From positions 1,626,423-1,690,422 of the forward strand of contig NZ_KZ614145.1 of the NCBI RefSeq assembly GCF_002884495.1: a stretch of DNA of 64,000 nucleotides, written 5' to 3'. The position numbers were made by a program, and so were the translations under genes. Below, piece after piece: positions 1 through 64,000 of the stretch. Positions within the stretch are counted from its first letter, which is position 1, and every line of letters begins with the position of its first letter. The notes under the pieces are model-generated. The model was not told where the DNA came from and searched no databases. It saw only the letters and a list, made by a program, of their open reading frames with translations. The DNA comes from Rummeliibacillus pycnus (GTDB taxonomy: Bacteria; Bacillota; Bacilli; Bacillales_A; Planococcaceae).

Positions 1-67
1 GATACTTTTCAATTTCTTCTTTCGTTAATTCTCCAGTAGAGTCGGTTACAATATGAATTCGCCCCAC
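1..67 (-). CDS. DegV family protein, N-terminal fragment
   Basis: Only the first 22 codons lie in the window; the gene runs off the left edge. A GTG start at 67 follows an AAAGGAT ribosome binding site, and the peptide VGRIHIVTDSTGELTKEEI matches the conserved start of DegV proteins, whose TDST motif contributes to fatty-acid binding. DegV/FakB-type proteins present fatty acids to a fatty acid kinase; which lipid this one would bind cannot be seen. An in-frame upstream GTG/ATG alternative is closed quickly by a stop, so the GTG at 67 is the only sensible start. Confidence 0.7.
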   Translation of the reverse strand, partial: MGRIHIVTDSTGELTKEEIEKY

Positions 68-360
68 ATTGACACATCCTTTTGTACATATAAATTATAA
101 AATTAGATTGCTATATAGTAAAATGAAAGCCTTATCATTTATAGTACTAGTTTTTATTCATTTATACATGTGACATTTGTCAATCTTATTGATTTTTTGT
201 CGAATTATAAATGAAAGAAACGATTGAATTTCTATTGTAGAAAAATGTAATGAGCTTTTTTCCTAACTTTCAACACAACCCACTTCTATAAAATAATAAA
301 ATGCTATCTCTCATAAAATTCGAAAAATCTTATGCTTCCCATTAAAAACATAACAAAAAA

Positions 361-387
361 TAGAGCGACTATTAAATAGTCACTCTA
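361..387 (-). terminator. terminator of thyA-dfrA
   Basis: A hairpin with arms TAGAG.GACTATT and its near-complement is followed on the minus strand by six T residues (352-359), 26 bases after the dfrA stop. The rest of the stretch from 68 to 360 is AT-rich and holds no gene that I can support. Confidence 0.75.
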
Positions 388-412
388 ATCATAATATAAA
401 CTAATCAAAACC

Positions 413-889
413 TTATTTTTTATAGACGATATAAGAAAACTTTGTGTGGTCGTTTGTTTCGAACTCTTCTGATTCAGAGATTTTCTTCCATTCAGCTCCG
501 TACTCTGGGAAATAGGTATCCCCTTGATATGAATGCTGAATTTTAGTTACGTATAAAAGATCTGCAATTGGTAGTGCTAAGCGAAAAATCTGTTCTCCAC
601 CAATAATCATTATTTCTTTATTTTCTTTTTTTGCTACTTGTAATGCTTCATCTAAAGAATGAACTACTACAATTCCTTCTTTTTGATAATTAGAATCTCT
701 TGTAATGACAATATTCGTTCTTCCAGGTAAAGCTTTTCCTATTGATTCGAAGGTTTTGCGTCCCATGATCATCGGTTTACCCATTGTTGTCTTTTTAAAA
801 TAGGCTAAATCTCCTGGTAAATGCCAAGGCATAGCGTTGTTAAAACCGATTACTCGATTTTCGTCATGCGCAACGATTAAAGAAATCAA
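413..889 (-). CDS. dfrA: dihydrofolate reductase
   Basis: Reduces dihydrofolate to tetrahydrofolate with NADPH in the cytoplasm, and so recycles the dihydrofolate that thymidylate synthase makes. At 158 residues it has the normal family length. Visible family motifs are the N-terminal SLIVAHDENRVIG, the MPWHLPGDL substrate loop containing the catalytic acidic residue, GRKTFESIGKALPGR for NADPH binding, and IMIIGGEQIF. The start is a TTG at 889, supported by AGGAGG at 898-903. That ribosome binding site overlaps the thyA stop codon, so translation is probably coupled to thyA, as in the Bacillus thyB-dfrA pair. Trimethoprim would be the classic inhibitor of this family. Confidence 0.97.
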   Translation of the reverse strand: MISLIVAHDENRVIGFNNAMPWHLPGDLAYFKKTTMGKPMIMGRKTFESIGKALPGRTNIVITRDSNYQKEGIVVVHSLDEALQVAKKENKEIMIIGGEQIFRLALPIADLLYVTKIQHSYQGDTYFPEYGAEWKKISESEEFETNDHTKFSYIVYKK

Positions 890-902
890 CTATATAACCT
901 CC

Positions 903-1847
903 TTATACGGAAATTGGCGCTGCAATACGAGGATAAGGATCATATCCCTCTATCGCTAAATCCGCCATTTCATATTCAAAGATTGAATCCTTGTCCGTTT
1001 TTATCACCAATTTTGGTAAAGTTCTTGGTGTTCGAGTCAATTGTTCTTTCACCTGGTCTAAGTGATTTTTGTAAATATGTGCATCCCCTAAAGTATGCAC
1101 AAAATCTCCAACCTCTAGTCCACATTCTTTAGCGATTAAATGTGTCAGTAATGCATAAGATGCAATATTAAATGGCACACCTAAAAATACATCTGCACTA
1201 CGTTGATATAATTGGCAAGATAGTTTTCCATCTGCTACATAAAATTGGAAAAGTGAATGACAAGGTGGTAGAGCCATATCATCAACTTCTGCTGGATTCC
1301 AGGCAGTTACGATATGCCGTCTTGAATTAGGATTTCTTTTAATCGATTCAATCACATTATGAATTTGATCGATCGTTCCACCTTTCGCATCAGGCCATGA
1401 ACGCCATTGTTTTCCATAAACAGGTCCAAGATCGCCAAATTTCCGTGCGAATTCCTCATCTTCTAAAATATTCTTTTGAAAAATTGCCATTTGTTCATCA
1501 TATTGCTCTTTAAAGGTTTCATCTTTTAATACACGGTGACCAAAGTCTGTCATATCAGGTCCTTGATAGTCTTCATTTTGTACCCATTTTTCAAAAGCCC
1601 ATTCATCCCAAATATGATTATTTTGAGCAATCAAAGTACGAACATTCGTATCCCCTTTTAAAAACCATAACAATTCAGTTGCAATTAAACGAAATGCTGT
1701 TTTTTTCGTGGTCATTAATGGAAAACCTTCTTGCAGATTAAATCTCATTTGGTATCCAAAAACACTCCATGTTCCTGTTCCAGTACGATCTCCTTTATCA
1801 TTACCATTCCCCAAAATATGGCGGCAAAGGTCTAGATATTGTTTCAT
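903..1847 (-). CDS. thyA: thymidylate synthase (ThyA type)
   Basis: Methylates dUMP to dTMP using methylene-tetrahydrofolate, yielding dihydrofolate for the dfrA product encoded directly downstream. The protein starts [12 protein letters not shown] at 1847 after GGAGGC, giving 314 residues; this is the longer ThyA form with an insertion ([23 protein letters not shown] region), like the staphylococcal and lactobacillal enzymes. The active-site segment [12 protein letters not shown] carries the nucleophilic cysteine, and [10 protein letters not shown] and [18 protein letters not shown] bind the nucleotide. An upstream in-frame start at 1931 is possible but adds 28 residues without a good ribosome binding site. 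In B. subtilis ypjP precedes this pair; here ypjP lies 3.5 kb away with other genes between. Confidence 0.97.
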
Positions 1848-2014
1848 CGATATAGCCTCCAATTTACATACTATTTTTAATAATAACATTGCCGATAAAT
1901 GTCGTAAATTGTTTATGAGTTTTAATTTCATCTATTTATCTTCTATTAGAATATCTAGTATCACTTTTATTAAATTATATTACATCTAATTATATTTCAG
2001 AAAATTTAAACTTA

Positions 2015-2041
2015 TTATCACTCACTTTACAAGAGTGATAA
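2015..2041 (+). promoter_or_regulatory. CIRCE-like HrcA operator upstream of hsp20
   Basis: TTATCACTC, nine bases, then GAGTGATAA: a perfect 9-bp inverted repeat with the exact 9-base spacer of CIRCE (consensus TTAGCACTC-N9-GAGTGCTAA). It differs from consensus by one symmetrical change (G to T in the left arm, C to A in the right), which keeps the dyad. Binding by HrcA is inferred from the resemblance. Confidence 0.7.
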
Positions 2042-2054
2042 CAAATGATATGAT
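2026..2054 (+). promoter_or_regulatory. sigma-A promoter of the hsp20 pair
   Basis: TTTACA (2026-2031), a 17-base spacer and TATGAT (2049-2054). The -35 box lies in the spacer of the CIRCE-like dyad and the right arm of the dyad fills the -35/-10 interval, so a bound repressor would block polymerase. Confidence 0.65.
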
Positions 2055-2124
2055 AATAACTGTAAAGAGGATCAGTTCGATGATTCCCTTTCGAAGAAAA
2101 AATAATAAAAAGAGGTAATGTACT

Positions 2125-2541
2125 ATGTCAAATTTATTTCCAACAAGTCGTAATTTCTTTTTCCCACAATTCTTCGATCAAGCATTTGATTCTTTCTTTA
2201 CAAAAATGAACCAACCAAGTGTAGACATTGAAGAAAATGATCATTCTTACATCGTTACAATGGACATTCCAGGTATGAACAAAGAAGACATCAATGTCAC
2301 TTACAACAACAACTTACTAACTATTGATGCACATCAAGATCACGAAACTGAAAGTAAAGACGTAACTACTAACTACATTCGTCGCGAACGTGTAAGTCAT
2401 TCATTTAAACGACAATTTGTAGTTGAAAATGTTAAATTCGATGGTATTGAATGCAAATACGAAAACGGTGTTCTTAACATTCATTTACCAAAGAATGACC
2501 AAAAATTAGTTGAAAATAATCATAGAATAGAAATTCAATAA
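2125..2541 (+). CDS. Hsp20/alpha-crystallin small heat-shock protein 1
   Basis: ATP-independent holdase that binds unfolding proteins during stress. The 138-residue protein has a short aromatic N-terminus (MSNLFPTSRNFFFPQFFD), a central alpha-crystallin domain with DIEENDHSYIVTMDIPGM and the YENGVLNIHLPK segment, and a short C-terminal tail ending HRIEIQ whose I-x-I is the usual oligomer-docking motif. AGAGGT precedes the ATG. It is the first of two tandem copies and lies behind the CIRCE-like operator, so heat induction by release of HrcA is likely. Confidence 0.93.
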   Translation: MSNLFPTSRNFFFPQFFDQAFDSFFTKMNQPSVDIEENDHSYIVTMDIPGMNKEDINVTYNNNLLTIDAHQDHETESKDVTTNYIRRERVSHSFKRQFVVENVKFDGIECKYENGVLNIHLPKNDQKLVENNHRIEIQ

Positions 2542-2585
2542 TCGTCCTAATTGTTATCCCCTGACTATCTCATTTTTAAAAAAGA

Positions 2586-2617
2586 AGCCAGATGCACTTT
2601 TTTGCATCTGGCTTTTT
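2586..2617 (+). terminator. terminator between the two hsp20 genes
   Basis: An 11-bp perfect stem (AGCCAGATGCA and its complement) with a six-base loop and a T run. It implies that the second hsp20 gene has its own promoter or depends on read-through. Confidence 0.85.
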
Positions 2618-2719
2618 ATATAAAAATGTGTTCTGTATATTTCCTTATATACTGCAAATAATACGCTCTGAGTGGAGTTTTTAGATTCCTTCAAAATTTA
2701 TTCAAAAGAGGTATGTCTA

Positions 2720-3142
2720 ATGTCAAATCTATTCCCAACTAATCGTGATTTCTTTTTTCCACAATCCCATTTATTTGACCAAACTTTTGACTCCTTCTTC
2801 TCTAAAATGAGTCATCCTAGCTCAGATATTGTTGAGAAGGAAAATTGTTTTGAAGTGAAAATGGATATTCCAGGTATGAAAAAAGAAAATATCCATGTTT
2901 CATACCACAATAATGTTTTAACAGTTGAAGCGAGTCAACGTCATGAGCTAGAAAACAAAGATGAATCATCAAACTTTATCCATCGGGAGCGCACAAGTCG
3001 CTCATTCAAACGCCAATTTATTATTAATCATGTGCAATCTGATAACATCGAATGTAAATATGAAGATGGTGTATTAAATATTACTTTACCTAAAATGAAA
3101 CAAGAAACATTTGATAAAGGTCATCGAATTGAAGTTCAATAA
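2720..3142 (+). CDS. Hsp20/alpha-crystallin small heat-shock protein 2
   Basis: Tandem paralogue of the gene at 2125, 140 residues, with the same layout: MSNLFPTNRDFFFPQ start, alpha-crystallin domain with DIPGMKKENIHVSY and YEDGVLNITLPK, and a tail ending HRIEVQ. The start at 2720 follows AAAAGAGGT and aligns exactly with the start of copy 1; a GTG 48 bases upstream is open but poorly supported. The two copies have diverged considerably in sequence, so the duplication is not recent, and different client ranges or mixed oligomers are possible. I see no second CIRCE-like dyad in front of this gene. Confidence 0.92.
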   Translation: MSNLFPTNRDFFFPQSHLFDQTFDSFFSKMSHPSSDIVEKENCFEVKMDIPGMKKENIHVSYHNNVLTVEASQRHELENKDESSNFIHRERTSRSFKRQFIINHVQSDNIECKYEDGVLNITLPKMKQETFDKGHRIEVQ

Positions 3143-3179
3143 TTGATTAGCTTATTTATTTGAATAATTTCACATATTA

Positions 3180-3262
3180 TTAAGCACTCCTACTAAACGT
3201 ACAAATCCCATGAGCCTTGAATATGTCTCAAAGGATTTGTTTTAAGCTTTACGGAGTGCTAA
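3180..3262. terminator. long composite hairpin between convergent genes
   Basis: Three nested paired segments: TAAGCACTCC with GGAGTGCTAA, ACAAATCC with GGATTTGT, and TGAG with CTCA, followed by a T-rich tail on the plus strand. It sits between hsp20 copy 2 and the convergent yitT-like gene and probably ends transcription in one or both directions. The outer arms coincide with the consensus CIRCE half-sites, but they are too far apart to be an operator. Confidence 0.55.
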
Positions 3263-3337
3263 TTTTATTTTCACTCTATTCTAAGGACATAGTAGACATA
3301 CTTATTTTAAAATAGTTGAATGCCAAACTAGATCCTA

Positions 3338-4177
3338 TTATCTTGGCCGTGAAAAACCTTTTCCAATAATTTCTGAAGCATTTAAGAAAATGACAAATGA
3401 CTCCGTATCTTGGTTTTGAATCAGTTCTTTTAAATAGACCGCTTCGGATTGCTCTACTACACTAAATAATAAGGCCTTTTTATTGCGTGAGTACCCACCT
3501 TCAGACCATACTTTGGTAAAGCCACGATCAATCTCATGTTTGATCAGATGTGAAACTTTCTCTTCGTTTTCCGTAATGATTAGCACTAATTTAGAAGAAG
3601 AAGAGTGTAATTGAACAAGATCTATTACTTTACTGCAAATATAGATCGTAATCATCGCATACAAAGCAAGCTCCAAGTCAAAAACAAACATTGCTGCAAT
3701 CACAATCAATGCATCTATAATCATTTGAGCATAACCACTAGATAAACCTGTGTATTTTTTTATCAGTTGACCAATAATAGTCGTTCCACCTGTGGAACCA
3801 TTTCCTCTAAAGACAAGGCCTAAACCAACCCCTGTGATGATTCCTCCATAAATAGCTGCTAACATCGGATCATGTATTTCATAAGGTAAAAAAGATGTTC
3901 CCCAGATAAAAAAAGGTAAAAGAACTGTTCCAACTAGTGTTTTCACACTAAACTCTTTCCCTAACAAAAAATAGCCAAGAAAAAAGACAGGAATATTAAT
4001 ACACCACTGCACAATAGCTGGTGTCCAATTGTACAAATCATAGAGTAAAGTACTGATACCCACTACACCACCAGCAGCTAATTTCGCTGGTAATAAAAAG
4101 GTATTGTAAGATACACTAACCAACAATGCCCCTAATGCAATTAAACTATAGGAGCGTAATTCTTTTGATAAATTCAT
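3338..4177 (-). CDS. YitT/YpjC family membrane protein with DUF2179 domain
   Basis: Predicted polytopic membrane protein of the YitT family; substrate and function are unknown. The first ~200 residues form about five to six hydrophobic segments with the conserved NTFLLPAKLAAGGVVGISTLLY and GNGSTGGTTIIGQLI glycine-rich motifs. The last ~80 residues are the soluble DUF2179 domain (SKLVLIITENEEKVSHLI, DRGFTKVWSEGGYS). I chose the ATG at 4177 (279 residues, the family norm) because AAAGGAAA lies just upstream; an ATG at 4234 would add 19 charged residues. Confidence 0.85.
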   Translation of the reverse strand: MNLSKELRSYSLIALGALLVSVSYNTFLLPAKLAAGGVVGISTLLYDLYNWTPAIVQWCINIPVFFLGYFLLGKEFSVKTLVGTVLLPFFIWGTSFLPYEIHDPMLAAIYGGIITGVGLGLVFRGNGSTGGTTIIGQLIKKYTGLSSGYAQMIIDALIVIAAMFVFDLELALYAMITIYICSKVIDLVQLHSSSSKLVLIITENEEKVSHLIKHEIDRGFTKVWSEGGYSRNKKALLFSVVEQSEAVYLKELIQNQDTESFVIFLNASEIIGKGFSRPR

Positions 4178-4414
4178 ATGTAATTTCCTTTCAACTTTTT
4201 TGGATTCCTTCATTTCAGAGCTTCCGTTTCCCATTCAATTATTTTAACTGATTTTATCATCTATAAATAGTCGATTTTTTTAGATTGTGAGGAAATTAAT
4301 ATTTATCATAATTCAAATAATTTAAGTCTTATAATTCAATAGTATAATAAAATATTCCCATTGTTATTGAAAGAGATTTAGTTAGTTTATCATTTTATAT
4401 AAAGGGGTGGATGT

Positions 4415-4909
4415 ATGAGCCTGGGTTGTGTTCATGAATTCGAATTGGTAAAAGAAAAGAATTGGTATATAGTGAGATCATCTGTAATTCATGAAGACTT
4501 TATAGATTATATAAATGAACAAGTTAGTATTGAAAATAATTTATTTTTTGATGGTGTTCCTTCGATTAATCCAAGTTTCAAGAAAGGCCCCTACTCTGAA
4601 TCGATTCCTTCAGAAAAAGGGTTTAATCTTTATTCTGAAACTATTTTTAATCGACATTCTGTTCAAGAATTAAAGGAAATGTTTTCACAATGGAAGGGAG
4701 TTGCATTAGCCTTACCAGCTGATCTTTATTATTATGATTTAGAATCAATGGATGAAAAAACAAGAAATTCATTAACCGAGGAAGAGCTAAAATGGAGTAC
4801 AGATTATTATTTTGACAAAAAAGAAATAATTAAAAGCATCAATATTTGTTTAAATATTGTAGATAAACTAAAAGATCCCCAATATATTCTGTATCATAAA
4901 GGTATTTGA
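4415..4909 (+). CDS. uncharacterised protein, paralogue of the protein at 14038
   Basis: I do not recognise this 164-residue acidic, soluble protein by name. It is clearly homologous to the protein encoded at 14038-14493 on the other strand: both share a VIHEDFIDYI / IIDDDFIDYI block, a VPSINPS / VPCLNPN block, a W-containing helix (FSQWKG / FKSWKE), a FxKKEI motif, and the same last residues (YILYHKGI / YIYHSGI). AAAGGGGTGG precedes the ATG. It stands alone, next to a MITE-like repeat. Immunity-type proteins of toxin systems often occur as such scattered paralogues, but no toxin gene is adjacent, so that is speculation. Confidence 0.75.
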   Translation: MSLGCVHEFELVKEKNWYIVRSSVIHEDFIDYINEQVSIENNLFFDGVPSINPSFKKGPYSESIPSEKGFNLYSETIFNRHSVQELKEMFSQWKGVALALPADLYYYDLESMDEKTRNSLTEEELKWSTDYYFDKKEIIKSINICLNIVDKLKDPQYILYHKGI

Positions 4910-4982
4910 ATCTATTTCATAAATCAGTATTCTGTTAATAAATACGAACAATTCAGACCAACAAAGCATCTAATATTCATAG

Positions 4983-5174
4983 TTGACAATTCCGCTCCAG
5001 ACGACGCTTTCCACGGGCTTGACTTCAATCTCCTCGGGTCAACACGATGTTGATCACAAAGCCGTTGCCACAGGACGTGGCGTTCTTAGGCTTTGTTCCT
5101 TAATGACGTTCCTGCTGAGGCTTTCAGTTCAAGCTATTCCCGTAGGAGTCGCCGTCTTCCGCTCCATATTGAAC
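4983..5174. repeat. MITE-like palindromic intergenic repeat
   Basis: This GC-richer island stands out from its AT-rich surroundings. Its ends carry the direct word TTCCGCTCCA (4990-4999 and 5157-5166) and imperfect terminal inverted repeats (GACGACGCTTTCCACGGG against GACGGCGACTCCTACGGG on the opposite strand). Its centre is a strong nested hairpin, ACAAAGCC...GGCTTTGT enclosing GCCAC-aggac-GTGGC. It contains an open frame of 74 codons with no ribosome binding site and no protein character, which I reject as a gene. A degraded relative lies at 28612-28790. Similar elements are widespread between genes of Bacillaceae, from my general knowledge. Confidence 0.7.
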
Positions 5175-5266
5175 AAAAGTATAAACATTAAATGTTCGGA
5201 ATTTTAATATTAATTTTGCATTATGAAATTGACTCAATTAGAGAGTTTTTTAATTCACAAATTAAA

Positions 5267-5307
5267 AAAGGTCTTTCAACAATTCAATAAATTGTTGAAA
5301 GACCTTT
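5267..5307 (-). terminator. terminator of ypjP
   Basis: An 18-bp perfect inverted repeat (AAAGGTCTTTCAACAATT and its complement) with a five-base loop, 76 bases past the ypjP stop; poly-A and poly-T flanks suit either direction. Confidence 0.8.
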
Positions 5308-5382
5308 ATCTTCGTCTATATACTTCGTTTAGTAATCAAAAATTGTAACGATCCTTTTTCTTACTCTCTTTTTCAATTCAGA

Positions 5383-5979
5383 TTATGACAACCACTTAGG
5401 TGGAGTATCCTTAGACCAATAAATTTCACCTAAGTTGTAGTGTGAGGAAAATTGGTCAGTATATGTGTGATAGTGGAAGTTGTAATAGTAACCATCAAAT
5501 GGACGATTTTCTGTGCGTACATGGAAGCGGATGACGTCTTTTTTTGTTGACACATTATAGATATGGAACATTTTTTCTGAATAATCACCGCTTGGCTTTT
5601 CTGTAATTGCTAAATTCTTCATTTCTTGTGGATCTACACTATCTAATGTCATATGAATAGCTTGTTCGATTTTTGGGAAAATAATATTATCGAATTCATC
5701 GCTAATCTTTGGACCAATTTTACTGCCGAATTTCATATAAGCTTGTTCTTTTGCATGTTCTAGAATATTATCAGAAAATATCTCACTATCTGCTATTGAA
5801 TGATCTTGTTGAACAGCATTTATGTAATTTTCTGTATTTGATGATTGTTTAGATAGTTGGGTTTTATGGTTTCCGTTATGTTCTAAGAGGTTTTCCCAGA
5901 TGGAATGACTTGGTGTGATGACGCCAAGCGTTAAAACCGCAACTGTTGAAACTAATACTTTTTGAAGCCATTTCTTCAT
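5383..5979 (-). CDS. ypjP: YpjP-like protein
   Basis: Function unknown, conserved in Bacillales, where it lies beside the thymidylate synthase and DHFR genes. The 198-residue protein has an N-terminal signal or anchor (KKWLQKVLVSTVAVLTLGVI), a variable polar linker, then the conserved family core: AYMKFGSKIGPKISDEF, FHIYNVSTKKDVIRFHVR, DGYYYNFHYHTYTDQFSSHY and the C-terminal GEIYWSKDTPPKWLS. Cysteine is absent, so it is not a lipoprotein. In this genome it is separated from thyA-dfrA by the hsp20, yitT and 4415 genes, suggesting insertions or rearrangement here. Confidence 0.88.
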   Translation of the reverse strand: MKKWLQKVLVSTVAVLTLGVITPSHSIWENLLEHNGNHKTQLSKQSSNTENYINAVQQDHSIADSEIFSDNILEHAKEQAYMKFGSKIGPKISDEFDNIIFPKIEQAIHMTLDSVDPQEMKNLAITEKPSGDYSEKMFHIYNVSTKKDVIRFHVRTENRPFDGYYYNFHYHTYTDQFSSHYNLGEIYWSKDTPPKWLS

Positions 5980-6128
5980 ATTAACTTCACCTACTTTTGA
6001 ACATTTTTAAAACATCTCTTTTATACTATATACGATTTTTATAAGTAGAGGTTCCATCTTTTTGTAAATCATTGTACAATTAGGAAGAAATAATATGTTC
6101 TTTTTGTACAGAAGGAGGGCAAATTTTA

Positions 6129-6200
6129 ATGTCAATTGCAATCGGTATTGGTTTTTTAGCGCTATTATTCTATTTAATGTCTCTTTGTATCACCGACTAA
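6129..6200 (+). CDS. 23-residue hydrophobic peptide
   Basis: A tiny open frame encoding a single membrane-spanning peptide (IAIGIGFLALLFYLMSLCI core with an Asp at the end). Support comes from the near-perfect AGAAGGAGGG eight to ten bases before the ATG and from a terminator hairpin directly after the stop, so the unit has its own complete expression signals. No family is recognised. Small membrane peptides of this size act as regulators, type I toxins or spore components in bacilli; nothing here decides which. Confidence 0.55.
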   Translation: MSIAIGIGFLALLFYLMSLCITD

Positions 6201-6222
6201 TGCAATACATTATACAAAACGG

Positions 6223-6254
6223 AAGAACTATGTGAGTTTGTTCTCATAGTTCTT
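6223..6254. terminator. bidirectional terminator
   Basis: AAGAACTATG pairs with CATAGTTCTT, followed by TTTTTT. It ends the small-peptide unit and probably also the converging oxidoreductase gene that stops at 6260. Confidence 0.8.
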
Positions 6255-6259
6255 TTTTA

Positions 6260-6877
6260 TTAATTTGCAATACTTATGGATTGCTTACTATATTTTGGAT
6301 CCTCTAACGCTTTCAAGATAAAATTTGCGACATCTGCCCGAGCAATACTTCTACCCTTTTCTGGAATCCCTTCTACTGCTTCACGATATTTTCCGGTTTC
6401 TTCCCCATTCGTTAACCCCATGGGTCTAACTATTGTATAGTCCAAATGATACTTCATAATTGTGTCAACAGCATGTCGATGATCGAGAAGTGGATATTTT
6501 AAAGTTTTCATAATCATCTTACCAGAAATCCCCGGTATTTCACCGTATATACCAGCCGATGCGGTATAAATAATTCGATTTACATTGTGCATTTCCATAC
6601 CTGAAACAATATGATCAATCATTTTGCCTAATTCTTGTGATTCTTTTAATCCTTTGCTTGAAGCGAGGCAGGATACAACTGCGGTTTGGCCTTTTATTGC
6701 AGCCGCAACATCATTTGCTTGTAAAGCATTTCCGTGATAAATATGTAAAAAAGGATGTGAAATTTGAAGCTTAGAAGGTGTTCGCACAAATGCAGTCACT
6801 TCAATTTGTTTTTCTAAGGCTAAACGAACAACATGCTGCCCTACTCTTCCTGATGCTCCGAAAACAACTATTTTCAT
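6260..6877 (-). CDS. NAD(P)-binding atypical SDR (NmrA/YwnB-like)
   Basis: Cytoplasmic Rossmann-fold protein of 205 residues in the atypical short-chain dehydrogenase group (YwnB / flavin-reductase-like). The nucleotide-binding motif is MKIVVFGASGRVGQHVV at the extreme N-terminus, followed by TAFVRTPSKL and later DYTIVRPMGLTNG. These proteins lack a standard YxxxK pair and often have no known substrate. The ATG at 6877 follows AAAAGGGAG; a start 72 bases further upstream would put 24 foreign residues before the first strand of the Rossmann fold and is unlikely. Confidence 0.85.
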   Translation of the reverse strand: MKIVVFGASGRVGQHVVRLALEKQIEVTAFVRTPSKLQISHPFLHIYHGNALQANDVAAAIKGQTAVVSCLASSKGLKESQELGKMIDHIVSGMEMHNVNRIIYTASAGIYGEIPGISGKMIMKTLKYPLLDHRHAVDTIMKYHLDYTIVRPMGLTNGEETGKYREAVEGIPEKGRSIARADVANFILKALEDPKYSKQSISIAN

Positions 6878-7012
6878 AAAATTCAACTCCCTTTTAAAAA
6901 CATTATATCGAATGTTTTGCTTCAAAATAAAGAAGGAAGATTTGCCCAATTATTATAAAAGTTGAATTTTGAAGCACTTATTAAAGAGCGTTAAGAAACG
7001 TTTTTAGGCAAA

Positions 7013-7046
7013 GAAAGTGACGAGAATAATAATTCTCGTCACTTTC
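7013..7046. terminator. terminator of the acuI-like gene
   Basis: A 15-bp perfect stem, GAAAGTGACGAGAAT and its complement, with a four-base loop, right after the stop at 7050. Confidence 0.8.
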
Positions 7047-7049
7047 TTT

Positions 7050-8045
7050 TTATAATTTCACAAGTATTCTTCCTCTTGCTTCTCCTTTAAGTAATGTTGG
7101 AAGAACTTCAGGCAGTTGGTGTAAGCTTACTTCTTTTAATACGAGTTTTTCTAAGTTTGTAGGTTTGAAGTCGGTGGCAAGACGTTCCCAAGTTCTTAGC
7201 CTTTTTTCCATTGGACAATAGACTGAATCGATTCCAAGTAAGTTAATACCTCTTAAAATAAAAGGAAAAATGGTAGTTGGTATTTTGGTTCCTGCTGTTA
7301 ATCCGCTTGATGCTACCGAACCTCCGTATTGAATTTGACTTATTACAGAAGCAAGTGGTTCACCACCAACAGGATCAACAGCTGCTACCCATTTTTGTTT
7401 ACCTAACGCTTTGATCTTTCCATCATAAACATCTTCACGTGAAAGAATCTTTTGTGCACCAAGTTGTAACAAATACTCGTGTTCTGATTCTTTTCCTGTA
7501 CTAGCTTCAACTAGATATCCTAGAGTAGATAGAATCGATACAGCAAAGCTACCAACTCCTCCCGTTGCTCCGGTTACTAGAACTGTCCCTTTTTCAGGAG
7601 TAAGATTATTTTCTTCTAAACGTTGAACAGATAGAGCTGCGGTAAACCCTGCTGTACCTATGATCATAGCCTCTTTCAAAGAGAGGCCTTTTGGAAGTGG
7701 AACAACCCAATCAGCTGGTACTCGAGCATATTCACTAAATCCGCCGAAATGAGAGACACCTAGTTCATAACTAGTAACTATTACTTCGTCGCCTTTTTTA
7801 AAACGAGTATTATCTGACGAAACCACTACCCCTGCCAAATCAATCCCCGGAACAAAAGGATAATTTTTTACAATATTGCCATTAGGAACAGATGCCAAGC
7901 TATCTTTATAATTCACACTCGAATAATGTACGCGAATCAATACCTCTCCTTCAGGTAAATCTTGAAAAGTAAGCTGCTCAATTTCTACTGAGAAATGGTC
8001 CTCTTTTTTATCTACCACAAGTGCATGAAATAATTTCTCCATCAT
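7050..8045 (-). CDS. zinc-less MDR oxidoreductase, YhdH/AcuI/YhfP type
   Basis: Medium-chain reductase of the acrylyl-CoA reductase/quinone oxidoreductase branch, about 331 residues. It reduces activated double bonds with NADPH; the true substrate is not visible. Seen are VNYKDSLA and PFVPGIDLAGVVV in the N-terminal GroES-like domain, the NADP motif VLVTGATGGVGSFAV, and the PVGGEPLASV segment typical of YhdH; the cysteines of zinc MDRs are absent. Start ATG 8045 or 8042, both behind AAAGGGG. It is divergent from the TetR gene at 8333, and its promoter overlaps a TetR-type operator, so it is probably the target of that repressor. Confidence 0.9.
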   Translation of the reverse strand: MMEKLFHALVVDKKEDHFSVEIEQLTFQDLPEGEVLIRVHYSSVNYKDSLASVPNGNIVKNYPFVPGIDLAGVVVSSDNTRFKKGDEVIVTSYELGVSHFGGFSEYARVPADWVVPLPKGLSLKEAMIIGTAGFTAALSVQRLEENNLTPEKGTVLVTGATGGVGSFAVSILSTLGYLVEASTGKESEHEYLLQLGAQKILSREDVYDGKIKALGKQKWVAAVDPVGGEPLASVISQIQYGGSVASSGLTAGTKIPTTIFPFILRGINLLGIDSVYCPMEKRLRTWERLATDFKPTNLEKLVLKEVSLHQLPEVLPTLLKGEARGRILVKL

Positions 8046-8200
8046 TTTAACCCCTTTCAATTACTCATCAATCTCGCGATCTGTATTCTTTGGATTGATT
8101 CATAAAAATGTTATTATTGATTGTTTATATCCTTATCAACAAACTGATGAATTTCCAACAGACTTGTTAGTACATATCATTTCTTGATATTGATAAATTC

Positions 8201-8229
8201 ATTATAGATTTCATCATTTGACCGGTCAA
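8201..8229 (-). promoter_or_regulatory. promoter of the acuI-like gene
   Basis: On the minus strand TTGACC, 17 bases, TATAAT. The -35 box is half of the palindrome at 8219-8228, so operator occupancy would directly occlude it. Confidence 0.75.
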
Positions 8230-8288
8230 TATAATTTTGACCAGTCAGAATAAAAATATTCGTTTTTGACTAATTTTTCGACTAGTCA
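8219..8288. promoter_or_regulatory. three TetR-type operators
   Basis: Three copies of a ten-base palindrome lie in the divergent region: TGACCGGTCA (8219-8228), TGACCAGTCA (8238-8247) and CGACTAGTCA (8279-8288), plus a lone TGAC half at 8267. The first overlaps the -35 of the acuI-like gene; the third lies just before a TATAAT (8298-8303) that can serve the tetR gene. Confidence 0.7.
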
Positions 8289-8332
8289 TTTTTGTGTATA
8301 ATAGATTTAATAATAATGGATGGTGAATTTTA

Positions 8333-8929
8333 ATGAGCAATAAAGCCGAAGAACGGCGCGAGCAAATTTTAAGAGCTGCCTTTCAAGCTGTCTCAGACAA
8401 AGGCTATCATAGTGTTACCCTTCAGGATATCGCAGACTACGCAGATGTCAGTAAAGGGGTTACAAGTTACTACTTCCAAAATAAGGAGGATGTATTTGGT
8501 CACCTACTTGAATGGGTTACTGAAAAAATTTACAGAAATGAAAATGAGGCCATTCGTAAAAAACATACTGCAATTGAAAAATTACAAGCTTATGTCAATG
8601 CAGCCTTTTCTAACCCTAATGACAATCGTAAATTTTACAGAGTATATCTTGAATTTCTCGCTCAAGCGAATCATAACAAACAATTTCGTCTAACAAATAA
8701 CCAGTTTTATGAAAACTGTTGGTCAATTGGACGTGAAATTATTAAGCAAGGTCAAAAAGAAGGAACTTTCGCTCTGGTGGATATTGATCAGGCTTCCTAT
8801 GCAATCCGAGCACTAATTGATGGATCTCTTATTCAATGGTTAATGCGAAACGATGATCAATTACATGCATTCTATCGTGATAATTGTTTTAAAACAATCT
8901 ATAGTTACTTAACCAATAAAAATGATTAA
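8333..8929 (+). CDS. TetR family transcriptional regulator
   Basis: DNA-binding repressor of 198 residues. The N-terminal helix-turn-helix domain spans about residues 10-55 (ILRAAFQAVSDKGYHSVTLQDIADYADVSKG...TSYYFQNKEDVF) and matches the TetR_N family closely; the C-terminal ligand-binding part ends ...FKTIYSYLTN. It is divergently arranged with the acuI-like reductase, with three similar palindromes between them, so it most likely represses both that gene and itself. The inducer is unknown; related regulators sense fatty or acyl compounds or electrophiles. The ATG has only a weak ribosome binding site (TGGTGA). Confidence 0.92.
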   Translation: MSNKAEERREQILRAAFQAVSDKGYHSVTLQDIADYADVSKGVTSYYFQNKEDVFGHLLEWVTEKIYRNENEAIRKKHTAIEKLQAYVNAAFSNPNDNRKFYRVYLEFLAQANHNKQFRLTNNQFYENCWSIGREIIKQGQKEGTFALVDIDQASYAIRALIDGSLIQWLMRNDDQLHAFYRDNCFKTIYSYLTNKND

Positions 8930-8937
8930 TATTATAA

Positions 8938-8966
8938 AAACCGAGAAGTGAATTATTTCTCGGTTT
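8938..8966 (+). terminator. terminator of tetR
   Basis: AAACCGAGAA pairs with TTCTCGGTTT, eight to nine base loop, followed by TTTTTT. Confidence 0.85.
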
Positions 8967-8992
8967 TTTCATGTCTCAAAATTTTAAATTTT

Positions 8993-9271
8993 TTATGGCT
9001 CCCCAATCCCCATTGCCAAAAGTAAAAAGAATGCAAATAGTAATATCAGTCCATTTCCTATTATGCCAATTATGGGAAGTAAAAATCGTTTTGACAATAC
9101 CCAATAAGATATGGCACATATAATACCAATAATTGATAAGATACTAAAAATAGAAATTATTAAATAAATATCAGCATCTGGTCCTCTTAAACTAAAAAAG
9201 AAAATGATAGATACTATTACAAGTACCACTGATATAATACCTGATTTTCCACCTAAACTTTTCTTGTTCAA
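8993..9271 (-). CDS. small membrane protein, unknown
   Basis: 92-residue hydrophobic protein with three predicted membrane segments (SGIISVVLVIVSIIFFF, YLIISIFSILSIIGIICAIS and LPIIGIIGNGLILLFAFFLLL). The start is a TTG at 9271 behind GAGGGGGATGAG. No family is recognised and the gene stands alone, converging on tetR. Confidence 0.6.
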   Translation of the reverse strand: MNKKSLGGKSGIISVVLVIVSIIFFFSLRGPDADIYLIISIFSILSIIGIICAISYWVLSKRFLLPIIGIIGNGLILLFAFFLLLAMGIGEP

Positions 9272-9732
9272 AACTCATCCCCCTCACCGAAGTTTCTTAT
9301 TTTATCATACCATTTTTTGGTTACATTAAACTATCCAAAAACCATTACATCCTCCCTAGATTAAAGAAAACGTTTCTATAGACCTTCATGATGATTGCTA
9401 TTGGTTGTCTTTTTGTATTCGTAAAATTTTTTTAAAATTACTTGATAACATTTTAAATTATCGTTATACTAATTTTTGTTATCCACGATAACAATTATCC
9501 AAGATAACTTTTTTTCAATTCCTAAGCCATTAACTTTCCAATCTTCTTACCCATATAATACTGCGACATGTATTTTAGCGTTTGTGATTAATTTAACTTT
9601 TCAAATTGATAAAAACTTACATAAAAAATGGAACTTTGCTCTATTTTGCTTCTGATTTCAATGTGTAAAGGTAAGTATTTTTATTGGAAAACTTATTGCT
9701 TTGATTAGAGATTTTTTAAAAGGAGATTTTAA
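9272..9732. promoter_or_regulatory. long AT-rich regulatory region before the MFS gene, with GTTATC/GATAAC dyads
   Basis: 461 bases without a gene. Two inverted repeats sit side by side: TTGTTATC-CAC-GATAACAA (9476-9494) and TTATC-CAA-GATAA (9495-9507), with further GATAAC and TTATC words at 9443 and 9459. They look like binding sites for a dimeric regulator, perhaps the MarR protein encoded at 11094, although they are about 230 bases from the MFS start. A cre-like word, AGAAAACGTTTCTA, lies near 9365 but lacks the outer TG/CA of the consensus. Confidence 0.45.
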
Positions 9733-10914
9733 ATGGAAAAAGAAAAATTATGGACAAAGGATTTTATTAGTATTACTGCAATCAATTTCTTTTTGATGTT
9801 AACATTTTATTTGTTGATGGTTACCATCTCAGTCTTTGCTGCTGAGCAGTTTGGGGCAAATGAAAGTAACGCTGGGTTAGCCTCTAGTATTTTCGTCATT
9901 GGAGCTCTTTTTGGTCGTGTATTTGGTGGAAAATTGATCAATACGATTGGCCGAAAAAAAATACTACTGCTTGGAATTTTCATCATGATTTTAAGTTCTA
10001 TTATTTACTTTATTCCTGGTAATCTAAGTTTACTAATGGCAAACCGAGTCTTACATGGATTTGGCTTTGGGGTTGCTGGTACTGCTACTGGAACAATTGT
10101 GGCACAAGTTATTCCCAATAGTCGTAAAGGTGAAGGAATTGGTTATTTTGCACTTAGTATGACACTTGCTACTGCAATTGGACCTTTTATCGGTATCTAC
10201 ATTTTAGACCACTTCCAATTCAATGCTATTTTCGTATTTTGCATAATTTGTATTGCTGTTAGTCTAGTTCTTTCAATCCTTATTAAGGTTCAAGAAATCC
10301 AGCTTACTGAAGAACAATTAAATGAAATGAAAGGATTCAAATTATCTAATTTTATCGAACGAAAATCTGTTCCAATTACGCTAGTAGCAACAGTAACAGC
10401 ATTCTGTTATTCAGGTGTCCTGTCTTTCTTAACATTCTATGCTAAAGAAAATCATGTGACAGAAGCAGCAGGTTTCTTCTTTGTTGTCTATGCAGCAGCC
10501 GTTCTCATTACACGTCCATTCACAGGTCGTCAATTTGACTTAAAAGGTCCAAACTTTGTTATGTATCCAGCTATTATTGGGTTACTGTTCGCTTTATTTA
10601 TTCTCAGTCAATCAGATACGGGACTGGTTTTACTAATTGCCGGAGCATTTCTAGGATTCGGCTATGCTACCTACATGTCAAGTTCTCAAGCAGTTGCAAT
10701 CTCATCTGCTCCCGCTCACCGTGTTGGACTAGCTACTTCAACATTCTTTATCTTAACTGATATTGGATTAGGGGTTGGACCGTTTATCCAAGGATTATTT
10801 GTACCATTTGTCGGGTATTCTGGTTTATATATGATTCTAGGAGTTTGTGCAATTCTTTGTTTACCATTACATCATTTTTTATATGGAAAAAATGCTCCAA
10901 AAGGAAATGAATAG
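9733..10914 (+). CDS. MFS transporter (probable drug/metabolite exporter)
   Basis: Twelve-segment major facilitator of 393 residues in the cytoplasmic membrane. Family signs are FGRVFGGKLINTIGRKKILLLG (MFS loop 2-3 motif), NRVLHGFGFGVAGTATGTIVAQVIP and the repeated ITRPFTGRQFD motif in the second half. AAAAGGAGA precedes the ATG. It is followed by a MarR regulator gene; a paralogous MFS-MarR unit lies at 55523-57107. The exported compound cannot be told from the sequence. Confidence 0.88.
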   Translation: MEKEKLWTKDFISITAINFFLMLTFYLLMVTISVFAAEQFGANESNAGLASSIFVIGALFGRVFGGKLINTIGRKKILLLGIFIMILSSIIYFIPGNLSLLMANRVLHGFGFGVAGTATGTIVAQVIPNSRKGEGIGYFALSMTLATAIGPFIGIYILDHFQFNAIFVFCIICIAVSLVLSILIKVQEIQLTEEQLNEMKGFKLSNFIERKSVPITLVATVTAFCYSGVLSFLTFYAKENHVTEAAGFFFVVYAAAVLITRPFTGRQFDLKGPNFVMYPAIIGLLFALFILSQSDTGLVLLIAGAFLGFGYATYMSSSQAVAISSAPAHRVGLATSTFFILTDIGLGVGPFIQGLFVPFVGYSGLYMILGVCAILCLPLHHFLYGKNAPKGNE

Positions 10915-10932
10915 CTATATTTTGGAGATACT

Positions 10933-10956
10933 CGAGAAAGGCTTCTGCTTTTCTCG
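10933..10956 (+). terminator. terminator of the MFS gene
   Basis: CGAGAAA pairs with TTTCTCG, followed by a run of eight T residues, so the marR gene downstream has its own transcript. Confidence 0.8.
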
Positions 10957-11093
10957 TTTTTTTTGACCAAAATTCGTATACAGTTTTTCTACTTTCTTGT
11001 GAATAACAGCATTTATTTGTATTCCATTTCAAATAATCCTATACTCTAAAAGAAATGAATTATTTCTATCATCTCTACTTATAGGAGGTTAAT

Positions 11094-11513
11094 ATGGACG
11101 AACTAAATTTTTTCCATAATTTTTTACTACTTTATCGCCCTTTAAATAATGTTTTAAATAAAAAATTAGAAGAATATAATCTTTTTACATCACAATGGTC
11201 TATTCTATTCTATATAAATAAGTATGAAAACATTACACTTGTGGAAATTGCAAATCATTTGTATGTAGAGCGCCCGACTATTACTCGTGCTGTTCTAAAA
11301 CTGGAAGAACTAAACTACATAGAACAAATTCAAAGCAACAATCGACGTGAAAAAAGAATTCAACTAACGCCATTAGGGCAAACTGTGTATAATGATATTC
11401 GAAAAACATTTGACAACTATCAACAACAAGTTTTAGCCGGCGTTTCTGACGAGGAACTGAAAAAAATGATTCATTTGATGGGGACTATTCGTACAAATAT
11501 AGTAGAAAATTAA
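11094..11513 (+). CDS. MarR family transcriptional regulator
   Basis: 139-residue winged-helix regulator. Seen are FTSQWSILFYINK, the recognition helix region VEIANHLYVERPTITRAVLKLEELNYI and the wing motif NNRREKRIQLTPLG. ATAGGAGGT precedes the ATG. It follows the MFS gene, separated by a terminator and about 140 bases, and probably controls that exporter. It is paralogous to the regulator at 56709, which also accompanies an MFS gene. Confidence 0.9.
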   Translation: MDELNFFHNFLLLYRPLNNVLNKKLEEYNLFTSQWSILFYINKYENITLVEIANHLYVERPTITRAVLKLEELNYIEQIQSNNRREKRIQLTPLGQTVYNDIRKTFDNYQQQVLAGVSDEELKKMIHLMGTIRTNIVEN

Positions 11514-11541
11514 AAAACCTGCAAATTTTGCAGGTTTTTTT
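11514..11541 (+). terminator. terminator of marR
   Basis: AAAACCTGCAAA pairs with TTTGCAGGTTTT and is followed by Ts, immediately after the stop. Confidence 0.85.
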
Positions 11542-11553
11542 TATATCTTATTT

Positions 11554-12342
11554 TCAAATTTCAATAATACCATAATGAAACTTTGATGTTAATCGAATGT
11601 CCCTTTTAAAATGATATCGATCAAATAATGGAGATTTAAAGTGAGCCTTTAAAACAACCCTCTTTTTCGCTACACGTTTCGCCTCAGCAATCCACTCATC
11701 TGATAAAGAATCATGTAATCCAGCATTTCTTAGAGGGGTGAAGTTTGTTGACTTCTCAATTGTTTGTTCAAACATTGGATCCATATAAACAACATCAAAT
11801 GAATGATTTGATTGTTTCTTTAAATAATCGATTGCCAAACTTGGGATAACAGTAATTCTATCCATACATTTTAGTAAAGGCAACTGTGATAGATCATAAC
11901 TTTTCATTCCCTCATTGACAATAAAGGCCACATTCGGATTTCCTTCACAACCAACTACTTTTCCAGAATTACCAACTGCAAAAGCGGCTAACATACTGTC
12001 CGAACCAATCCCTAATGTACAATCAAGCATTGAATTTCCTTCTTCTAAAGCCACTGCATCTAAAAAAGGATCGTGTTCTCCTCTTGCAACACGTTTTAAT
12101 CGAAATGCTGCAGAACTTGGATGAAAGAAAAATGCCTCATTTGCCCCTAAAGGATAATATTCATAACGATGTTTTCCTGCAACTACTATATTTGCCCGTT
12201 CAATCTCTGCAATTTTCTTAACAGATCTCTTTTTTCTCTCTACAAATGAGGCTGTTAGCACCTGACATGCTTTTCTAGCTAATAGGCGTGATTCCTCGTC
12301 AGGACGCCCTGCAGTTGTAACAATGGTTTTTATTTCGCACAT
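11554..12342 (-). CDS. ypiP: SAM-dependent methyltransferase, YpiP/RsmJ-like
   Basis: Class I methyltransferase of 262 residues, related to Bacillus YpiP and more distantly to RsmJ, the 16S rRNA guanine-N2 methyltransferase. The N-terminal third (TIVTTAGRPDEESRLLARKA) is characteristic. The SAM-binding motif is MLDCTLGIGSDSMLAA followed by GCEGNP; VVYMDPMF is the DPPY-like motif IV of base methylation. The start overlaps the last codons of brxA by 13 bases, so the two are translated from one message. The exact substrate in this branch is not established by anything in the sequence. Confidence 0.85.
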   Translation of the reverse strand: MCEIKTIVTTAGRPDEESRLLARKACQVLTASFVERKKRSVKKIAEIERANIVVAGKHRYEYYPLGANEAFFFHPSSAAFRLKRVARGEHDPFLDAVALEEGNSMLDCTLGIGSDSMLAAFAVGNSGKVVGCEGNPNVAFIVNEGMKSYDLSQLPLLKCMDRITVIPSLAIDYLKKQSNHSFDVVYMDPMFEQTIEKSTNFTPLRNAGLHDSLSDEWIAEAKRVAKKRVVLKAHFKSPLFDRYHFKRDIRLTSKFHYGIIEI

Positions 12343-12767
12343 ACTTGATCAAGCACGCCTGCTAAATGATCGCGAACTTGTTCCATTGTATAACCTTCAA
12401 TTTGTTCACGAGGAATAAAGTACGCTAAATTACCATCTTGCCAAACAGCAATTGATGGTGAGCTTGGTGGTACTTCTTCGAAGAAGCTACGCATTTGAGC
12501 AGTAGCTTCACGATCTTGACCAGCAAAAACTGTAACCAAATGATCTGGTTTGTGATCTGCTTTTTCAATTGCAGCTGCTACTGCTGGACGTGCAAGACCT
12601 GCTGCACAACCACAAATTGAGTTAATGACAATAAGTGATGTTCCTTTTGATTCTTGCATATGTTCAGCCACTTCATCAGGTGTTTTTAACTCTGTGAAGC
12701 CAACATTCACTAATTCTTCGCGCATTGGTTTTACAATGCCTTGCATATATTCTTCGTATGCGTTCAT
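12330..12767 (-). CDS. brxA: bacilliredoxin BrxA (YphP family)
   Basis: Thioredoxin-like protein that removes bacillithiol from mixed disulfides on proteins after oxidative stress. The 145-residue sequence carries the diagnostic SICGCAAGLARPA segment, whose CGC motif is the active site (the first cysteine attacks), plus VTVFAGQDREATAQMR and PPSSPSIAV. The start is ATG 12767 (or 12770), eight bases after GAGG. The first codons, the ribosome binding site and some upstream bases form one copy of a 41-bp direct repeat whose partner lies at 18623-18663, with a phage-like element between. The promoter region now used is therefore probably element-derived. Confidence 0.95.
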   Translation of the reverse strand: MNAYEEYMQGIVKPMREELVNVGFTELKTPDEVAEHMQESKGTSLIVINSICGCAAGLARPAVAAAIEKADHKPDHLVTVFAGQDREATAQMRSFFEEVPPSSPSIAVWQDGNLAYFIPREQIEGYTMEQVRDHLAGVLDQVCAK

Positions 12768-12783
12768 CATTTCATCCTCTTTC
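12743..12783. repeat. attachment-site-like direct repeat, left copy
   Basis: 41 bases covering codons 1-8 of brxA, its ribosome binding site and a few bases upstream. It matches 18623-18663 at 40 of 41 positions (C/G difference at 12768/18648). Together the copies bracket the decayed phage-like region, as attL and attR would. Confidence 0.65.
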
Positions 12784-12953
12784 TGTTATCTCTATAATCC
12801 TTGATATATCGGATTTTCATCTTTTTTATTGTAACTATAATTTCAAAGAATTTCATCTTTCTTCACTCTAAATGTTATTTTTCAGTTACTTTTTTGTTAC
12901 TTTCTTTAATTCCTGTAATCCTTGCTAATATTATGATACTTAGTTAAAACAAA

Positions 12954-12983
12954 ATCCCCTCATACACTTTTGGTTGAGGGGTT
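12954..12983 (-). terminator. terminator
   Basis: CCCCTCA pairs with TGAGGGG around a 12-base loop, at the 3' end of the small gene 12982-13179; a poly-T run (from GTTTTAA) follows on the minus strand. Confidence 0.65.
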
Positions 12984-13179
12984 AATCAAAACTTTTATAT
13001 TCTTTCCCCATAAGCACGATTGTTGCATCTGTTAAATCAACAATTCTCTCAGGTGAAACTACTAACAATCTCCTACCCTTTAACTCAACTTGTTTACACT
13101 TTCTAAAATCCTTCTTTGAGTGAAGTAAGAGTGTGTTTCTGTTATCCAGATATATTGCTCTTAAAAAATACTTCTTCAT
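12982..13179 (-). CDS. uncharacterised phage-type protein
   Basis: 65-residue basic protein, no family recognised. It lies inside the brxA element with a terminator at its end and a weak GATGAGATG start context. Alternating beta-strand-like hydrophobics (LRAIYLDNRNTLLL, GRRLLVVSPERIVDL) suggest a small folded beta protein. Only its position hints at a phage origin. Confidence 0.5.
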   Translation of the reverse strand: MKKYFLRAIYLDNRNTLLLHSKKDFRKCKQVELKGRRLLVVSPERIVDLTDATIVLMGKEYKSFD

Positions 13180-13216
13180 CTCATCACATCTATACTAATA
13201 GAAGTAATTCGACAAA

Positions 13217-13611
13217 TTAGCCAAATAACCTTAAATCCAAAGGTGATATTCCTACAACGTTATCTAAACTAATTGGTCCCTGGATACTCATAAACGGGTC
13301 ACTGTAAAAAAACTCTCTACTTTGTTCGTGGATTCTTGTGATTACTCCCCTATGGAACTCAAACTTCCCATCGTTCCAGATTTTATATTCAAGTTCTAAC
13401 TTAGAGTTTAGAGCATTCATCAGATTCATTTGCATATCCTCTAGTTCCCATTCTTCTTGTTGTGGTTTTTTAATGTATCCATCACGTCTTTATCTTTTTG
13501 CAATAAATGTACATGCTCAGGCATCATCATAGCCATTGACCATTTAATACTGCCACGATCTTTTTGTTTTGCTGATAAATAAACCTGGTATTGTTGTTCT
13601 TCGAATGTCAT
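13217..13611 (-). pseudogene. yolD: YolD-like protein, frameshifted
   Basis: Two overlapping frames together make one YolD-family protein. The 5' part starts ATG at 13611 and gives RGSIKW, MAMMMPEH; the 3' part gives LELEYKIWNDGKFEFHRGVITRI and ends LDLRLFG. They join only if one base is added to the six-T run at 13466-13471 (six As on the coding strand), so the gene is broken by a one-base slip, or the read has an error there. YolD proteins usually accompany a Y-family UvrX-type polymerase gene, which is missing here. Confidence 0.75.
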
Positions 13612-13740
13612 ATTGCTTCACGCTCATTTCTTACAGGTAACACAGCAAGAACGTTATTAATAATAAAAGTACGTTTAGCATGTTTCATGAAACAAAAGGC
13701 TTGGAACTTGTCACCATTTTGGAATAACCAATAATCCAGG
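13608..13740 (-). pseudogene. truncated WYL-like small protein
   Basis: The frame encoding DKFQAFCFMKHAKRTFIINNVLAVLPV lacks a start and overlaps the yolD start. It matches the C-terminal half of the complete small protein at 21125 (DTFKAYCFTKQAHRTFKIDQVLAMFPV). Its 5' half was lost in a deletion that joined it, in another frame, to the signal-peptide ORF at 13711. Confidence 0.6.
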
Positions 13741-13908
13741 TAATGAAGACGAGGATTCAATTTGCATTATCCCTTTACTGTTTATTAAGTTAGTACCGGC
13801 AGATTCTGCTTTTACAAAATTATTATTAAGACTAAAAATAGAAAGTAGCAAAATAATTATCATACTAAACTGTATGATGATTTTGATATTTTTTTGTTTT
13901 AAAACCAT
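13711..13908 (-). pseudogene. secreted-peptide gene, probably 3'-truncated
   Basis: 65 codons with a proper start (AAAGGAGTGG before the ATG at 13908) and a clear signal peptide: KQKNIKI, hydrophobic IIIQFSMIIILLLSIFSL, then a VKA-E cleavage site near residue 34. The mature part is about 30 residues and runs into the WYL-like fragment in another frame, so the original C-terminus was probably lost in a deletion. It could still be a functional secreted peptide. No family is recognised. Confidence 0.5.
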
Positions 13909-13955
13909 TTTAATCCACTCCTTTATGAAACATTATAGTTTTTGTAGAATACAAA

Positions 13956-13985
13956 AAAAGGATTATTTATAAAAATAATCCTTTT
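13956..13985 (-). terminator. terminator of the gene at 14038
   Basis: 13-bp perfect stem AAAAGGATTATTT with its complement, four-base loop, and a T run on the minus strand. Confidence 0.85.
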
Positions 13986-14037
13986 AATCCATATAAATTA
14001 GTGCTTAATAATTAAATTACCTTATATTAAAATAGCT

Positions 14038-14493
14038 TTAAATTCCTGAATGATAAATATAAAACTTGTTAGTTAATACTTTTTTCGAACAATCAATTGC
14101 TTTTTCGAGATTATCCATTATTTCTTTTTTATTAAAATCATCGAAACCGTCTTCAGAAGTGAATTCATCTGGTTTATCTTGTAAAAATTCCTTCCATGAT
14201 TTAAATGTTTTTAATAAATTTTCAGCAGATTCCTCGATAAAAAGACTATTACCAGCTCTACTATATCCATCCATTTTCGGTTGGCCATTCATATTTGGAT
14301 TTAAACAAGGTACATTATTTAACTCATTCTCACCTAAACTATAAATTATATAATCAATAAAATCATCATCAATAATAAAACTTTCAATTACATATTGATT
14401 ATAACTATCTCTATCATCTTCACTCGGGTAAAAAGCATCTAGCAATTTTTTATCTATAGTATTTGGAATCAAGAAAAATTTATGGGGTATCAT
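14038..14493 (-). CDS. uncharacterised protein, paralogue of the protein at 4415
   Basis: 151-residue acidic soluble protein, not recognised by name. AGGAGT precedes the ATG and a strong terminator follows, so it is a complete transcription unit. Homology with the 4415 protein extends over almost the full length, with the shared DDDFIDYI, VPxxNP, FKSWKE, FNKKEIM and C-terminal FYIYHSGI blocks. Unlike its neighbours in the element it is intact, which suggests it is cargo under selection or a recent arrival. An immunity or anti-phage accessory role is possible but unsupported by any partner gene. Confidence 0.75.
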   Translation of the reverse strand: MIPHKFFLIPNTIDKKLLDAFYPSEDDRDSYNQYVIESFIIDDDFIDYIIYSLGENELNNVPCLNPNMNGQPKMDGYSRAGNSLFIEESAENLLKTFKSWKEFLQDKPDEFTSEDGFDDFNKKEIMDNLEKAIDCSKKVLTNKFYIYHSGI

Positions 14494-14590
14494 ATAATCA
14501 CTCCTAGATATAATAGTTAAATTATAGCATTTATGATAACATATTCATCACAAAGAAACTTATATCGTTAACTTTAACATTATTATCTTT

Positions 14591-14794
14591 TTAAAATTTC
14601 AGTGTATACTTAATCTCACTATGAGTGGGCATTCCATTATGCCAAGATATTTCTTGCTTCCCATAACCAGTCGAAGGTGGGTCCACAACTTTAAGTTGGC
14701 CGTCGCATACCACATACACAGCATTTTCATGTAAATCAATTTCAGCAATCATATCTGGATCAATTTCAGTAACTTCGTCTTTTTTTGCTACCAA
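14591..14794 (-). CDS. DUF3954-like phage protein
   Basis: 67-residue small protein of the DUF3954 type found in Bacillus and Listeria phages, function unknown. The characteristic core is IAEIDLHENAVYVVCDGQLKVV followed by PPSTGYGKQEISW. I place the start at TTG 14794: GGGGTGA lies seven bases upstream and contains the stop of the preceding gene (14802), so translation is coupled. A GTG at 14842 is open but would overlap the upstream gene by 40 bases. Confidence 0.7.
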   Translation of the reverse strand: MVAKKDEVTEIDPDMIAEIDLHENAVYVVCDGQLKVVDPPSTGYGKQEISWHNGMPTHSEIKYTLKF

Positions 14795-14801
14795 ATTATA
14801 T

Positions 14802-14984
14802 TCACCCCACCGATCTAATAGTATTGTCCAATATCTCACCAATTTCTAAAAATTCATCCCTTATCGGACATTTTAAACATTCACTTGTATATTTCTCAGA
14901 ATCCCTGTATGGGCAACTTTTACATCTAAAATTAAATAGCAATCGTTGCCGTTCTAATGCCTCCTTGCGTATGCAAGAAATCAT
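14802..14984 (-). CDS. small Cys-rich phage protein
   Basis: 60 residues, with a zinc-knuckle-like arrangement RCKSCPYRD...YTSECLKCPIRDEF (two CxxC pairs spaced about 12). Such short early phage proteins usually bind metal or nucleic acid; function unknown. A GTGAGATAAATG context gives a weak ribosome binding site. A decayed second copy (RLLFNYRCKGYPYF) can be read on the minus strand at about 19035-19095, part of a larger duplicated segment. Confidence 0.6.
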   Translation of the reverse strand: MISCIRKEALERQRLLFNFRCKSCPYRDSEKYTSECLKCPIRDEFLEIGEILDNTIRSVG

Positions 14985-15181
14985 TTATCTCACCACTTTA
15001 ATATTTTTTATAAATAAACGAATCTTTTAAGATTCTAAAGCGTATAAACTATTAACATTTTGGTAAACATGGAGATAAGACGGCCTCGTAAACCGTCTAA
15101 TTTTTCTCCACTTTTTCTTTTAGTACACACGTTTGAATTCCCGGTTCAAGCGTGTTTTTTATTTTCCAACTGCATCAATAC
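14922..15181. repeat. diverged duplicated phage segment, copy A
   Basis: This stretch (end of the Cys-rich gene, a non-coding 160-base spacer, and the end of the 15146 gene) is homologous to 19028-19265. The most similar block is the 33-base run ending in the words TTTTCCAACTGCATCAATAC. A hairpin ACACGTTTGAA/TTCAAGCGTGT with a T run (15127-15160) is present in both copies. The stretch 14985-15145 holds no gene. Confidence 0.6.
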
Positions 15182-15328
15182 GGCATATAAGCCACTATTC
15201 TTACATTCCGTTTGAATCTTACTAATTTGTCGCCATCCACGTTCTTGATGCGCTTTGATTTTTTGCTCAACATCGTATGGAGTAGATGCTCTTACTATTT
15301 TTCGATTATTTTCTCTTCCCCAAGCCAT
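15146..15328 (-). CDS. uncharacterised phage protein
   Basis: 60 residues starting MAWGRENNRKIVRASTPYDV. The ATG at 15328 overlaps the TAA of the preceding gene (TAATG), which fixes the start by coupling. Conserved-looking SPYDVEQKIKAHQERGWRQISKIQ resembles small phage proteins that sit among early genes; no function is known to me. Confidence 0.55.
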   Translation of the reverse strand: MAWGRENNRKIVRASTPYDVEQKIKAHQERGWRQISKIQTECKNSGLYAVLMQLENKKHA

Positions 15329-15471
15329 TAAGATGCACACCCTTTCGCGAATTTGTTATATTCATCTTCTAATCGTTCATCACACCAATGGTTGTAGAAA
15401 CCTTTGCGAGTTACATTGATACACTCTAAGTATTCCTCCACGGCTTTGCGTTCTTCATCAGATAGCTTCAT
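15328..15471 (-). CDS. 47-residue phage protein
   Basis: Short frame beginning MKLSDEERKAVEEYLECINV and ending KFAKGCAS, preceded by a perfect GGAGG seven bases before the ATG. Its stop overlaps the next start by one base. It is acidic and helical, with no recognised family. It continues the compact minus-strand early-gene cluster downstream of the dUTPase gene (10-base gap). Confidence 0.55.
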   Translation of the reverse strand: MKLSDEERKAVEEYLECINVTRKGFYNHWCDERLEDEYNKFAKGCAS

Positions 15472-15481
15472 GAAATACCTC

Positions 15482-16096
15482 CTAGTATCCAGCTGCTTGG
15501 CGTTGGTGATTAATTTTATTTTTAACGAAGTATGCTTGTTCTATTTGGTCCCATGTGAAGTTGAGTGCTTTTGACAACTCTGCTAATTTTTTCAGCACAC
15601 CAATAACACCACGATTATCTTTGTCGTAAAACGATAATTCATTAAATAAATCTAAAAATACATACATAGGATTTTTAGCTTCCTCTTTTTCTAATACCCC
15701 CTTCATGATTGCTTGCATTTCATTTGTGGTACATGGTGGATTCTCATTCCAAATATCGAATGCGAAGTGAAGGCAATCGACGTATTCTAGTAACAGTGGA
15801 TTAAGACCTGTACCATCGCAATTTTCACAATCCTCTGTGCTATGTCCATCTACTGGATTAAAATAATCGAAAAATCCTTCTCCGTTGCATGCTTCACAAA
15901 CAGCATCATTCACTGTTTCGCCTTGGTAACTACTCCAAAACTTAAACCCACGCCACTCATTCGCACATTCACCAAGTTCAACGAGTAAAGCCAAAATCTT
16001 TTTACTTAACCGATCTTCACCATCTTGTACTGGATGATGTTTTTCTATATCTGCATCAAGCACTGCTTGTGCTTCAAATAATTTTTGTAAGTTCAT
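15482..16096 (-). CDS. phage dimeric dUTPase with a zinc-ribbon-like insertion
   Basis: All-alpha NTP pyrophosphatase of the dUTPase_2/MazG-like family, hydrolysing dUTP to dUMP and so keeping uracil out of phage DNA. Metal-binding helices are visible: KILALLVELGECANEWRGFKFW (ELGE..NE motif) and LLEYVDCLHFAFDI (EYVD). Between them is an unusual insertion of roughly 40 residues with CEACNGEGF and CENCDGTGL, two CxxCxGxG repeats like those of DnaJ zinc ribbons. The gene has a strong AAGGAGG start, 204 residues, and appears intact among broken neighbours. Confidence 0.8.
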   Translation of the reverse strand: MNLQKLFEAQAVLDADIEKHHPVQDGEDRLSKKILALLVELGECANEWRGFKFWSSYQGETVNDAVCEACNGEGFFDYFNPVDGHSTEDCENCDGTGLNPLLLEYVDCLHFAFDIWNENPPCTTNEMQAIMKGVLEKEEAKNPMYVFLDLFNELSFYDKDNRGVIGVLKKLAELSKALNFTWDQIEQAYFVKNKINHQRQAAGY

Positions 16097-16111
16097 ATTG
16101 TCCTCCTTGAA

Positions 16112-16388
16112 TTAAAGTAGTGAACCGTCAATTAATAAAACTGATGGTTTTTCATTTCTTAGCAATTCTAAAACTTCACTTATGGGCATTAAATCTTTGC
16201 TGTCTTCATCAAAAGCACGACTAGTCTTTACAATCGCATAATCAGAAGGAACTTCTTTAATTTCTTCGTAAGGATTTACACCTTCATCAAAGTTAGCTAC
16301 TACATCGTTATAAACATTAATTGCAACTTCCCTTTGCTTTAATTAGTGCATAATACGGTTCTTGTACCTCGTAAAATTTGTTTTCCAT
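16112..16388 (-). pseudogene. frameshifted early phage gene
   Basis: A start at 16388 (behind AGAAAGGAAGA) gives [18 protein letters not shown] and then a premature stop. The adjoining frame continues REVAINVYNDVVANFDEG... to VLLIDGSLL, ending at 16112. One base change near 16335 would restore a protein of about 92 residues of a phage type I have seen without known function. It lies between ssb and the dUTPase gene. Confidence 0.65.
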
Positions 16389-16423
16389 TTTCTATCTTCC
16401 TTTCTTGTTTAGGTTTAAGTTTG

Positions 16424-16686
16424 TCAGAATGGCAGATCATCTTCCATATTCTGATTATTGTTCGGTGCACTATTAGCAAATGGATCTTCATCAACTCTTG
16501 TGTAATTCTGTTGTTGATTATTACCACCATATTGCCCTGTATTTGCGTTTTGTTGTGGCGCTTGGTAATTTGTTTGAATGGTCGATTAATGGCTAAACGG
16601 AATCTACATACTGCTACTCCTGATGGTGTGTACTTTAGTTCTGGATCAGCAGTTAATCTCCCAACTCCAACGTAATTGTTAATCAC
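16424..16686 (-). pseudogene. ssb: single-stranded DNA-binding protein with internal deletion
   Basis: The GTG start at 16686 gives the standard SSB N-terminus [21 protein letters not shown] up to [11 protein letters not shown]. The sequence then jumps, in another frame, to the Gln/Asn-rich linker ([17 protein letters not shown]) and the acidic tip MEDDLPF. About 60-65 residues of the OB fold are missing and the join is out of frame, so no functional SSB is made. GGAGGGAAG and a 4-base overlap with the preceding small gene mark the start. Confidence 0.8.
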
Positions 16687-16772
16687 TTATGTCTTCCCTC
16701 CCATTCCATCTTGAACATGAATACTACTCCTGCGATGACTGTTGTTGTAATTAAAATATCTGAAACTGACAA
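16683..16772 (-). CDS. 29-residue phage leader-type protein
   Basis: TTG start at 16772 directly after AAAGGAGG; a single hydrophobic segment ([18 protein letters not shown]) followed by a charged tail. Its TGA overlaps the GTG of ssb (GTGA), so the two were translationally coupled. No family recognised. Confidence 0.5.
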
Positions 16773-16882
16773 TCTACTATCCTCCTTTGTATCGCTAAAT
16801 CTACGTTGTATATTTTTACTATAATTGTTCATTACTCCTATACGTTATGGTATAATTAACCAATTGAAAGGAGGTTTAATAA

Positions 16883-17050
16883 TTGGACAGTTTTGATCCT
16901 GTATTCGCATTTATACCAATTTTAGTGATTTTATTTTACATATCCATGATTGTATTTACTGTTTATTTCATGGTGAAAGTCCTTAAAAATCAGAATGATA
17001 TCAAGGGATTTTTAAATGATATTTCTGACAAGCTAAATCAAAAAGATTAG
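16883..17050 (+). CDS. small single-pass membrane protein A
   Basis: 55 residues, TTG start at 16883 behind AAAGGAGG. One long membrane segment (FAFIPILVILFYISMIVFTVYF), a basic stretch MVKVLKNQ, and an amphipathic tail FLNDISDKLNQK. TGGTATAAT about 25 bases upstream of the ribosome binding site is an extended -10 promoter. A terminator (AGAAGGG-gaaa-CCCTTCT, 17050-17070) follows. It has a paralogue just downstream with the same promoter and layout. The architecture is like DUF4083-type small membrane proteins or membrane-acting type I toxins, but I cannot assign either. Confidence 0.6.
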   Translation: MDSFDPVFAFIPILVILFYISMIVFTVYFMVKVLKNQNDIKGFLNDISDKLNQKD

Positions 17051-17070
17051 AAGGGGAAACCCTTCTTTTT
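17050..17070 (+). terminator. terminator of small gene A
   Basis: AGAAGGG pairs with CCCTTCT across a GAAA loop, then seven Ts. Confidence 0.8.
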
Positions 17071-17152
17071 TTGTGTCACAAAATCTACGAACTGTGCATT
17101 ACTTATCTCTAAAACACGTGGTATAATTATCCAAAAATGTGGAGGATTTAAA

Positions 17153-17290
17153 ATGCTCTTACTTTACTATTTGCCAATTATTTTAGTAATATTTCAGCTT
17201 TGGTTTTTATTTAAATTCCTTTTCATACTTCAAAAAAATAACAAATTACTAAAAACTATTGCTGACAGGTTAGACAAGCAAAATGAGTAG
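17153..17290 (+). CDS. small single-pass membrane protein B
   Basis: 45 residues, ATG at 17153 behind TGGAGGA. Membrane segment YYLPIILVIFQLWFLFKFLFI, then an amphipathic tail KNNKLLKTIADRLDKQ resembling that of protein A. The upstream region repeats the pattern found before gene A (CTACGAACTGTGCATTA..., then TGGTATAATTA), so gene and promoter were duplicated together. A short hairpin CAGG-gaaa-CCTG with a T run ends it. Confidence 0.6.
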   Translation: MLLLYYLPIILVIFQLWFLFKFLFILQKNNKLLKTIADRLDKQNE

Positions 17291-17337
17291 GCAGGGAAAC
17301 CTGTCTTTTTTATTTCACATCATCTACGAATAGTTCA

Positions 17338-17424
17338 TTAATTAAGAATTTCCCATATTATGCAAGTTACAAGCCAACCTATAAACGTACCTAGCGCAAA
17401 TGATTTAGGATGAAAATTTTTCAT
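17338..17424 (-). CDS. 28-residue small membrane peptide
   Basis: ATG at 17424 behind AAAGGAAGA. One hydrophobic segment (SFALGTFIGWLVTCIIWEIL). Small peptides of this form occur in the immunity regions of Bacillus phages, but this assignment rests on context only. Confidence 0.4.
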   Translation of the reverse strand: MKNFHPKSFALGTFIGWLVTCIIWEILN

Positions 17425-17517
17425 ATTATCTTCCTTTCAGCTACTACATATTTTTCTTCTACTGTTCATTTAATCCCCATCACAACAAATCCATCTTGCT
17501 GCTCAAGGTGGATAAAA

Positions 17518-17790
17518 ATGAGAATTAACTATACGCATTTAGAGGATTACATCAAAAATCTTTATCTAAATATTGGTATCACAGAGCCTAAACAGCTTGA
17601 AATGAAAATTATCGCTTCACGATTGCATATGAAAGTACTATTCGTTCCTTTTAAATCGATGTGTACTGGAAGTTTAATTTGTATTGATGCTAGATTGACT
17701 AAAGAACAACAATGGCAGCAATTTGGTCATGAACTTTGTCATGCATTATGGCATAGTGGAAATCAATTAGGTGTTTCCCTAAACAACTTC
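17518..17790 (+). pseudogene. ImmA/IrrE-type metalloprotease, 3'-truncated
   Basis: The start at 17518 (AAGGTGG before ATG) gives MRINYTHLEDYIKNLYLNIG, then the zinc-protease motif FGHELCHALWHSGNQLG (HExxH). The family normally continues with a further acidic zinc ligand region and a C-terminal part of 50 or more residues. Here homology stops after GNQLG and runs into integrase sequence in another frame, ending at 17820. ImmA proteins cleave phage or ICE repressors; this one has lost half its domain. Confidence 0.7.
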
Positions 17791-17981
17791 ACACTTATAT
17801 GCTTCGTCATACCCATATAAGTTTGCTTGCTGAAGCCGGTGTGGATCTTCCTTACATTATGAATCGAGTTGGCCATAAAAATTCAAAGACAACTACTGAA
17901 ATTTATTTACACGTTACAAAAGGTATGCGGGTAAATGCCAGAAGTAAAATGCATATTAAGTTTAGTAATTTACTAAATTAA
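17783..17981 (+). pseudogene. int: tyrosine integrase, C-terminal remnant
   Basis: Only the last ~65 codons of a phage integrase are left: QLHTYMLRHTHISLLAEAGV with the catalytic R of the box II LRHTH, the GHKNSKTT motif (histidine) and IYLHVT with the tyrosine nucleophile. It is fused by deletion to the immA fragment. The remaining peptide could start at ATG 17799 but would be inactive. Its position 640 bases from the right-hand repeat fits the usual int-att arrangement. Confidence 0.8.
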
Positions 17982-17983
17982 AA

Positions 17984-18010
17984 AATAGGCACTATTTAAG
18001 TGCCTATTTA
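17984..18010. terminator. bidirectional terminator
   Basis: AAATAGGCAC pairs with GTGCCTATTT between the converging int remnant and the HEPN-like gene. Confidence 0.8.
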
Positions 18011-18493
18011 GCATAATATTTGTCCAATAAAATAATTATTTGACTTTTTCTTCAAAAAATCTATATAAAGATCATAAATAACAGATATCCATAGAAAATT
18101 TATAATAATTTCTTTAGAATCATACGGTAGGATATCTACATCATGAAAATTATTCGCATGTGCGAACAAATTTCTTACTTTTAAAATTTCATCATTTTTT
18201 AAACTATATTCACCTAATCTAGCCTTAAAATATTTATTAAATTTCCCCCAATTTTTCTTAAAATATCTATCTCTTATTGCTATACTTACTGTTTTATATT
18301 GTTCTGCACAGCAAATATACCTGTACTTAACACTATCAGACACCATATCAATAAGACTCATTGGCTTAGAAGGTACAGTTCCATTATTAATCATTTCTTG
18401 AGCTTCATATGCTTGTGAATACATTATGTAAAATTCTTGAACAAAAGAATATTTTTCATTTTCTTTAATCCATTTCATCAATATATCATGCAT
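18008..18493 (-). CDS. HEPN-like protein, candidate defence cargo
   Basis: 161 residues, mostly alpha-helical, complete, with GGAGGGATTTC before the ATG at 18493. I do not recognise a named family. The segment EILKVRNLFAHANNF (residues 102-116) contains R107-N-x3-H112, the R-x4-H motif that forms the active site of HEPN ribonucleases, set at the start of a helix as in that fold. It is the last gene before the right-hand repeat, the usual place for abortive-infection or moron cargo. Ribonuclease activity is inferred from one motif only; HEPN proteins without activity also exist. Confidence 0.5.
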   Translation of the reverse strand: MHDILMKWIKENEKYSFVQEFYIMYSQAYEAQEMINNGTVPSKPMSLIDMVSDSVKYRYICCAEQYKTVSIAIRDRYFKKNWGKFNKYFKARLGEYSLKNDEILKVRNLFAHANNFHDVDILPYDSKEIIINFLWISVIYDLYIDFLKKKSNNYFIGQILC

Positions 18494-18622
18494 GAAATCC
18501 CTCCTGAGCGAAAAATGTATGAAAATCAGAATAAATGTTATTAAATTGTTATTTTTTGAGTAATAAAAAGAAGAAAATAAGCCACAAACGTTGATAAAAC
18601 AAGGGTTTCAAAAATGATGAAC

Positions 18623-18663
18623 GCATATATTCTTCGTATGCGTTCATGATTTCATCCTCTTTC
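18623..18663. repeat. attachment-site-like direct repeat, right copy
   Basis: Second copy of the 41-bp repeat; it also forms an 11-bp perfect inverted repeat with bases just to its left (ATGAACGCATA...TATGCGTTCAT, 18614-18645). On the minus strand it reads MNAYEEYM, then diverges from BrxA and stops after about 32 codons. Weaker similarity to the brxA upstream region continues to about 18780. Confidence 0.65.
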
Positions 18664-19027
18664 GAATACTTTTAATTTCCTTATATTTTCAAGGTTTTTA
18701 CTCTCTTATTGTATATGTACTTTCATTTAATTTCATCCATTTTTACTCTTCATGTGATTTTTATGTGATTTTTTCACCTAAAATCACCACTCAATGATCC
18801 CGTACCAATTTCAAAAACCTTTGGATAAAGAGTCCATAAAAACAAGCACTATATCTTTTAACAAACAAACTGCAGAAGCGAAAGGGTTATTCCCGATTTT
18901 TAAGCCTAAACCAACACCCAAGAAAAAGAAAAAAATAACAGCTCTACTTTATAAAGGTGCAAAGAAGAAGGTATTAAAGTTAAAGGAAGAAATTCTACAT
19001 ATAAATATTCAAAAGTATGGGTACCCT
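18664..19027. other. degenerate region right of the element
   Basis: The first ~120 bases resemble the region upstream of brxA (12784-12910) with many differences. An 81-codon frame on the plus strand (18794-19039, Lys-rich, e.g. KPKPTPKKKKKITALL) has no ribosome binding site. I leave it uncalled; it may be a remnant. Confidence 0.4.
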
Positions 19028-19265
19028 TTACATCTATAATTAAATAGCAACCTCTGCGGATCTAATGTCTTTGGCGTAGTTTTGAAATCATTCATTTCAC
19101 CATTTTAATATTTTATATTAACAGACGAATCTTTTGAATAACTTAATAACAAATTGTTAAAGATGGAGCTAGACGGTATGCTAATCGTCTGCTCACAACT
19201 CTTTTCTTAGTTACACGTTTGAATGGCGGTTCAAGCGTGTTTTTTATTTTCCAACTGCATCAATA
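19028..19265. repeat. diverged duplicated phage segment, copy B
   Basis: Homologous to 14922-15181 inside the element, with many substitutions and small indels, including a broken copy of the Cys-rich gene (minus strand RLLFNYRCKGYPYF then stop) and the hairpin CACGTTTGAA...TTCAAGCGTG. It lies outside the 41-bp repeats, so a second, related element once occupied this spot. Confidence 0.6.
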
Positions 19266-19527
19266 CACCTGAACGTCCAAACGCAAGATTAGAGGATATC
19301 CCAGCTGGAGCAAGATTTAATGAGCCTGAAATAAGTGCTGCTCTTACAAGAGATGTTGTTTCTGGTTTATTATCTTCAGTCAAGGCATCGGTATGTCAAT
19401 TAGGGAAGATATAGGTATGATGTTCCCCAATTCCAATAAAACGGCACTACTCCAATTGCATTACCACCCAATAGAGAAAAATACTAGTCACTCCAATTTA
19501 ATATACATAATAATTTGCACTAATTAA
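19266..19527 (+). pseudogene. DUF3231 family protein fragment, frameshifted
   Basis: Two frames give pieces of one DUF3231-type protein: EDIPAGARFNEPEISAALTRD...VSGLLSS, then after a slip near 19378 QGIGMSIREDIGMMFPNSNK, ending at 19527. The family is a ferritin-like tandem-repeat protein of about 330 residues in spore formers; only about a quarter remains, without a start. The upstream break coincides with the end of duplicated segment B. Confidence 0.6.
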
Positions 19528-19615
19528 ACAAACTGTTATTTTTTACAATCCCCACTGGTAGTAATAAAATATTTTATTAGAATTCTAATATTAATAAAGA
19601 AATAAATCTCCTAAA

Positions 19616-19645
19616 CAAAAAAGCCAACTTTAAAAGTTGACTTTT
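19616..19645 (-). terminator. terminator of the secreted-protein gene
   Basis: AAAAAGCCAACTT pairs with AAGTTGACTTTTT (one mismatch), 24 bases past the stop at 19669; poly-T on both sides. Confidence 0.75.
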
Positions 19646-19668
19646 TGGGGATGCAAATTATTTTTTTA

Positions 19669-20460
19669 TTATTCGGTTGGAGTTGTTGTTTCTACTGGTG
19701 TTGTAGCGTCATTTGATTGTGTTGATTGATCTTCTGAATTCGCTTGATCATTATTATCTTGTGCATCAGTTTGTTCACCATTATCTTGTGAATCCGTTTG
19801 TTCATTGTTATCTTCTGTTCCTGGTTGATCTGTAGTTGTAGATTCATCATCCGTTTTTGGAGTAGTAGCTTGTTCTACTAAAGATTTCAAACGTTCAATT
19901 TCATCTGCAACCAATTGTTGTAGTTCTTTTGATTTCGTTGATAAAGCTTCATACTCTGTAGCATTTAATCTCTTTTTTCTATTTTCATTTTTTAATTGTT
20001 TATCCATTGCACGAAGCTTGTTGATCTCTGCTTTTAATTTTCCTTTATAACTTTGATACTTTTTGGAAGCCGTTTTTTTATTTAACTCTTTATCCACCGT
20101 TCCATCTTCACTGACAGCAAAATCTGTGTTGATTGATTGAGAAATCTTATTAATAGTAGAATCTACACTATTCATTCGTTTTTCGATAGTCTTACTATAT
20201 TTGGATTTCAATTTTTTAGTTTCTTTTTGATCTTGATTTTTTTTGTCTTTATGATTTGTTTTATTTTGATCTTTTTGATCTTTTTGATCTTTTTGATTTT
20301 CTTCGGCATTTACATTTTCCTGATCTTTTTGAACTTGTTCTTTTTGATGTTCAGATTTTCCATGATTTGAACCTTTCGCACTTGCGAATGAAGCTGTTCC
20401 TAAAACTAAACTAACTGCTACTAAACTAGATAAAACTTTTGTAGAACTTTTTGTTTTCAT
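19669..20460 (-). CDS. secreted low-complexity protein under riboswitch control
   Basis: 263 residues. Signal peptide KVLSSLVAVSLVLGTASFASA with AxA cleavage near residue 28. Then a Lys/Gln/Asp-rich repeat (DQKDQKDQ), a helical coiled-coil-like middle (residues ~85-190, SKTIEKRMNSVDSTINKISQ, KLKAEINKLRAMDKQLKNE) and a Thr/Asp/Gln-rich tail of near-repeats NNEQTDSQDNGEQTDAQD ending TTPTE. There is no sortase motif. The central part resembles DUF5667-like secreted helical proteins; an extracellular matrix or adhesion role would fit the probable c-di-GMP riboswitch in its leader. AGGAGG lies nine bases from the ATG. Confidence 0.75.
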   Translation of the reverse strand: MKTKSSTKVLSSLVAVSLVLGTASFASAKGSNHGKSEHQKEQVQKDQENVNAEENQKDQKDQKDQNKTNHKDKKNQDQKETKKLKSKYSKTIEKRMNSVDSTINKISQSINTDFAVSEDGTVDKELNKKTASKKYQSYKGKLKAEINKLRAMDKQLKNENRKKRLNATEYEALSTKSKELQQLVADEIERLKSLVEQATTPKTDDESTTTDQPGTEDNNEQTDSQDNGEQTDAQDNNDQANSEDQSTQSNDATTPVETTTPTE

Positions 20461-20477
20461 TACCTTTTCCTCCTAAT

Positions 20478-20558
20478 GGGTAACGGTAGCTGGCTGGCAT
20501 AGATAAGTTATCCTTAGCCCCGATAGCTTTGTGACATCAGATTTCCCTGATTGTACCC
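20478..20558 (-). promoter_or_regulatory. probable cyclic-di-GMP-I (GEMM) riboswitch
   Basis: On the minus strand the 81-base leader element is closed by GGGTA/TACCC (20554-20558 with 20478-20482). Inside are a hairpin ATCAG-ggaaat-CTGAT, the core CACAAAGCTATCGGGGCTAAGG and the 3' half GCCAGCCAGCTACCG, which match the conserved GEMM features CAAAGC, GGG.CTAAGG and GCCAG...ACCG. Its 3' end is four bases from the AGGAGG of the secreted-protein gene, so control at translation initiation is likely. The assignment is by eye. Confidence 0.65.
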
Positions 20559-20716
20559 TTTTGATTTTAATCAATTAATTTATCGTACTCTTTCAGGAAA
20601 TTTGAAGAGCATTTTATTATTTTTTCTTAAAATAACATCCAACCTATGTACACACAATTTAATGGGGGTTCTCATAACTTAATAATAATGGGAAGAGAGA
20701 TGAGGGAGGCATAGAA

Positions 20717-21007
20717 ATGACAAACAAAAATAATTATCAAACGTATCAAAACGGTCGAAATGGTCGAAATGATCAAGATGAAGAATCCCCAGAACTTATT
20801 GCTGCTAGGCTTGCCTTAATTGGATCAGCACTCGCTACTATAGGAGATGGAATAACGACAATAGCTGCTGGAATCGCATTACAAGCATTAGAAAATCAAA
20901 AGAATCAAAACAACAATAATTCCAAAAAGCAAGCAGATCAGTCCAAACAAATTGAACGTTTACAAAAACAAATCGATCAATTGGCAAAGCAAATGGCAAA
21001 AAGATAG
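20717..21007 (+). CDS. amphipathic/coiled-coil protein, paralogue of 22114
   Basis: 96 residues, unrecognised. Layout: polar Asn/Gln/Arg-rich head, a hydrophobic amphipathic stretch AARLALIGSALATIGDGITTIAAG (residues ~29-53), a polar Asn linker, and a C-terminal coiled coil QIERLQKQIDQLAKQMAK. The hydrophobic block aligns with that of the 22114 protein (LAxxSAxLxTLSDAxDxLS pattern). GAGGGAGG lies upstream of the ATG and a terminator follows. A structural or spore-associated role is possible; I have no evidence for it. Confidence 0.7.
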   Translation: MTNKNNYQTYQNGRNGRNDQDEESPELIAARLALIGSALATIGDGITTIAAGIALQALENQKNQNNNNSKKQADQSKQIERLQKQIDQLAKQMAKR

Positions 21008-21044
21008 CATGTTACAATTTAAGAATACTTATAAAAATTTAGAT

Positions 21045-21082
21045 AACCATGAAACTTAACTTATTTGTAAAGTTTCATGGTT
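21045..21082 (+). terminator. terminator
   Basis: 13-bp stem AACCATGAAACTT with its complement, after the 20717 gene. Confidence 0.8.
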
Positions 21083-21124
21083 TAATCTTGATCAATATGG
21101 ATATTCGATAATTTCATTAAGTCT

Positions 21125-21325
21125 TTAAGTAACTGGAAACATTGCTAATACTTGATCAATTTTAAACGTACGATGAGCTTGTTTTGTGAAACAATAAGCC
21201 TTAAATGTATCTTCAGAAATAGTCAAGATCTTTACTCGCCTTTTTGTAACTGCACCAGTTTTAGATATATACATAATTGTGACTAATTGATTTCGGTTCA
21301 TTGCTTTAATCAACCGCTCTATCAG
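21125..21325 (-). CDS. small WYL-like domain protein, possible CTG start
   Basis: 62-66 residues with the pattern NRNQLVTIMYISKTGAVTKRRVKILTI...YCFTKQAHRTFKIDQVLAMFP, like a lone WYL ligand-binding domain; such mini-WYL proteins occur near yolD and polymerase genes on Bacillus mobile elements. A truncated homologue is at 13608. The strong AAAGGAGGGG (21332-21341) is six bases before an in-frame CTG (21325), giving LIERLIKAMNRN; the nearest standard start, TTG at 21313, is 18 bases from it. CTG is therefore the better-placed start. Confidence 0.6.
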   Translation of the reverse strand: MIERLIKAMNRNQLVTIMYISKTGAVTKRRVKILTISEDTFKAYCFTKQAHRTFKIDQVLAMFPVT

Positions 21326-21410
21326 AACATCCCCTCCTTTAATTGTTATATATAGAATATATGTTCCTTTTTTATAGTATTCTTAAAATAAAACAATAAT
21401 TTCATATCAA

Positions 21411-21446
21411 AATAGACCTATTTTCTAACTGGAAAATAGGTCTATT
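21411..21446 (-). terminator. terminator of the holin gene
   Basis: AATAGACCTATTTTC pairs with GAAAATAGGTCTATT (15 bp, six-base loop), 34 bases past the holin stop. Confidence 0.65.
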
Positions 21447-21479
21447 ACTCGTATGAATACATTTAAAAATTATATTCAG

Positions 21480-21773
21480 TTATTTTAAACCTTTTTCTTT
21501 TAATAACTTTTCTTGTTCCTTTGCTTTCTTTGTAACAATATAACTATTTTTCCAAACACCATAAATGACTAGAACAAAAGGGATTCCATTGAGTAACACT
21601 TGATTAAATGCATTAATGGATTCTTGAGAAAACCAATCAAAAGTAACACCTATTGATCGTAGAAATAGTAATATTGCAGATAGTAATCCCCCAAACAATG
21701 CGACAATTTGTTTTAACTTATCCGCCGTCAAAGTATTCCTCCATTCAACAATATTTCTTAAAATTTTTGACAC
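21480..21773 (-). CDS. XhlB/SPP1-family phage holin
   Basis: 97-residue holin-like protein that would form membrane holes for phage endolysin release. Two membrane segments are visible (QIVALFGGLLSAILLFLRSIG and VLLNGIPFVLVIYGVW), and the typical C-terminal WKNSYIVTKKAKEQEKLLKEK tail matches the SPP1-holin/XhlB family. GTG start at 21773 with only a distant GGGG. No xhlA or endolysin gene is beside it, so it is an isolated lysis remnant or has been recruited for another use. Confidence 0.75.
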   Translation of the reverse strand: MSKILRNIVEWRNTLTADKLKQIVALFGGLLSAILLFLRSIGVTFDWFSQESINAFNQVLLNGIPFVLVIYGVWKNSYIVTKKAKEQEKLLKEKGLK

Positions 21774-22113
21774 CGACAGTAAAACCCCTTAATAGATACT
21801 ATTCGTTCTAACTATCTAACATTCTTCATATTATGTATTAAACAAAAAATAAAGCGGTAAGTGCTGTACTTTAAAAGATTTACTACAGATAATTTGTATG
21901 CAAAACTTAGTACAATTTATAACTCTCAAATCCACCATCTTATTTGTTCATATCCAAAATTTAAAGTCCCACTCCCTTTCTTACCTGAGAATTTAATGTC
22001 AGTTTTATACAGCCATCAATTTATTTATCCTTTTAAGCTTCAAATGAATTTCTTTAGAATGAGGATGCATAATTGTGATTCGAATTAAATTTTTTCGATA
22101 AAAGAGGGATTTG
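21774..22113. other. intergenic, no gene seen
   Basis: 340 bases of AT-rich DNA. An open frame at 21861-22088 lacks a ribosome binding site and has no protein-like composition. A GAGGG ribosome binding site at its right end serves the next gene. Confidence 0.5.
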
Positions 22114-22362
22114 GTGAAAAATAATGATCAATTTAAAAATCTTCAATCTCAAATCAAAGATTCCAGTAAGTTAGCTGTACTCTCTGCTATATTACAAACT
22201 TTAAGTGATGCAGTCGATGTTCTATCAAATTTAGCGGAAATTGAGGAAGAAAGCGAAAGTGTTAAGATTCAGAAAAACAATACGATTCAATTACAACAAA
22301 TGCAACAGCAAATTCAGCAGTTATCCATTCAATTATCTAGAATTGAACGAAGAATACGCTAA
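22114..22362 (+). CDS. amphipathic/coiled-coil protein, paralogue of 20717
   Basis: 82 residues, GTG start at 22114 five bases after GAGGG (a TTG one codon earlier is too close). The amphipathic block KLAVLSAILQTLSDAVDVLSNLAE aligns with the block of the 20717 protein, and the C-terminal QLQQMQQQIQQLSIQLSRIERR is a Gln-rich coiled coil in the same place. A terminator (22405-22433) follows. Function unknown. Confidence 0.65.
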   Translation: MKNNDQFKNLQSQIKDSSKLAVLSAILQTLSDAVDVLSNLAEIEEESESVKIQKNNTIQLQQMQQQIQQLSIQLSRIERRIR

Positions 22363-22404
22363 AAAAACTTATTTTTTTATCGCTAAAACAATATACATGT
22401 ACAA

Positions 22405-22433
22405 CGCGGAACTACTTTTTTAGTTCAGCGTTT
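22405..22433 (+). terminator. terminator
   Basis: GCGGAACTA pairs with TAGTTC.GCG around a T loop, followed by TTTATTTTGG. Confidence 0.65.
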
Positions 22434-22545
22434 ATTTTGGTTATAATGGCTAATTAATGGATATATATTAATTTATGAATTAATATTAGGGGTCTTTTAC
22501 TATTCAGGTAACTACAAAATAGCAAAGGAAACGGAGGGATTTGAG

Positions 22546-22941
22546 TTGAAAAAGCCAATTGGGGTAACTCTTATCAGTTATTTTTATATTTTTGGAATAA
22601 CCATTTTAATATTTATGACGTTTTTCCTTCATCAAATTGCAAACGTGTTTGGTTTTACAGATCGATTTGGGTTTCCAAACTTTCCGGAAGAATTGTTTAG
22701 AGTACTATTGGCGATTGTTACATTAATCATGATTTATGGTTATATGAATTTAAAAACATGGGGATTTTGGCTAATGATTTTATATTCTATTAGTTTTGGA
22801 ATAGTTAGTTATCTTATACTACTGTCCTACAATAAGGAACTGTTTATTGGAAACTTTATATGGTCAGCAATTGTCTTAGTTTATTCGATTTCGGTTCACA
22901 AATACTTTTTCAATTCAAAATATGTTAAGAAAATTCGATAA
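22546..22941 (+). CDS. small polytopic membrane protein
   Basis: 131 residues, four predicted membrane segments (VTLISYFYIFGITILIFMTFFL, LLAIVTLIMIYGYMNL, FWLMILYSISFGIVSYLILLS, FIWSAIVLVYSISVHKYFF). TTG start at 22546 behind AACGGAGGG. The N-terminal KKPIGVTLISYFYI pattern recurs in unnamed Bacillus membrane proteins; no function is known. Confidence 0.65.
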   Translation: MKKPIGVTLISYFYIFGITILIFMTFFLHQIANVFGFTDRFGFPNFPEELFRVLLAIVTLIMIYGYMNLKTWGFWLMILYSISFGIVSYLILLSYNKELFIGNFIWSAIVLVYSISVHKYFFNSKYVKKIR

Positions 22942-22975
22942 AAAATACGCCCATCTCATTCTAATTAGGCTTTTA

Positions 22976-23218
22976 CTATTTCGAAAACTGTCCACTTTCT
23001 AAATACAATTTAATAAACTGCACACATTCTTCTTGATTTCGAAAACATTCATGAAATACATCTGATTGCAGCGTTTCAATAAAACGATCAGTTTTTCTAA
23101 TAGAAATATTAGAAAAGTTAATTTCTTCTCCAGGTACTAAGCTGTTTATTTTTTCGTTAATAGATTTTAAGTTAACTTGTTTTTCAACATATTCAAATAA
23201 ATCTAATTGCATATTCAT
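22976..23218 (-). CDS. uncharacterised 80-residue protein
   Basis: Soluble, helical, starting MNMQLDLFEYVEKQV at 23218 behind GGGAGTGA (an upstream frame to 23254 exists). It ends QFIKLYLESGQFSK. No family is recognised. It diverges from the ferritin-like gene at 23353. Confidence 0.5.
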   Translation of the reverse strand: MNMQLDLFEYVEKQVNLKSINEKINSLVPGEEINFSNISIRKTDRFIETLQSDVFHECFRNQEECVQFIKLYLESGQFSK

Positions 23219-23352
23219 TAAGAAATCACTCCCTATGTTTAATTTTCTATACAATTTCCATTTTTCCTGCTTATTTTAATAATGCTTTTTACAATAGACA
23301 AGTTCCTAAATTCGCCCAACTTTCATAAGGTATTCATGAGAGGTGATAGGAA

Positions 23353-23784
23353 TTGAATGATAATATGTTTAATGGACAAATGCAGTGCCCTATATTGAAT
23401 GATTTACAAAAAGCAATGGATGGAGAACATGGAGCAATTTGTTGTTATGAGGTACTGGCTAATCAGGCACCTAACCCTAAAATTAAAAAACGAATTTTAG
23501 AGATAAGAGAAGATGAAATTAGACATTATCAAATGTTCTCACACATTTATTTTTGTTTAACAGGACAGTATTATCAACCTAAAAACCCAGCTCCATGTCC
23601 TAAAACTTTTAGAGAAGGGATCAATCATGCATTTCATGACGAACAAGAAACAGTCGATTTTTATCATGGAATGGCAAGAAAAATACAGGATCCTTGGATT
23701 AGTCATGCATTCTCTGATGCAGCTTCGGATGAACAAAATCATGCTGTATGGTTCTTGTATTTTATGATGAACTGTCACAAATAA
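23353..23784 (+). CDS. ferritin-like (rubrerythrin-type) diiron protein
   Basis: 143 residues predicted as a four-helix bundle. Helix 1 has the EHGAICCYE motif, helix 2 EIREDEIRHYQMF (ExxH), helix 3 HDEQETVDFYHGM and helix 4 SDEQNHAVWFLYF (ExxH), a good carboxylate/histidine set for a diiron centre. There is no rubredoxin domain. Related short ferritin-like proteins occur in spores of bacilli (YhjR type). TTG start at 23353 behind GAGGTGATAGGAA; terminator after the gene. It may protect against peroxide or store iron; which is not visible. Confidence 0.75.
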   Translation: MNDNMFNGQMQCPILNDLQKAMDGEHGAICCYEVLANQAPNPKIKKRILEIREDEIRHYQMFSHIYFCLTGQYYQPKNPAPCPKTFREGINHAFHDEQETVDFYHGMARKIQDPWISHAFSDAASDEQNHAVWFLYFMMNCHK

Positions 23785-23835
23785 AACATAGTATCACTAT
23801 ACAATACATCAAATAATTCTTTACCTATAAAAACC

Positions 23836-23875
23836 AAAAGGTATCAAGAGTTTATCATTACTCTTGATACCTTTT
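23836..23875 (+). terminator. terminator of the ferritin-like gene
   Basis: 15-bp perfect stem AAAAGGTATCAAGAG and complement around a ten-base loop. Confidence 0.85.
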
Positions 23876-23960
23876 GTGTACAATCTGAAAACTTTTACAA
23901 CTAAAAATGACCGTTTATAATCTGATGTAGATGTGTATGGTTATATTTTATAAAAGAAAA

Positions 23961-24010
23961 AACTTTAGGCACACTCAAAATTCGTCGAAATTGCTTATAG
24001 CCTGAAATTA
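23961..24010. repeat. degraded copy of the TAGGCAAACTC hairpin repeat
   Basis: ACTTTAGGCACACTCAAAA...TTGCTTATAGCCTGAA resembles the hairpins at 53078-53119 and 60823-60864 but has lost part of its pairing. It lies just after the stop of the SGNH hydrolase gene. Confidence 0.45.
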
Positions 24011-24018
24011 GAAATGTA

Positions 24019-24741
24019 TTATTTGTCGATATAAGGTTTTAAAGCACTGACCCAAATAGCGTAACCAGCTCCATTTAAGTGCAAACCATCTCTTGTATAT
24101 TTTGGATCCAATTGATTCCCTTTTAGAAATTCATCATGAATATTCACCATAGGAATTTGGTGTTTACTTGCTAGTTGTTGGAGACCTTCGTTTAATTTTA
24201 TTACTTGAGAATTGTGAACTCTGTATCCATATAGATTGTTATTCACTGGTAAAACTGAAGTAATGATAATTTGTGTATTGGGACTTTTTTGTTCAATATC
24301 GGTTAATATTTTATCGTAATTATTTAATGTTTGTTTTTCAGTAAAACCTATTGCAATATCATTCACACCAATCATTAAAACAATACTTTTCGGTTGACCA
24401 CTTGTGATTGTATCTAATCTTTTTAGAAGACCAACTGTTGTGTCCCCTCCAATACCACGGTTTAAAATTGGTCCTACTGGAAACTCTTCTGACCATTCAT
24501 TGTATAAAATCATACTATCGCCTAACATGACTGTTGATTCTTTGGTAACTGCAAGGCGCTCAAACAATGTTTGTCGTTGTTCATAGTGTGCAGGTCGTAA
24601 TACAATGGATTCTGATGTTGTCGTTTTTTTGTCTATTTGCTTTTTCATATGAGCAAAACTATTTGTTTGAATAAGTACTGTAATCAAAGAAGTTAAAAGG
24701 ACAATATTCACGACAAATGAGATTCTTAAACTTTTTTTCAT
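24019..24741 (-). CDS. membrane-anchored SGNH/GDSL hydrolase
   Basis: Serine esterase fold, probably extracytoplasmic: an N-terminal hydrophobic anchor (ISFVVNIVLLTSLITVLI) is followed by the four SGNH blocks: VMLGDSM (Ser), NRGIGGDTT (Gly), IGVNDI (Asn) and DGLHLNGAGY (Asp-His). 240 residues from the ATG at 24741, which follows GAGGGTGAT. These enzymes deacylate lipids, sugars or peptidoglycan; the substrate is not clear. Its 3' end carries a degraded hairpin repeat. Confidence 0.88.
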   Translation of the reverse strand: MKKSLRISFVVNIVLLTSLITVLIQTNSFAHMKKQIDKKTTTSESIVLRPAHYEQRQTLFERLAVTKESTVMLGDSMILYNEWSEEFPVGPILNRGIGGDTTVGLLKRLDTITSGQPKSIVLMIGVNDIAIGFTEKQTLNNYDKILTDIEQKSPNTQIIITSVLPVNNNLYGYRVHNSQVIKLNEGLQQLASKHQIPMVNIHDEFLKGNQLDPKYTRDGLHLNGAGYAIWVSALKPYIDK

Positions 24742-25205
24742 ACGAATCACCCTCTTACAATTTTTCCAGTACCATTTGTAAAGTATATTACATATATAAT
24801 ATTATTTTATCTGTTTAAGTCCTTATAAGCGAATAAAAACCTTACTTTTTTCATTAAACATTTACAAATGTAATATAATCTACTATACCTTGTGCAATTG
24901 CTTTCTCTTTTTCAGATAAACAATAATTTTATACTTATCAAAATAGCCCGTATTTCTGTTTCTCCTTCGTGCATAAAATAGTGATTTTTTTATGCCTCTA
25001 TTTCTTTAAAAAATTTTAACTATCACTTTTGAATACATCCTGTGATTCTTCTCTTTAGATTTTATAACAAAAAATTCTCCACCACTTCAGTTTTCTTATT
25101 TTCACTTTCTGATCATCAATCTAATTTTAAGTACTAAACTTAATTCTTTTAGTATAGCTTGTACAACCTTTTAATTAACATTCACACCTTTTCTCCATCT
25201 GGTGA
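24742..25205. other. AT-rich region without genes
   Basis: I see no supported gene. The stretch is dominated by T on the plus strand and has no clear repeat, terminator or RNA signature. Confidence 0.5.
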
Positions 25206-25406
25206 TTATTTCGCCGGAGTAAATCTTTCTTGTACAACATTCCCCTTTTTCAATGAACGCAATGAACTAGAGAAATTCCGATAAAGTAAACAATAAAAAT
25301 TCTTAATCTTACATAATACAAAATATCTTTTATTGTAAGCATATTCATTTACCTTCATCGATTCGACATTTATTGCATCGAATCTTCTATTCTTCAAAAA
25401 GAACAT
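25206..25406 (-). CDS. possible small basic protein
   Basis: 66 codons with ATG at 25406 behind GGGGAGAGGT, a good ribosome binding site. The product is rich in Arg, Lys, Asn, Phe and Tyr and matches nothing I know. It stands alone in a long gene-poor region, so it may be chance. Confidence 0.3.
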   Translation of the reverse strand: MFFLKNRRFDAINVESMKVNEYAYNKRYFVLCKIKNFYCLLYRNFSSSLRSLKKGNVVQERFTPAK

Positions 25407-25873
25407 TTTAGCATACCTCTCCCCATTTCAATTTTCGACAAACGCAGATTAATAAAGTCTAGCTCATAATGTATATTCATTGCAGCAAATCATTTTGTTC
25501 TGTTATCTTCATAGCCTTTAATCCTCCAAAATACAAAAATATTGTTGTTTCGTCTTTAACCACCTGATTTAGACGTAAATTTCTATTTTCGTTTTTTTTA
25601 TTGTAGGATTCGACTTTTGGTTTACTTTTTAATTAAATACTATATTTCGTCATTATTCTTCAATCTATAATTCGACAAAGTATTTTGTTCAAAAGATCAA
25701 TTGTAAGAACATATAAAGAACTCTATAACATCAAAAAAGCTGAACCATCTATTCATGGCTCAGCTTTTCCATCATTTGCTAGGTTGCAATTGCTAGTATT
25801 ATGTTAACTAAATATTGTCATAATTGTATGGTTCTTAAAACTAGTCTACCTTCAATGTTGTAAGTTTTATCGG
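25407..25873. other. gene-poor region with one terminator hairpin
   Basis: AT-rich, no gene seen. AAAAGCTGA...TCAGCTTTT (25735-25768) enclosing CCAT/ATGG is a terminator, probably for the minus-strand VOC gene that ends at 25874. Confidence 0.6.
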
Positions 25874-26248
25874 TTATTTATCAATCCACTCTATCAATTC
25901 AATACGATTGCCAAATGGATCGTGAATGTAGATTCGATTGGCTCCTGGAAGTAATTGATCTTCTATATACTTCATATGATGATTGGAAAGGTGAATTTTT
26001 ATCTCTTCGATATTCTCTATTTCAAAAGCTGGATGTGCTTTTTTTGAAGGAGAAAAGGGTTCTTCAATTCCAATATGCACTTGAATATTTCCAAATGCAA
26101 ACCAAACCCCACCATTTTTCTTTAATGCTTCCGGTTTATCAATTTCTTTAAAATTTAAGATATCTCTAAAAAAATGACGAGCAATCTCTTCACTACCTTT
26201 TGGAGCTGCTAATTGAATATGGTCAATCGATTTGAAAATAAACGTCAT
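25874..26248 (-). CDS. VOC superfamily (glyoxalase-like) protein
   Basis: 124 residues, one domain of two beta-alpha-beta-beta-beta units. Metal-ligand positions are visible: SIDHIQLAA (His), GNIQVHIGI (His) and FGNRIELIE (Glu), with HDPFGNRIEL as the family signature. Members include glyoxalases, dioxygenases and fosfomycin-resistance enzymes; the sequence alone does not decide. AAAGGGGAAG precedes the ATG. Confidence 0.85.
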   Translation of the reverse strand: MTFIFKSIDHIQLAAPKGSEEIARHFFRDILNFKEIDKPEALKKNGGVWFAFGNIQVHIGIEEPFSPSKKAHPAFEIENIEEIKIHLSNHHMKYIEDQLLPGANRIYIHDPFGNRIELIEWIDK

Positions 26249-26745
26249 ATTAATCTTCCCCTTTGGTTATAGTGAGGGCCCTTAGTAAATTATAGCATCA
26301 ATTAATTTGATAAGTAAATTTTATATTAATTATGTTTTATCATAAGTAAATATTATGGGTATTCGAAAAATAAAATAACAAAGGCCACCCTTAATAAGAG
26401 CAGCCTCCGTACTATTTATACCTAATGGTTAAGTTAAGATCTGTTAATGTTATGAAATTTGATTATGATCATCATTTTTATAAGTGAATTGCAAGTAGTA
26501 ATCAATTTGATAGCTAGGATTCATTTTCTATGATTTCTATTTTTTAGACTAAATTTAGAAATAGCCTTACATACTATTAAACTATTTCACTACAATTAAT
26601 ATCAACTCGATTTAATCTGACAAATTATTAGACCTTACACTTATATAATATTGCAGTTAGCTATAAATAATCATTCTAAATTTTACAATTTTTTGAACAA
26701 AAAAATCATCTGATTATTTTATGTTTGATTTGATACTGTCATTTT
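26249..26745. other. intergenic, no gene seen
   Basis: About 500 bases, AT-rich. An imperfect hairpin GGC...GCC near 26383-26407 is the only structure noted. Confidence 0.45.
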
Positions 26746-27903
26746 TTATTTACTATTTATCAAATCTTTGATTTTCTCTTCTATCTTATATTGGATTTCA
26801 TCAACCTTTTTGAAATCAACTGCTTTTTTATAAATTGCCTCTAATTGATCGTGTGATTTTTTTGCTTCGGCTAAGTATGCAGTTCCCTCGTTCATCTTTT
26901 CTCGGTATCGAGCTGAAATTGTACTAATTTCTTTCTCATGCATTTCATCTGTTTCGGGATAAATTGCAATTTTGTATAAATCAATGATTTCATCACCTTC
27001 ACAATCTGGAAAGTATTCATGTGGTGCTGTACTATCAAAAATTGCTATTCCAAGTTCTCGGAAAATGAGCATATCTAAACTGTTTGGATCAAAACCACAA
27101 TGATAAATTTCCACATCGAACCCTTTGCTCTCTGCTGCATTAGCTATCTTTTTTAATAAGGTTGATTTACCAGATCCAGGTCTCCCTTTAAGAAAGTATC
27201 TTTTTCGAATATCTACAGTTAAATTTGGAATGAAGTCAACTGCCCCTTTTGGCGTAGCTGCTCCTAAAAATCGATGGCGAATATTCGATTCCTTATTTAA
27301 TATAATTTCTCTAAAAAAGAATGTATTTAACTCTTCCGTCAAACTATTTAATTTTTCGTAATCCATATTGGATATATAAATAGACTCCCATTCATCGTGA
27401 ATCGCTAATGCCTCTGCAAATGCTTGATATGCTAATTCATATGCCTTTTCTTTTTCATTTATATAATGGATCAGTACATCCTTTTTTGCACTAAGTTGCT
27501 GTGAATCCCACGCACAGCCTAAATTCACATATTCCTCTATTGCACCAGGTACTTTTGGTTCAATAATATGTGGTGCTGTTCCATCTACAATTCCAATACT
27601 TAAAGCAGGAAAAATAATGCCATCTATTGAATCAGAATCCGAAGAACAATGAATATATTCTACATCATATCCTTTTTCTTGAAACGTACGGGCGATATTT
27701 TTTATCATAGTAGACTTTCCATTTCCAGGTCCACCTTTTAATATGAACACCTTTTCTAACACAGCAAAGTTAGAATCAAATTGACTATAAAAACCTTTTG
27801 CTGTATTACCTCCAGCAAAATAATGCCATTCTTTTCCTGTCACAGTCAATAATTCTCCTCTCAAACGAGATGTGTTTATACGATTAAGGTATGCGAAGGG
27901 CAT
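26746..27903 (-). CDS. tandem P-loop ATPase, PRK06851-like
   Basis: 385 residues made of two homologous nucleotide-binding halves. P-loops are GGPGNGKST (57-65) and GRPGSGKST (240-248). Each is followed by the same pattern: YDVEYIHCSSDSDSIDG...IVDGTAPH in half 1 and FDVEIYHCGFDPNSLDM...IFDSTAPH in half 2. This matches an uncharacterised ATPase family of spore formers (PRK06851). Helical C-termini of each half suggest coiled coils. Start at ATG 27903 has no clear ribosome binding site, so it is tentative. It stands alone with a terminator behind its neighbour region (27978-28004 lies upstream). Confidence 0.8.
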   Translation of the reverse strand: MPFAYLNRINTSRLRGELLTVTGKEWHYFAGGNTAKGFYSQFDSNFAVLEKVFILKGGPGNGKSTMIKNIARTFQEKGYDVEYIHCSSDSDSIDGIIFPALSIGIVDGTAPHIIEPKVPGAIEEYVNLGCAWDSQQLSAKKDVLIHYINEKEKAYELAYQAFAEALAIHDEWESIYISNMDYEKLNSLTEELNTFFFREIILNKESNIRHRFLGAATPKGAVDFIPNLTVDIRKRYFLKGRPGSGKSTLLKKIANAAESKGFDVEIYHCGFDPNSLDMLIFRELGIAIFDSTAPHEYFPDCEGDEIIDLYKIAIYPETDEMHEKEISTISARYREKMNEGTAYLAEAKKSHDQLEAIYKKAVDFKKVDEIQYKIEEKIKDLINSK

Positions 27904-27977
27904 GGCATAGGTGATAGCCTACTCTACATAAAATGGAATTTATTAGATTCATTCCATCAAATGATTTTTTTCAAAAA

Positions 27978-28004
27978 AAGAAAGAACCCTATTGGTTCTT
28001 TCTT
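27978..28004. terminator. terminator hairpin
   Basis: AAGAAAGAACC pairs with GGTTCTTTCTT around CTATT. It would end minus-strand transcription of the His-rich gene before it reaches the ATPase gene. Confidence 0.7.
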
Positions 28005-28239
28005 CTAGGTATACGATTTTCAATCATATCTTATAAATCCATTTTAGATTTTTAAATGAATCTTTAAATGAAAAATCCGAATTTCCATTTTTTATTTTTT
28101 GTTTTTGCTACAGCTAGCGCTATCCATGAGAGACTGTTCTACTCCGATTAATTTCCTCAGTGAAGTCTTCAAGCTAGCATACTCCGACGATCAAGTGTAC
28201 ATAAGATGATAATAAAAATTTACTTTTTCCCTATTTTCT

Positions 28240-28437
28240 TTAGTACGTACGATATGGGGTAGGAGTGTGATGATAGTGGTGTGGATAATGACCATGATGA
28301 TGTACTGGGTAATGCACTGGATATGGTGTATGGTAATGGTGATAACCGTGATAGTGAACAGGATGTGTACCATAATGGTGCATGCCATGGTGGTACATTC
28401 CGTGGTGATAGCTTCCTTGCGGGTACATGTTTACCAT
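28240..28437 (-). CDS. His/Tyr-rich small protein, probable spore coat component
   Basis: 65 residues, over a third His, with Tyr, Pro and Gly in degenerate repeats (GMYHHGMHHYGTHP, HYHGYHHYHTPYPVHYP). AAAGGAGCG precedes the ATG. The composition is that of His-rich spore coat or metal-binding peptides in bacilli (CotB-, CotG- and YjcZ-like small proteins are comparable only in style). Other frames through the same DNA are open by virtue of the repeats and are not genes. Confidence 0.65.
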   Translation of the reverse strand: MVNMYPQGSYHHGMYHHGMHHYGTHPVHYHGYHHYHTPYPVHYPVHHHGHYPHHYHHTPTPYRTY

Positions 28438-28550
28438 TTGATCGCTCCTTTCTTAAGCATTGTATAAGTATTATATGGATGAAATAATAAAATACCGAGT
28501 ATGAATGCCTAACTATTTTGATAAATTTTATAGTAAGAATTCATAATAAA

Positions 28551-28591
28551 AAACCTCCAGACATAAAGTGAAGCATTATGTCTGAAGGTTT
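28551..28591 (-). terminator. terminator
   Basis: AAACCTCCAGACATAA pairs with TTATGTCTGAAGGTTT (one mismatch), with six Ts following on the minus strand. It ends transcription coming from the transglutaminase gene before the His-rich gene. Confidence 0.75.
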
Positions 28592-28611
28592 CTTCATCCC
28601 CACTGATTATT

Positions 28612-28790
28612 AGTTGAGGCTCACAGGATATGAGTCGCACAGGCATTGCCACAGGACGTAGCAATGTCTGTGTTCATTAATCGATATTTTACGGGTAGTT
28701 TATCTCCCTATCTTCTTTGCTTTTGCTGAATTTTGAGGTGAGAGTATTACCGCCTATATTACCGCCCTTTGATGAGAGATAAATTTATCT
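28612..28790. repeat. degraded relative of the 4983 palindromic repeat
   Basis: Shares the apical word TTGCCACAGGACGT(A/G)GC and the following TTCxTTAAT with the 4983 element. The flanking stem differs in sequence but is still paired (CACAGGCATTGC with GCAATGTCTGTG). A further stem (TTTATCTC / GAGATAAA) and a tandem TATTACCGCC repeat lie to its right. Confidence 0.55.
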
Positions 28791-28827
28791 GGAGGTTCAA
28801 ATTAAAAGATGAGGCAATTCGAGCTAT

Positions 28828-29916
28828 TCATTGTTCAACAGAATTTACCCAATTATGAATTGAAGCAGAGGTAAAACCAGTATAATTAGAGCCATCTGTT
28901 TTAGCTTTTGCATAGTATCCGTTAAAATCCTCTAAAGTTAACCATTTACCATGTGCTTGAACACTTTTTAATGGAATATAGTTTTGGAATAATACGGTTT
29001 TCTTCTTATTATTTATATTCCATTTATAGAAATTTGAATCATTTTGTAAAGTATAATAAAATGCATTTTTATCTATTGTGAAGGCCTGTGCATTCATCAA
29101 GAATTCATACTTCTTACTTGTTGCAGGATTTTCAAAACGATAGTTCCATGTATGGTCTTTGGCTAATTGTTGGTCTGTGATTAGGAAATAATTTAATCGA
29201 TAACGATCACCACGATCTGGTAGTGGATCATTCCATGTAATATCTAGGTTGTACCATTTTCCATCTACTTTAACCTTATTCCACGCATGATTTTGTCCGC
29301 GAACTTGCCCCGTAATATATTTAGTGTCAATACCTGCTTCAGTCAATAATCGGTAAGCGGCTAAAGCATATCCTTGACACACTGCTTTATGATCAAACAA
29401 TGCTGCATATGCAGAATGTCCACCGTCTGTTGCATCAGAACTATATGCAATATGCTGTGCTAAATACTTATTTACAAAATAAACCTTTTCAAAATCTGTC
29501 ATTTGTTTCAAATGATTGGTTTTTACGATTTCTTTAACCTTGTTATTTATCTCTTTTTCTTGTGTTTGTGTTGTTAAATAATAGGCTTCTACTTTTATTT
29601 GAACAAAACCCATATTAGATGAAATGTAGTATGAATAACCAGTGAGGTTACCGAATCCATAATTCCCAGTAGAACTTATTTCGTTAATAACGTCTTTGAG
29701 CATTTTTTCTGCTTCTTTTGATTTGTATATAGGAAGCTTGGTTGGTATTGTAAACTCTAATTTTACTTGATCCAAATTCCTCAAAATTTCTTGTTTTAAT
29801 TGTGATTCAGTTGTTATAGCTGGAACATTGTCATAAGCATAAACATTATAACGCCAATATCCAGCTGCCCCTAGACAGATTAAGATTCCTAGTAAAACTG
29901 CAAGAAATCTTTTCAT
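28828..29916 (-). CDS. secreted transglutaminase-like cysteine protease fold protein
   Basis: 362 residues. N-terminal signal/anchor (FLAVLLGILICLGAAGYW). Residues ~140-260 form a transglutaminase-like core with the triad KAVCQGYALA (Cys), QNHAWNKV (His) and LDITWNDP (Asp), followed by a beta-rich C-terminal part (KWLTLEDFNGYYAK) like DUF5050-type repeats. Such proteins act on the cell surface as peptidases or crosslinkers. ATG at 29916 with GGGAGAAAAT upstream. A membrane or exported location is inferred from the N-terminus. Confidence 0.82.
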   Translation of the reverse strand: MKRFLAVLLGILICLGAAGYWRYNVYAYDNVPAITTESQLKQEILRNLDQVKLEFTIPTKLPIYKSKEAEKMLKDVINEISSTGNYGFGNLTGYSYYISSNMGFVQIKVEAYYLTTQTQEKEINNKVKEIVKTNHLKQMTDFEKVYFVNKYLAQHIAYSSDATDGGHSAYAALFDHKAVCQGYALAAYRLLTEAGIDTKYITGQVRGQNHAWNKVKVDGKWYNLDITWNDPLPDRGDRYRLNYFLITDQQLAKDHTWNYRFENPATSKKYEFLMNAQAFTIDKNAFYYTLQNDSNFYKWNINNKKKTVLFQNYIPLKSVQAHGKWLTLEDFNGYYAKAKTDGSNYTGFTSASIHNWVNSVEQ

Positions 29917-30157
29917 CTAATTTTCTCCCTTCAACTGTATTAATCTATAAATAAACGAATTTACTGTTTGAATTTGCTATATTAATAACTATAAATCCAA
30001 AATCTCTTATTTGGACAAGTAATTTATGGTACAAAGTCCAATTAAAAAACAGCCTAGACAAAAGTATTAAGTCTAGACTGTATATTTTGATATGAAAGTA
30101 ATTTTTATTAAACATATTATTCTAGTACTTTCCAATTTGACAAAGCATTTGATCTTT
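29917..30157. other. intergenic between divergent genes
   Basis: No gene. A hairpin CAGCCTAGAC/GTCTAGACTG (30050-30080, one mismatch) with T6 on the minus strand may block antisense transcription. Confidence 0.5.
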
Positions 30158-30160
30158 TTC

Positions 30161-30190
30161 TTTTGGGAATTGGTAAAATGATGATATAAT
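30161..30190 (+). promoter_or_regulatory. probable promoter of the vmlR leader
   Basis: TTGGGA, 16 bases, TATAAT (30185-30190), about 30 bases before the leader peptide start. Confidence 0.5.
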
Positions 30191-30219
30191 GGTGATACTC
30201 TAAAAAGAAGGGAAGATGG

Positions 30220-30336
30220 GTGGACGATGATTCATTAATCTTATTTTTAACTATTGAAATTCCATTATTTCAATTTACAAAAGTAGGATTAGTCTGCTCA
30301 TTTTCTATAAATAAGTTAAGCTATTTACTTGAATAG
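30220..30336 (+). CDS. VmlR leader peptide
   Basis: 38-codon frame with a GTG start behind AAGGGAAG, beginning MDDDSLILFLTIEIPLF and ending KLSYLLE. Its second half covers the 5' arm of the antiterminator stem (30285-30294) and its stop lies inside the hairpin AAGCTATT...AATAGCTT (30318-30340). A ribosome stalled in this frame by an antibiotic would change which hairpin forms. The peptide itself is probably only a sensor. Confidence 0.6.
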   Translation: MDDDSLILFLTIEIPLFQFTKVGLVCSFSINKLSYLLE

Positions 30337-30395
30337 CTTATTTAGGTTACAAAAATGCGACTAATCCTTCCAAATTAACTTGGGAGGATTTTTTT
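30285..30395 (+). promoter_or_regulatory. transcription attenuator of vmlR
   Basis: Two mutually exclusive structures share the bases 30363-30368. Structure 1 pairs AGGATTAGTC (30285-30294) with GACTAATCCT (30359-30368), both perfect. Structure 2 is a terminator, AATCCTTCCAA (30363-30373) with TTGGGAGGATT (30380-30390) and seven Ts. This is the standard design of antibiotic-induced attenuation and agrees with the known attenuation control of B. subtilis vmlR. Confidence 0.75.
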
Positions 30396-30423
30396 ATTCT
30401 CCCTTTAGAGAGAGGGATATGAT

Positions 30424-32055
30424 ATGCAAGAACTAGTAAAACTTTATAATGTTAGCTTTGAATTTCAAGATCAACTATTGTTTGAGAACATGAATGCTTC
30501 CGTTCAAGTAGGAGAAATTATTGGGATTATCGGAAAAAACGGAGCTGGGAAATCTACTCTATTGCAACTGTTACAAGGGAATCTAAAGCCCACAAAAGGA
30601 CAATTGCAGCACATGCAAAAGCAGATGACAACTTATTATGTAGAACAAGAAGTTGAAAATTATAAATCCGAAGAAATCAATCAGTTAGAGGCAACACTTT
30701 TATCAAAATGGAATGTTCCATCTTCGCCCTTTACAGTTTTAAGTGGTGGAGAAAAATTAAAAGCAAGACTAGCCGAGGGATTTTCCAAAAATGTAAATCT
30801 ATTATTACTCGATGAACCAACCAATCATCTAGATCGAAAAAGTACTGAATTATTGGTTGAACAAATAAAAAATTTTAAAGGTACAATTATTGTTGTTTCC
30901 CACGACCGTTATTTTTTAGATATAATTGCTACTAAAATTTGGTCTATTGAGGAGAAACAACTATTCGAACATACTGGAAATTACACTAGCTACATGAAAG
31001 AACGAGAACAAAGAAGACAATTACAACAAACCGAATACGAAAAACAACAACGAATGGTGAAACGAGTTGAATCTCAAATTAAAGAATTATCTTCTTGGTC
31101 TCAAAAAGCACATGCACAGTCAACTAAAAAAGAAGGATTTAAGGAATACTACCGTGTAAAAGCCAAACGAACAGATTCACAAATTAAATCAAAACAAAAA
31201 CGCCTTGAAAAAGAACTTGTTAAAACCACAGTAGAAAAAGTATCCCCTGATTATACAGTTGATTTTTCAATTGATATGCAGAAAAAACTTGGAAAACGAT
31301 TTTTAGAAGTAAAAAATCTAGCAAAGTCATATGGAAATCGAATATTATTCCAAAATACTAACTTTACGATTCAACATGGTGAAAAAATCGCTATTATTGG
31401 ACCTAATGGCAGCGGGAAAACAACATTCTTGAAAATTTTAATGGGACTTGAGGCTGTTGAGGGGGATGTATGGATTTCTCCTAGTGTAAATATCGGCTAT
31501 TTAACGCAAGATGTGTTCGATTTGCCACTCACTCAAACACCAGAGGAGTTATTTTATCAAGAAACCTTCGATGCGCGAGGAAAAATTCAAAACTTGATGA
31601 AACATCTAGGGTTTACCTCAGATCAGTGGAAAGAACCCATTTCTAATATGAGTATGGGTGAACGCGTAAAGTGCAAGTTAATGACTTATATATTAGAAGA
31701 AAAAGATGTCCTAATCTTAGATGAACCAACCAATCACTTAGATTTGCCTTCCAGAGAACAGTTGGAAGAAACCTTAGCTCAATATAACGGTACACTGCTA
31801 GTCGTTTCACATGATCTTTATTTCTTAGATAAAATTACAAATAGTAAACTGATCTTTACAAACCATACGATTCAAAAACAATTAGGCTCAACTCATGAAA
31901 AAAGAAAAAACTCATCTGAATTAAAATTAAAACTTGAAAATGAAAGACAAGAAGTTTTAGGAAAGCTTAGTTTTTTATCCCCAAATCATAAAGAATACAA
32001 TTTGCTTGATCAGAGATTTAAGGAATTATCAGAACAAATAAATGAACTTCTTTAA
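30424..32055 (+). CDS. vmlR: ABC-F ribosomal protection protein VmlR
   Basis: Cytoplasmic twin-ATPase protein that binds the ribosomal E site and dislodges virginiamycin M, lincosamides and pleuromutilins. 543 residues: first Walker A GKNGAGKST, signature LSGGEKLKARL, Walker B LLLLDEPTNHLD; a linker of about 100 residues with the family-defining SWSQKAHAQSTKKEGFKEYY segment (antibiotic-resistance domain); second Walker A GPNGSGKTT, MSMGERVK and LILDEPTNHLDLPSREQLEE; and a basic C-terminal extension. Agreement with B. subtilis VmlR is high throughout. It has no membrane domain, so it is not an exporter. Expression is set by the leader and attenuator upstream. Confidence 0.93.
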   Translation: MQELVKLYNVSFEFQDQLLFENMNASVQVGEIIGIIGKNGAGKSTLLQLLQGNLKPTKGQLQHMQKQMTTYYVEQEVENYKSEEINQLEATLLSKWNVPSSPFTVLSGGEKLKARLAEGFSKNVNLLLLDEPTNHLDRKSTELLVEQIKNFKGTIIVVSHDRYFLDIIATKIWSIEEKQLFEHTGNYTSYMKEREQRRQLQQTEYEKQQRMVKRVESQIKELSSWSQKAHAQSTKKEGFKEYYRVKAKRTDSQIKSKQKRLEKELVKTTVEKVSPDYTVDFSIDMQKKLGKRFLEVKNLAKSYGNRILFQNTNFTIQHGEKIAIIGPNGSGKTTFLKILMGLEAVEGDVWISPSVNIGYLTQDVFDLPLTQTPEELFYQETFDARGKIQNLMKHLGFTSDQWKEPISNMSMGERVKCKLMTYILEEKDVLILDEPTNHLDLPSREQLEETLAQYNGTLLVVSHDLYFLDKITNSKLIFTNHTIQKQLGSTHEKRKNSSELKLKLENERQEVLGKLSFLSPNHKEYNLLDQRFKELSEQINELL

Positions 32056-32100
32056 TTTAACGTTTGAAGAATAGATTTTAATGAATGAAAAGCAATAAAA

Positions 32101-32137
32101 AAAGGCCTTACCCACTGAAAATGGTGTTAAGGCCTTT
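32101..32137. terminator. bidirectional terminator
   Basis: AAAGGCCTTA pairs with TAAGGCCTTT between the convergent vmlR and LCP genes. Confidence 0.8.
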
Positions 32138-32199
32138 GATTTCTATTCCTATTTGGTAGATTAGTGATTCTCTAACTGTACAGCTTTTTAATAGAGAAC

Positions 32200-33237
32200 T
32201 TATTGAACAATATCAGCATTTGTTACAAACTTGCTTTTATCTAACTTGAGCACATTTCGTAAAGTTTTGCTTACTTCATATAAATTTTTTTCCTCTGGAA
32301 TATAATAGTCAATATTATCCACTCTTTGATCTACACCTTTCATCTCAATTGAATTGATTGAAAGACTTTTTAAGTTTGAATATTGCTTTTGCAGTGTATA
32401 TAAATCATCCATCGATAAGTCTGTTTCAATATTTTTTCCTAGTATATCTGACAGTTGTCCCACTTTGAAAATTGTTCCAGCAGTCATTGCTTGATCAATT
32501 GTTGCTTTTAAAAATTGTCTTTGTCGTTCATCACGCGAATAGGTAACGTCAACACTTCTTTTTCTCATCCTTACAAAAGCAAGTGCTTCTTCTCCTGATA
32601 ATTTTGCTTTTCCTTTTTTGAAAATAATCTTCTTATTATCATAGATATTTTTTTCCCAGAAGCCTTCTTTAATATCAATGGTTACGCCACCAAGTGCATC
32701 TACCGTATCGCGAAAAGCTTCAAAATTAACAGCTATAAAATGATCAATTGGAATATTTAATAATTTTTCGGTAGTTTCTACTTGAAGTTTAGCTGCTCCA
32801 TATCCCGTTATATCTCCATAGGTGTACGCAGAGTTTATTTTATGTATTCCTGTATATTCTCCTGCATTTTCAATTTTTACTCTAGTATCTCTAGGAATAG
32901 TAACCATATTCATTTCCTTTGTATTTGGATCTAATGTCAGCACGATTTGCGTATCTGCTCTGCCATCTTTTTTCTTACTAGAATAATCTTCAATTCCTAA
33001 TAGCAATATGGAAACCGGATCTTTACTAAAAGTAACATCCTCTTTCCTTAATTCAGACCGATTATTTTCTCGTTTTAAGTTAACTGTTGAATGATCTAAA
33101 GCACTTTTCACTTTAAAAAAAGCAAAAGCCCCATAACTAATAGTTACTAGAAGTAATACTATACTAGATCCAATTATCCACCTTAAAGCTTTCTTTTTTT
33201 TATTTTTCCGTTTTAAAGCCATTCTACTTGTTCCCAT
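32200..33237 (-). CDS. LytR-CpsA-Psr family glycopolymer transferase
   Basis: Membrane-anchored LCP enzyme that attaches teichoic acid or another glycopolymer to peptidoglycan from a lipid-linked precursor. 345 residues: basic N-terminus (KRKNKKKK), one membrane segment (WIIGSSIVLLLVTISYGAFAF), then the extracellular LCP domain with DGRADTQIVLTLDP, MVTIPRDTRV (Arg/Asp of the pyrophosphate site), KINSAYTYGD, and FVRMRKRSVDVTYSRDERQRQF. AAGGAGAC precedes the ATG. The gene just upstream encodes a small membrane protein and may be co-transcribed. Confidence 0.92.
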   Translation of the reverse strand: MGTSRMALKRKNKKKKALRWIIGSSIVLLLVTISYGAFAFFKVKSALDHSTVNLKRENNRSELRKEDVTFSKDPVSILLLGIEDYSSKKKDGRADTQIVLTLDPNTKEMNMVTIPRDTRVKIENAGEYTGIHKINSAYTYGDITGYGAAKLQVETTEKLLNIPIDHFIAVNFEAFRDTVDALGGVTIDIKEGFWEKNIYDNKKIIFKKGKAKLSGEEALAFVRMRKRSVDVTYSRDERQRQFLKATIDQAMTAGTIFKVGQLSDILGKNIETDLSMDDLYTLQKQYSNLKSLSINSIEMKGVDQRVDNIDYYIPEEKNLYEVSKTLRNVLKLDKSKFVTNADIVQ

Positions 33238-33281
33238 AAAAAAGTCTCCTTATAATTATGAAGTCCTTTTAAAAATTCATA

Positions 33282-33602
33282 CTAATACGGTGAAAACCAA
33301 ATGAAGGTATGTAAACAGATTGATAGAGAATATAGACATAATACCAGTGTTAGAACTCGTTTGTGTGTAATGATAAATTTCTCTACTTTAGACCACCATC
33401 TATCTTTACAAATCAATAATACATTGAGGAATATCAATACAAAGAATAGACCCGGAAAAGCTAAAAACAAACTAAAATCTCCAATAGCTAATAGCGCTTC
33501 TACAAATAGCATATAGCCAAATAGCTGTAGCTTGTCAGTGTATAACTGACAATTTAACATCCACTTTTCAAAACAAAGTTTTATCCTTGTAATAAAGACC
33601 AC
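33282..33602 (-). CDS. small membrane protein upstream of the LCP gene
   Basis: 106 residues with about three membrane segments (LFGYMLFVEALLAIGDFSLFLAF..., FFVLIFLNVLLI, VLTLVLCLYSLSICLHTFI). GTG start at 33602 overlapping GGAG; an ATG at residue 14 is an alternative. 44 bases separate it from the LCP gene, so one transcript is likely. No family recognised. Confidence 0.5.
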   Translation of the reverse strand: MVFITRIKLCFEKWMLNCQLYTDKLQLFGYMLFVEALLAIGDFSLFLAFPGLFFVLIFLNVLLICKDRWWSKVEKFIITHKRVLTLVLCLYSLSICLHTFIWFSPY

Positions 33603-33717
33603 TCCAATTCTTGCATTTGAATATTTGGATTTTTTTCATTTATAAACATATTATAACAAAAAAGATTAAAGCCAACATCAAAATAACATGGTGCTGACTC
33701 TATATTATTTTCTTCAT

Positions 33718-34440
33718 TTAAATAAACTTCATATATCCCCATATAATGAAAATGCCTAATCCCACAAAGAGTAAAGCGTGTCCAAATGAAGATTGTTTTA
33801 CAGCTTCAATAAAAATTTCTTTAATCGTCACGATTACAATAATACCTAAAGCAAAGCTAATAATAAAAGCCCACAATATAGGATATTTCATTCCTATTAA
33901 ACTTCCTACTATTGATCCTAAAGCTACTGGTAATGAAACAATACTTGTGATTAACAAGAACATTTTAAATCGAAGCCCTGCTAAAAAAAGTGGTATAAAC
34001 ATCGCAATACCTTCAGGAATATTATGCAAAATAAGTGCTTGGAGAATAGGTTTACTTATACCAATATTCTGACTTGCTCCAAAGGCAATACCTAGTGGAA
34101 AATTATGTATCGTAATACTAATTGCCAATAGAAATCCGGTTTGAATTAATCGATCCTTTTGTAGGTTTTCTGTTGAGATTGTAAATTTATGTGAGAATTC
34201 ATGTATTTTAAAAAAGCTTAATATTCCTACAAAGACTCCAACTGTAAAGATAATTTTTCCTCCCAGATCAATACTTTCAGGTGCAATCTCTAAACAAACT
34301 AATCCTATAATTAACCCTGTACATAGAGCATTAATTGTTGAAACTTTTCCCTGTAGCTTTTTAAAAAATATAGCTAGTACTCCCCCAAAACCAAAGCCTA
34401 TTGCTGTAGCCAAAAAACCAACAGCTCCTACATAGTACAT
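33718..34440 (-). CDS. ZIP family metal transporter
   Basis: Cytoplasmic-membrane importer of divalent metals such as Zn, Fe or Mn. 240 residues from ATG 34440, which follows GGAGGG (a longer frame to 34470 adds ten unlikely residues). Eight membrane segments; segments 4 and 5 carry the metal-site motifs SITIHNFPLGIAFGAS and ILHNIPEGIAMFIPL, which are diagnostic. A short His-containing loop (FFKIHEFSHKF) lies before them. No metal regulator is adjacent. Confidence 0.88.
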   Translation of the reverse strand: MYYVGAVGFLATAIGFGFGGVLAIFFKKLQGKVSTINALCTGLIIGLVCLEIAPESIDLGGKIIFTVGVFVGILSFFKIHEFSHKFTISTENLQKDRLIQTGFLLAISITIHNFPLGIAFGASQNIGISKPILQALILHNIPEGIAMFIPLFLAGLRFKMFLLITSIVSLPVALGSIVGSLIGMKYPILWAFIISFALGIIVIVTIKEIFIEAVKQSSFGHALLFVGLGIFIIWGYMKFI

Positions 34441-34739
34441 ATAATCCCTCCATCTCTTGACTATACACATATATGGGGAAATATTAGGATTTATTCAGGG
34501 GGAATAGATTAAAAAATTAATTTCACATGACAAAGCACTTTTACTATTTCCTTACTTTTGAAATGGTCATTCTATCATCAATCGGAATAAGTATGAACTC
34601 TAATAAAGAATCGTTAGCAACCGTTTTATTAGAATTATTTCCTTTCGAACGTTCACCACGATCCTGATATTAAGTGAAAGAGCTATTCTATTGAATTTCC
34701 AGATTGGAAACTATCCTGAATAGCTATTTTTATAATATG
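34441..34739. other. intergenic with terminator
   Basis: No gene. AGCTATTC (34681-34688) pairs with GAATAGCT (34718-34725), enclosing TTTCC/GGAAA and followed by TATTTTTAT; it lies just beyond the antiporter stop. Confidence 0.6.
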
Positions 34740-35882
34740 TTATTGATCAGTTGAAGCTTTTCCAAAAATCATCTTCAATAGTGGTGGTGTCACAATTGTT
34801 GTTATAACAACAACTATAATCATTGGTGTGTAATATTCAGCTGGCAATAATTTATTATCTAGCCCCATAGCTGCAATGATTAGCGCTACTTCCCCACGAG
34901 AAATCATGCCTGCTCCAATCCCCATTGATGACTTTGTGTGAAAGCCTGATATCCGAGCCCCGAACCCTGATCCAATGAATTTCGAAAGGATTGCAATGAA
35001 TGAAAAGACAATAATCATTCCTAATTGATCCCCGATTCCCTTAAATGACACGGATAGTCCAATACTAACAAAGAATATAGGGACAAAAATGCCATAAGCA
35101 ATTGGTTCGATCTTACTTTCAATATTCTTTTTGAAATTTGTTTGAGAAATAGCAATACCAGCAACAAACGAACCAATAATTCCTGCGATTCCAAAATACT
35201 CAGCAAAATAAGCAAACCCAAAACAAATGATTAAAGCTCCACTTAACAAAGTTTCTGTTACTTTAAATTTGGAGAAAATTTTTAAGAATATTGGAACTAA
35301 CCATTTAGAAGCTAAAATAATAATAACGAAGAAAAGAATTTTCTTCACAATTAACAATGATATACTCACGTCTGAATTACCAAAGAAGCTCATCGCAACT
35401 GCTAATAAAACAACTACGATAATATCATCTAATACAGCTGCACCAAGTAAAGTTGCACCTTCTTTACTATTCAACCATCCTAATTCTCGCAATGTTTGAA
35501 CTGAAATGCTGACAGATGTTGCAGATAATAATAATCCAATGAAAATCCCTTCAGCTGTAGATAATCCAAAATATACAGCTCCTAAGTATCCCATTATAAT
35601 TGGTGCAATAATCCCACCGACTGCAACTAGTAGCGCAGCTTTTTTATTTCGATTTAAATCTTCCAGATTCGTTTCAAGTCCAGCTAAAAACATTAGTAGT
35701 AGCACACCAATATTACTGAAAGTCTTAAGTACTTCCGTATCTTGTACCCAACCTAGTATGGCTGGTCCTAAAATAATACCAACAATTATTTTCCCTAGAA
35801 CAGATGGTTGACCAAGCCTCACACTGATGTGACCTGCAATTTTTGTTGCAAATAAAATGATGACAATTTGAAGAATAAACAA
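34740..35882 (-). CDS. CPA2 family cation/proton antiporter
   Basis: Twelve-to-thirteen-segment sodium or potassium/proton antiporter of 380 residues, in the Kef/NapA/GerN group but without a regulatory RCK domain. Seen are GQPSVLGKIIVGIILGPAILG, LLMFLAGLETNLEDL, the conserved LGAAVLDDIIVVVLL with the two Asp residues of the ion site, and FFVSIGLSV near the end. TTG start at 35882 behind GGGAGGAAAT. GerN-type members serve spore germination, others pH homeostasis; not decidable here. Confidence 0.88.
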   Translation of the reverse strand: MFILQIVIILFATKIAGHISVRLGQPSVLGKIIVGIILGPAILGWVQDTEVLKTFSNIGVLLLMFLAGLETNLEDLNRNKKAALLVAVGGIIAPIIMGYLGAVYFGLSTAEGIFIGLLLSATSVSISVQTLRELGWLNSKEGATLLGAAVLDDIIVVVLLAVAMSFFGNSDVSISLLIVKKILFFVIIILASKWLVPIFLKIFSKFKVTETLLSGALIICFGFAYFAEYFGIAGIIGSFVAGIAISQTNFKKNIESKIEPIAYGIFVPIFFVSIGLSVSFKGIGDQLGMIIVFSFIAILSKFIGSGFGARISGFHTKSSMGIGAGMISRGEVALIIAAMGLDNKLLPAEYYTPMIIVVVITTIVTPPLLKMIFGKASTDQ

Positions 35883-36000
35883 ATCATTTCCTCCCTTAAT
35901 ATTTTAGTTTAACCAGCGCTGGGGGTTTTTACATACAATACTCCGTTAATTTAAGATTGTCTGCTTCAACAAGATCCATTAACAGAAACTACATAAAAAA

Positions 36001-36039
36001 ACACATGGTGGGGCCAGATTGACTGACTCCACCATGTGT
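36001..36039. terminator. terminator
   Basis: 11-bp perfect stem ACACATGGTGG with CCACCATGTGT, flanked by poly-A on the left, suited to minus-strand termination of the SpoIIP-like operon. Confidence 0.75.
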
Positions 36040-36235
36040 TACGTTCAAATATTTGATTTAACTTTATATTACAGCATATTTTGAAGTTTGTAAAATCATA
36101 TCTCGTAAACAATCAAACTAGTTCTCTTTTATTTGATCCCCTTTGCTTTTTTATATCAGCGCTTTCACACGTTAACTTTTCAAGATTCAATTTTTGATCT
36201 ACAACTACAACATGTGTCTATAAACTATAATTTTT

Positions 36236-37129
36236 TTATTTACTTTTTATTAACTTTTCAATCACATCGGCTAATAGATCTGTTGTTCTATATTCTTCTT
36301 CCAATGTATTTTCAGCTCCACCGATATCTACAAGAACTGATTGATCCTTTAAATCTAGATTATACGTACTTTGCCGTGTTCCCATGTCTTTTACCACTAC
36401 TCCTCGTGATAATCCCGGAAAATTTGTTTCCATAATGCGATGAAGCTTTTTCGCAAATTTCTCATTTTCTTTATAGTGATCACTTGAATGAGAGACGACA
36501 AAGTTTACTTTTGCATAATTTTTTCCTTTAATCTTTACAGTTGTTATTTTACGTTCGGCTGAATCTCTGTGAATATCGAATATCATTTCAATCTTTGAAT
36601 TTTTTTTAAGAATATCATCTACTATTCCTCTAGAAACTTCATAAGAGCTAGGAAATGGTAAGCCTTTTTTCTTTAGAATTCTAAAAATATTACTCGTATC
36701 TTGAATGTTAGGGATGTTTTTTTCTTCTAATTTTTCGCTTAACCTTTTTCCCACTAAAGTGATATTCTGCTTGTCATCATATACATTCTCCTTGTTGGTA
36801 ATCGATTTAAATGATTCATAATTATGTGTATGATGAATTAATACTAGGGGTTGGCTTTTGTTAGCTACTGACGATGAGTTAGTATTTATTGTAGAATGTT
36901 CTGCTTGATCTAAGAATGAATTACCTGTAATTGTAACGATCGACATCATAACAACCGCACATAAAAGTAATCCGCTCGATACAATGGATATCTTTTTATA
37001 AACTTTTTTTCTTTTCAATTTTCTGGCTGCTTTTCTAAGCTTCTCTTCTGTAGATTGAACAAAATTTTTGTTTGGTGTTAGAGGATACGTTCTCTTTATA
37101 AGGTCAAATAATTCCTTATCATTTTGCAT
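36236..37129 (-). CDS. membrane SpoIIP-like protein with anti-sigma-like N-terminus
   Basis: 297 residues in two parts. Residues 1-66 are cytoplasmic then membrane-spanning: KELFDLIKRTYPLTPNKNFVQSTEEKLRKAARKLKRKK, then ISIVSSGLLLCAVVMMSIV, resembling the short N-terminus of anti-sigma factors. Residues ~95-297 are an extracytoplasmic SpoIIP-type domain: LIHHTHNYESF (H99, H102, E105 as probable zinc ligands), FDIHRDS (H187), VVSHSSDHYKENEKFAKKLH, and VDIGGAENTLEEE. SpoIIP is the peptidoglycan amidase/endopeptidase of engulfment; true SpoIIP is about 400 residues. The start overlaps the end of the ECF sigma gene by 11 bases. I infer a sigma/anti-sigma pair in which the sensor is a wall-binding or wall-cutting domain. 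Confidence 0.8.
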   Translation of the reverse strand: MQNDKELFDLIKRTYPLTPNKNFVQSTEEKLRKAARKLKRKKVYKKISIVSSGLLLCAVVMMSIVTITGNSFLDQAEHSTINTNSSSVANKSQPLVLIHHTHNYESFKSITNKENVYDDKQNITLVGKRLSEKLEEKNIPNIQDTSNIFRILKKKGLPFPSSYEVSRGIVDDILKKNSKIEMIFDIHRDSAERKITTVKIKGKNYAKVNFVVSHSSDHYKENEKFAKKLHRIMETNFPGLSRGVVVKDMGTRQSTYNLDLKDQSVLVDIGGAENTLEEEYRTTDLLADVIEKLIKSK

Positions 37130-37658
37130 TTTGTATTACCTCCTCCATTTCAAAATTCAACTTCTTTTTAAGGTCTTTTAGAGCTCGGTGATAACTAACC
37201 TTTACTTTTGACTCATTGCATTGAAGAATTTCAGCTGTTTCCTTTATGGAAAATTCATTTATTCCTCTTAGAATAACAACTGCCCGATAATGTGGTTTCA
37301 GTTTTGATATTGCTGCATGAACTAACTTTCTTGTTTCATATTGTTCCATTACTTCGCTAGGTTCTTTATCCGCTGAGAAGAATTGTGTAAAAAATCCTGC
37401 TGTAAAAAGCCCTACTAATCGCTTTTTTCGATAATGATCAATAGATACATGTTTGGCTATAGAGAAAATCCATGTCTTTAAATGATTTACTTTGTGTAGA
37501 TTGGAATAATTATTTAATACACGTATAAAAACCTCTTGCGTCATATCCTCTGCTTCACTTTGATTACCTGAAAAACAAATCAGAAATCGATAGACATCTA
37601 AATAATATTGACGATATATTTCACTAATCCGATCATCTAAATGCTCCATATTAAGCAA
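37119..37658 (-). CDS. ECF sigma factor
   Basis: 179-residue extracytoplasmic-function sigma factor. Region 2 is ISEIYRQYYLDVYRFLI...SEAEDMTQEVFIRVL and HLKTWIFSIAKHVSIDHYRKKR (promoter melting); region 4 is LVHAAISKLKPHYRAVVILRGINEFSIKETAEILQCNESKVKVSYHRALKDLKKKL (-35 recognition). The TTG at 37658 is best placed behind GGAGGTGA; an ATG three codons later is possible. It is translationally coupled to the SpoIIP-like gene, the normal arrangement for sigma and anti-sigma. A matching ECF-type promoter lies 34 bases upstream of the start. Confidence 0.93.
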   Translation of the reverse strand: MLNMEHLDDRISEIYRQYYLDVYRFLICFSGNQSEAEDMTQEVFIRVLNNYSNLHKVNHLKTWIFSIAKHVSIDHYRKKRLVGLFTAGFFTQFFSADKEPSEVMEQYETRKLVHAAISKLKPHYRAVVILRGINEFSIKETAEILQCNESKVKVSYHRALKDLKKKLNFEMEEVIQNAK

Positions 37659-37691
37659 ACCTTCACCTCCTTTTTCCATTTTCATATATTA

Positions 37692-37718
37692 ATCGTTTGA
37701 GACGAAGAAAAAGTTACA
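37692..37718 (-). promoter_or_regulatory. candidate autoregulatory ECF promoter
   Basis: Minus strand TGTAAC (37713-37718), 17 bases, CGAT (37692-37695). This has the AAC -35 core and CGxx -10 of Firmicute ECF sigma promoters (SigX-like TGTAAC-N17-CGAC differs by one base). It is correctly spaced from the start codon. Confidence 0.5.
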
Positions 37719-38109
37719 ACTAATACCATTATGTAATGTATTTAATAATTGAAGACTGAATCATGTGTTTTCTATTTGCCAATATAGTATTGGTTATGCA
37801 ATAATAATATCAAGAACAAATGTTCTATATTTTTAATTTTCCTTTAAGTCAAAACTCTATTCACATCTTAAATTATAAACTGAGTTATTTAGAATATTCA
37901 GAATTGTAAAATACATACTTTATTTGGTATATTATTACTTGGGTGCTTTTTATCAGTGAGAAAAAAACAACTACATCTAAAATAGATATTAAAGATTATT
38001 TAAGGAATATTTATATTGTTTTAATATCTAATAAACTTCATATCTTCTATTCTTAGTTAAACAATAATTTTTGAAGGAATCTATTTTTATTAAAGGGGAA
38101 AAGGAAACA
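37719..38109. other. divergent intergenic region
   Basis: About 390 bases between the ECF operon and merR, with no gene. CCAATA-TAG-TATTGG (37779-37793) is a perfect dyad, part of a longer TGCCAATA...TATTGGTTATGCA, and may be an operator. Confidence 0.45.
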
Positions 38110-38475
38110 ATGCATATAGGAGAATTTGTGGAAATGATTCAGACTTCAAAGGATACAGTCAGGTATTATGAAGAGCTCAACCTAATAGATCCAATACGAA
38201 ATGGTGACAAACGAGATTATACAGAAAAAGATATTCAAGACTTTCATATCATTAAGGAAATGCAAGCAATTGGGCTTACAATTAGAGAGATACAGATCAT
38301 ATTTCACTTAAAACGTTCTGCTGGATTTCAATCGCCCTCTTTACTCCAAGATATTCAAGATAAACTGTATACATCCATAAAGAAAATTGAACAAGCAGAA
38401 AGAGAATTGGCTATACGTAGAATGAAAACATACCGTCTATTATCTTATCTAGATAGTTTACATAAAAATGGCTAA
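38110..38475 (+). CDS. MerR family regulator
   Basis: 121 residues from ATG 38110 (AAAAGGAAAC upstream); a frame beginning 39 bases earlier is less likely. The N-terminal winged helix is MHIGEFVEMIQTSKDTVRYYEELNLIDP...KRDYTEKDIQDFHIIKEMQAIGLTIREIQ, the MerR signature. The C-terminal coiled coil (ILQDIQDKLYTSIKKIEQAERELAIRR) dimerises. There is no Cys pair, so it does not sense metals in the MerR/CueR way. Its target is not evident, as the next gene converges. Confidence 0.85.
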   Translation: MHIGEFVEMIQTSKDTVRYYEELNLIDPIRNGDKRDYTEKDIQDFHIIKEMQAIGLTIREIQIIFHLKRSAGFQSPSLLQDIQDKLYTSIKKIEQAERELAIRRMKTYRLLSYLDSLHKNG

Positions 38476-38713
38476 ATTATAAAATACAATTGCCAAATTG
38501 TTGATTTGGATAAAATAGGAGGAATATTCTTCAGTAATCTAACTTACAAGGTTCTTGTTTCTTATTCTTTATTATTTATTAGAATGAGCATAGTGTGTGG
38601 AATGATTTCTTAATTGTCAGACCGAAAGGGAGCGGTTTTTTCACTTACTCACACACAATAATAATGAGCAAATTTAAATAGAAGCTTTGTTAGCAATTGA
38701 AAGAATAAATTAA

Positions 38714-38761
38714 AAAAGCACCTCATTGTTATTTACTACAAAACAACTGATGTGCTTTTTA
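38714..38761. terminator. terminator of the hydrolase gene
   Basis: AAAAAGCACCTCA pairs with TGATGTGCTTTTT around a long loop. Between merR and this point (38476-38713) the only other structure is a short ACCG...CGGT hairpin followed by six Ts (38621-38641), a likely merR terminator. Confidence 0.65.
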
Positions 38762-38763
38762 AA

Positions 38764-39615
38764 CTACTTACTAATGTTATTTACTTTAGAATTGTTTATT
38801 AGTTTACATTCATTTTTAATAACCCATTCGTTTATATGTTGAGCAATCAAAATAGGTTGATCACTAAACAAGTCATGTCCAGCTTTTGGAATACTAATGA
38901 TTGTCGCTGCGTTAGCTAATTGCTCGAATCTCTTGCAGGAACTTTCTCTTATTGCGTTTACTTCTTCGGGTTCTGAAGCTGTTAATAGCAAGATTGGTAC
39001 TTTGATACGCTCCAATATATCTTTTACTGATTCTTCAAAAAAGACAGTAATGAATGCTTGAATCGTATCTAATTCAACCTTTAATTGAATTTCGTTGTTT
39101 ACTTCTTTCACTCGCGCACGAGCAGCAACTTCTAATTCTTTTGACCAGCTTGAATATTCCTTCTTTTCCTCCTCTATAAAGTCTTTCCAAGAGTCATATC
39201 GTGATTCAGTATAATGTCGCTCAGATTCTTGCAATTGTTCTTCTAATGAGCCAAATTCAGATGGTGTAATATAACCTCCATCCAATAAAATAATACCTTT
39301 TAATTTTTCTGGATATTTCTCACCATAATACAGTGCTATATTGCCACCTAAGGAGTGACCCATTAGATAAAATGATTGTTTTTCAAGCTTACTTAATTTT
39401 TCATGAATTTTTTCTGCTAATTTCGCAGGTTGATAATCTGTCTTCTTATTACACTTTTCGGCATTTCCATGACCAGGTAAATCAAACGCCAAAATATGAT
39501 AAGTATCAAGATATTTAGAAAACTCTCCAAACGTTAATCCTGTACTCCCCATTCCATGTAAACTAACTAGCGTTGTATTCTGAGGATTTCCCCATTCATA
39601 AAATTCTTCGTTTAT
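38764..39615 (-). CDS. alpha/beta hydrolase with an ATA start codon
   Basis: About 283 residues of the alpha/beta-hydrolase fold. Seen are TLVSLHGMGSTG (oxyanion loop), FDLPGHGNAEK, the nucleophile elbow MGHSLGGNIALYYG, ILLDGGY, and a C-terminal GHDLF with the catalytic His. Homology upstream of the first in-frame ATG (39552) is clear: EEFYEWGNPQNTTLVSLHG. The frame opens at an ATA (39613-39615) that sits five bases after GAGGTGAT where an ATG is expected; the frame is closed by TAA just before it. It therefore either uses a rare ATA start or has lost its start by mutation. Confidence 0.75.
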   Translation of the reverse strand: MNEEFYEWGNPQNTTLVSLHGMGSTGLTFGEFSKYLDTYHILAFDLPGHGNAEKCNKKTDYQPAKLAEKIHEKLSKLEKQSFYLMGHSLGGNIALYYGEKYPEKLKGIILLDGGYITPSEFGSLEEQLQESERHYTESRYDSWKDFIEEEKKEYSSWSKELEVAARARVKEVNNEIQLKVELDTIQAFITVFFEESVKDILERIKVPILLLTASEPEEVNAIRESSCKRFEQLANAATIISIPKAGHDLFSDQPILIAQHINEWVIKNECKLINNSKVNNISK

Positions 39616-39676
39616 TTAAATCACCTCTTCCTATTAAAAATTTAAGCCCTGATTCATAAAATCAGAGCTTATACTT

Positions 39677-40225
39677 TTATAATTTTTTTAAAAACTCTTT
39701 CATTAATCCTGGTAAGTCTGGCCATGCATGTCCACTAACAAGATTTCCTTCTGTATGAAGATGTTCTTCAATGTATGTTCCACCTGCAACTTGTACTTCT
39801 GGTTTACACGCAATATAAGCAGTAAGCTCCCGTCCTTTGATCACATTAGGAATGACCGCAAAGATTTGAGCAGCGTGGCAAACCGCTGCAATTGGTTTAT
39901 TTGCCTCAAAGAAATGACTCACAATAGCTGGAATATATTCATTGAGGCGGATATATTCCGGTGCCCGACCACCTGGGATGATTAATCCGTCATATTCTTC
40001 TGGTTTAATGTTTTCGAAGCTAGCATTTGCTTCTAATCCATAACCTGGCTTTTCTGTATACGTATCTACACCATCAATAAAATCATGGACAACCGTTTGA
40101 ATTTTTTTTACACTTGGAGCAGCGATGGTTACATGAAAGCCTTCTTCAAGACAACGATAATAAGGATAGTACACTTCTAAAGCCTCTACTGCATCACCAG
40201 CTAATATTAAAATTTTCTTTGTCAT
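39677..40225 (-). CDS. DJ-1/PfpI family protein
   Basis: 182-residue class I glutamine-amidotransferase-like protein. The nucleophile elbow is IAAVCHAAQ with the conserved Cys, preceded by the Glu of VEALEVYYPYY; GLIIPGGRAPEYIR completes the signature. Members are deglycases, chaperones or peptidases; its exact activity cannot be told. TAGAGGAGATG precedes the ATG. The last part ends LPGLMKEFLKKL as in the 180-residue bacterial group. Confidence 0.85.
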   Translation of the reverse strand: MTKKILILAGDAVEALEVYYPYYRCLEEGFHVTIAAPSVKKIQTVVHDFIDGVDTYTEKPGYGLEANASFENIKPEEYDGLIIPGGRAPEYIRLNEYIPAIVSHFFEANKPIAAVCHAAQIFAVIPNVIKGRELTAYIACKPEVQVAGGTYIEEHLHTEGNLVSGHAWPDLPGLMKEFLKKL

Positions 40226-40399
40226 TTTGTCATCTCCTCTATTAAAATACCTAAAATAACTTTCGTTTTACTATTTCGTTCTATTCATCATTAAACCCTT
40301 TTAATTGAGTACAATGTCATTAATTTGTAAATTTCTATTTATATATTTACTTTTATACTTGTTTTACTATAATATGGTTATATAAAAATTATATTGATA

Positions 40400-40493
40400 A
40401 CAAGGGGTGTCCAGTGAGTTGGGCTGAGAGAGAAACACGTTGACGTTTCTTAACCCTCGGGACCTGATCTGGTTCATACCAGCGTGGGGATGT
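40400..40493 (+). promoter_or_regulatory. TPP riboswitch (THI box)
   Basis: All conserved segments are present: GGGGTGTCC, GGGCTGAGAG, AACCCTCGGGACCTGATCTGG, TTCATACCAGCG, GGGGAT. It binds thiamine pyrophosphate and shuts off thiC. Confidence 0.96.
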
Positions 40494-40534
40494 TACATCA
40501 CTGAGCAAAGTAGATAATCTATCTATGTATATCG

Positions 40535-40568
40535 CCAGGTCCATTTTTTATAATGGGCCTGGTTTTTT
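40535..40568 (+). terminator. riboswitch-controlled terminator
   Basis: CCAGGTCCATT pairs with AATGGGCCTGG, then six Ts, 42 bases after the aptamer and 70 before thiC: the expression platform for termination at high TPP. Confidence 0.9.
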
Positions 40569-40627
40569 GTTCATTTGAAATATTCACTATGGAATAGATC
40601 TGTCCCTATTATCGATAAGAAGAATAG

Positions 40628-42421
<1,794 letters not shown>

Positions 42422-42429
42422 ATCATAAC

Positions 42430-42462
42430 AAAACCAGCTAGTAACAAACACTAGCTGGTTTT
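42430..42462. terminator. bidirectional terminator
   Basis: 13-bp perfect stem AAAACCAGCTAGT with its complement between thiC and the convergent 42468 gene. Confidence 0.9.
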
Positions 42463-42467
42463 GTTAT

Positions 42468-43655
42468 TTACTGTAAAACTTCTAAATTTGTTAAAAAGTA
42501 ATGCTTATTACTCATTGGTAAAACATTTTCTAAATTTTGAACTTTTTTAGTATAGATCTTTTTCTTTGAAGATAAATCATATGTTTCTAGGTAAAATTGT
42601 TGTTTTTCATCGGAGTATATATGGTGAATTTGATTATTTTCAAAAGTTACTTGCTCAAAGCGACTATTCCCCTTCTTCTCATAACTCAACTGTAGTGTCT
42701 TTTTGATTTCTCCATTAGCTACATTATATTCATAAATTTCACCAAGTCCATTTACATAATAAAAATGACCATTATTGATATAAGCTGAGTGATTAAAATT
42801 AAATGGTAGTCCATTCTCTACTTGATACTTAGAACGATACTGAATGAAAGGTATTTCCTTTACTTTTTTTGTATCACGATTAATAATAACTAAACGTAAA
42901 TCTTCACGGTTTTCTGCTTGATAATAGGACATAACAAAATAGAAATGCTGATGATCCACAACCACTGGCGATATTGCATCCAATTCCTCTGCGTTTTTTA
43001 AAGGAAGATCGAGCAATTTTTTTGTCTTTGCTTTCGATTGTAATCTGACTTCCTGTAAAGCAAACTCTCCAGATATTAAATCTTGCGTTACTACAAGAAG
43101 ACAGTCCGATAATTGACCTGTAGTTGAAATAAAATAAGGAATCTGTGTATTATGAATCATATCTTCTCCACCATAACGAATTGTTGATATATAATCTTCC
43201 GTTTTGCTAAATCCTGTATTATACAAGCTATAGTATTGTTTCGTTTTTGGAAGATACCCAGTTTGAATACCTCTAAACTCTTCTGATGGCATATTATATG
43301 TAATCAGCTTTTTACTGAGTAACATCACTCGATTGGATTCCTCTATAAAAAGGTCATTCTTATTAAAATATGTACTTCCATTTTCTAATCCAGATAACTT
43401 TAATCCACGTGCATTTCCTTGATTGTCTATAAATATGACTTGGCTATTGCCCTTTCCCTTCTGCAACTCTTGTGTTGTAGAAGAAGCGTAAAGGACAGCC
43501 AACTGCTGATTTAGAAAATTTTGCTTTTTTATTTCTGTTAATGATAGTGTAATATCATTTAATTTTGATGCTTTCTTATAACTTTTAAATGTAAATATAC
43601 CAACACTTAATAATCCAATCAATGAAACTAAAATAATGATCTTACTATATTTCAT
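42468..43655 (-). CDS. membrane-anchored protein, beta-propeller-like
   Basis: 395 residues: an N-terminal anchor (IIILVSLIGLLSVGIFTF) followed by an extracytoplasmic region rich in beta strands with recurring HxFYxV-type blades (VVDHQHFYFVMSYYQ, YINNGHFYYVNGLGEIYEYN, NNQIHHIYSDEKQQFYLETYDL). This suggests a propeller of WD40/YVTN style, function unknown. GGAGGAATC precedes the ATG. It stands alone between terminators. Confidence 0.65.
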   Translation of the reverse strand: MKYSKIIILVSLIGLLSVGIFTFKSYKKASKLNDITLSLTEIKKQNFLNQQLAVLYASSTTQELQKGKGNSQVIFIDNQGNARGLKLSGLENGSTYFNKNDLFIEESNRVMLLSKKLITYNMPSEEFRGIQTGYLPKTKQYYSLYNTGFSKTEDYISTIRYGGEDMIHNTQIPYFISTTGQLSDCLLVVTQDLISGEFALQEVRLQSKAKTKKLLDLPLKNAEELDAISPVVVDHQHFYFVMSYYQAENREDLRLVIINRDTKKVKEIPFIQYRSKYQVENGLPFNFNHSAYINNGHFYYVNGLGEIYEYNVANGEIKKTLQLSYEKKGNSRFEQVTFENNQIHHIYSDEKQQFYLETYDLSSKKKIYTKKVQNLENVLPMSNKHYFLTNLEVLQ

Positions 43656-43850
43656 GATTCCTCCTAAATATTTCGACTACCTACATTATTAAATAAATCC
43701 AAAATGACAACTATCCATTACTATATTACCATAAACACCAAGTAAAAAAATGTAAAACCTATTATACCTCACTGAAAAAAGAACTTAGCTTAATTTCGCC
43801 AAGTTCTATAGCAATAACTTACTGTCCGTTTATGTGGGATAAATAAAAAA

Positions 43851-43879
43851 AGGCCAATTCTCGTTCATGGAATTGGCCT
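43851..43879 (-). terminator. terminator of the GNAT gene
   Basis: AGGCCAATT pairs with AATTGGCCT, with poly-A to its left giving a T run on the minus strand. Confidence 0.8.
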
Positions 43880-44441
43880 AACCTACTGCAATATCTTGAT
43901 AATACCAATCTAGAAAATCCTCCTTCCTTACAACGTTCAGTATACAAGGTGTTCGTTCTTGTTGTTCTAATTTTTTCCATTCACTAAAAAATTGATGTTC
44001 TACATGTAAAGTCATATACGGGAGTTTTGCTTGAGCTTTTTGTGAGCGAATATTCTCGATTCGTGCTCCTGCAAAAACATAATTTAACTGTAATTTTTCA
44101 AAAGCAATCTTTAGTATTTCCATTTTAGCCAGTTGATTGTAACCTTTCCCCCAATAAGGGCGCCCTAACCATGTACCAATATGACATAGTTTTTGTTCTT
44201 CATCTATACCCTTTAATGAAGTAACACCAATCAACTGATTTTTTTCATTGAAAATCATCCTAGAGAATTGCTGACCTAAACGTTCTTCTAATTGCATCAG
44301 TCTGATAAAGTCTCTTGTCCCTGCAATAGAACACTGTATATCAGTCATTCCTAGTGCATTACGAACATCTGGAATACTGGTCAATTTAGACATTTCTTCT
44401 GCGTACTTAATATCATGAGAGACTAAATGAATACATACCAT
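43878..44441 (-). CDS. GNAT family N-acetyltransferase (RimJ/RimL-like)
   Basis: 187 residues. Acetyl-CoA-binding region LIGVTSLKGI...HIGTWLGRPYWGKGYNQLAKMEIL (motif A with GxGxN), then FAGARIENIRSQKAQAKL as in the ribosomal-protein-type acetyltransferases. ATG at 44441 is eight bases from AGGAGG; TTG 44447 is too close. Substrate unknown. The C-terminal ~40 residues (HQFFSEWKKLEQQERTP) are longer than the minimal fold. Confidence 0.85.
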   Translation of the reverse strand: MVCIHLVSHDIKYAEEMSKLTSIPDVRNALGMTDIQCSIAGTRDFIRLMQLEERLGQQFSRMIFNEKNQLIGVTSLKGIDEEQKLCHIGTWLGRPYWGKGYNQLAKMEILKIAFEKLQLNYVFAGARIENIRSQKAQAKLPYMTLHVEHQFFSEWKKLEQQERTPCILNVVRKEDFLDWYYQDIAVG

Positions 44442-44685
44442 AATCAAAACCTCCTGAAGTCATATTTCTTCAAACGTTGCTCGTCTAGATCTTTATGTAT
44501 TACATCGAACTCAGCAAATTGGATTTCTATAATTATAGACATAAAATAGACACATTTCAAACTTAAGCTTTTAAATGTTATAATTTTCTGTTCAATTCCA
44601 TTAGTGTAAAAATTCAGAAAAAGAAGGTTTAAGAATACTGAATATAGAAATAATAGTCATACAAAAGCATAAGGAGATGTTGAGA

Positions 44686-44880
44686 ATGAAGGATCTAAAC
44701 ACGGCTATTTTTCTTTTAGTAATAGGGATTGTTTTATTGATTGGAGGGATTGTCGCACCAATTTATAGTATAGAAATCCGCTGGTTATTTGGAATATTGA
44801 GTGTTGCTTCCTTTTATTCTAGTTATGCTATGTATTCTGCACGGGGTAGAAGTAGAGAAGATAATATGATTCAATCTTAA
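44686..44880 (+). CDS. small two-TM protein
   Basis: 64 residues with two membrane segments (AIFLLVIGIVLLIGGIVAPIYS and LFGILSVASFYSSYAMY) and a charged tail GRSREDNMIQ. AAGGAG lies nine bases before ATG 44686; an ATG at 44677 is also open. No family recognised. Confidence 0.5.
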   Translation: MKDLNTAIFLLVIGIVLLIGGIVAPIYSIEIRWLFGILSVASFYSSYAMYSARGRSREDNMIQS

Positions 44881-44995
44881 TAATATGGCTAAAGCTACAC
44901 AAATTATTTACTTGCATAAGTGTTTTTTGCGACCATAAAAGGGCATCTTAAAGTCACAATTAACTATAAGTTGCCCCATTACTTATGTATTTTAG

Positions 44996-45208
44996 TTATA
45001 AATCCTCAAATTGAATTTGATGCACTCCACTTTGTTGACTTTTTTCAAAATATGCTTGGATTTCCATTAATACTGATTGAGGGATTGTTGTTTCACAATC
45101 ACATGTTAATGCAGGTATATTCACAACTTGAACCAAACCAGTAGATGTTTGATAACTGTGAGAAATATGAACATTTTTCTTTTCACAGCTACATTTTCCA
45201 CAAATCAT
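44996..45208 (-). CDS. small zinc-finger-like protein (YgiT-type)
   Basis: 70 residues. MICGKCSCEKKNVHIS and ALTCDCETTIP give two Cys pairs like a YgiT/MqsA-type zinc finger, followed by a helical tail. GGAGTG precedes the ATG. YgiT-type fingers usually belong to antitoxins, but no toxin gene is adjacent and the resemblance is limited to the finger. Confidence 0.55.
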   Translation of the reverse strand: MICGKCSCEKKNVHISHSYQTSTGLVQVVNIPALTCDCETTIPQSVLMEIQAYFEKSQQSGVHQIQFEDL

Positions 45209-45360
45209 AATTACACTCCTAACTCCATCAAACTATTTAAGTGCATGATATTATTTACATAACTAGAGACTCACACTATTACAATTATATTGATTCTTTA
45301 TTCTTAATGTCAATGAGAGAATATGAAGGTAATATGCAATTTTTCTTTTAAAACATAAAA

Positions 45361-45400
45361 AAGAGTAAGTAATTTGAACTACACTACTTACTCTTTTTAT
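45361..45400 (-). terminator. terminator of the ypgQ operon
   Basis: AAGAGTAAGTA pairs with TACTTACTCTT, directly after the ypgR stop. Confidence 0.8.
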
Positions 45401-45405
45401 TTTAT

Positions 45406-46533
45406 CTACTTATTTTTTGTTTCTGAACGGGCTTCTGTCATTTGTTTCCATACAGATCCCATTGCTTCTTGTCCTTGTGAAATACGAGCGATCGCCATTT
45501 TCACTTGCAATTTCACTTCAAATTCTGAGTCATTACTTGCTTCTTCTAGAGCATCTAAACTGGCCGTAGTACCCGTTTCATATAAGAACATGGCTGCTCG
45601 CCAACGAACAAGTTTATTGCGATCCTTTAATGCTTCCATCATTGCAGGTTCAAATTCTACAAAACCTAAATCGCTGATACAATCTCCCGCAGTACGACGA
45701 ACAGAAGCACTTTTATCTTGTAATGCTTTAACTAAAAATGGGACAACCGCTGTATCATCAATCATTCCAAGGTAGACAGTTGCAAGTCGTCGAATGGACA
45801 TTTTCTCATCTGCTAATGCCTTTTGTAATAATGCAAGATCACCCACTTCAGGATCAGCCATTTGATCAAGTAATTGGAAACGAGTTTCCCAATCATCAAC
45901 TTCAAATTCTTGTAGTGAAATTTTTCGTTTGTTTTGGAAAACAGTTGTTCTTTGTTCTTTACTTGCATTTATGAGTTCTGAAATACGACTTTCTGGAAAT
46001 GCTGCTTCTAATTCATCGACCATACTCTGACCAATATCTTCTTTTTCACCATACCGAACACCGTAATCAACCCATTTACGTTGTAAAATATAGTTTTCGT
46101 CTGCTTGCATCGCTTGATTAAATGCTTCTATAAATCGTTTAGCTAAACCAAAACGTTGTTCAGAAATGCTATCAAATACTTTTACTTGAAGTGGGATTCC
46201 TTTGAACATTTGAACATGAACATAAATTTCACCATAATGTTCATCTACTTGTTTCTTCCCTTCTGTTGTTTCATTTTGTTCACCAAATGAATTACGAACT
46301 GCTGCTAGAATATTTACCCAATCGTATCTAGAAATTCGTTCAACTGCTAGAAAATCTGCAACATGGTAAACACCTTTGATACCTTCAATGGATAAAATGT
46401 CTTGAATTTCTTTAGGTGCTTCTTCTTTGTTTTTTTCATTATAATTATGTGCAGTACCAAATGGTAATTCATGATCAAGTATTATTTTCATCGTATTGGG
46501 ACTTGGAGTTGGCTCAATTGTCACTATTTTCAT
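45406..46533 (-). CDS. ypgR: YpgR/CvfC-like HEAT-repeat protein
   Basis: 375 residues. An N-terminal Nfu-N-like domain (IVTIEPTPSPNTMKIIL...IKGVYHVADFLAVER) is joined to a C-terminal array of HEAT-like repeats (MSIRRLATVYLGMIDDTAVVPFLVKAL, ASVRRTAGDCISDLG, KLVRWRAAMFLYETG). This is Bacillus YpgR; the staphylococcal homologue CvfC is linked to virulence and stress, and its biochemical role is unknown. ATG 46533 is seven bases from AAGGAGG; ATG 46536 is possible. Last gene of the ypgQ-yfmR-ypgR operon. Confidence 0.85.
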   Translation of the reverse strand: MKIVTIEPTPSPNTMKIILDHELPFGTAHNYNEKNKEEAPKEIQDILSIEGIKGVYHVADFLAVERISRYDWVNILAAVRNSFGEQNETTEGKKQVDEHYGEIYVHVQMFKGIPLQVKVFDSISEQRFGLAKRFIEAFNQAMQADENYILQRKWVDYGVRYGEKEDIGQSMVDELEAAFPESRISELINASKEQRTTVFQNKRKISLQEFEVDDWETRFQLLDQMADPEVGDLALLQKALADEKMSIRRLATVYLGMIDDTAVVPFLVKALQDKSASVRRTAGDCISDLGFVEFEPAMMEALKDRNKLVRWRAAMFLYETGTTASLDALEEASNDSEFEVKLQVKMAIARISQGQEAMGSVWKQMTEARSETKNK

Positions 46534-46552
46534 CATGTTTCCTCCTTTAACT

Positions 46553-48442
46553 CTAACCATTCACGATATTTTGTAAGTATTCCCAACGTTCAATAAGAAG
46601 CTCATATTTTGCATTTAACTCTTCTAACTCAGCAGTTAAGTTTTGTAATAAGGTAAAATCTGAACCCGCATTAGAAATACCATCTTCAGCTTCCATAATA
46701 GCTTCTTCTACTTGTGCAATATCTTCCTCAATGGTCTCCCACTCTTTTTGTTCTTTAAATGACAGTTTTTTCTTTTGTGTTTTTACTTTTGGTTCTTTCA
46801 CCTTTTCTGCAGGCTTTTCTTTTACTTGTGTATTGATTTTTATTTTTGATTGTTTTGCTAGGTAATCACTATAAAGATCATAGCTTTCTTCTACACCACC
46901 ACGACCATCTAATACCCATAATTTCTTTGCAATACGGTCAAGGAAGAAACGGTCATGTGAAATCGTCACAACAACCCCACTAAATTGTTCGATAAAATCT
47001 TCTAAAACCGAAAGTGTTTCAACATCTAAATCATTTGTTGGTTCATCAAGTAATAAGACATTTGGTTGTTCCATCAGTAGTTTTAATAAATATAAACGTT
47101 TTCTTTCGCCACCTGATAATTTACCAATCGGGGTCCCATGTGTATGTAATGGGAATAAAAAACGCTCTAACATAGATGCAGCAGAGTGATGCTCACCTGT
47201 TGCATCTTCAATATCATTTGCAGTCTCACGAATATATTCAATCATTCGTTGATTTGAATTCATCTCAGGTAGGTGTTGAGTAAAGTGTGCAATTTTTACT
47301 GTTGAACCGACATCAATCATACCTTCATCTGGTTGAATATCTCCTGAAAGCATATTTAATAATGTACTTTTCCCTACTCCGTTTGCACCAATAATCCCAA
47401 GTCGGTCACCTTGTTGTAAAAGAAAAGAGAAATTTTTGATCAATTGTTTTTCTTGATAGCCCTTTGTAATGTCTTTAGCTTCAATTACTTTTTTTCCTAA
47501 TCTAGAAGTAGCCAGGCCAAGTTCAAGATTCGAATCAGCTGATCCATGTTCAAGATTTTCAGAAAGCTCTTCAAAACGTTGTATTCGAGCTTTTTGTTTT
47601 GTTGAACGAGCTTGGGCACCACGTCGAATCCATTTTAACTCTGATCGATAACGATTCCGCATTTTCGCCTGAGTTGCAATTGTCATCTCTTGTCTTATTG
47701 CTTTTGCTTCTAAATATGCAGCATAATTCCCATTATGTTTGTATAATGTTTGGTCTGCGATTTCATAGATATGCGTTGAAATTGCATCCAGGAAATAGCG
47801 ATCATGCGTAATGAAAATAACTGCTCCTTTTAAACGTAAAACCATCTCTTGTAACCATTCAGTTGATTGAACATCCAGATGATTGGTTGGTTCATCGAGT
47901 AGATATAAATCTGCTGGTTCAATTAAAATCTTAGCTAGGGCCACACGTTTTTGTTGCCCACCAGATAGATTGACAACTTCTTCATCAAACAATTCAATGC
48001 CAAGTTTTGTTAAGGCTGTTTTTGCTAAAGCATTGACATCCCATGCTTGTTGTTGATCCATTTGCTGTTGCAAGCGAAAAAGTTGTTCTTGTAAAATAGT
48101 AGATTCTGGTTCATGAGCAAGAGCAGTCACTGTTTCTTCATATTGTCTATTTAGTTTCAATATCGGAGAATCTCCTGTAAAAACTGCTTGTAATACCGTT
48201 TCTCCAGGAGAGAATATTGGATTTTGAGGGAGATAGGCTACACGAAATTTATTTGGATGATCTAATTCAATGGTATCTGCTTCTAATTCACCTGCTAAAA
48301 TAGCCATTAATGTAGACTTACCCGTCCCATTAATACCAATTAATCCTGCTCTTTCTCCTTCCACTATTGTAAACTCAATATCTTTAAATAGCGTTTTATC
48401 GCCAACTGTTTTTGTACAGTTCGAAACAATTAAATGACTCAT
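46553..48442 (-). CDS. yfmR: ABC-F ATPase YfmR (Uup family)
   Basis: 629 residues, the exact size of B. subtilis YfmR. Two ABC domains: GINGTGKST, LSGGQQKRVAL, LYLLDEPTNHLDVQST; and GANGVGKST, LSGGERKRLYL, VLLLDEPTNDLDVETL. The linker lacks a long antibiotic-resistance loop (RGAQARSTKQKARIQRF). The C-terminal ~90 residues are a charged coiled coil (KLSFKEQKEWETIEEDIAQVEEAIMEAED). YfmR acts on ribosomes stalled at difficult sequences, with overlap with EF-P, from work in B. subtilis. The start overlaps the ypgQ stop (ATGA), and its end lies 20 bases from ypgR. Confidence 0.93.
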   Translation of the reverse strand: MSHLIVSNCTKTVGDKTLFKDIEFTIVEGERAGLIGINGTGKSTLMAILAGELEADTIELDHPNKFRVAYLPQNPIFSPGETVLQAVFTGDSPILKLNRQYEETVTALAHEPESTILQEQLFRLQQQMDQQQAWDVNALAKTALTKLGIELFDEEVVNLSGGQQKRVALAKILIEPADLYLLDEPTNHLDVQSTEWLQEMVLRLKGAVIFITHDRYFLDAISTHIYEIADQTLYKHNGNYAAYLEAKAIRQEMTIATQAKMRNRYRSELKWIRRGAQARSTKQKARIQRFEELSENLEHGSADSNLELGLATSRLGKKVIEAKDITKGYQEKQLIKNFSFLLQQGDRLGIIGANGVGKSTLLNMLSGDIQPDEGMIDVGSTVKIAHFTQHLPEMNSNQRMIEYIRETANDIEDATGEHHSAASMLERFLFPLHTHGTPIGKLSGGERKRLYLLKLLMEQPNVLLLDEPTNDLDVETLSVLEDFIEQFSGVVVTISHDRFFLDRIAKKLWVLDGRGGVEESYDLYSDYLAKQSKIKINTQVKEKPAEKVKEPKVKTQKKKLSFKEQKEWETIEEDIAQVEEAIMEAEDGISNAGSDFTLLQNLTAELEELNAKYELLIERWEYLQNIVNG

Positions 48443-49068
48443 AATTTTCCATCTCTTTCTAACTTCAGTTGTTGTAAAAAATCTATCATAAACTGATGAC
48501 GACCTTCAGCCAATTCTCTTCCTTTTGTTGTCGTCATTAAATCCTTTAACAATAGAAGTTTTTCATAAAAGTGTGTTACAGAAGCCGTTTCTTTTTTTCG
48601 ATACTCTTCTTCCGTCATTTGATATCGGACTTCCTCTTCAAAATCATACAGTTTACGCCCTTTCGCTCCACCAAAAGCAAAAGTTCTAGCTATTCCTACT
48701 GCCCCAATTGCATCAAGACGGTCTGCATCTCTGACAATCATTGCTTCGAGTGATTTTGCCTTTAACTCATTTCCACCACGAAATGAAACAGATGCAATAA
48801 TTTCTCTAATTTGTCGTATTTCTTCAGTTGTCAGGTCAAGCTGATTTAATATCGCAATTTCGTTTTCTTTACCAGTTGTGTATTTTGGATCGCTTACATC
48901 ATGTAATAGAACAGCTAATTGAACGAATTGTGTATTAGCTGTTGGTTCTGACTTCAAAATTGTATTTGCATTTATCATAACTCTTTCGATATGTTGATAA
49001 TCATGACTTGCATCAAATTGATCGTAAATGGATTTTACGAGTTGTTCGCATTTCTCCACTTTATTCAT
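48439..49068 (-). CDS. ypgQ: HD-domain phosphohydrolase YpgQ
   Basis: 209-residue metal-dependent phosphohydrolase. HD-domain ligands are visible: SHDYQHIERVM (H), LAVLLHDVSD (HD) and IVRDADRLDAIGAVGIAR (D). Homologous to B. subtilis YpgQ, which hydrolyses nucleoside triphosphates in vitro to release pyrophosphate. AAGGAGTAAAG precedes the ATG. It leads a three-gene operon; in B. subtilis it adjoins ypgR, whereas here yfmR has been placed between them. Confidence 0.9.
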   Translation of the reverse strand: MNKVEKCEQLVKSIYDQFDASHDYQHIERVMINANTILKSEPTANTQFVQLAVLLHDVSDPKYTTGKENEIAILNQLDLTTEEIRQIREIIASVSFRGGNELKAKSLEAMIVRDADRLDAIGAVGIARTFAFGGAKGRKLYDFEEEVRYQMTEEEYRKKETASVTHFYEKLLLLKDLMTTTKGRELAEGRHQFMIDFLQQLKLERDGKL

Positions 49069-49156
49069 TATTATCTTTACTCCTTTTCTTGCAAGGTAGT
49101 TCTATTATAACGATAAATACGCTTTGATTGTGTATTGATGAACTAATTACATAAAA

Positions 49157-49199
49157 AAAGACTACTTCCATTCAAAACTTGCAATGGAAATAGTCTTTT
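49157..49199. terminator. terminator of fhs
   Basis: AAAAGACTACTTCCATT pairs with AATGGAAATAGTCTTTT (one mismatch), just after the fhs stop. Confidence 0.85.
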
Positions 49200-49209
49200 A
49201 AGTGTTTGA

Positions 49210-50889
49210 TTAGAATAATCCTATCGCGTTACCATTTTCGTCTACATCCATTTTCAATGCAGCAGGCTCTTTAGGAAGACCAGGCATTGTCATAATATCC
49301 CCGGTTAGACAAACGATAAATTTAGCACCTAGCTTTGGAATAATTTCTCTGACTGTAATCGTAAATCCTTCTGGGCGGCCTAGTAATTTCGGTTGATCGG
49401 TCAATGAGTATTGTGTTTTAGCCATACACACTGGCATCGAATCCCAACCGAATTTTTCAATTTCAGTTATTTGTTTTCTAGCTTTATCGGTAAATTTTAC
49501 ATCTTGACCGCCATAAACTTTTTGAACAATTGATCGTATTTTCTGTTCTATTGAATCTGTTACATTATAAATTGGTTGGAAGTGATTTTCTTCATTTACA
49601 ACTTCTAATACGGCCTTTGCAAGCTCTATACCACCTGCTCCACCTTCTTCCCATACATTAGTACGAGCTACTTTGACACATTCTTTTTCACACCACTTAA
49701 TAATCTCTTCGATTTCTGCTTCTGTATCTGTAATAAAGCGGTTCAGTGCAACAACAGGTTCTACCCCAAACTGACGAACTGTATCGATATGTTTTTCAAG
49801 ATTTGAAATACCTTTTCTAATTGCTTCTACATTTTCGATTTTTAGTTTTGTTTTATCGACTCCACCATGCATTTTTAATGCACGTGCTGTTGCAACAATT
49901 ACAACCGCGTCTGGTTTTAAATTTCCTTGAACAGCTTTAATATCCATAAATTTTTCTGCACCTAAATCCGCACCAAATCCAGCTTCTGTTACAACTAGAT
50001 CAGCAAGCTTCCGTGCAGTATTCGTTGCTTGAATAGAATTACAGCCATGTGCAATGTTCGCAAAAGGACCACCATGAATTATGGCAGGCGTTCCTTCAAT
50101 TGTTTGAACTAAATTTGGTTTAAATGCATCTTTTAATAGAAGGGTTAATGCACCTTCAACACCTAAATCACGAACAAAGACAGGTTCTTTGTCATAAGTA
50201 TAGCCGATTACAATATCAGAAAGCCTTTTTTTCAAGTCTTGAATGTCCGTAGCAAGGCAGAAAATTGCCATAATTTCTGATGCAACAGTAATATCAAAAC
50301 CATCTTCACGTGGTGTTCCTTGACCAGGACCTCCTAGTCCGATTACAATATGACGTAATGCACGATCATTCATATCTAATACCCGTTTCCAAATAATTCT
50401 TCGTGGATCAATTTTAAGTTTGTTTCCTTGATGGATATGATTATCAATTAATGCAGCAAGTGCATTGTTTGCAGTTGTAATAGCGTGTAAATCACCTGTA
50501 AAATGGAGATTGATATCATCCATTGGTAATACTTGTGCGTAACCACCACCTGTAGCACCACCTTTTATTCCCATTACAGGTCCCAATGATGGTTCACGTA
50601 GTGCAACAATGACATTATGTTGCAATTTATGTAAAGCGTCTGCAAGGCCGACAGTTACTGTGGATTTTCCTTCTCCGGCTGGAGTTGGATTTGTCGCTGT
50701 CACAAGCACTACTTTTGCAGTTGGCTGTTTTTGCGCCAATTTACTAACATCTATTTTCGCTTTATATTTACCGTATAATTCAAGTGCATCCTCAGGAATT
50801 CCTGCAACTGCAGCAATTTCTGATATTGGACGAATAGTTGCGTTTCTAGCGATTTCTAAATCAGATAAAGGTTGGACAGTTTTTGACAC
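49210..50889 (-). CDS. fhs: formate-tetrahydrofolate ligase
   Basis: Makes 10-formyl-THF from formate, ATP and tetrahydrofolate, feeding purine synthesis and formyl-Met-tRNA. 559 residues, full length. ATP site [21 protein letters not shown] (P-loop), then [23 protein letters not shown], and the C-terminal [13 protein letters not shown] signature. GTG start at 50889 behind GTAGGAGCC. B. subtilis lacks fhs, so its presence helps narrow the organism. It links with thyA-dfrA and purC in one-carbon use. Confidence 0.97.
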
Positions 50890-51012
50890 AGTGGCTCCTA
50901 CTTTCGTTTCAAAATTAATGGTAAGCTTTATATTTGTAGCTCACCATTTCGATAACCTAACCATACTATAAATTATATTATTCATCAATTAGAGCTACAC
51001 ATCGACAATGAA

Positions 51013-51041
51013 TTGACAATTTTTATAAAATCATGTATAGT
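51013..51041 (+). promoter_or_regulatory. promoter of the cold-shock gene, long leader
   Basis: TTGACA (51013-51018), 17 bases, TATAGT (51036-51041). It predicts a 5' untranslated region of about 190 bases before the csp ATG, the usual length for a cold-shock mRNA thermosensor. Confidence 0.65.
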
Positions 51042-51240
51042 TTATCCATCATTTATTATTGGCAAAACTCTAAACTTTACCTAGTATTTAAATAATGCAA
51101 TCAAGCTTTTAGTATGTAGCCCCTATCAATTTTTTTGCTATCACCTTGATTTCAACTAAATAAGAGGCATAATGGGGCTTACCTTGCCGTCAAAAGTAAT
51201 AAATGCGAAAATTTGAATTTTGTTGTTGGGAGGAAAGCGG

Positions 51241-51441
51241 ATGCACCACGGAAAAGTAAAATGGTTCGATAACGAAAAAGGCTATGGTTTTATTGAGTAC
51301 AATAATGGTGATGACGTTTTTGTCCATTTCACTGGCATTCAAGAAGAAGGTTTTCGTACTTTGAACGAAGGACAAGATGTGAGTTTCGATATTATCGAAG
51401 GAAATCGCGGTCCCCAAGCGACAAATGTAATTAAAATATAA
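51241..51441 (+). CDS. cold-shock protein (CspA/CspB family)
   Basis: 66-residue single OB-fold nucleic-acid chaperone that melts mRNA structure. RNP1 KGYGFIEY and RNP2 VFVHF are both present, starting [17 protein letters not shown] and ending [18 protein letters not shown] precedes ATG 51241. The His-His after the start and Gly-Asn-Arg near the end are unlike the standard B. subtilis CspB/C/D. The long leader suggests post-transcriptional cold control. Confidence 0.95.
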
Positions 51442-51447
51442 ATAATA

Positions 51448-51482
51448 AAGCTACTCAGCCAAAAGACTGAATAGCTTTTTTC
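51448..51482. terminator. bidirectional terminator
   Basis: AAGCTACTCAG pairs with CTGAATAGCTT, then T6, between csp and the convergent CNNM gene. Confidence 0.8.
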
Positions 51483-52789
51483 TATGCCCCCACTTTTTTT
51501 GCTTCAATACGGACAATTTGATGCTTATTCACTTGATTTACGATAAATTGAAAACCTTCAGATTCAAAGAAATCTCCTTCTTTTGCATTATCTTGATGTG
51601 ACATGAACCACCCACCAATGGTATCAATATCTTCTTCATCAATTTGTACACCTAACATATCATTTACTTGATTAAGCAATACTTTACCATCAAAACTAAA
51701 GTGACCTTCCGCTACTTTTTGAATCTCTGGTAACTCATCACCATCAAACTCATCTCGTATTTCACCAACAATTTCTTCAATAATGTCTTCAATCGTTACT
51801 AATCCTGATGTACCACCATACTCATCTAGCAAAATGGCCATATGGATTCTTTCTTTTTGGAATTTCACAAGGAGATTATTAATTGGAACTGTTTCAATAA
51901 TTCGAATTACAGGTTGCATATAATCCTGTACAGTTTTTGTTTCACTTTTTTTATCTATTATAAGTGCTGAAAGAAGTTGTTTCATATTAACGATTCCAAT
52001 TACATGATCCTTATCACCATCTGTAACAGGATAACGTGTATATTGCTCAACATTCATCAGCTCGAAAACTTCACTTAAAGTTGTTTGCTTATCAAAACTT
52101 ACAATTTCAGTTCGAGGCACCATAATTTCCTTTGCAATCCGTTCATCAAATTCAAAAATTTGATTCACTAGTTTATATTCAGAAGGGTTAATTTCGCCAT
52201 TTTTATAACTATCTGATAAAATCATACGTAATTCTTCCTCACTATGAACTTCTTCACCTTCGGATTGCATTTTTAAGCCAAAAATACTCGTCAAAACTCT
52301 TGCAGATCCATTTAATAATTTGATGACTGGATACATGATGTTATGAAAAAGTATTAAAGTCCCTGAAAAGTTCAAGGTAATTTTCTCTGCTTGCTGAATC
52401 GCAAATGTTTTCGGTGCTAATTCACCTACTACAACATGTAAAAATGTTACAACTGAAAATGCAACAATAAAGGATAGTAATGTTGCTGTACTTCCTTCAA
52501 TACCAATAGCTTCAAAAAGCGGATGTAATAGTTTATCTGCTGTAGGCTCACCAATCCACCCTAAACCTAGTGCTGTAATGGTAATACCTAGTTGACATGC
52601 TGATAAATACTCATCTAAATTTGTTAATACTTTTTTCGCTTTTTTTGCTTTTCTGTTGCCTTCTGTAAGTAACTGATTAATTCGCGTTGGCCTTACTTTT
52701 ACAATTGCGAACTCAGTTGCGACAAAAAATCCAGTCATCGCAATTAAAATAACAAACAGAATTAAATTACTGGCTATTTCATTGTCCAA
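51482..52789 (-). CDS. CNNM/CorC-type membrane protein (hemolysin family)
   Basis: 435 residues in three parts: a DUF21/CNNM membrane domain of three to four segments (residues 1-190, with TGFFVATEFAIVKVRPTRI and HVVVGELAPKTFAIQ), a CBS pair (residues ~215-335, MVPRTEIVSFDKQTTLSEVF, RYPVTDGDKDHVIGIVNMKQ, MAILLDEYGGTSGLVTIEDI), and a C-terminal CorC_HlyC domain (IDEEDIDTIGGWFM). Homologues such as B. subtilis YhdP/YugS and MpfA handle magnesium efflux. TTG start at 52789 has only a weak AGAGAG; a strong AGGAGGTGAA lies 46 bases further upstream with no usable start. Confidence 0.88.
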   Translation of the reverse strand: MDNEIASNLILFVILIAMTGFFVATEFAIVKVRPTRINQLLTEGNRKAKKAKKVLTNLDEYLSACQLGITITALGLGWIGEPTADKLLHPLFEAIGIEGSTATLLSFIVAFSVVTFLHVVVGELAPKTFAIQQAEKITLNFSGTLILFHNIMYPVIKLLNGSARVLTSIFGLKMQSEGEEVHSEEELRMILSDSYKNGEINPSEYKLVNQIFEFDERIAKEIMVPRTEIVSFDKQTTLSEVFELMNVEQYTRYPVTDGDKDHVIGIVNMKQLLSALIIDKKSETKTVQDYMQPVIRIIETVPINNLLVKFQKERIHMAILLDEYGGTSGLVTIEDIIEEIVGEIRDEFDGDELPEIQKVAEGHFSFDGKVLLNQVNDMLGVQIDEEDIDTIGGWFMSHQDNAKEGDFFESEGFQFIVNQVNKHQIVRIEAKKVGA

Positions 52790-53077
52790 ATATGGTCTCT
52801 CTACGTTAAACGCTTCTATTCAACGCAGAGAATTCACCTCCTGTTTTTTCTTACTATTCTAAATTTAATGGAAATCATATGAAAAAAGCAAATTAAATCT
52901 GTTAATACTATATTATTTTTTTCTAAAAATTATAAAAAAATTCACCTTTTCTAATAAGAAATATTATGCAAGATTTGGAATTAGCTATGGTTATTAGCCG
53001 CATAAGTCTTTGCTAATTTTTTTGTATCTCCTCATTCACAGAAAACTTCTACCATTCATGAGCTCTTACGTAAAAAA
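52790..53077. other. intergenic, no gene seen
   Basis: AT-rich region upstream of the CNNM gene. The unused strong ribosome binding site at about 52834-52841 could serve a five-codon leader TTG...TAA, but the spacing is poor. Confidence 0.4.
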
Positions 53078-53119
53078 GACTATAGGCAAACTCAATAAAT
53101 TTCGAGTTTGTCTATAGTC
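53078..53119 (-). terminator. terminator of the aspartokinase gene, hairpin repeat copy 1
   Basis: GACTATAGGCAAACTC pairs with GAGTTTGTCTATAGTC (one G-T pair), followed by TTTTTT on the minus strand. It belongs to a small family of similar hairpins (60823, 23961). Confidence 0.85.
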
Positions 53120-53153
53120 TGAATTCGTTTGAAAAAAAGAGATTTTTAAACAA

Positions 53154-54521
53154 TCAACGTACAGCTGTAACAGCAAAAAACTCATTATATAATGCTAGCA
53201 AAATATCGTTTTCAAATTTTTCTTGGACACCAAATGATAAACTTACTTCAGAAGATCCTTGGTTGATCATTTCAATATTTGCACCTGTTTTTGAAATTGC
53301 AGAAGCAGCACGTGCAGCTAAACCTGTACTATTATTCATTCCTTCTCCCACAACAACAATCATCGAAAAACCGTGACGAAAATAGACATCATCTGCATTT
53401 AACTCATTCAATACACGGTTCACTATGCGTCCTTCTTTTTCAGGGGATAGTTGTCTACTACGAATAATAATCGAAATATCATCTACTCCAGATGGTGTAT
53501 GATCATACGAAATTCGTTCTTCTTCAAGAATTTGAAGTAATTTGCGACCAAATCCAATTTCTCTATTCATCAAGTATTTACTTACATACAGAATGGAGAA
53601 ACCAGAATCTGCTGAAATCCCTGTAACCGGTCGATTATTTTCCTTACGTTTAGAGACAATTCTTGTCCCCTCAACTAGAGGGTTATTGGTATTTTTAATG
53701 TTAACTGGAATACCTAGTTTTACAACTGGCATTAACGCTTCATCATGAAATACAGTAAAACCCGCATAAGAAAGTTCTCTCATTTCTCTGTATGTAATTT
53801 CATGAATTTCTGCAGGGTTATTGACCACTTTTGGATTTGCACTAAATACACAATCTACATCTGTAAAGTTTTCATACAGGCTCGCTCTAACTGAAGCTGC
53901 CATAATTGAACCTGTTATATCAGAACCACCTCGATCAAAAGTACGCAAAACGCCAGATTTTGTAAAACCAAAGAATCCAGGGAAAACGATTACTTCAGCA
54001 GTATCTTTTAATGTATTCAAGTTTACATAAGCTTCTGGCTGTGCTTGTGCCCGTTCAGGTCCTTCATTTACAATGAGCCCAGCCTCTTTTGGACTAACAT
54101 ATTTAGCTTTTATCCCTACACTATTAAAGTATTGTGCAATCATTTTAGCATTATTATCTTCACCACTTGCTTTTAGTGTATCCAGTAAATATTCATCACT
54201 AACTTTAGAAGCCTCTTCTATACGTGCATGTAAATCTGTTAAAATTGCTTCAGTAATTGAGGGATTAAGTCCTAAACCTTCTGCATTTTCTTTATAACGC
54301 GCAACAACATTTAGCAATTTGTCTTCGTACTTACTTCCTGCAATAACCGCTTCTGCTAATTCGATTAATAAATCTGTAACTTTAATATCTTCACTATATC
54401 GTTTACCTGGTGCAGATACTACTACAATTTTTCGAGTAACATCAGCTTTTACAATTGCAGCAACTTTTTGAATTTGTTCTGCACTTGCAACTGAAGTTCC
54501 ACCAAATTTACATACTTTCAT
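53154..54521 (-). CDS. thrD: aspartokinase (class III, ThrD/YclM type)
   Basis: Phosphorylates aspartate at the start of the lysine, threonine, methionine and diaminopimelate pathway. 455 residues, single chain, like B. subtilis YclM/ThrD (454). KFGGTSVASAEQI binds the substrate; VVVSAPGKR, FPGFFGFTKSGVLRTFDRGGSD and DVDCVFSANPKVV complete the kinase domain; two C-terminal ACT domains follow (ISADSGFSILYVSKYLMN; IVVVGEGMNNSTGLAARAASAI). No lysine riboswitch is visible upstream. The type is usually inhibited by threonine and lysine together. Confidence 0.94.
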   Translation of the reverse strand: MKVCKFGGTSVASAEQIQKVAAIVKADVTRKIVVVSAPGKRYSEDIKVTDLLIELAEAVIAGSKYEDKLLNVVARYKENAEGLGLNPSITEAILTDLHARIEEASKVSDEYLLDTLKASGEDNNAKMIAQYFNSVGIKAKYVSPKEAGLIVNEGPERAQAQPEAYVNLNTLKDTAEVIVFPGFFGFTKSGVLRTFDRGGSDITGSIMAASVRASLYENFTDVDCVFSANPKVVNNPAEIHEITYREMRELSYAGFTVFHDEALMPVVKLGIPVNIKNTNNPLVEGTRIVSKRKENNRPVTGISADSGFSILYVSKYLMNREIGFGRKLLQILEEERISYDHTPSGVDDISIIIRSRQLSPEKEGRIVNRVLNELNADDVYFRHGFSMIVVVGEGMNNSTGLAARAASAISKTGANIEMINQGSSEVSLSFGVQEKFENDILLALYNEFFAVTAVR

Positions 54522-54718
54522 CTCATCAAATCCTTACGTTATTATTCTTCTGTACCTCTAAGGAAAACAATTGTTTTTTCACAGTGTACAAATTATATGT
54601 TAAATAGTCAATACATTTAGAAAAATTTACTACATAAATTTCAATAATTATTTCTTTTTTAAATATCCAGGATACAATTATATTCGTTTCTTAGAAATTT
54701 CTCTACCTTATTTAATAA

Positions 54719-54748
54719 AACACCATAAGGAAACCTTATGGTGTTTTT
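54719..54748. terminator. terminator
   Basis: 12-bp perfect stem AACACCATAAGG with CCTTATGGTGTT and T6, between ypeQ and the aspartokinase gene. Confidence 0.85.
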
Positions 54749-54773
54749 TACAATAAATTTATGTTTTAGTTAA

Positions 54774-54968
54774 TTATGATTTTGTATAAACTTTTAATAA
54801 TTCTTGACCTAAAAACTGTAACTGCTCACCAACTGTGCAAGATTCAATACAGAATTTATGTGCACCGGCTTTACCCCGTTCTTTTCGCATTTGTTTTTTG
54901 GCTAAACAATCTTCGCAATAGCCTTGTAACAGTTCATCGATTTCTTTTACGATGGTGATCTGTTCCAT
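54774..54968 (-). CDS. ypeQ: zinc-finger protein YpeQ-like
   Basis: 64 residues with GYCEDCLAKKQMRKERGKAGAHKFCIESCTVG, four cysteines (CxxC ... CxxxC) for a structural zinc. Matches the small zinc-finger protein encoded next to ypeP in Bacillus; function unknown. It is divergent from ypeP, with 89 bases between the starts. Confidence 0.75.
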   Translation of the reverse strand: MEQITIVKEIDELLQGYCEDCLAKKQMRKERGKAGAHKFCIESCTVGEQLQFLGQELLKVYTKS

Positions 54969-55057
54969 ATTATTGAATCACCTCATTTGCAGTATTTGTC
55001 TATTCTACTACCGTTATGTGTTAAGATGCAAGTATAGAACTTGGAAGTGGTGATGAG

Positions 55058-55450
55058 ATGTTAGAAGTATATATCGATGCAGCAAGTGCAGGTAATCCTG
55101 GTCCTAGTGCAATTGGTATTTTCATAAAAGGAGAAGGACATCAACTGAAATTTAGTGAACCTATTGGTATTACGAATAATCATGCAGCAGAGTTCGTAGC
55201 ACTTATTCGCGGATTACAAGAAGCAGCAAAATTATCCACTGATATAATTTCAGTACGCTCTGATTCTAAAATTGTAGTCACATCTATTGAAAAAGAATTT
55301 GTAAAGAGTGAAGAGTACAAACCTTATTTAGATACTGCACTGAAACTAATAAAACAATTTAATTTATTTTTTATCAAATGGATTCCAGATTCACAAAACA
55401 AAGCTGCAGATGCACTTGCTCGACAAGGAATACAAAAAGGAAAGAAGTAA
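55058..55450 (+). CDS. ypeP: RNase HI-like protein YpeP
   Basis: 130-residue RNase H fold. YIDAASAGNPGPSAIG gives the first catalytic Asp, NHAAEFVALIRGL the Glu, SVRSDSKIVV the second Asp and QNKAADALARQG the last Asp: all four metal ligands are present, so activity on RNA/DNA hybrids is plausible. Some Bacillus paralogues lack activity. GGAAGTGGTGATGAG precedes the ATG; a strong terminator (55473-55513) follows. Confidence 0.88.
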   Translation: MLEVYIDAASAGNPGPSAIGIFIKGEGHQLKFSEPIGITNNHAAEFVALIRGLQEAAKLSTDIISVRSDSKIVVTSIEKEFVKSEEYKPYLDTALKLIKQFNLFFIKWIPDSQNKAADALARQGIQKGKK

Positions 55451-55472
55451 AGTAACTATATTATATAGAAGT

Positions 55473-55513
55473 AATAAGGATTGAACTTAACCATTCAAAG
55501 TTCAATCCTTATT
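55473..55513. terminator. bidirectional terminator
   Basis: 16-bp perfect stem AATAAGGATTGAACTT with its complement between ypeP and the converging MFS gene. Confidence 0.85.
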
Positions 55514-55522
55514 ATTACCTCT

Positions 55523-56701
55523 TTAAATGGTTTGATGCTGTGGCTTATGAATTGTTTTTATAAAATAAACCAAACATGTTATAAAGATTACTACTGCCGC
55601 AACAACATATACTGCATCATAATGATAATGCATTGCTACAATCCCTAATAGCCAAGATCCAAGTGCAATCCCTACATCGAATAAAGTGAAGAAAGTAGCC
55701 GTCGCATAACCACTTCGACTATGTTCTGCTGCTTGAACACAGAGTGATTGGAAACTTGGTACTAATGCACCGTACCCCAAACCAACCAAAATACCAGCTA
55801 CTAAAAACAAGAAAGGTCCATTCACTGAAGCTAATGTCAATAATCCAAGCACGAAGAATACAAACCCGGGGATTATAACATATTTTGGACCTTTCGTATC
55901 GTATAGTTTACCTGTGAACGGGCGTGTGATAAGCATTGCTGCTGCATACACTAGATAAAATACACTGGCTACTCCCATCAAATGTTGTTCTTTCGCATAA
56001 ACAGATAAGAAGGATAAAACACTCGAATAAGAAATAGCAATAAAACAAGCAAAAAATGCATATGGTAAAGCCTTCTTCTCAAATAGATCAGAAAGTGTAA
56101 ACGATAATTTAGCTGGTTTTGGTGGAACTGGCAGATCGTCTAATTTAATAGTCATTGCACATAAACCACCTAAAATAACAACAATACTCATGATGATAAA
56201 TAACATTTCAAAATTTAAATATTGAATGACAAGTAATCCAACAAAAGGACCTAATACAACAGCCAAATTAAGGGACATTGTAAAATAGCCTAATCCTGCA
56301 CCTTTTCTTGATCTTGGTACAATGTCTGCTGCAATAGAGTTATTAGCAGTTGTTAGGATACTAAAAGAAATACCTTGAATAAAACGTAAAATGAGTAGTA
56401 ATAAAAATGGTTTTATAAAAATATATAAAAGTGTTGTAAATAGATAGAGGATCAAACTCATAATTAGCATTTTTCTTTTTCCGACTATATCAAGGACTTT
56501 TCCTGTAAATGGTCGAGTAAGAATAGCTGAAAGTAAGAAGATTGAAAGGAGTAATCCCGCATCGCCTTCTGAACGATGAAGCTCTCCTGTCGCATATAGT
56601 GGGAGAACTGAAACTAATCCATAAAACACAAAAAACACACTCATATTAGTGCAAAATAAGCTGATAAATCTCTTTGTCCATATTCTATTTTGGTCTTTCA
56701 A
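55523..56701 (-). CDS. MFS transporter, second MarR-linked exporter
   Basis: 392 residues, twelve segments, paralogous to the transporter at 9733 (shared RPFTGKVLDIVGKRKMLI, RFIQGISFSILTTANNSIAADIVPRSRKGAGLGYF and ITRPFTGKLYD). TTG start at 56701, seven bases after the marR stop, behind GGGATGATG. It is the second gene of a marR-MFS operon controlled by the palindrome at 57122. The substrate is unknown. Confidence 0.87.
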   Translation of the reverse strand: MKDQNRIWTKRFISLFCTNMSVFFVFYGLVSVLPLYATGELHRSEGDAGLLLSIFLLSAILTRPFTGKVLDIVGKRKMLIMSLILYLFTTLLYIFIKPFLLLLILRFIQGISFSILTTANNSIAADIVPRSRKGAGLGYFTMSLNLAVVLGPFVGLLVIQYLNFEMLFIIMSIVVILGGLCAMTIKLDDLPVPPKPAKLSFTLSDLFEKKALPYAFFACFIAISYSSVLSFLSVYAKEQHLMGVASVFYLVYAAAMLITRPFTGKLYDTKGPKYVIIPGFVFFVLGLLTLASVNGPFLFLVAGILVGLGYGALVPSFQSLCVQAAEHSRSGYATATFFTLFDVGIALGSWLLGIVAMHYHYDAVYVVAAVVIFITCLVYFIKTIHKPQHQTI

Positions 56702-56708
56702 AAAATCA

Positions 56709-57107
56709 TCATCCCTTCAATTTTCGTAAGAGAGACAAAAACATCTTTTGTTCTTCAATCGTTAATCCCTTTGCAATTGAATTTTCAAATTGTATGACAG
56801 ACGCTTCAATTGCAGGATATTTTTTTAATCCTTCTTCTGACAATGTTACAATCTTCGAACGACGATCTTCTCCATCTTTTCGTACTAACCATCCAAGTTG
56901 TTCTAATCTTGTAACTGTTCTTGTTACAGTTGGTGCTTCAACATTTAGATACTTCCATATTTCTGTTAAAGTCATCGCTTTATGCTGATGAACTGTAAAC
57001 AATATAGTCCATTGGCTATTATATAGACCAAAGTCTTTTAAAACAGCATTTAAATCGTTAGTGAATTGTCGTGTCGTTTGAAAAATTTCGTGAAAAATAA
57101 TGTTCAT
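56709..57107 (-). CDS. MarR family regulator of the exporter operon
   Basis: 132 residues, winged helix: YNSQWTILFTVHQHKAMTLTEIWKYLNVEAPTVTRTVTRLEQLGWL and wing GEDRRSKIVTLSEEG. GGAGGACATT precedes ATG 57107. A 20-bp perfect palindrome lies just upstream, so autorepression of the operon is likely. Paralogue of the regulator at 11094, with opposite gene order relative to the exporter. Confidence 0.92.
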   Translation of the reverse strand: MNIIFHEIFQTTRQFTNDLNAVLKDFGLYNSQWTILFTVHQHKAMTLTEIWKYLNVEAPTVTRTVTRLEQLGWLVRKDGEDRRSKIVTLSEEGLKKYPAIEASVIQFENSIAKGLTIEEQKMFLSLLRKLKG

Positions 57108-57121
57108 AATGTCCTCCGTTA

Positions 57122-57141
57122 TTATTTACCTAGGTAAATAA
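57122..57141. promoter_or_regulatory. MarR operator
   Basis: TTATTTACCTAGGTAAATAA, a 20-bp perfect palindrome 15 bases before the marR start. Confidence 0.8.
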
Positions 57142-57235
57142 CTTTAATTAGTTTATTCCTAAGTTTAATATTTGTAAATAGGTTTTGTTATCATCTAATA
57201 ATGTAATCGCTAACATTGTATTAATACAGTAAAAA

Positions 57236-57269
57236 AGACTTAATAACCTTTTACAGGGCTATTAAGTCT
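57236..57269 (-). terminator. terminator of coaW
   Basis: AGACTTAATA pairs with TATTAAGTCT around a long loop, six As to the left, just after the coaW stop. Confidence 0.7.
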
Positions 57270-57274
57270 AAATA

Positions 57275-58105
57275 TTATTCCATTATATTCATCAAAGCTC
57301 CAATAGCTCCACTGAAACCATGATCTTGTAAAAAAATAGGCGTTTTCTTTTTTAAAATAGTATAATCAGCAATTATTTCTTGTAATTTATCATTTTGATC
57401 TAGTGTTGTACCAATATAGATAATTTGCTCAACATCCATTTGTTCTGCTAATTGAATACTTAGTGTCGTAATTACTTCACCTACTAAACCTTGTATTGTC
57501 GCCAAAATATCTGCTGATTCGTATTTTACAGATTCTTTTATACCTACTTTGCCGAAATTACTAGCTGTTAAGGTAGGTTTTAGCTCTACTGGTGTTTCTA
57601 TACCTTGAAAAATTTCCTCTACTAACAAATCAATATCTGTACGGTTGCCATTTTTAGCAAGTTGAAGTATTTCACGGTAATTTTTTATACCTGTTGTTAA
57701 AGCGGACAGTCCAATTAGAGTCCCTCCACCTACACCAGTTCCTCCAACTCTCATATGTTCCACCTCGTCCATATAATGGATGGACGTGCCTGTTCCGACG
57801 TTTGTGATGATACATTTCTTAAAGTGATGATCTTCTTTCGCTAATTGATAGCGAACCCCTTTTAAAGTTGCTTCAAATTCTACAATATATTGAATTGATT
57901 TATCTGCATCTAGCATTGCCTTTATTTGTCCTGTACGGCCACCTGTTAAACCAATTTCTTGAATAGTTTCTTGCTGATGAATCCACTCTAAAACAGCAGG
58001 TAAATTATTTGATGGGAAATGCTTAAGCCGTAACTCATGCTGATCATTTAAATATGCTAATTTTGTTAGTGTTCCCCCTGCATCTATTCCTATTGCCTTT
58101 GTCAT
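57275..58105 (-). CDS. coaW: type II pantothenate kinase
   Basis: Phosphorylates pantothenate, the first step of coenzyme A synthesis; the staphylococcal-type enzyme insensitive to CoA. 276 residues of the ASKHA fold: AIGIDAGGTLTKLAY (phosphate 1), EFEATLKGVRY (catalytic Glu), TNVGTGTSIHYMD, and RVGGTGVGGGTLIGL; the C-terminus has IYIGTTLDQND. AAAGGAGA precedes the ATG. No other CoA gene is near. Confidence 0.93.
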   Translation of the reverse strand: MTKAIGIDAGGTLTKLAYLNDQHELRLKHFPSNNLPAVLEWIHQQETIQEIGLTGGRTGQIKAMLDADKSIQYIVEFEATLKGVRYQLAKEDHHFKKCIITNVGTGTSIHYMDEVEHMRVGGTGVGGGTLIGLSALTTGIKNYREILQLAKNGNRTDIDLLVEEIFQGIETPVELKPTLTASNFGKVGIKESVKYESADILATIQGLVGEVITTLSIQLAEQMDVEQIIYIGTTLDQNDKLQEIIADYTILKKKTPIFLQDHGFSGAIGALMNIME

Positions 58106-58570
58106 ACAAATCTCCTTTTTAATCGCCCTTTAACACTTTACTTCGTAATTTTGGAATGTGCAATTTCATTTTAGAAAACCATACTTTCTTAAATTTAGTA
58201 GAACCATTCGACTAATTACTACTTATCGAACCTAACCAAGATTGATTTGCATTTAAATTCCTTTTAAAATTACATAGCAAAAAGCGGAAAATTATGATCC
58301 CTTTGCAATCCATATATATTTATTCATTAAAACTACTATAATTTTTTCATATTATAGCATAATGGATATACTTTGAAAATGCTTTCAAAGATATCGAATT
58401 ATTTAATAAGTAAAATAACTGTGTGTTTAAGAGATGGATATCATATGTCTTTATTTAAAAGGTATATCCATTATTCAGAGAAGAACGTATTGTAATAATA
58501 ACATGTACATTCTTCAGCTATTCAAGGAGAAGGGGAAAGCCCCTTAGCTAATTATTTCTTATTCAAAAAA
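58106..58570. other. intergenic, no gene seen
   Basis: AT-rich, 465 bases. A short AAGGGG-aaa-GCCCCTT hairpin at about 58530-58547 is the only structure apart from the next terminator. Confidence 0.45.
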
Positions 58571-58605
58571 AGAGTTTCATTCTTGTAGGCAAAGAATGAA
58601 ACTCT
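58571..58605. terminator. terminator of the SDR-marR operon
   Basis: 14-bp perfect stem AGAGTTTCATTCTT with its complement, right after the marR stop. Confidence 0.9.
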
Positions 58606-58609
58606 CTTT

Positions 58610-59029
58610 TTATTGAGTATTTAATTTAGTATAAATAATAAGAAGTTGTGCTATTTCATCATCTGTTAAAACTTTAAAATATTCTTTCTTCATTTCTTGA
58701 CCGAGTATTGTTGCTTGTTCCAATACGTCTAGTCCGGATTGTGTGATTGCTAAGTAAGAAATACGACGATCTTCAGAGTCTGCTTTTCGAACACAAAAAT
58801 GATTGTCAATTAATTTGTCGGATAAATGCGTTAAAGACGCAGGTGCAAATTCTAGATACTTGGCAATATCTGAAGGTCTGCTTGGGCCATTTTCTTTTAA
58901 ATAACTTAAGACTAAAATATGAGATATACCTATGTTTACTTGAAAAAGTTTCTTCCAACGCAAAATCATTTTCGCATTTACTTTATCCATCTCATGTAGT
59001 AAATCAAACAGGGTAGGATTCTCGCTCAT
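58610..59029 (-). CDS. MarR family regulator
   Basis: 139 residues from ATG 59029 behind AAGGGGGGAG. Winged helix with SRPSDIAKYLEFAPASLTHLSDKLIDNHF and wing motif SEDRRISYLAITQSG. It follows the SDR gene by 22 bases on the same strand and probably controls that operon. Not closely similar to the two MFS-linked MarR proteins. Confidence 0.9.
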   Translation of the reverse strand: MSENPTLFDLLHEMDKVNAKMILRWKKLFQVNIGISHILVLSYLKENGPSRPSDIAKYLEFAPASLTHLSDKLIDNHFCVRKADSEDRRISYLAITQSGLDVLEQATILGQEMKKEYFKVLTDDEIAQLLIIYTKLNTQ

Positions 59030-59051
59030 GTTCTCCCCCCTTTTCTTTTTA

Positions 59052-59786
59052 TTATTGTGCTGAATAGCCACCGTCAATAACTAATTCTGCACCAGTGATA
59101 TATGAAGCTTCATCAGATGCTAAGAATAATGATGCATTCGCTACTTCTTCCGGTTTACCTAGGCGTCCCATTGGAGTTGCACGGATTAACATATCCATAG
59201 CTTCTTTAAATTGACCGATATTTGCTGTCATAGGAGTCTCAATAACCCCTGGGTACACAGAATTAACTCGAATATTAAATTTACCTAGTTCAGCAGCTGC
59301 AGCGCGCGAAATTGCTCGCAAAGAACCTTTAGAAGCTGTGTAAGAGTTTGTTCCTGACCCGATTAGTGCGGTATATGAACAGGTATTAACGATAGATCCT
59401 TTACCGGCTTCTTTCATATATGGTTTAACATGTTTGATTCCTAAGAAAGGTCCAAAAGAATTAATTTTGTGTATTAATGCCCAATCATCTGCAGTGATCT
59501 CATCAGGTGATTTCTGTGATGAAATACCTGCATTGTTAATTAAGATATCAATACGTCCATGTTTTTCCACGATAGCTTTTGTTAGTTCTGCCCAATTTTC
59601 GTCGGAAGTAACATCAAGTTTCATACCTTCAACACTATCTAATTCAGAAATTTTAGCTAAATTTTCTTCATTGATATCAGCTGCAATTACTGTTGCGCCC
59701 TCTTTTGCGAATAGTTCTACCATTTTAGCACCCATTCCTGATGCTCCACCAGTTACAATTGCAATTTTATTTTCTAAACGTCCCAT
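59052..59786 (-). CDS. short-chain dehydrogenase/reductase
   Basis: 244-residue classical SDR. TGGASGMGAKMV binds NAD(P); LINNAGISS and the catalytic set S (CSYTALIG), Y and K (SYTASKGSL) are present; the end SYITGAELVIDGGYSAQ is typical. ADINEEN after strand 2 suggests NAD preference. ATG 59786 follows AAAGGAGA; a longer frame to 59822 is unlikely. Promoter candidate TTGCTT-N17-TATTAT on the minus strand (about 59828-59856). Substrate unknown; the downstream MarR gene suggests a response to an electrophile or aromatic. Confidence 0.9.
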   Translation of the reverse strand: MGRLENKIAIVTGGASGMGAKMVELFAKEGATVIAADINEENLAKISELDSVEGMKLDVTSDENWAELTKAIVEKHGRIDILINNAGISSQKSPDEITADDWALIHKINSFGPFLGIKHVKPYMKEAGKGSIVNTCSYTALIGSGTNSYTASKGSLRAISRAAAAELGKFNIRVNSVYPGVIETPMTANIGQFKEAMDMLIRATPMGRLGKPEEVANASLFLASDEASYITGAELVIDGGYSAQ

Positions 59787-59949
59787 TTGTAAAATCTCCT
59801 TTACTATTAAAAATTTAGACACCTAAATAATAGCATGTGAAATTGTTTCAAGCAAACCATTTAAGTTTAAATATATATTTAATTTTCTATTTTGACGAAA
59901 TTGAAGTAGGATATAATTGATGCTTTATACTGATCGGAGGAAGTCCAAA

Positions 59950-60768
59950 TTGACACAACAAAGAAAATTATATAAAGAAGCTATGACCGTATTAAAAGCA
60001 ACAAGCCGTACTTTCTTTATTCCTATTACCTTTTTAGAAAAAGAGCTAAAAACAACCGTTGCTACAGCTTATTTATGTATGCGAGCTATTGATGAAATCG
60101 AAGATCATGAAGAATTGCCTAACGATGTTAAAACAAACTTATTGAGCGAAACAAGTAAATTATTATTAAAACCTTTTGATAACGAAGCTTATATGGCATT
60201 ACTAGAGCCTTATGCCGACCAATTACCAGAGGTTACTTTACGTCTTGCGGACTGGTTATCCCTTTGCCCAGATGAAATTCGTGATACTGTTGCTGCTTCA
60301 ACTAGTGAAATGGCTGAAGGTATGGCCAAATGGGCTGCAAAAGGATGGATTGTTAAGACAAAAGAGGATTTAGACGAATATACTTATTATGTAGCAGGTC
60401 TTGTTGGCACTATGCTTTCTGAAATTTGGCGTTGGGGAGCTGGTATTGAAACAGACCGTGATCTTGCAATTGGTTATGGTCGTGGATTACAGGTTGTTAA
60501 TATTTTACGTAATCAAGATGAAGATAAAGAACGCGGTGTAAGCTTTGTTCCCGAAGGTTGGACTCGTGATGATTTATTTAAGTATGCAGAAGATAATCTA
60601 ACTAAAGCAGACGAATACAATAAGAGTATTTCAAAACGTAGTATCCTTATGTTCTGTAAGATTCCTTTGGCTTTAGCCCATAAAACGCTTGAAGCCATGC
60701 GTAAAGGACATGAAAAAATGACTCGTCAAGAAGTTGAACAAACAGTTGAAGAAGTTACAGCAGAATAA
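59950..60768 (+). CDS. squalene/phytoene synthase family protein
   Basis: 272 residues, all-helical prenyl synthase fold, which would join or process farnesyl-type diphosphates. First Asp-rich motif MRAIDEIEDHEE; second motif region GRGLQVVNILRNQDEDKERGVSFVP. In active synthases the second motif is usually RDxxxD; here the first Asp is Asn. The TTG at 59950 is nine bases after GGAGG; a frame from 59917 has no ribosome binding site. A lone gene, divergent from the SDR operon. It may make a C30 precursor, or act only as a phosphatase like B. subtilis YisP. Confidence 0.82.
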   Translation: MTQQRKLYKEAMTVLKATSRTFFIPITFLEKELKTTVATAYLCMRAIDEIEDHEELPNDVKTNLLSETSKLLLKPFDNEAYMALLEPYADQLPEVTLRLADWLSLCPDEIRDTVAASTSEMAEGMAKWAAKGWIVKTKEDLDEYTYYVAGLVGTMLSEIWRWGAGIETDRDLAIGYGRGLQVVNILRNQDEDKERGVSFVPEGWTRDDLFKYAEDNLTKADEYNKSISKRSILMFCKIPLALAHKTLEAMRKGHEKMTRQEVEQTVEEVTAE

Positions 60769-60822
60769 TTGAAATAAGGATTACTATTTTGAAAAGTTGA
60801 ATTAGTAGCATTCTTCCATGTA

Positions 60823-60864
60823 GACTGTAGGCAAACTCGAAGTTTCTTGAGTTTGCTTACAGTC
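60823..60864 (+). terminator. terminator, hairpin repeat copy 2
   Basis: GACTGTAGGCAAACTC pairs with GAGTTTGCTTACAGTC, followed by CTTTTCTTTTC. Almost the same as the hairpin at 53078, with a paired base change. Confidence 0.8.
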
Positions 60865-60908
60865 CTTTTCTTTTCTAAACTTTATATTTCAAATATAATA
60901 GGAGCTTT

Positions 60909-61364
60909 TTAATGCGAAGTATTTTGAATAACCTGCTGGCACAATTTACGGAAATTAGTTATAAAATTATCATTTGATTCTTTCGTTCTTTTTTTAGGAC
61001 CTTTTGTTCTTCCCCCTGCCTGACGAATTTTCTGATTCAAATGACGTGAGTATAAAAGCTGATCAATATTATTTGCTGTATATTGCATCCCATTTTGGTT
61101 GATCACATAAGCACCTCTAGCTAACACCATTGCGGCTAGCCCATAATCTTGTGTAATTGTAATGTCCCCTTTGTGGATCTGATTTACAAGTGCAAAATCT
61201 ACGGCATCCGCTCCTTTGGATACGATAACCGTTTTCACCCCTTCTATTTCAAAATGATGTGATGTATCACAAAAGATAATAACTTCTAATTGGTATTCCC
61301 TGGCTATTTGAATTGTCTCAGATACAACAGGACAGCCATCGGCATCAATACATATTTTGGGCAT
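60909..61364 (-). CDS. yqxD: YaiI/YqxD family protein (UPF0178)
   Basis: 151 residues of the DUF188 family, a PIN-like fold of unknown function. CIDADGCPVVSETIQIA carries the acidic pair, with SKGADAVDFALVNQI and DITITQDYGLAAMVLARGA as further acidic motifs and a basic tail (GGRTKGPKKRTKE). AGGAGGAAAG precedes the ATG. In Bacillus it usually lies near dnaG/sigA; here it stands alone. Confidence 0.9.
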   Translation of the reverse strand: MPKICIDADGCPVVSETIQIAREYQLEVIIFCDTSHHFEIEGVKTVIVSKGADAVDFALVNQIHKGDITITQDYGLAAMVLARGAYVINQNGMQYTANNIDQLLYSRHLNQKIRQAGGRTKGPKKRTKESNDNFITNFRKLCQQVIQNTSH

Positions 61365-61529
61365 CTGACTTTCCTCCTATAGATAATTTACCTTCATCTT
61401 AAACTAACATTGAATTGCTAATTTGTCACAATTGTTAGCGTTTTCAAGTATAATTATCTGTCAATTTTGCATTTTTATAATATTCGGTGATTGAAAATTC
61501 ACATGATTATGTCTAATATATGATTATAA

Positions 61530-62930
<1,401 letters not shown>

Positions 62931-62950
62931 TTGAATCGACGGTCTTTCAA

Positions 62951-62986
62951 AAACAGTAAATCCTTATGGGTTTACTGTTTTTTTCG
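62951..62986 (+). terminator. terminator of gdhA
   Basis: AAACAGTAAA pairs with TTTACTGTTT followed by a T run. Confidence 0.85.
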
Positions 62987-63086
62987 TTTATATATATCTA
63001 TTTGTACTATTTTTCCTTTTTTTAAGATATTTCTCACTATTTTTATTAGCAATAAATTACAATAGCATTGAAATGGGGGAATGAAA

Positions 63087-63773
63087 ATGGAATTGATTTA
63101 CGAAGGGAAAACAAAGGATGTATTTAAATTTGATGAGGATCATTTAGTATTACAGTTTAAAGATGATGTTACCGGTGAAAACGGGATATTTGATCCTGGT
63201 GCAAATACTGTTGGTTTAACAATCGAAGGTGCAGGTCGCGCAGGTCTTAGTTTATCGACATTCTTTTATAAAAGACTTAATGCTATCGATGTTCCAACAC
63301 ATTTTATTTCTTCAAACATTGATAAAGCTACAATGACTGTAAAACCTGCAACTGTTTTCGGCAAAGGGTTAGAAGTTATTTGTCGTTTTCGTGCAGATGG
63401 AAGTTTTTTAAGACGTTATGGCGCTTATGTTGAAGAAGGCCAAAAACTAAACTCTTTTGTTGAAGTAACGATAAAGGACGATGAACGTCAAGACCCACCT
63501 ATTTCAAAAGATGCACTAGTAATGCTAGGCATTCTAAGTGAAGAAGAATATGAAGTATTAAAACAGCATACCATTGACATTTCAAATTTTGTAAGAACTG
63601 AATTAGCGAAAAAAGGGTTGACTCTACATGATATTAAATTGGAATTTGGCCGTGATGCAAAAACAGGTGAAATCTTATTAATTGATGAAGTATCTGGTGG
63701 CAACATGAGAGTATATAAAGACATTGAATTCGTTGAACCATTACAACTTGCAAAAATTATGTTAACAAAATAA
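63087..63773 (+). CDS. purC: SAICAR synthetase PurC, stand-alone
   Basis: Joins aspartate to CAIR in purine synthesis using ATP. 228 residues from ATG 63087, seven bases after GGGGG. ELIYEGKTKDVFKF (N-terminal ATP loop), FHFISSNID-like segment THFISSN, EVICRFRADGSFLRRYG, IKLEFGRD and LIDEVSGGNMRVY are the family motifs. It is not in a pur operon here; flanked by terminators. The KTKDVF and VTGENGIFDPGANTV segments depart from the usual Bacillus PurC and resemble the clostridial/streptococcal branch, so this may be a second or transferred copy. Confidence 0.9.
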   Translation: MELIYEGKTKDVFKFDEDHLVLQFKDDVTGENGIFDPGANTVGLTIEGAGRAGLSLSTFFYKRLNAIDVPTHFISSNIDKATMTVKPATVFGKGLEVICRFRADGSFLRRYGAYVEEGQKLNSFVEVTIKDDERQDPPISKDALVMLGILSEEEYEVLKQHTIDISNFVRTELAKKGLTLHDIKLEFGRDAKTGEILLIDEVSGGNMRVYKDIEFVEPLQLAKIMLTK

Positions 63774-63779
63774 AAATCA

Positions 63780-63816
63780 AAGCCTACCGATAAAGATACC
63801 ATCGCTAGGCTTTTTT
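63780..63816 (+). terminator. terminator of purC
   Basis: AAGCCTA...CGAT pairs with ATCG.TAGGCTT and is followed by T6. Confidence 0.8.
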
Positions 63817-63906
63817 GCGCCTTGATTTATCTGAAATATTTTACTTTACAAAATATACGATTTATAATGAAAATAATTCGTATTACGTAATAAAGGAGTG
63901 TTTCAA

Positions 63907-64000
63907 TTGATAGATAATATATTAAAACGTCAAGATGTCCCAGTCACTGAGACATGGGATTTATCAGATCTTGTTCCAAATGAAGAAGCTTATCATCAAG
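63907..64000 (+). CDS. pepF: oligoendopeptidase F, N-terminal fragment
   Basis: The first 31 codons of a gene that runs off the right edge. TTG start at 63907 behind AAAGGAGTG. The sequence VPVTETWDLSDLVPNEEAYHQ matches the conserved N-terminus of PepF-type M3 metallopeptidases. The zinc motif would lie outside the window. Confidence 0.75.
   Translation, partial: MIDNILKRQDVPVTETWDLSDLVPNEEAYHQ

Follow-up and report, generated by a model that had tools for sequence, protein, structure and literature searches.

The closest described relatives of the locus reported here are the SigV-RsiV, SigP-RsiP and SigW-RsiW systems of Bacillus, in which the genes of an ECF sigma factor and its wall-sensing membrane anti-sigma factor overlap in one operon with an autoregulatory TGTAAC-type promoter, and in which the anti-sigma factor is a single-pass protein with its N-terminus inside and a sensor domain outside. 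Enzyme families can also be recruited as anti-sigma ectodomains, as in RsgI6 of Clostridium thermocellum, whose GH10 ectodomain has largely lost catalysis, its activity being very low, and has kept the binding of its polysaccharide (PMC4711584). A further point of comparison is the sporulation protein SpoIIP (PF07454/TIGR02867), which in C. difficile needs residues H142, H222 and E309 (PMC6221140, PMC6934232).

Here we describe a locus of Rummeliibacillus pycnus that resembles the Bacillus systems in its overlapping genes, its promoter and the predicted topology of its membrane protein, and differs from them in that the outer domain is of the SpoIIP/Amidase_3 type, rather than a lysozyme-binding or other domain, the cytoplasmic domain is about 46 aa long with two helices and no zinc motif, and the only strong promoter in each genome is the operon's own. 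It shares with SigI6-RsgI6 the recruitment of an enzyme family, and departs from it in having an ECF sigma factor (SigI is not ECF and has no region 4), a short N-terminus (that of RsgI has about 165 aa) and a peptidoglycan enzyme domain in place of one whose ligand is a plant polysaccharide. We found no paper describing SpoIIP as the ectodomain of an ECF anti-sigma factor, in a literature search that did not cover the ECF re-classification (doi 10.1093/nar/gkaa1229).

An ECF sigma factor gene overlapping a SpoIIP-domain gene

Two ORFs lie on the minus strand of the window (the whole stretch of DNA analysed, 64,000 nucleotides), a sigma factor ORF at 37685-37119 and a SpoIIP-domain ORF at 37129-36236, and overlap by 11 bases, as a first-pass annotation had it. 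We read them as a two-gene operon, in which the overlap of sigma stop and partner start constitutes translational coupling and which a hairpin followed by U7 probably ends. The features are as follows:

37688 to 37718, minus strand: autoregulatory ECF-type promoter (footprint in 49 loci; single site per genome, 15/15), composed of TGTAAC (37718-37713), a 17-base spacer with a T-tract and TCAAA, and CGATTAAT (37695-37688)
37119 to 37685 as listed, minus strand: ECF sigma factor gene, likely start TTG 37658 or ATG 37649 (Pfam/NCBIfam, alignment of 22)
37119 to 37129, minus strand: the 11 bases shared by the two genes, from the partner start to the sigma stop (overlap length across relatives)
36236 to 37129, minus strand: membrane-anchored SpoIIP-domain protein of 297 aa, proposed cognate anti-sigma factor (PF07454 and constant sigma pairing)
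36992 to 37129, minus strand: residues 1-46, two-helix module on the cytoplasmic side, proposed to bind the sigma factor (HMM, AF2)
36929 to 36985, minus strand: residues 49-67, single transmembrane segment (hydropathy, positive-inside rule)
36239 to 36856, minus strand: residues 92-297, SpoIIP/Amidase_3-fold ectodomain (AF2 with VIA-align, conservation table)
36001 to 36039, minus strand: probable intrinsic terminator, a long stem and then U7 (RNA fold -28.3 kcal/mol, z -6.2)

The upstream ORF matches Sigma70_r2 (PF04542, E=3.6e-15) and Sigma70_r4_2 (PF08281, E=2.5e-14) and scores above the cut-off of TIGR02937; with regions 2 and 4_2 and no region 3, it has the make-up of an ECF sigma factor. 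Its listed start, ATG 37685, follows CGATTA by only 4 bases, which puts it at or upstream of the probable start of transcription. Given this promoter position and a conserved GGAGG-N-TTG arrangement, translation of the sigma factor probably begins at TTG 37658, which follows GGAGGTG, or at ATG 37649. The promoter had been said to lie at the right distance from the gene; it is indeed conserved, but too close to the listed ATG.

A conserved promoter with a single strong site per genome

Upstream of the sigma gene, the pattern TGTAACYTTTT-N7-TCAAACGAWTAAT is conserved amid unconserved DNA in all 49 testable relatives, well beyond what chance would give, and in the window it takes the form TGTAAC-N17-CGATTAAT, beginning at 37718. 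When genomes were searched for this pattern with up to 3 mismatches, each pair-bearing genome yielded exactly one site (15/15), which always belonged to this operon, and five pair-free genomes yielded either none or one three-mismatch match each. In the window genome, no intergenic match other than the operon promoter had an ORF behind it; five looser matches there fell inside or across ORFs or were followed by none. No second strong promoter site was found in any pair-bearing genome by this pattern search, which degenerate sites could escape.

Together, the footprint and the single site per genome make autoregulation of the operon by the sigma factor well supported, so that a promoter noticed in the first-pass annotation as autoregulatory-looking (TGTAAC-N17-CGAT) was borne out by comparison with relatives and by the genome search. 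A regulon of one operon is the simplest reading, with weaker sites possible. The proposal that the second gene is the main regulon member fits these data, since the one strong site of each genome belongs to the operon; describing the product as a hydrolase is doubtful here, as set out below. For a sigma factor with no clear target beyond its own operon, the output is sensible only if the encoded protein itself acts. With the operon as sole target, the protein would have to exert its effect on the wall, whether by binding it or, in members that carry the catalytic Glu, by cutting it; otherwise there would have to be weak, unseen targets.

The pair is inherited together and is distinct from sporulation SpoIIP

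We surveyed 261 genomes of the order, counting as a full-length homologue any match that ran from residue 1 to the end with E below 1e-90. Full-length SpoIIP-domain homologues occurred in 27 genomes, and a sigma gene lay directly upstream in 27/27, the sigma factors showing 51-67% identity. Other SpoIIPs of the order scored far lower (best 1e-73), with matches that begin further in, and the three shorter SpoIIP matches fetched in the survey had no such sigma adjoining. Across 51 loci, the overlap was 11 bases in 44, 14 bases in three and 4-8 bases in three, and a 27-base gap took its place in one.

Further members of the pair come from Bacillaceae, Planococcaceae and Brevibacillus, and two come from other families of the sampled class. 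Among plasmids, a 1.4-Mb replicon of Niallia taxi bore the single full-length member, the remaining plasmid matches being mostly shorter SpoIIP matches. A pattern-limited search of viral contigs found no relative, and a phage origin was set aside on this ground; a sequence search of the PDB likewise returned no relative.

On the tree, the SpoIIP domains of the paired proteins group together, with two orphans that lack a sigma gene (L060 and L061) nested among them. One of these, in Peribacillus frigoritolerans RU293 (L061:4872-5603), is lipoprotein-like, with Ala in place of the catalytic Glu; the other (L060:5010-5756) has lost both the sigma gene and the N-terminal module. At two more loci (L052:4461-5011 and L057:409-666), the sigma gene is frameshifted or truncated beside an intact SpoIIP-type gene, with assembly errors possible for both. 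L060, L052 and L057 are apparent cases of decay of the system.

The window genome carries a separate canonical SpoIIP, adjoining a gene that resembles gpr by product and place. The paired protein is encoded elsewhere, in an operon with an ECF promoter rather than at a gpr-spoIIP locus under sporulation sigma control, and it belongs to a separate clade. The two proteins are therefore distinct, as had been claimed: the ectodomain falls in the sporulation family and keeps the catalytic histidines and the E309 equivalent, whereas the anti-sigma-like N-terminal module, the ECF promoter and operon, the separate clade and an eroded catalytic Glu set the paired protein apart.

Many genomes of the family also carry several copies of a third class of SpoIIP, about 340-400 aa long and closer to Bacillaceae SpoIIP (G186:C1:1631713, G264:C31:13387 and others), which in some cases lie at a distance of 6-12 kb from the pair. 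All 27 pair-bearing genomes had at least one further SpoIIP match, and the pair was found in 0 of 60 genomes without any other SpoIIP, both being raw counts uncorrected for kinship. From these counts, the pair may be confined to lineages that form spores.

The ectodomain keeps its histidines while the catalytic glutamate drifts

The SpoIIP-domain ORF matches PF07454 with E=4.6e-64 (217 bits against a cut-off of 24.4) and TIGR02867 with 197 bits (cut-off 123). An AF2 model of residues 92-297 adopts the Amidase_3 fold, with VIA-align Z scores of 14.9 to CwlD (7rag_B) and 13.3 to CwlV. Residues H102, H187 and E278, which are the histidines of the HTH and DxHRD motifs and the glutamate of GGxxNxxxE, are invariant in 47/47 pair proteins and are the counterparts of H142, H222 and E309 of C. 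difficile SpoIIP; the window ectodomain keeps all three together with E105. The motifs HHTH and DIHRD had been read as a zinc site of a SpoIIP-like domain. The domain assignment stands, but only the last His of HHTH, H102, is invariant, and zinc itself is a prediction from the fold, since the SpoIIP of C. difficile was free of metal when purified (PMC6221140).

A different picture emerges at residue 268, which a profile alignment matches to the Glu within VLxExGF, a motif of Amidase_3. This Glu is Glu199 of CwlD (by residue count in the PDB chain, whose own numbering is offset by 24), and the CwlD E199A mutant is non-functional (PMC8496864). The position is Glu in 48/48 canonical SpoIIPs but in only 20 of the 47 pair proteins, the others having Asn (20), Asp (2), Ser (2), Lys (1), Thr (1) or Gln (1), and the tree requires that Glu was gained or lost at least 14 times. 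The window protein has Asp268. Its codon 258 (36356-36358) encodes Leu, where Gln is invariant in 50 aligned non-pair SpoIIPs; we take this as a further indication that the active site of this protein has drifted.

In about 43% of members every catalytic residue is retained, and these proteins could be active enzymes. For many others, including the window protein, the label hydrolase is doubtful, as the catalytic Glu has been replaced. The retention of metal-site residues while catalytic ones drift argues for an ectodomain that binds rather than cuts.

A short cytoplasmic module shared with sister systems

One membrane segment (residues 49-67) divides the protein, with a strongly positive N-terminal side (net charge about +5.9 before the helix and -0.8 after it). 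By hydropathy and the positive-inside rule, the side predicted to face inward is the more positive in 51/51 relatives, such that the N-terminus is predicted to be cytoplasmic. This agrees with the cytoplasmic region and single membrane segment described in the first-pass annotation, and gives the protein the predicted topology of an anti-sigma factor, N-in with one pass and an outer domain.

The AF2 model places helices at residues 4-14 and 21-70. Canonical SpoIIPs lack the module of about 46 residues, and its N-terminal residues are as well conserved as the enzyme-like part of the protein, with a mean majority frequency of 0.615 for residues 1-36, 0.622 for the ectodomain and 0.358 for the linker. 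Among curated anti-sigma domains in Pfam, the N-terminus matches none, Sigma_reg_N reaching only E=0.1. Class I anti-sigma domains have about 100 aa and four helices, often with an Hx3Cx2C motif. With about 46 aa, two helices and no Cys or His in residues 1-46, the module has the wrong length and helix number for that class. Class II (CnrY-like) domains have under 50 aa and two helices that embrace sigma 2 and sigma 4 (PMC7406223), and the cytosolic module resembles them in length and in the helix number of its AF2 model, a likeness from which no membership by sequence is claimed. Membership of the RsgI family was rejected, there being no RsgI_N match in Pfam and the window sigma having region 4.

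An HMM of residues 1-46 was run against the N-terminal 90 residues of two sets, 764 background ORFs and 44 genes located behind other ECF sigmas. Partners of the nearest sister sigmas took all six top places (E of 6e-7, 3e-6, 2e-5, 2e-4, 3e-3 and 0.03), and the best of the background matches had E=0.54. The N-terminal domain is thus common to other partners of the same sigma subfamily, in which sister sigmas and SpoIIP-type sigmas form one starred clade on the tree. The outer domains of the sister partners are YcdB-like (PF16244 in L062), weakly RseB/LolA-like (L034) or unassigned, one of these ectodomains having a weak, below cut-off likeness to RseB/MucB. Related promoters precede the sister systems, of the form TGTAACCTTTT...CGACTAAAT in L034 and TGAAAC...TCAAACGACTTAT in L036 and L037.

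Brevibacillus reuszeri (L062) carries a SpoIIP-type and a YcdB-type sigma/anti-sigma operon within 3 kb (4427-5816 and 6820-8896), which form a natural ectodomain-swap pair; a secreted YcdB/YpeB-like protein is encoded there besides the two sister operons.

Evolutionary distances of the sigma factor correlated with those of the N-terminus (r=0.82), with a partial r=0.41 once the ectodomain was controlled for. The correlation of sigma with ectodomain distances was as high (0.87), so that co-inheritance alone explains much of the former, which counts as weak support. Because the cytoplasmic module stays with the sigma subfamily while the outer domain swaps, its role as a modular anti-sigma domain is indirectly but strongly supported. 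The constant gene coupling and the predicted N-in topology point the same way, in keeping with the anti-sigma-like anchor that had been suggested for this protein.

A model for the operon and its alternatives

We consider it probable that the second gene encodes a membrane-anchored anti-sigma factor with a SpoIIP-derived, peptidoglycan-sensing ectodomain, operating in a self-amplifying loop and representing the conversion of an enzyme to a sensor. In this model, the two-helix cytoplasmic N-terminus of about 46 residues would hold the sigma factor, the single predicted membrane helix would cross to the outside, and the SpoIIP-type domain would bind peptidoglycan or peptide stems as a sensor, a task for which catalysis, lost in about half of the family, would be dispensable. 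In response to a wall signal, the protein would be cut in successive steps, at site 1 and then by RasP, as RsiV, RsiW and RsiP are (PMC8844934), which would free the sigma factor. The freed sigma would transcribe mainly its own operon from the footprinted TGTAAC-N17-CGAWTAAT promoter, and this positive loop would place more SpoIIP-domain protein on the wall. The more specific scenario, in which an engulfment amidase was turned into an ECF sigma receptor whose site was kept for binding while catalysis was repeatedly lost, under a single self-amplifying promoter, is one we hold tentatively, at somewhat less than even confidence.

The second gene could instead encode the effector, an active, tethered SpoIIP amidase/endopeptidase under sigma control, with an N-terminus that is a mere anchor and another protein restraining the sigma factor. 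That the operon is the sigma factor's only strong target would suit such an arrangement, as would H102, H187 and E278 in every one of the pair proteins and a catalytic Glu in 20 of the 47. Yet a mere anchor would be expected neither to be as conserved as the ectodomain nor to recur with unrelated ectodomains in sister partners, and the active site is eroding; we judge this explanation improbable. The evidence for an anti-sigma factor applies equally to a protein of dual role, both anti-sigma factor and working amidase, in which catalysis (for example, release of product) is the signal and wall cutting is what is sensed. All residues shown to be essential are present in every member, and the Asp of the window protein is the mildest change at the catalytic Glu. 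In 25/47 members, however, that position holds Asn, Ser, Thr, Lys or Gln through many independent changes, and such varied replacements imply that the pair is held together by something that does not require catalysis, which leaves the dual role possible but unlikely.

The distribution of the pair is sporadic (27/261 genomes of the order, and two members outside the family in the sampled class), as might be expected if a degenerate extra copy of SpoIIP had come to lie beside an ECF sigma gene by chance. Universal pairing, a fixed overlap, a shared promoter and the common ancestry of both genes all contradict this, and the conservation of pairing and overlap effectively rules it out.

Implications

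If the anti-sigma model is true, peptidoglycan amidase domains would join the known ways in which anti-sigma factors read the cell wall, and would have followed the same evolutionary route from enzyme to receptor as the GH10 domain of RsgI6. The family would also provide an easy test bed, with one promoter, two genes, natural variants that either keep or lack the catalytic glutamate, and sister systems that carry swapped ectodomains on the same sigma subfamily.
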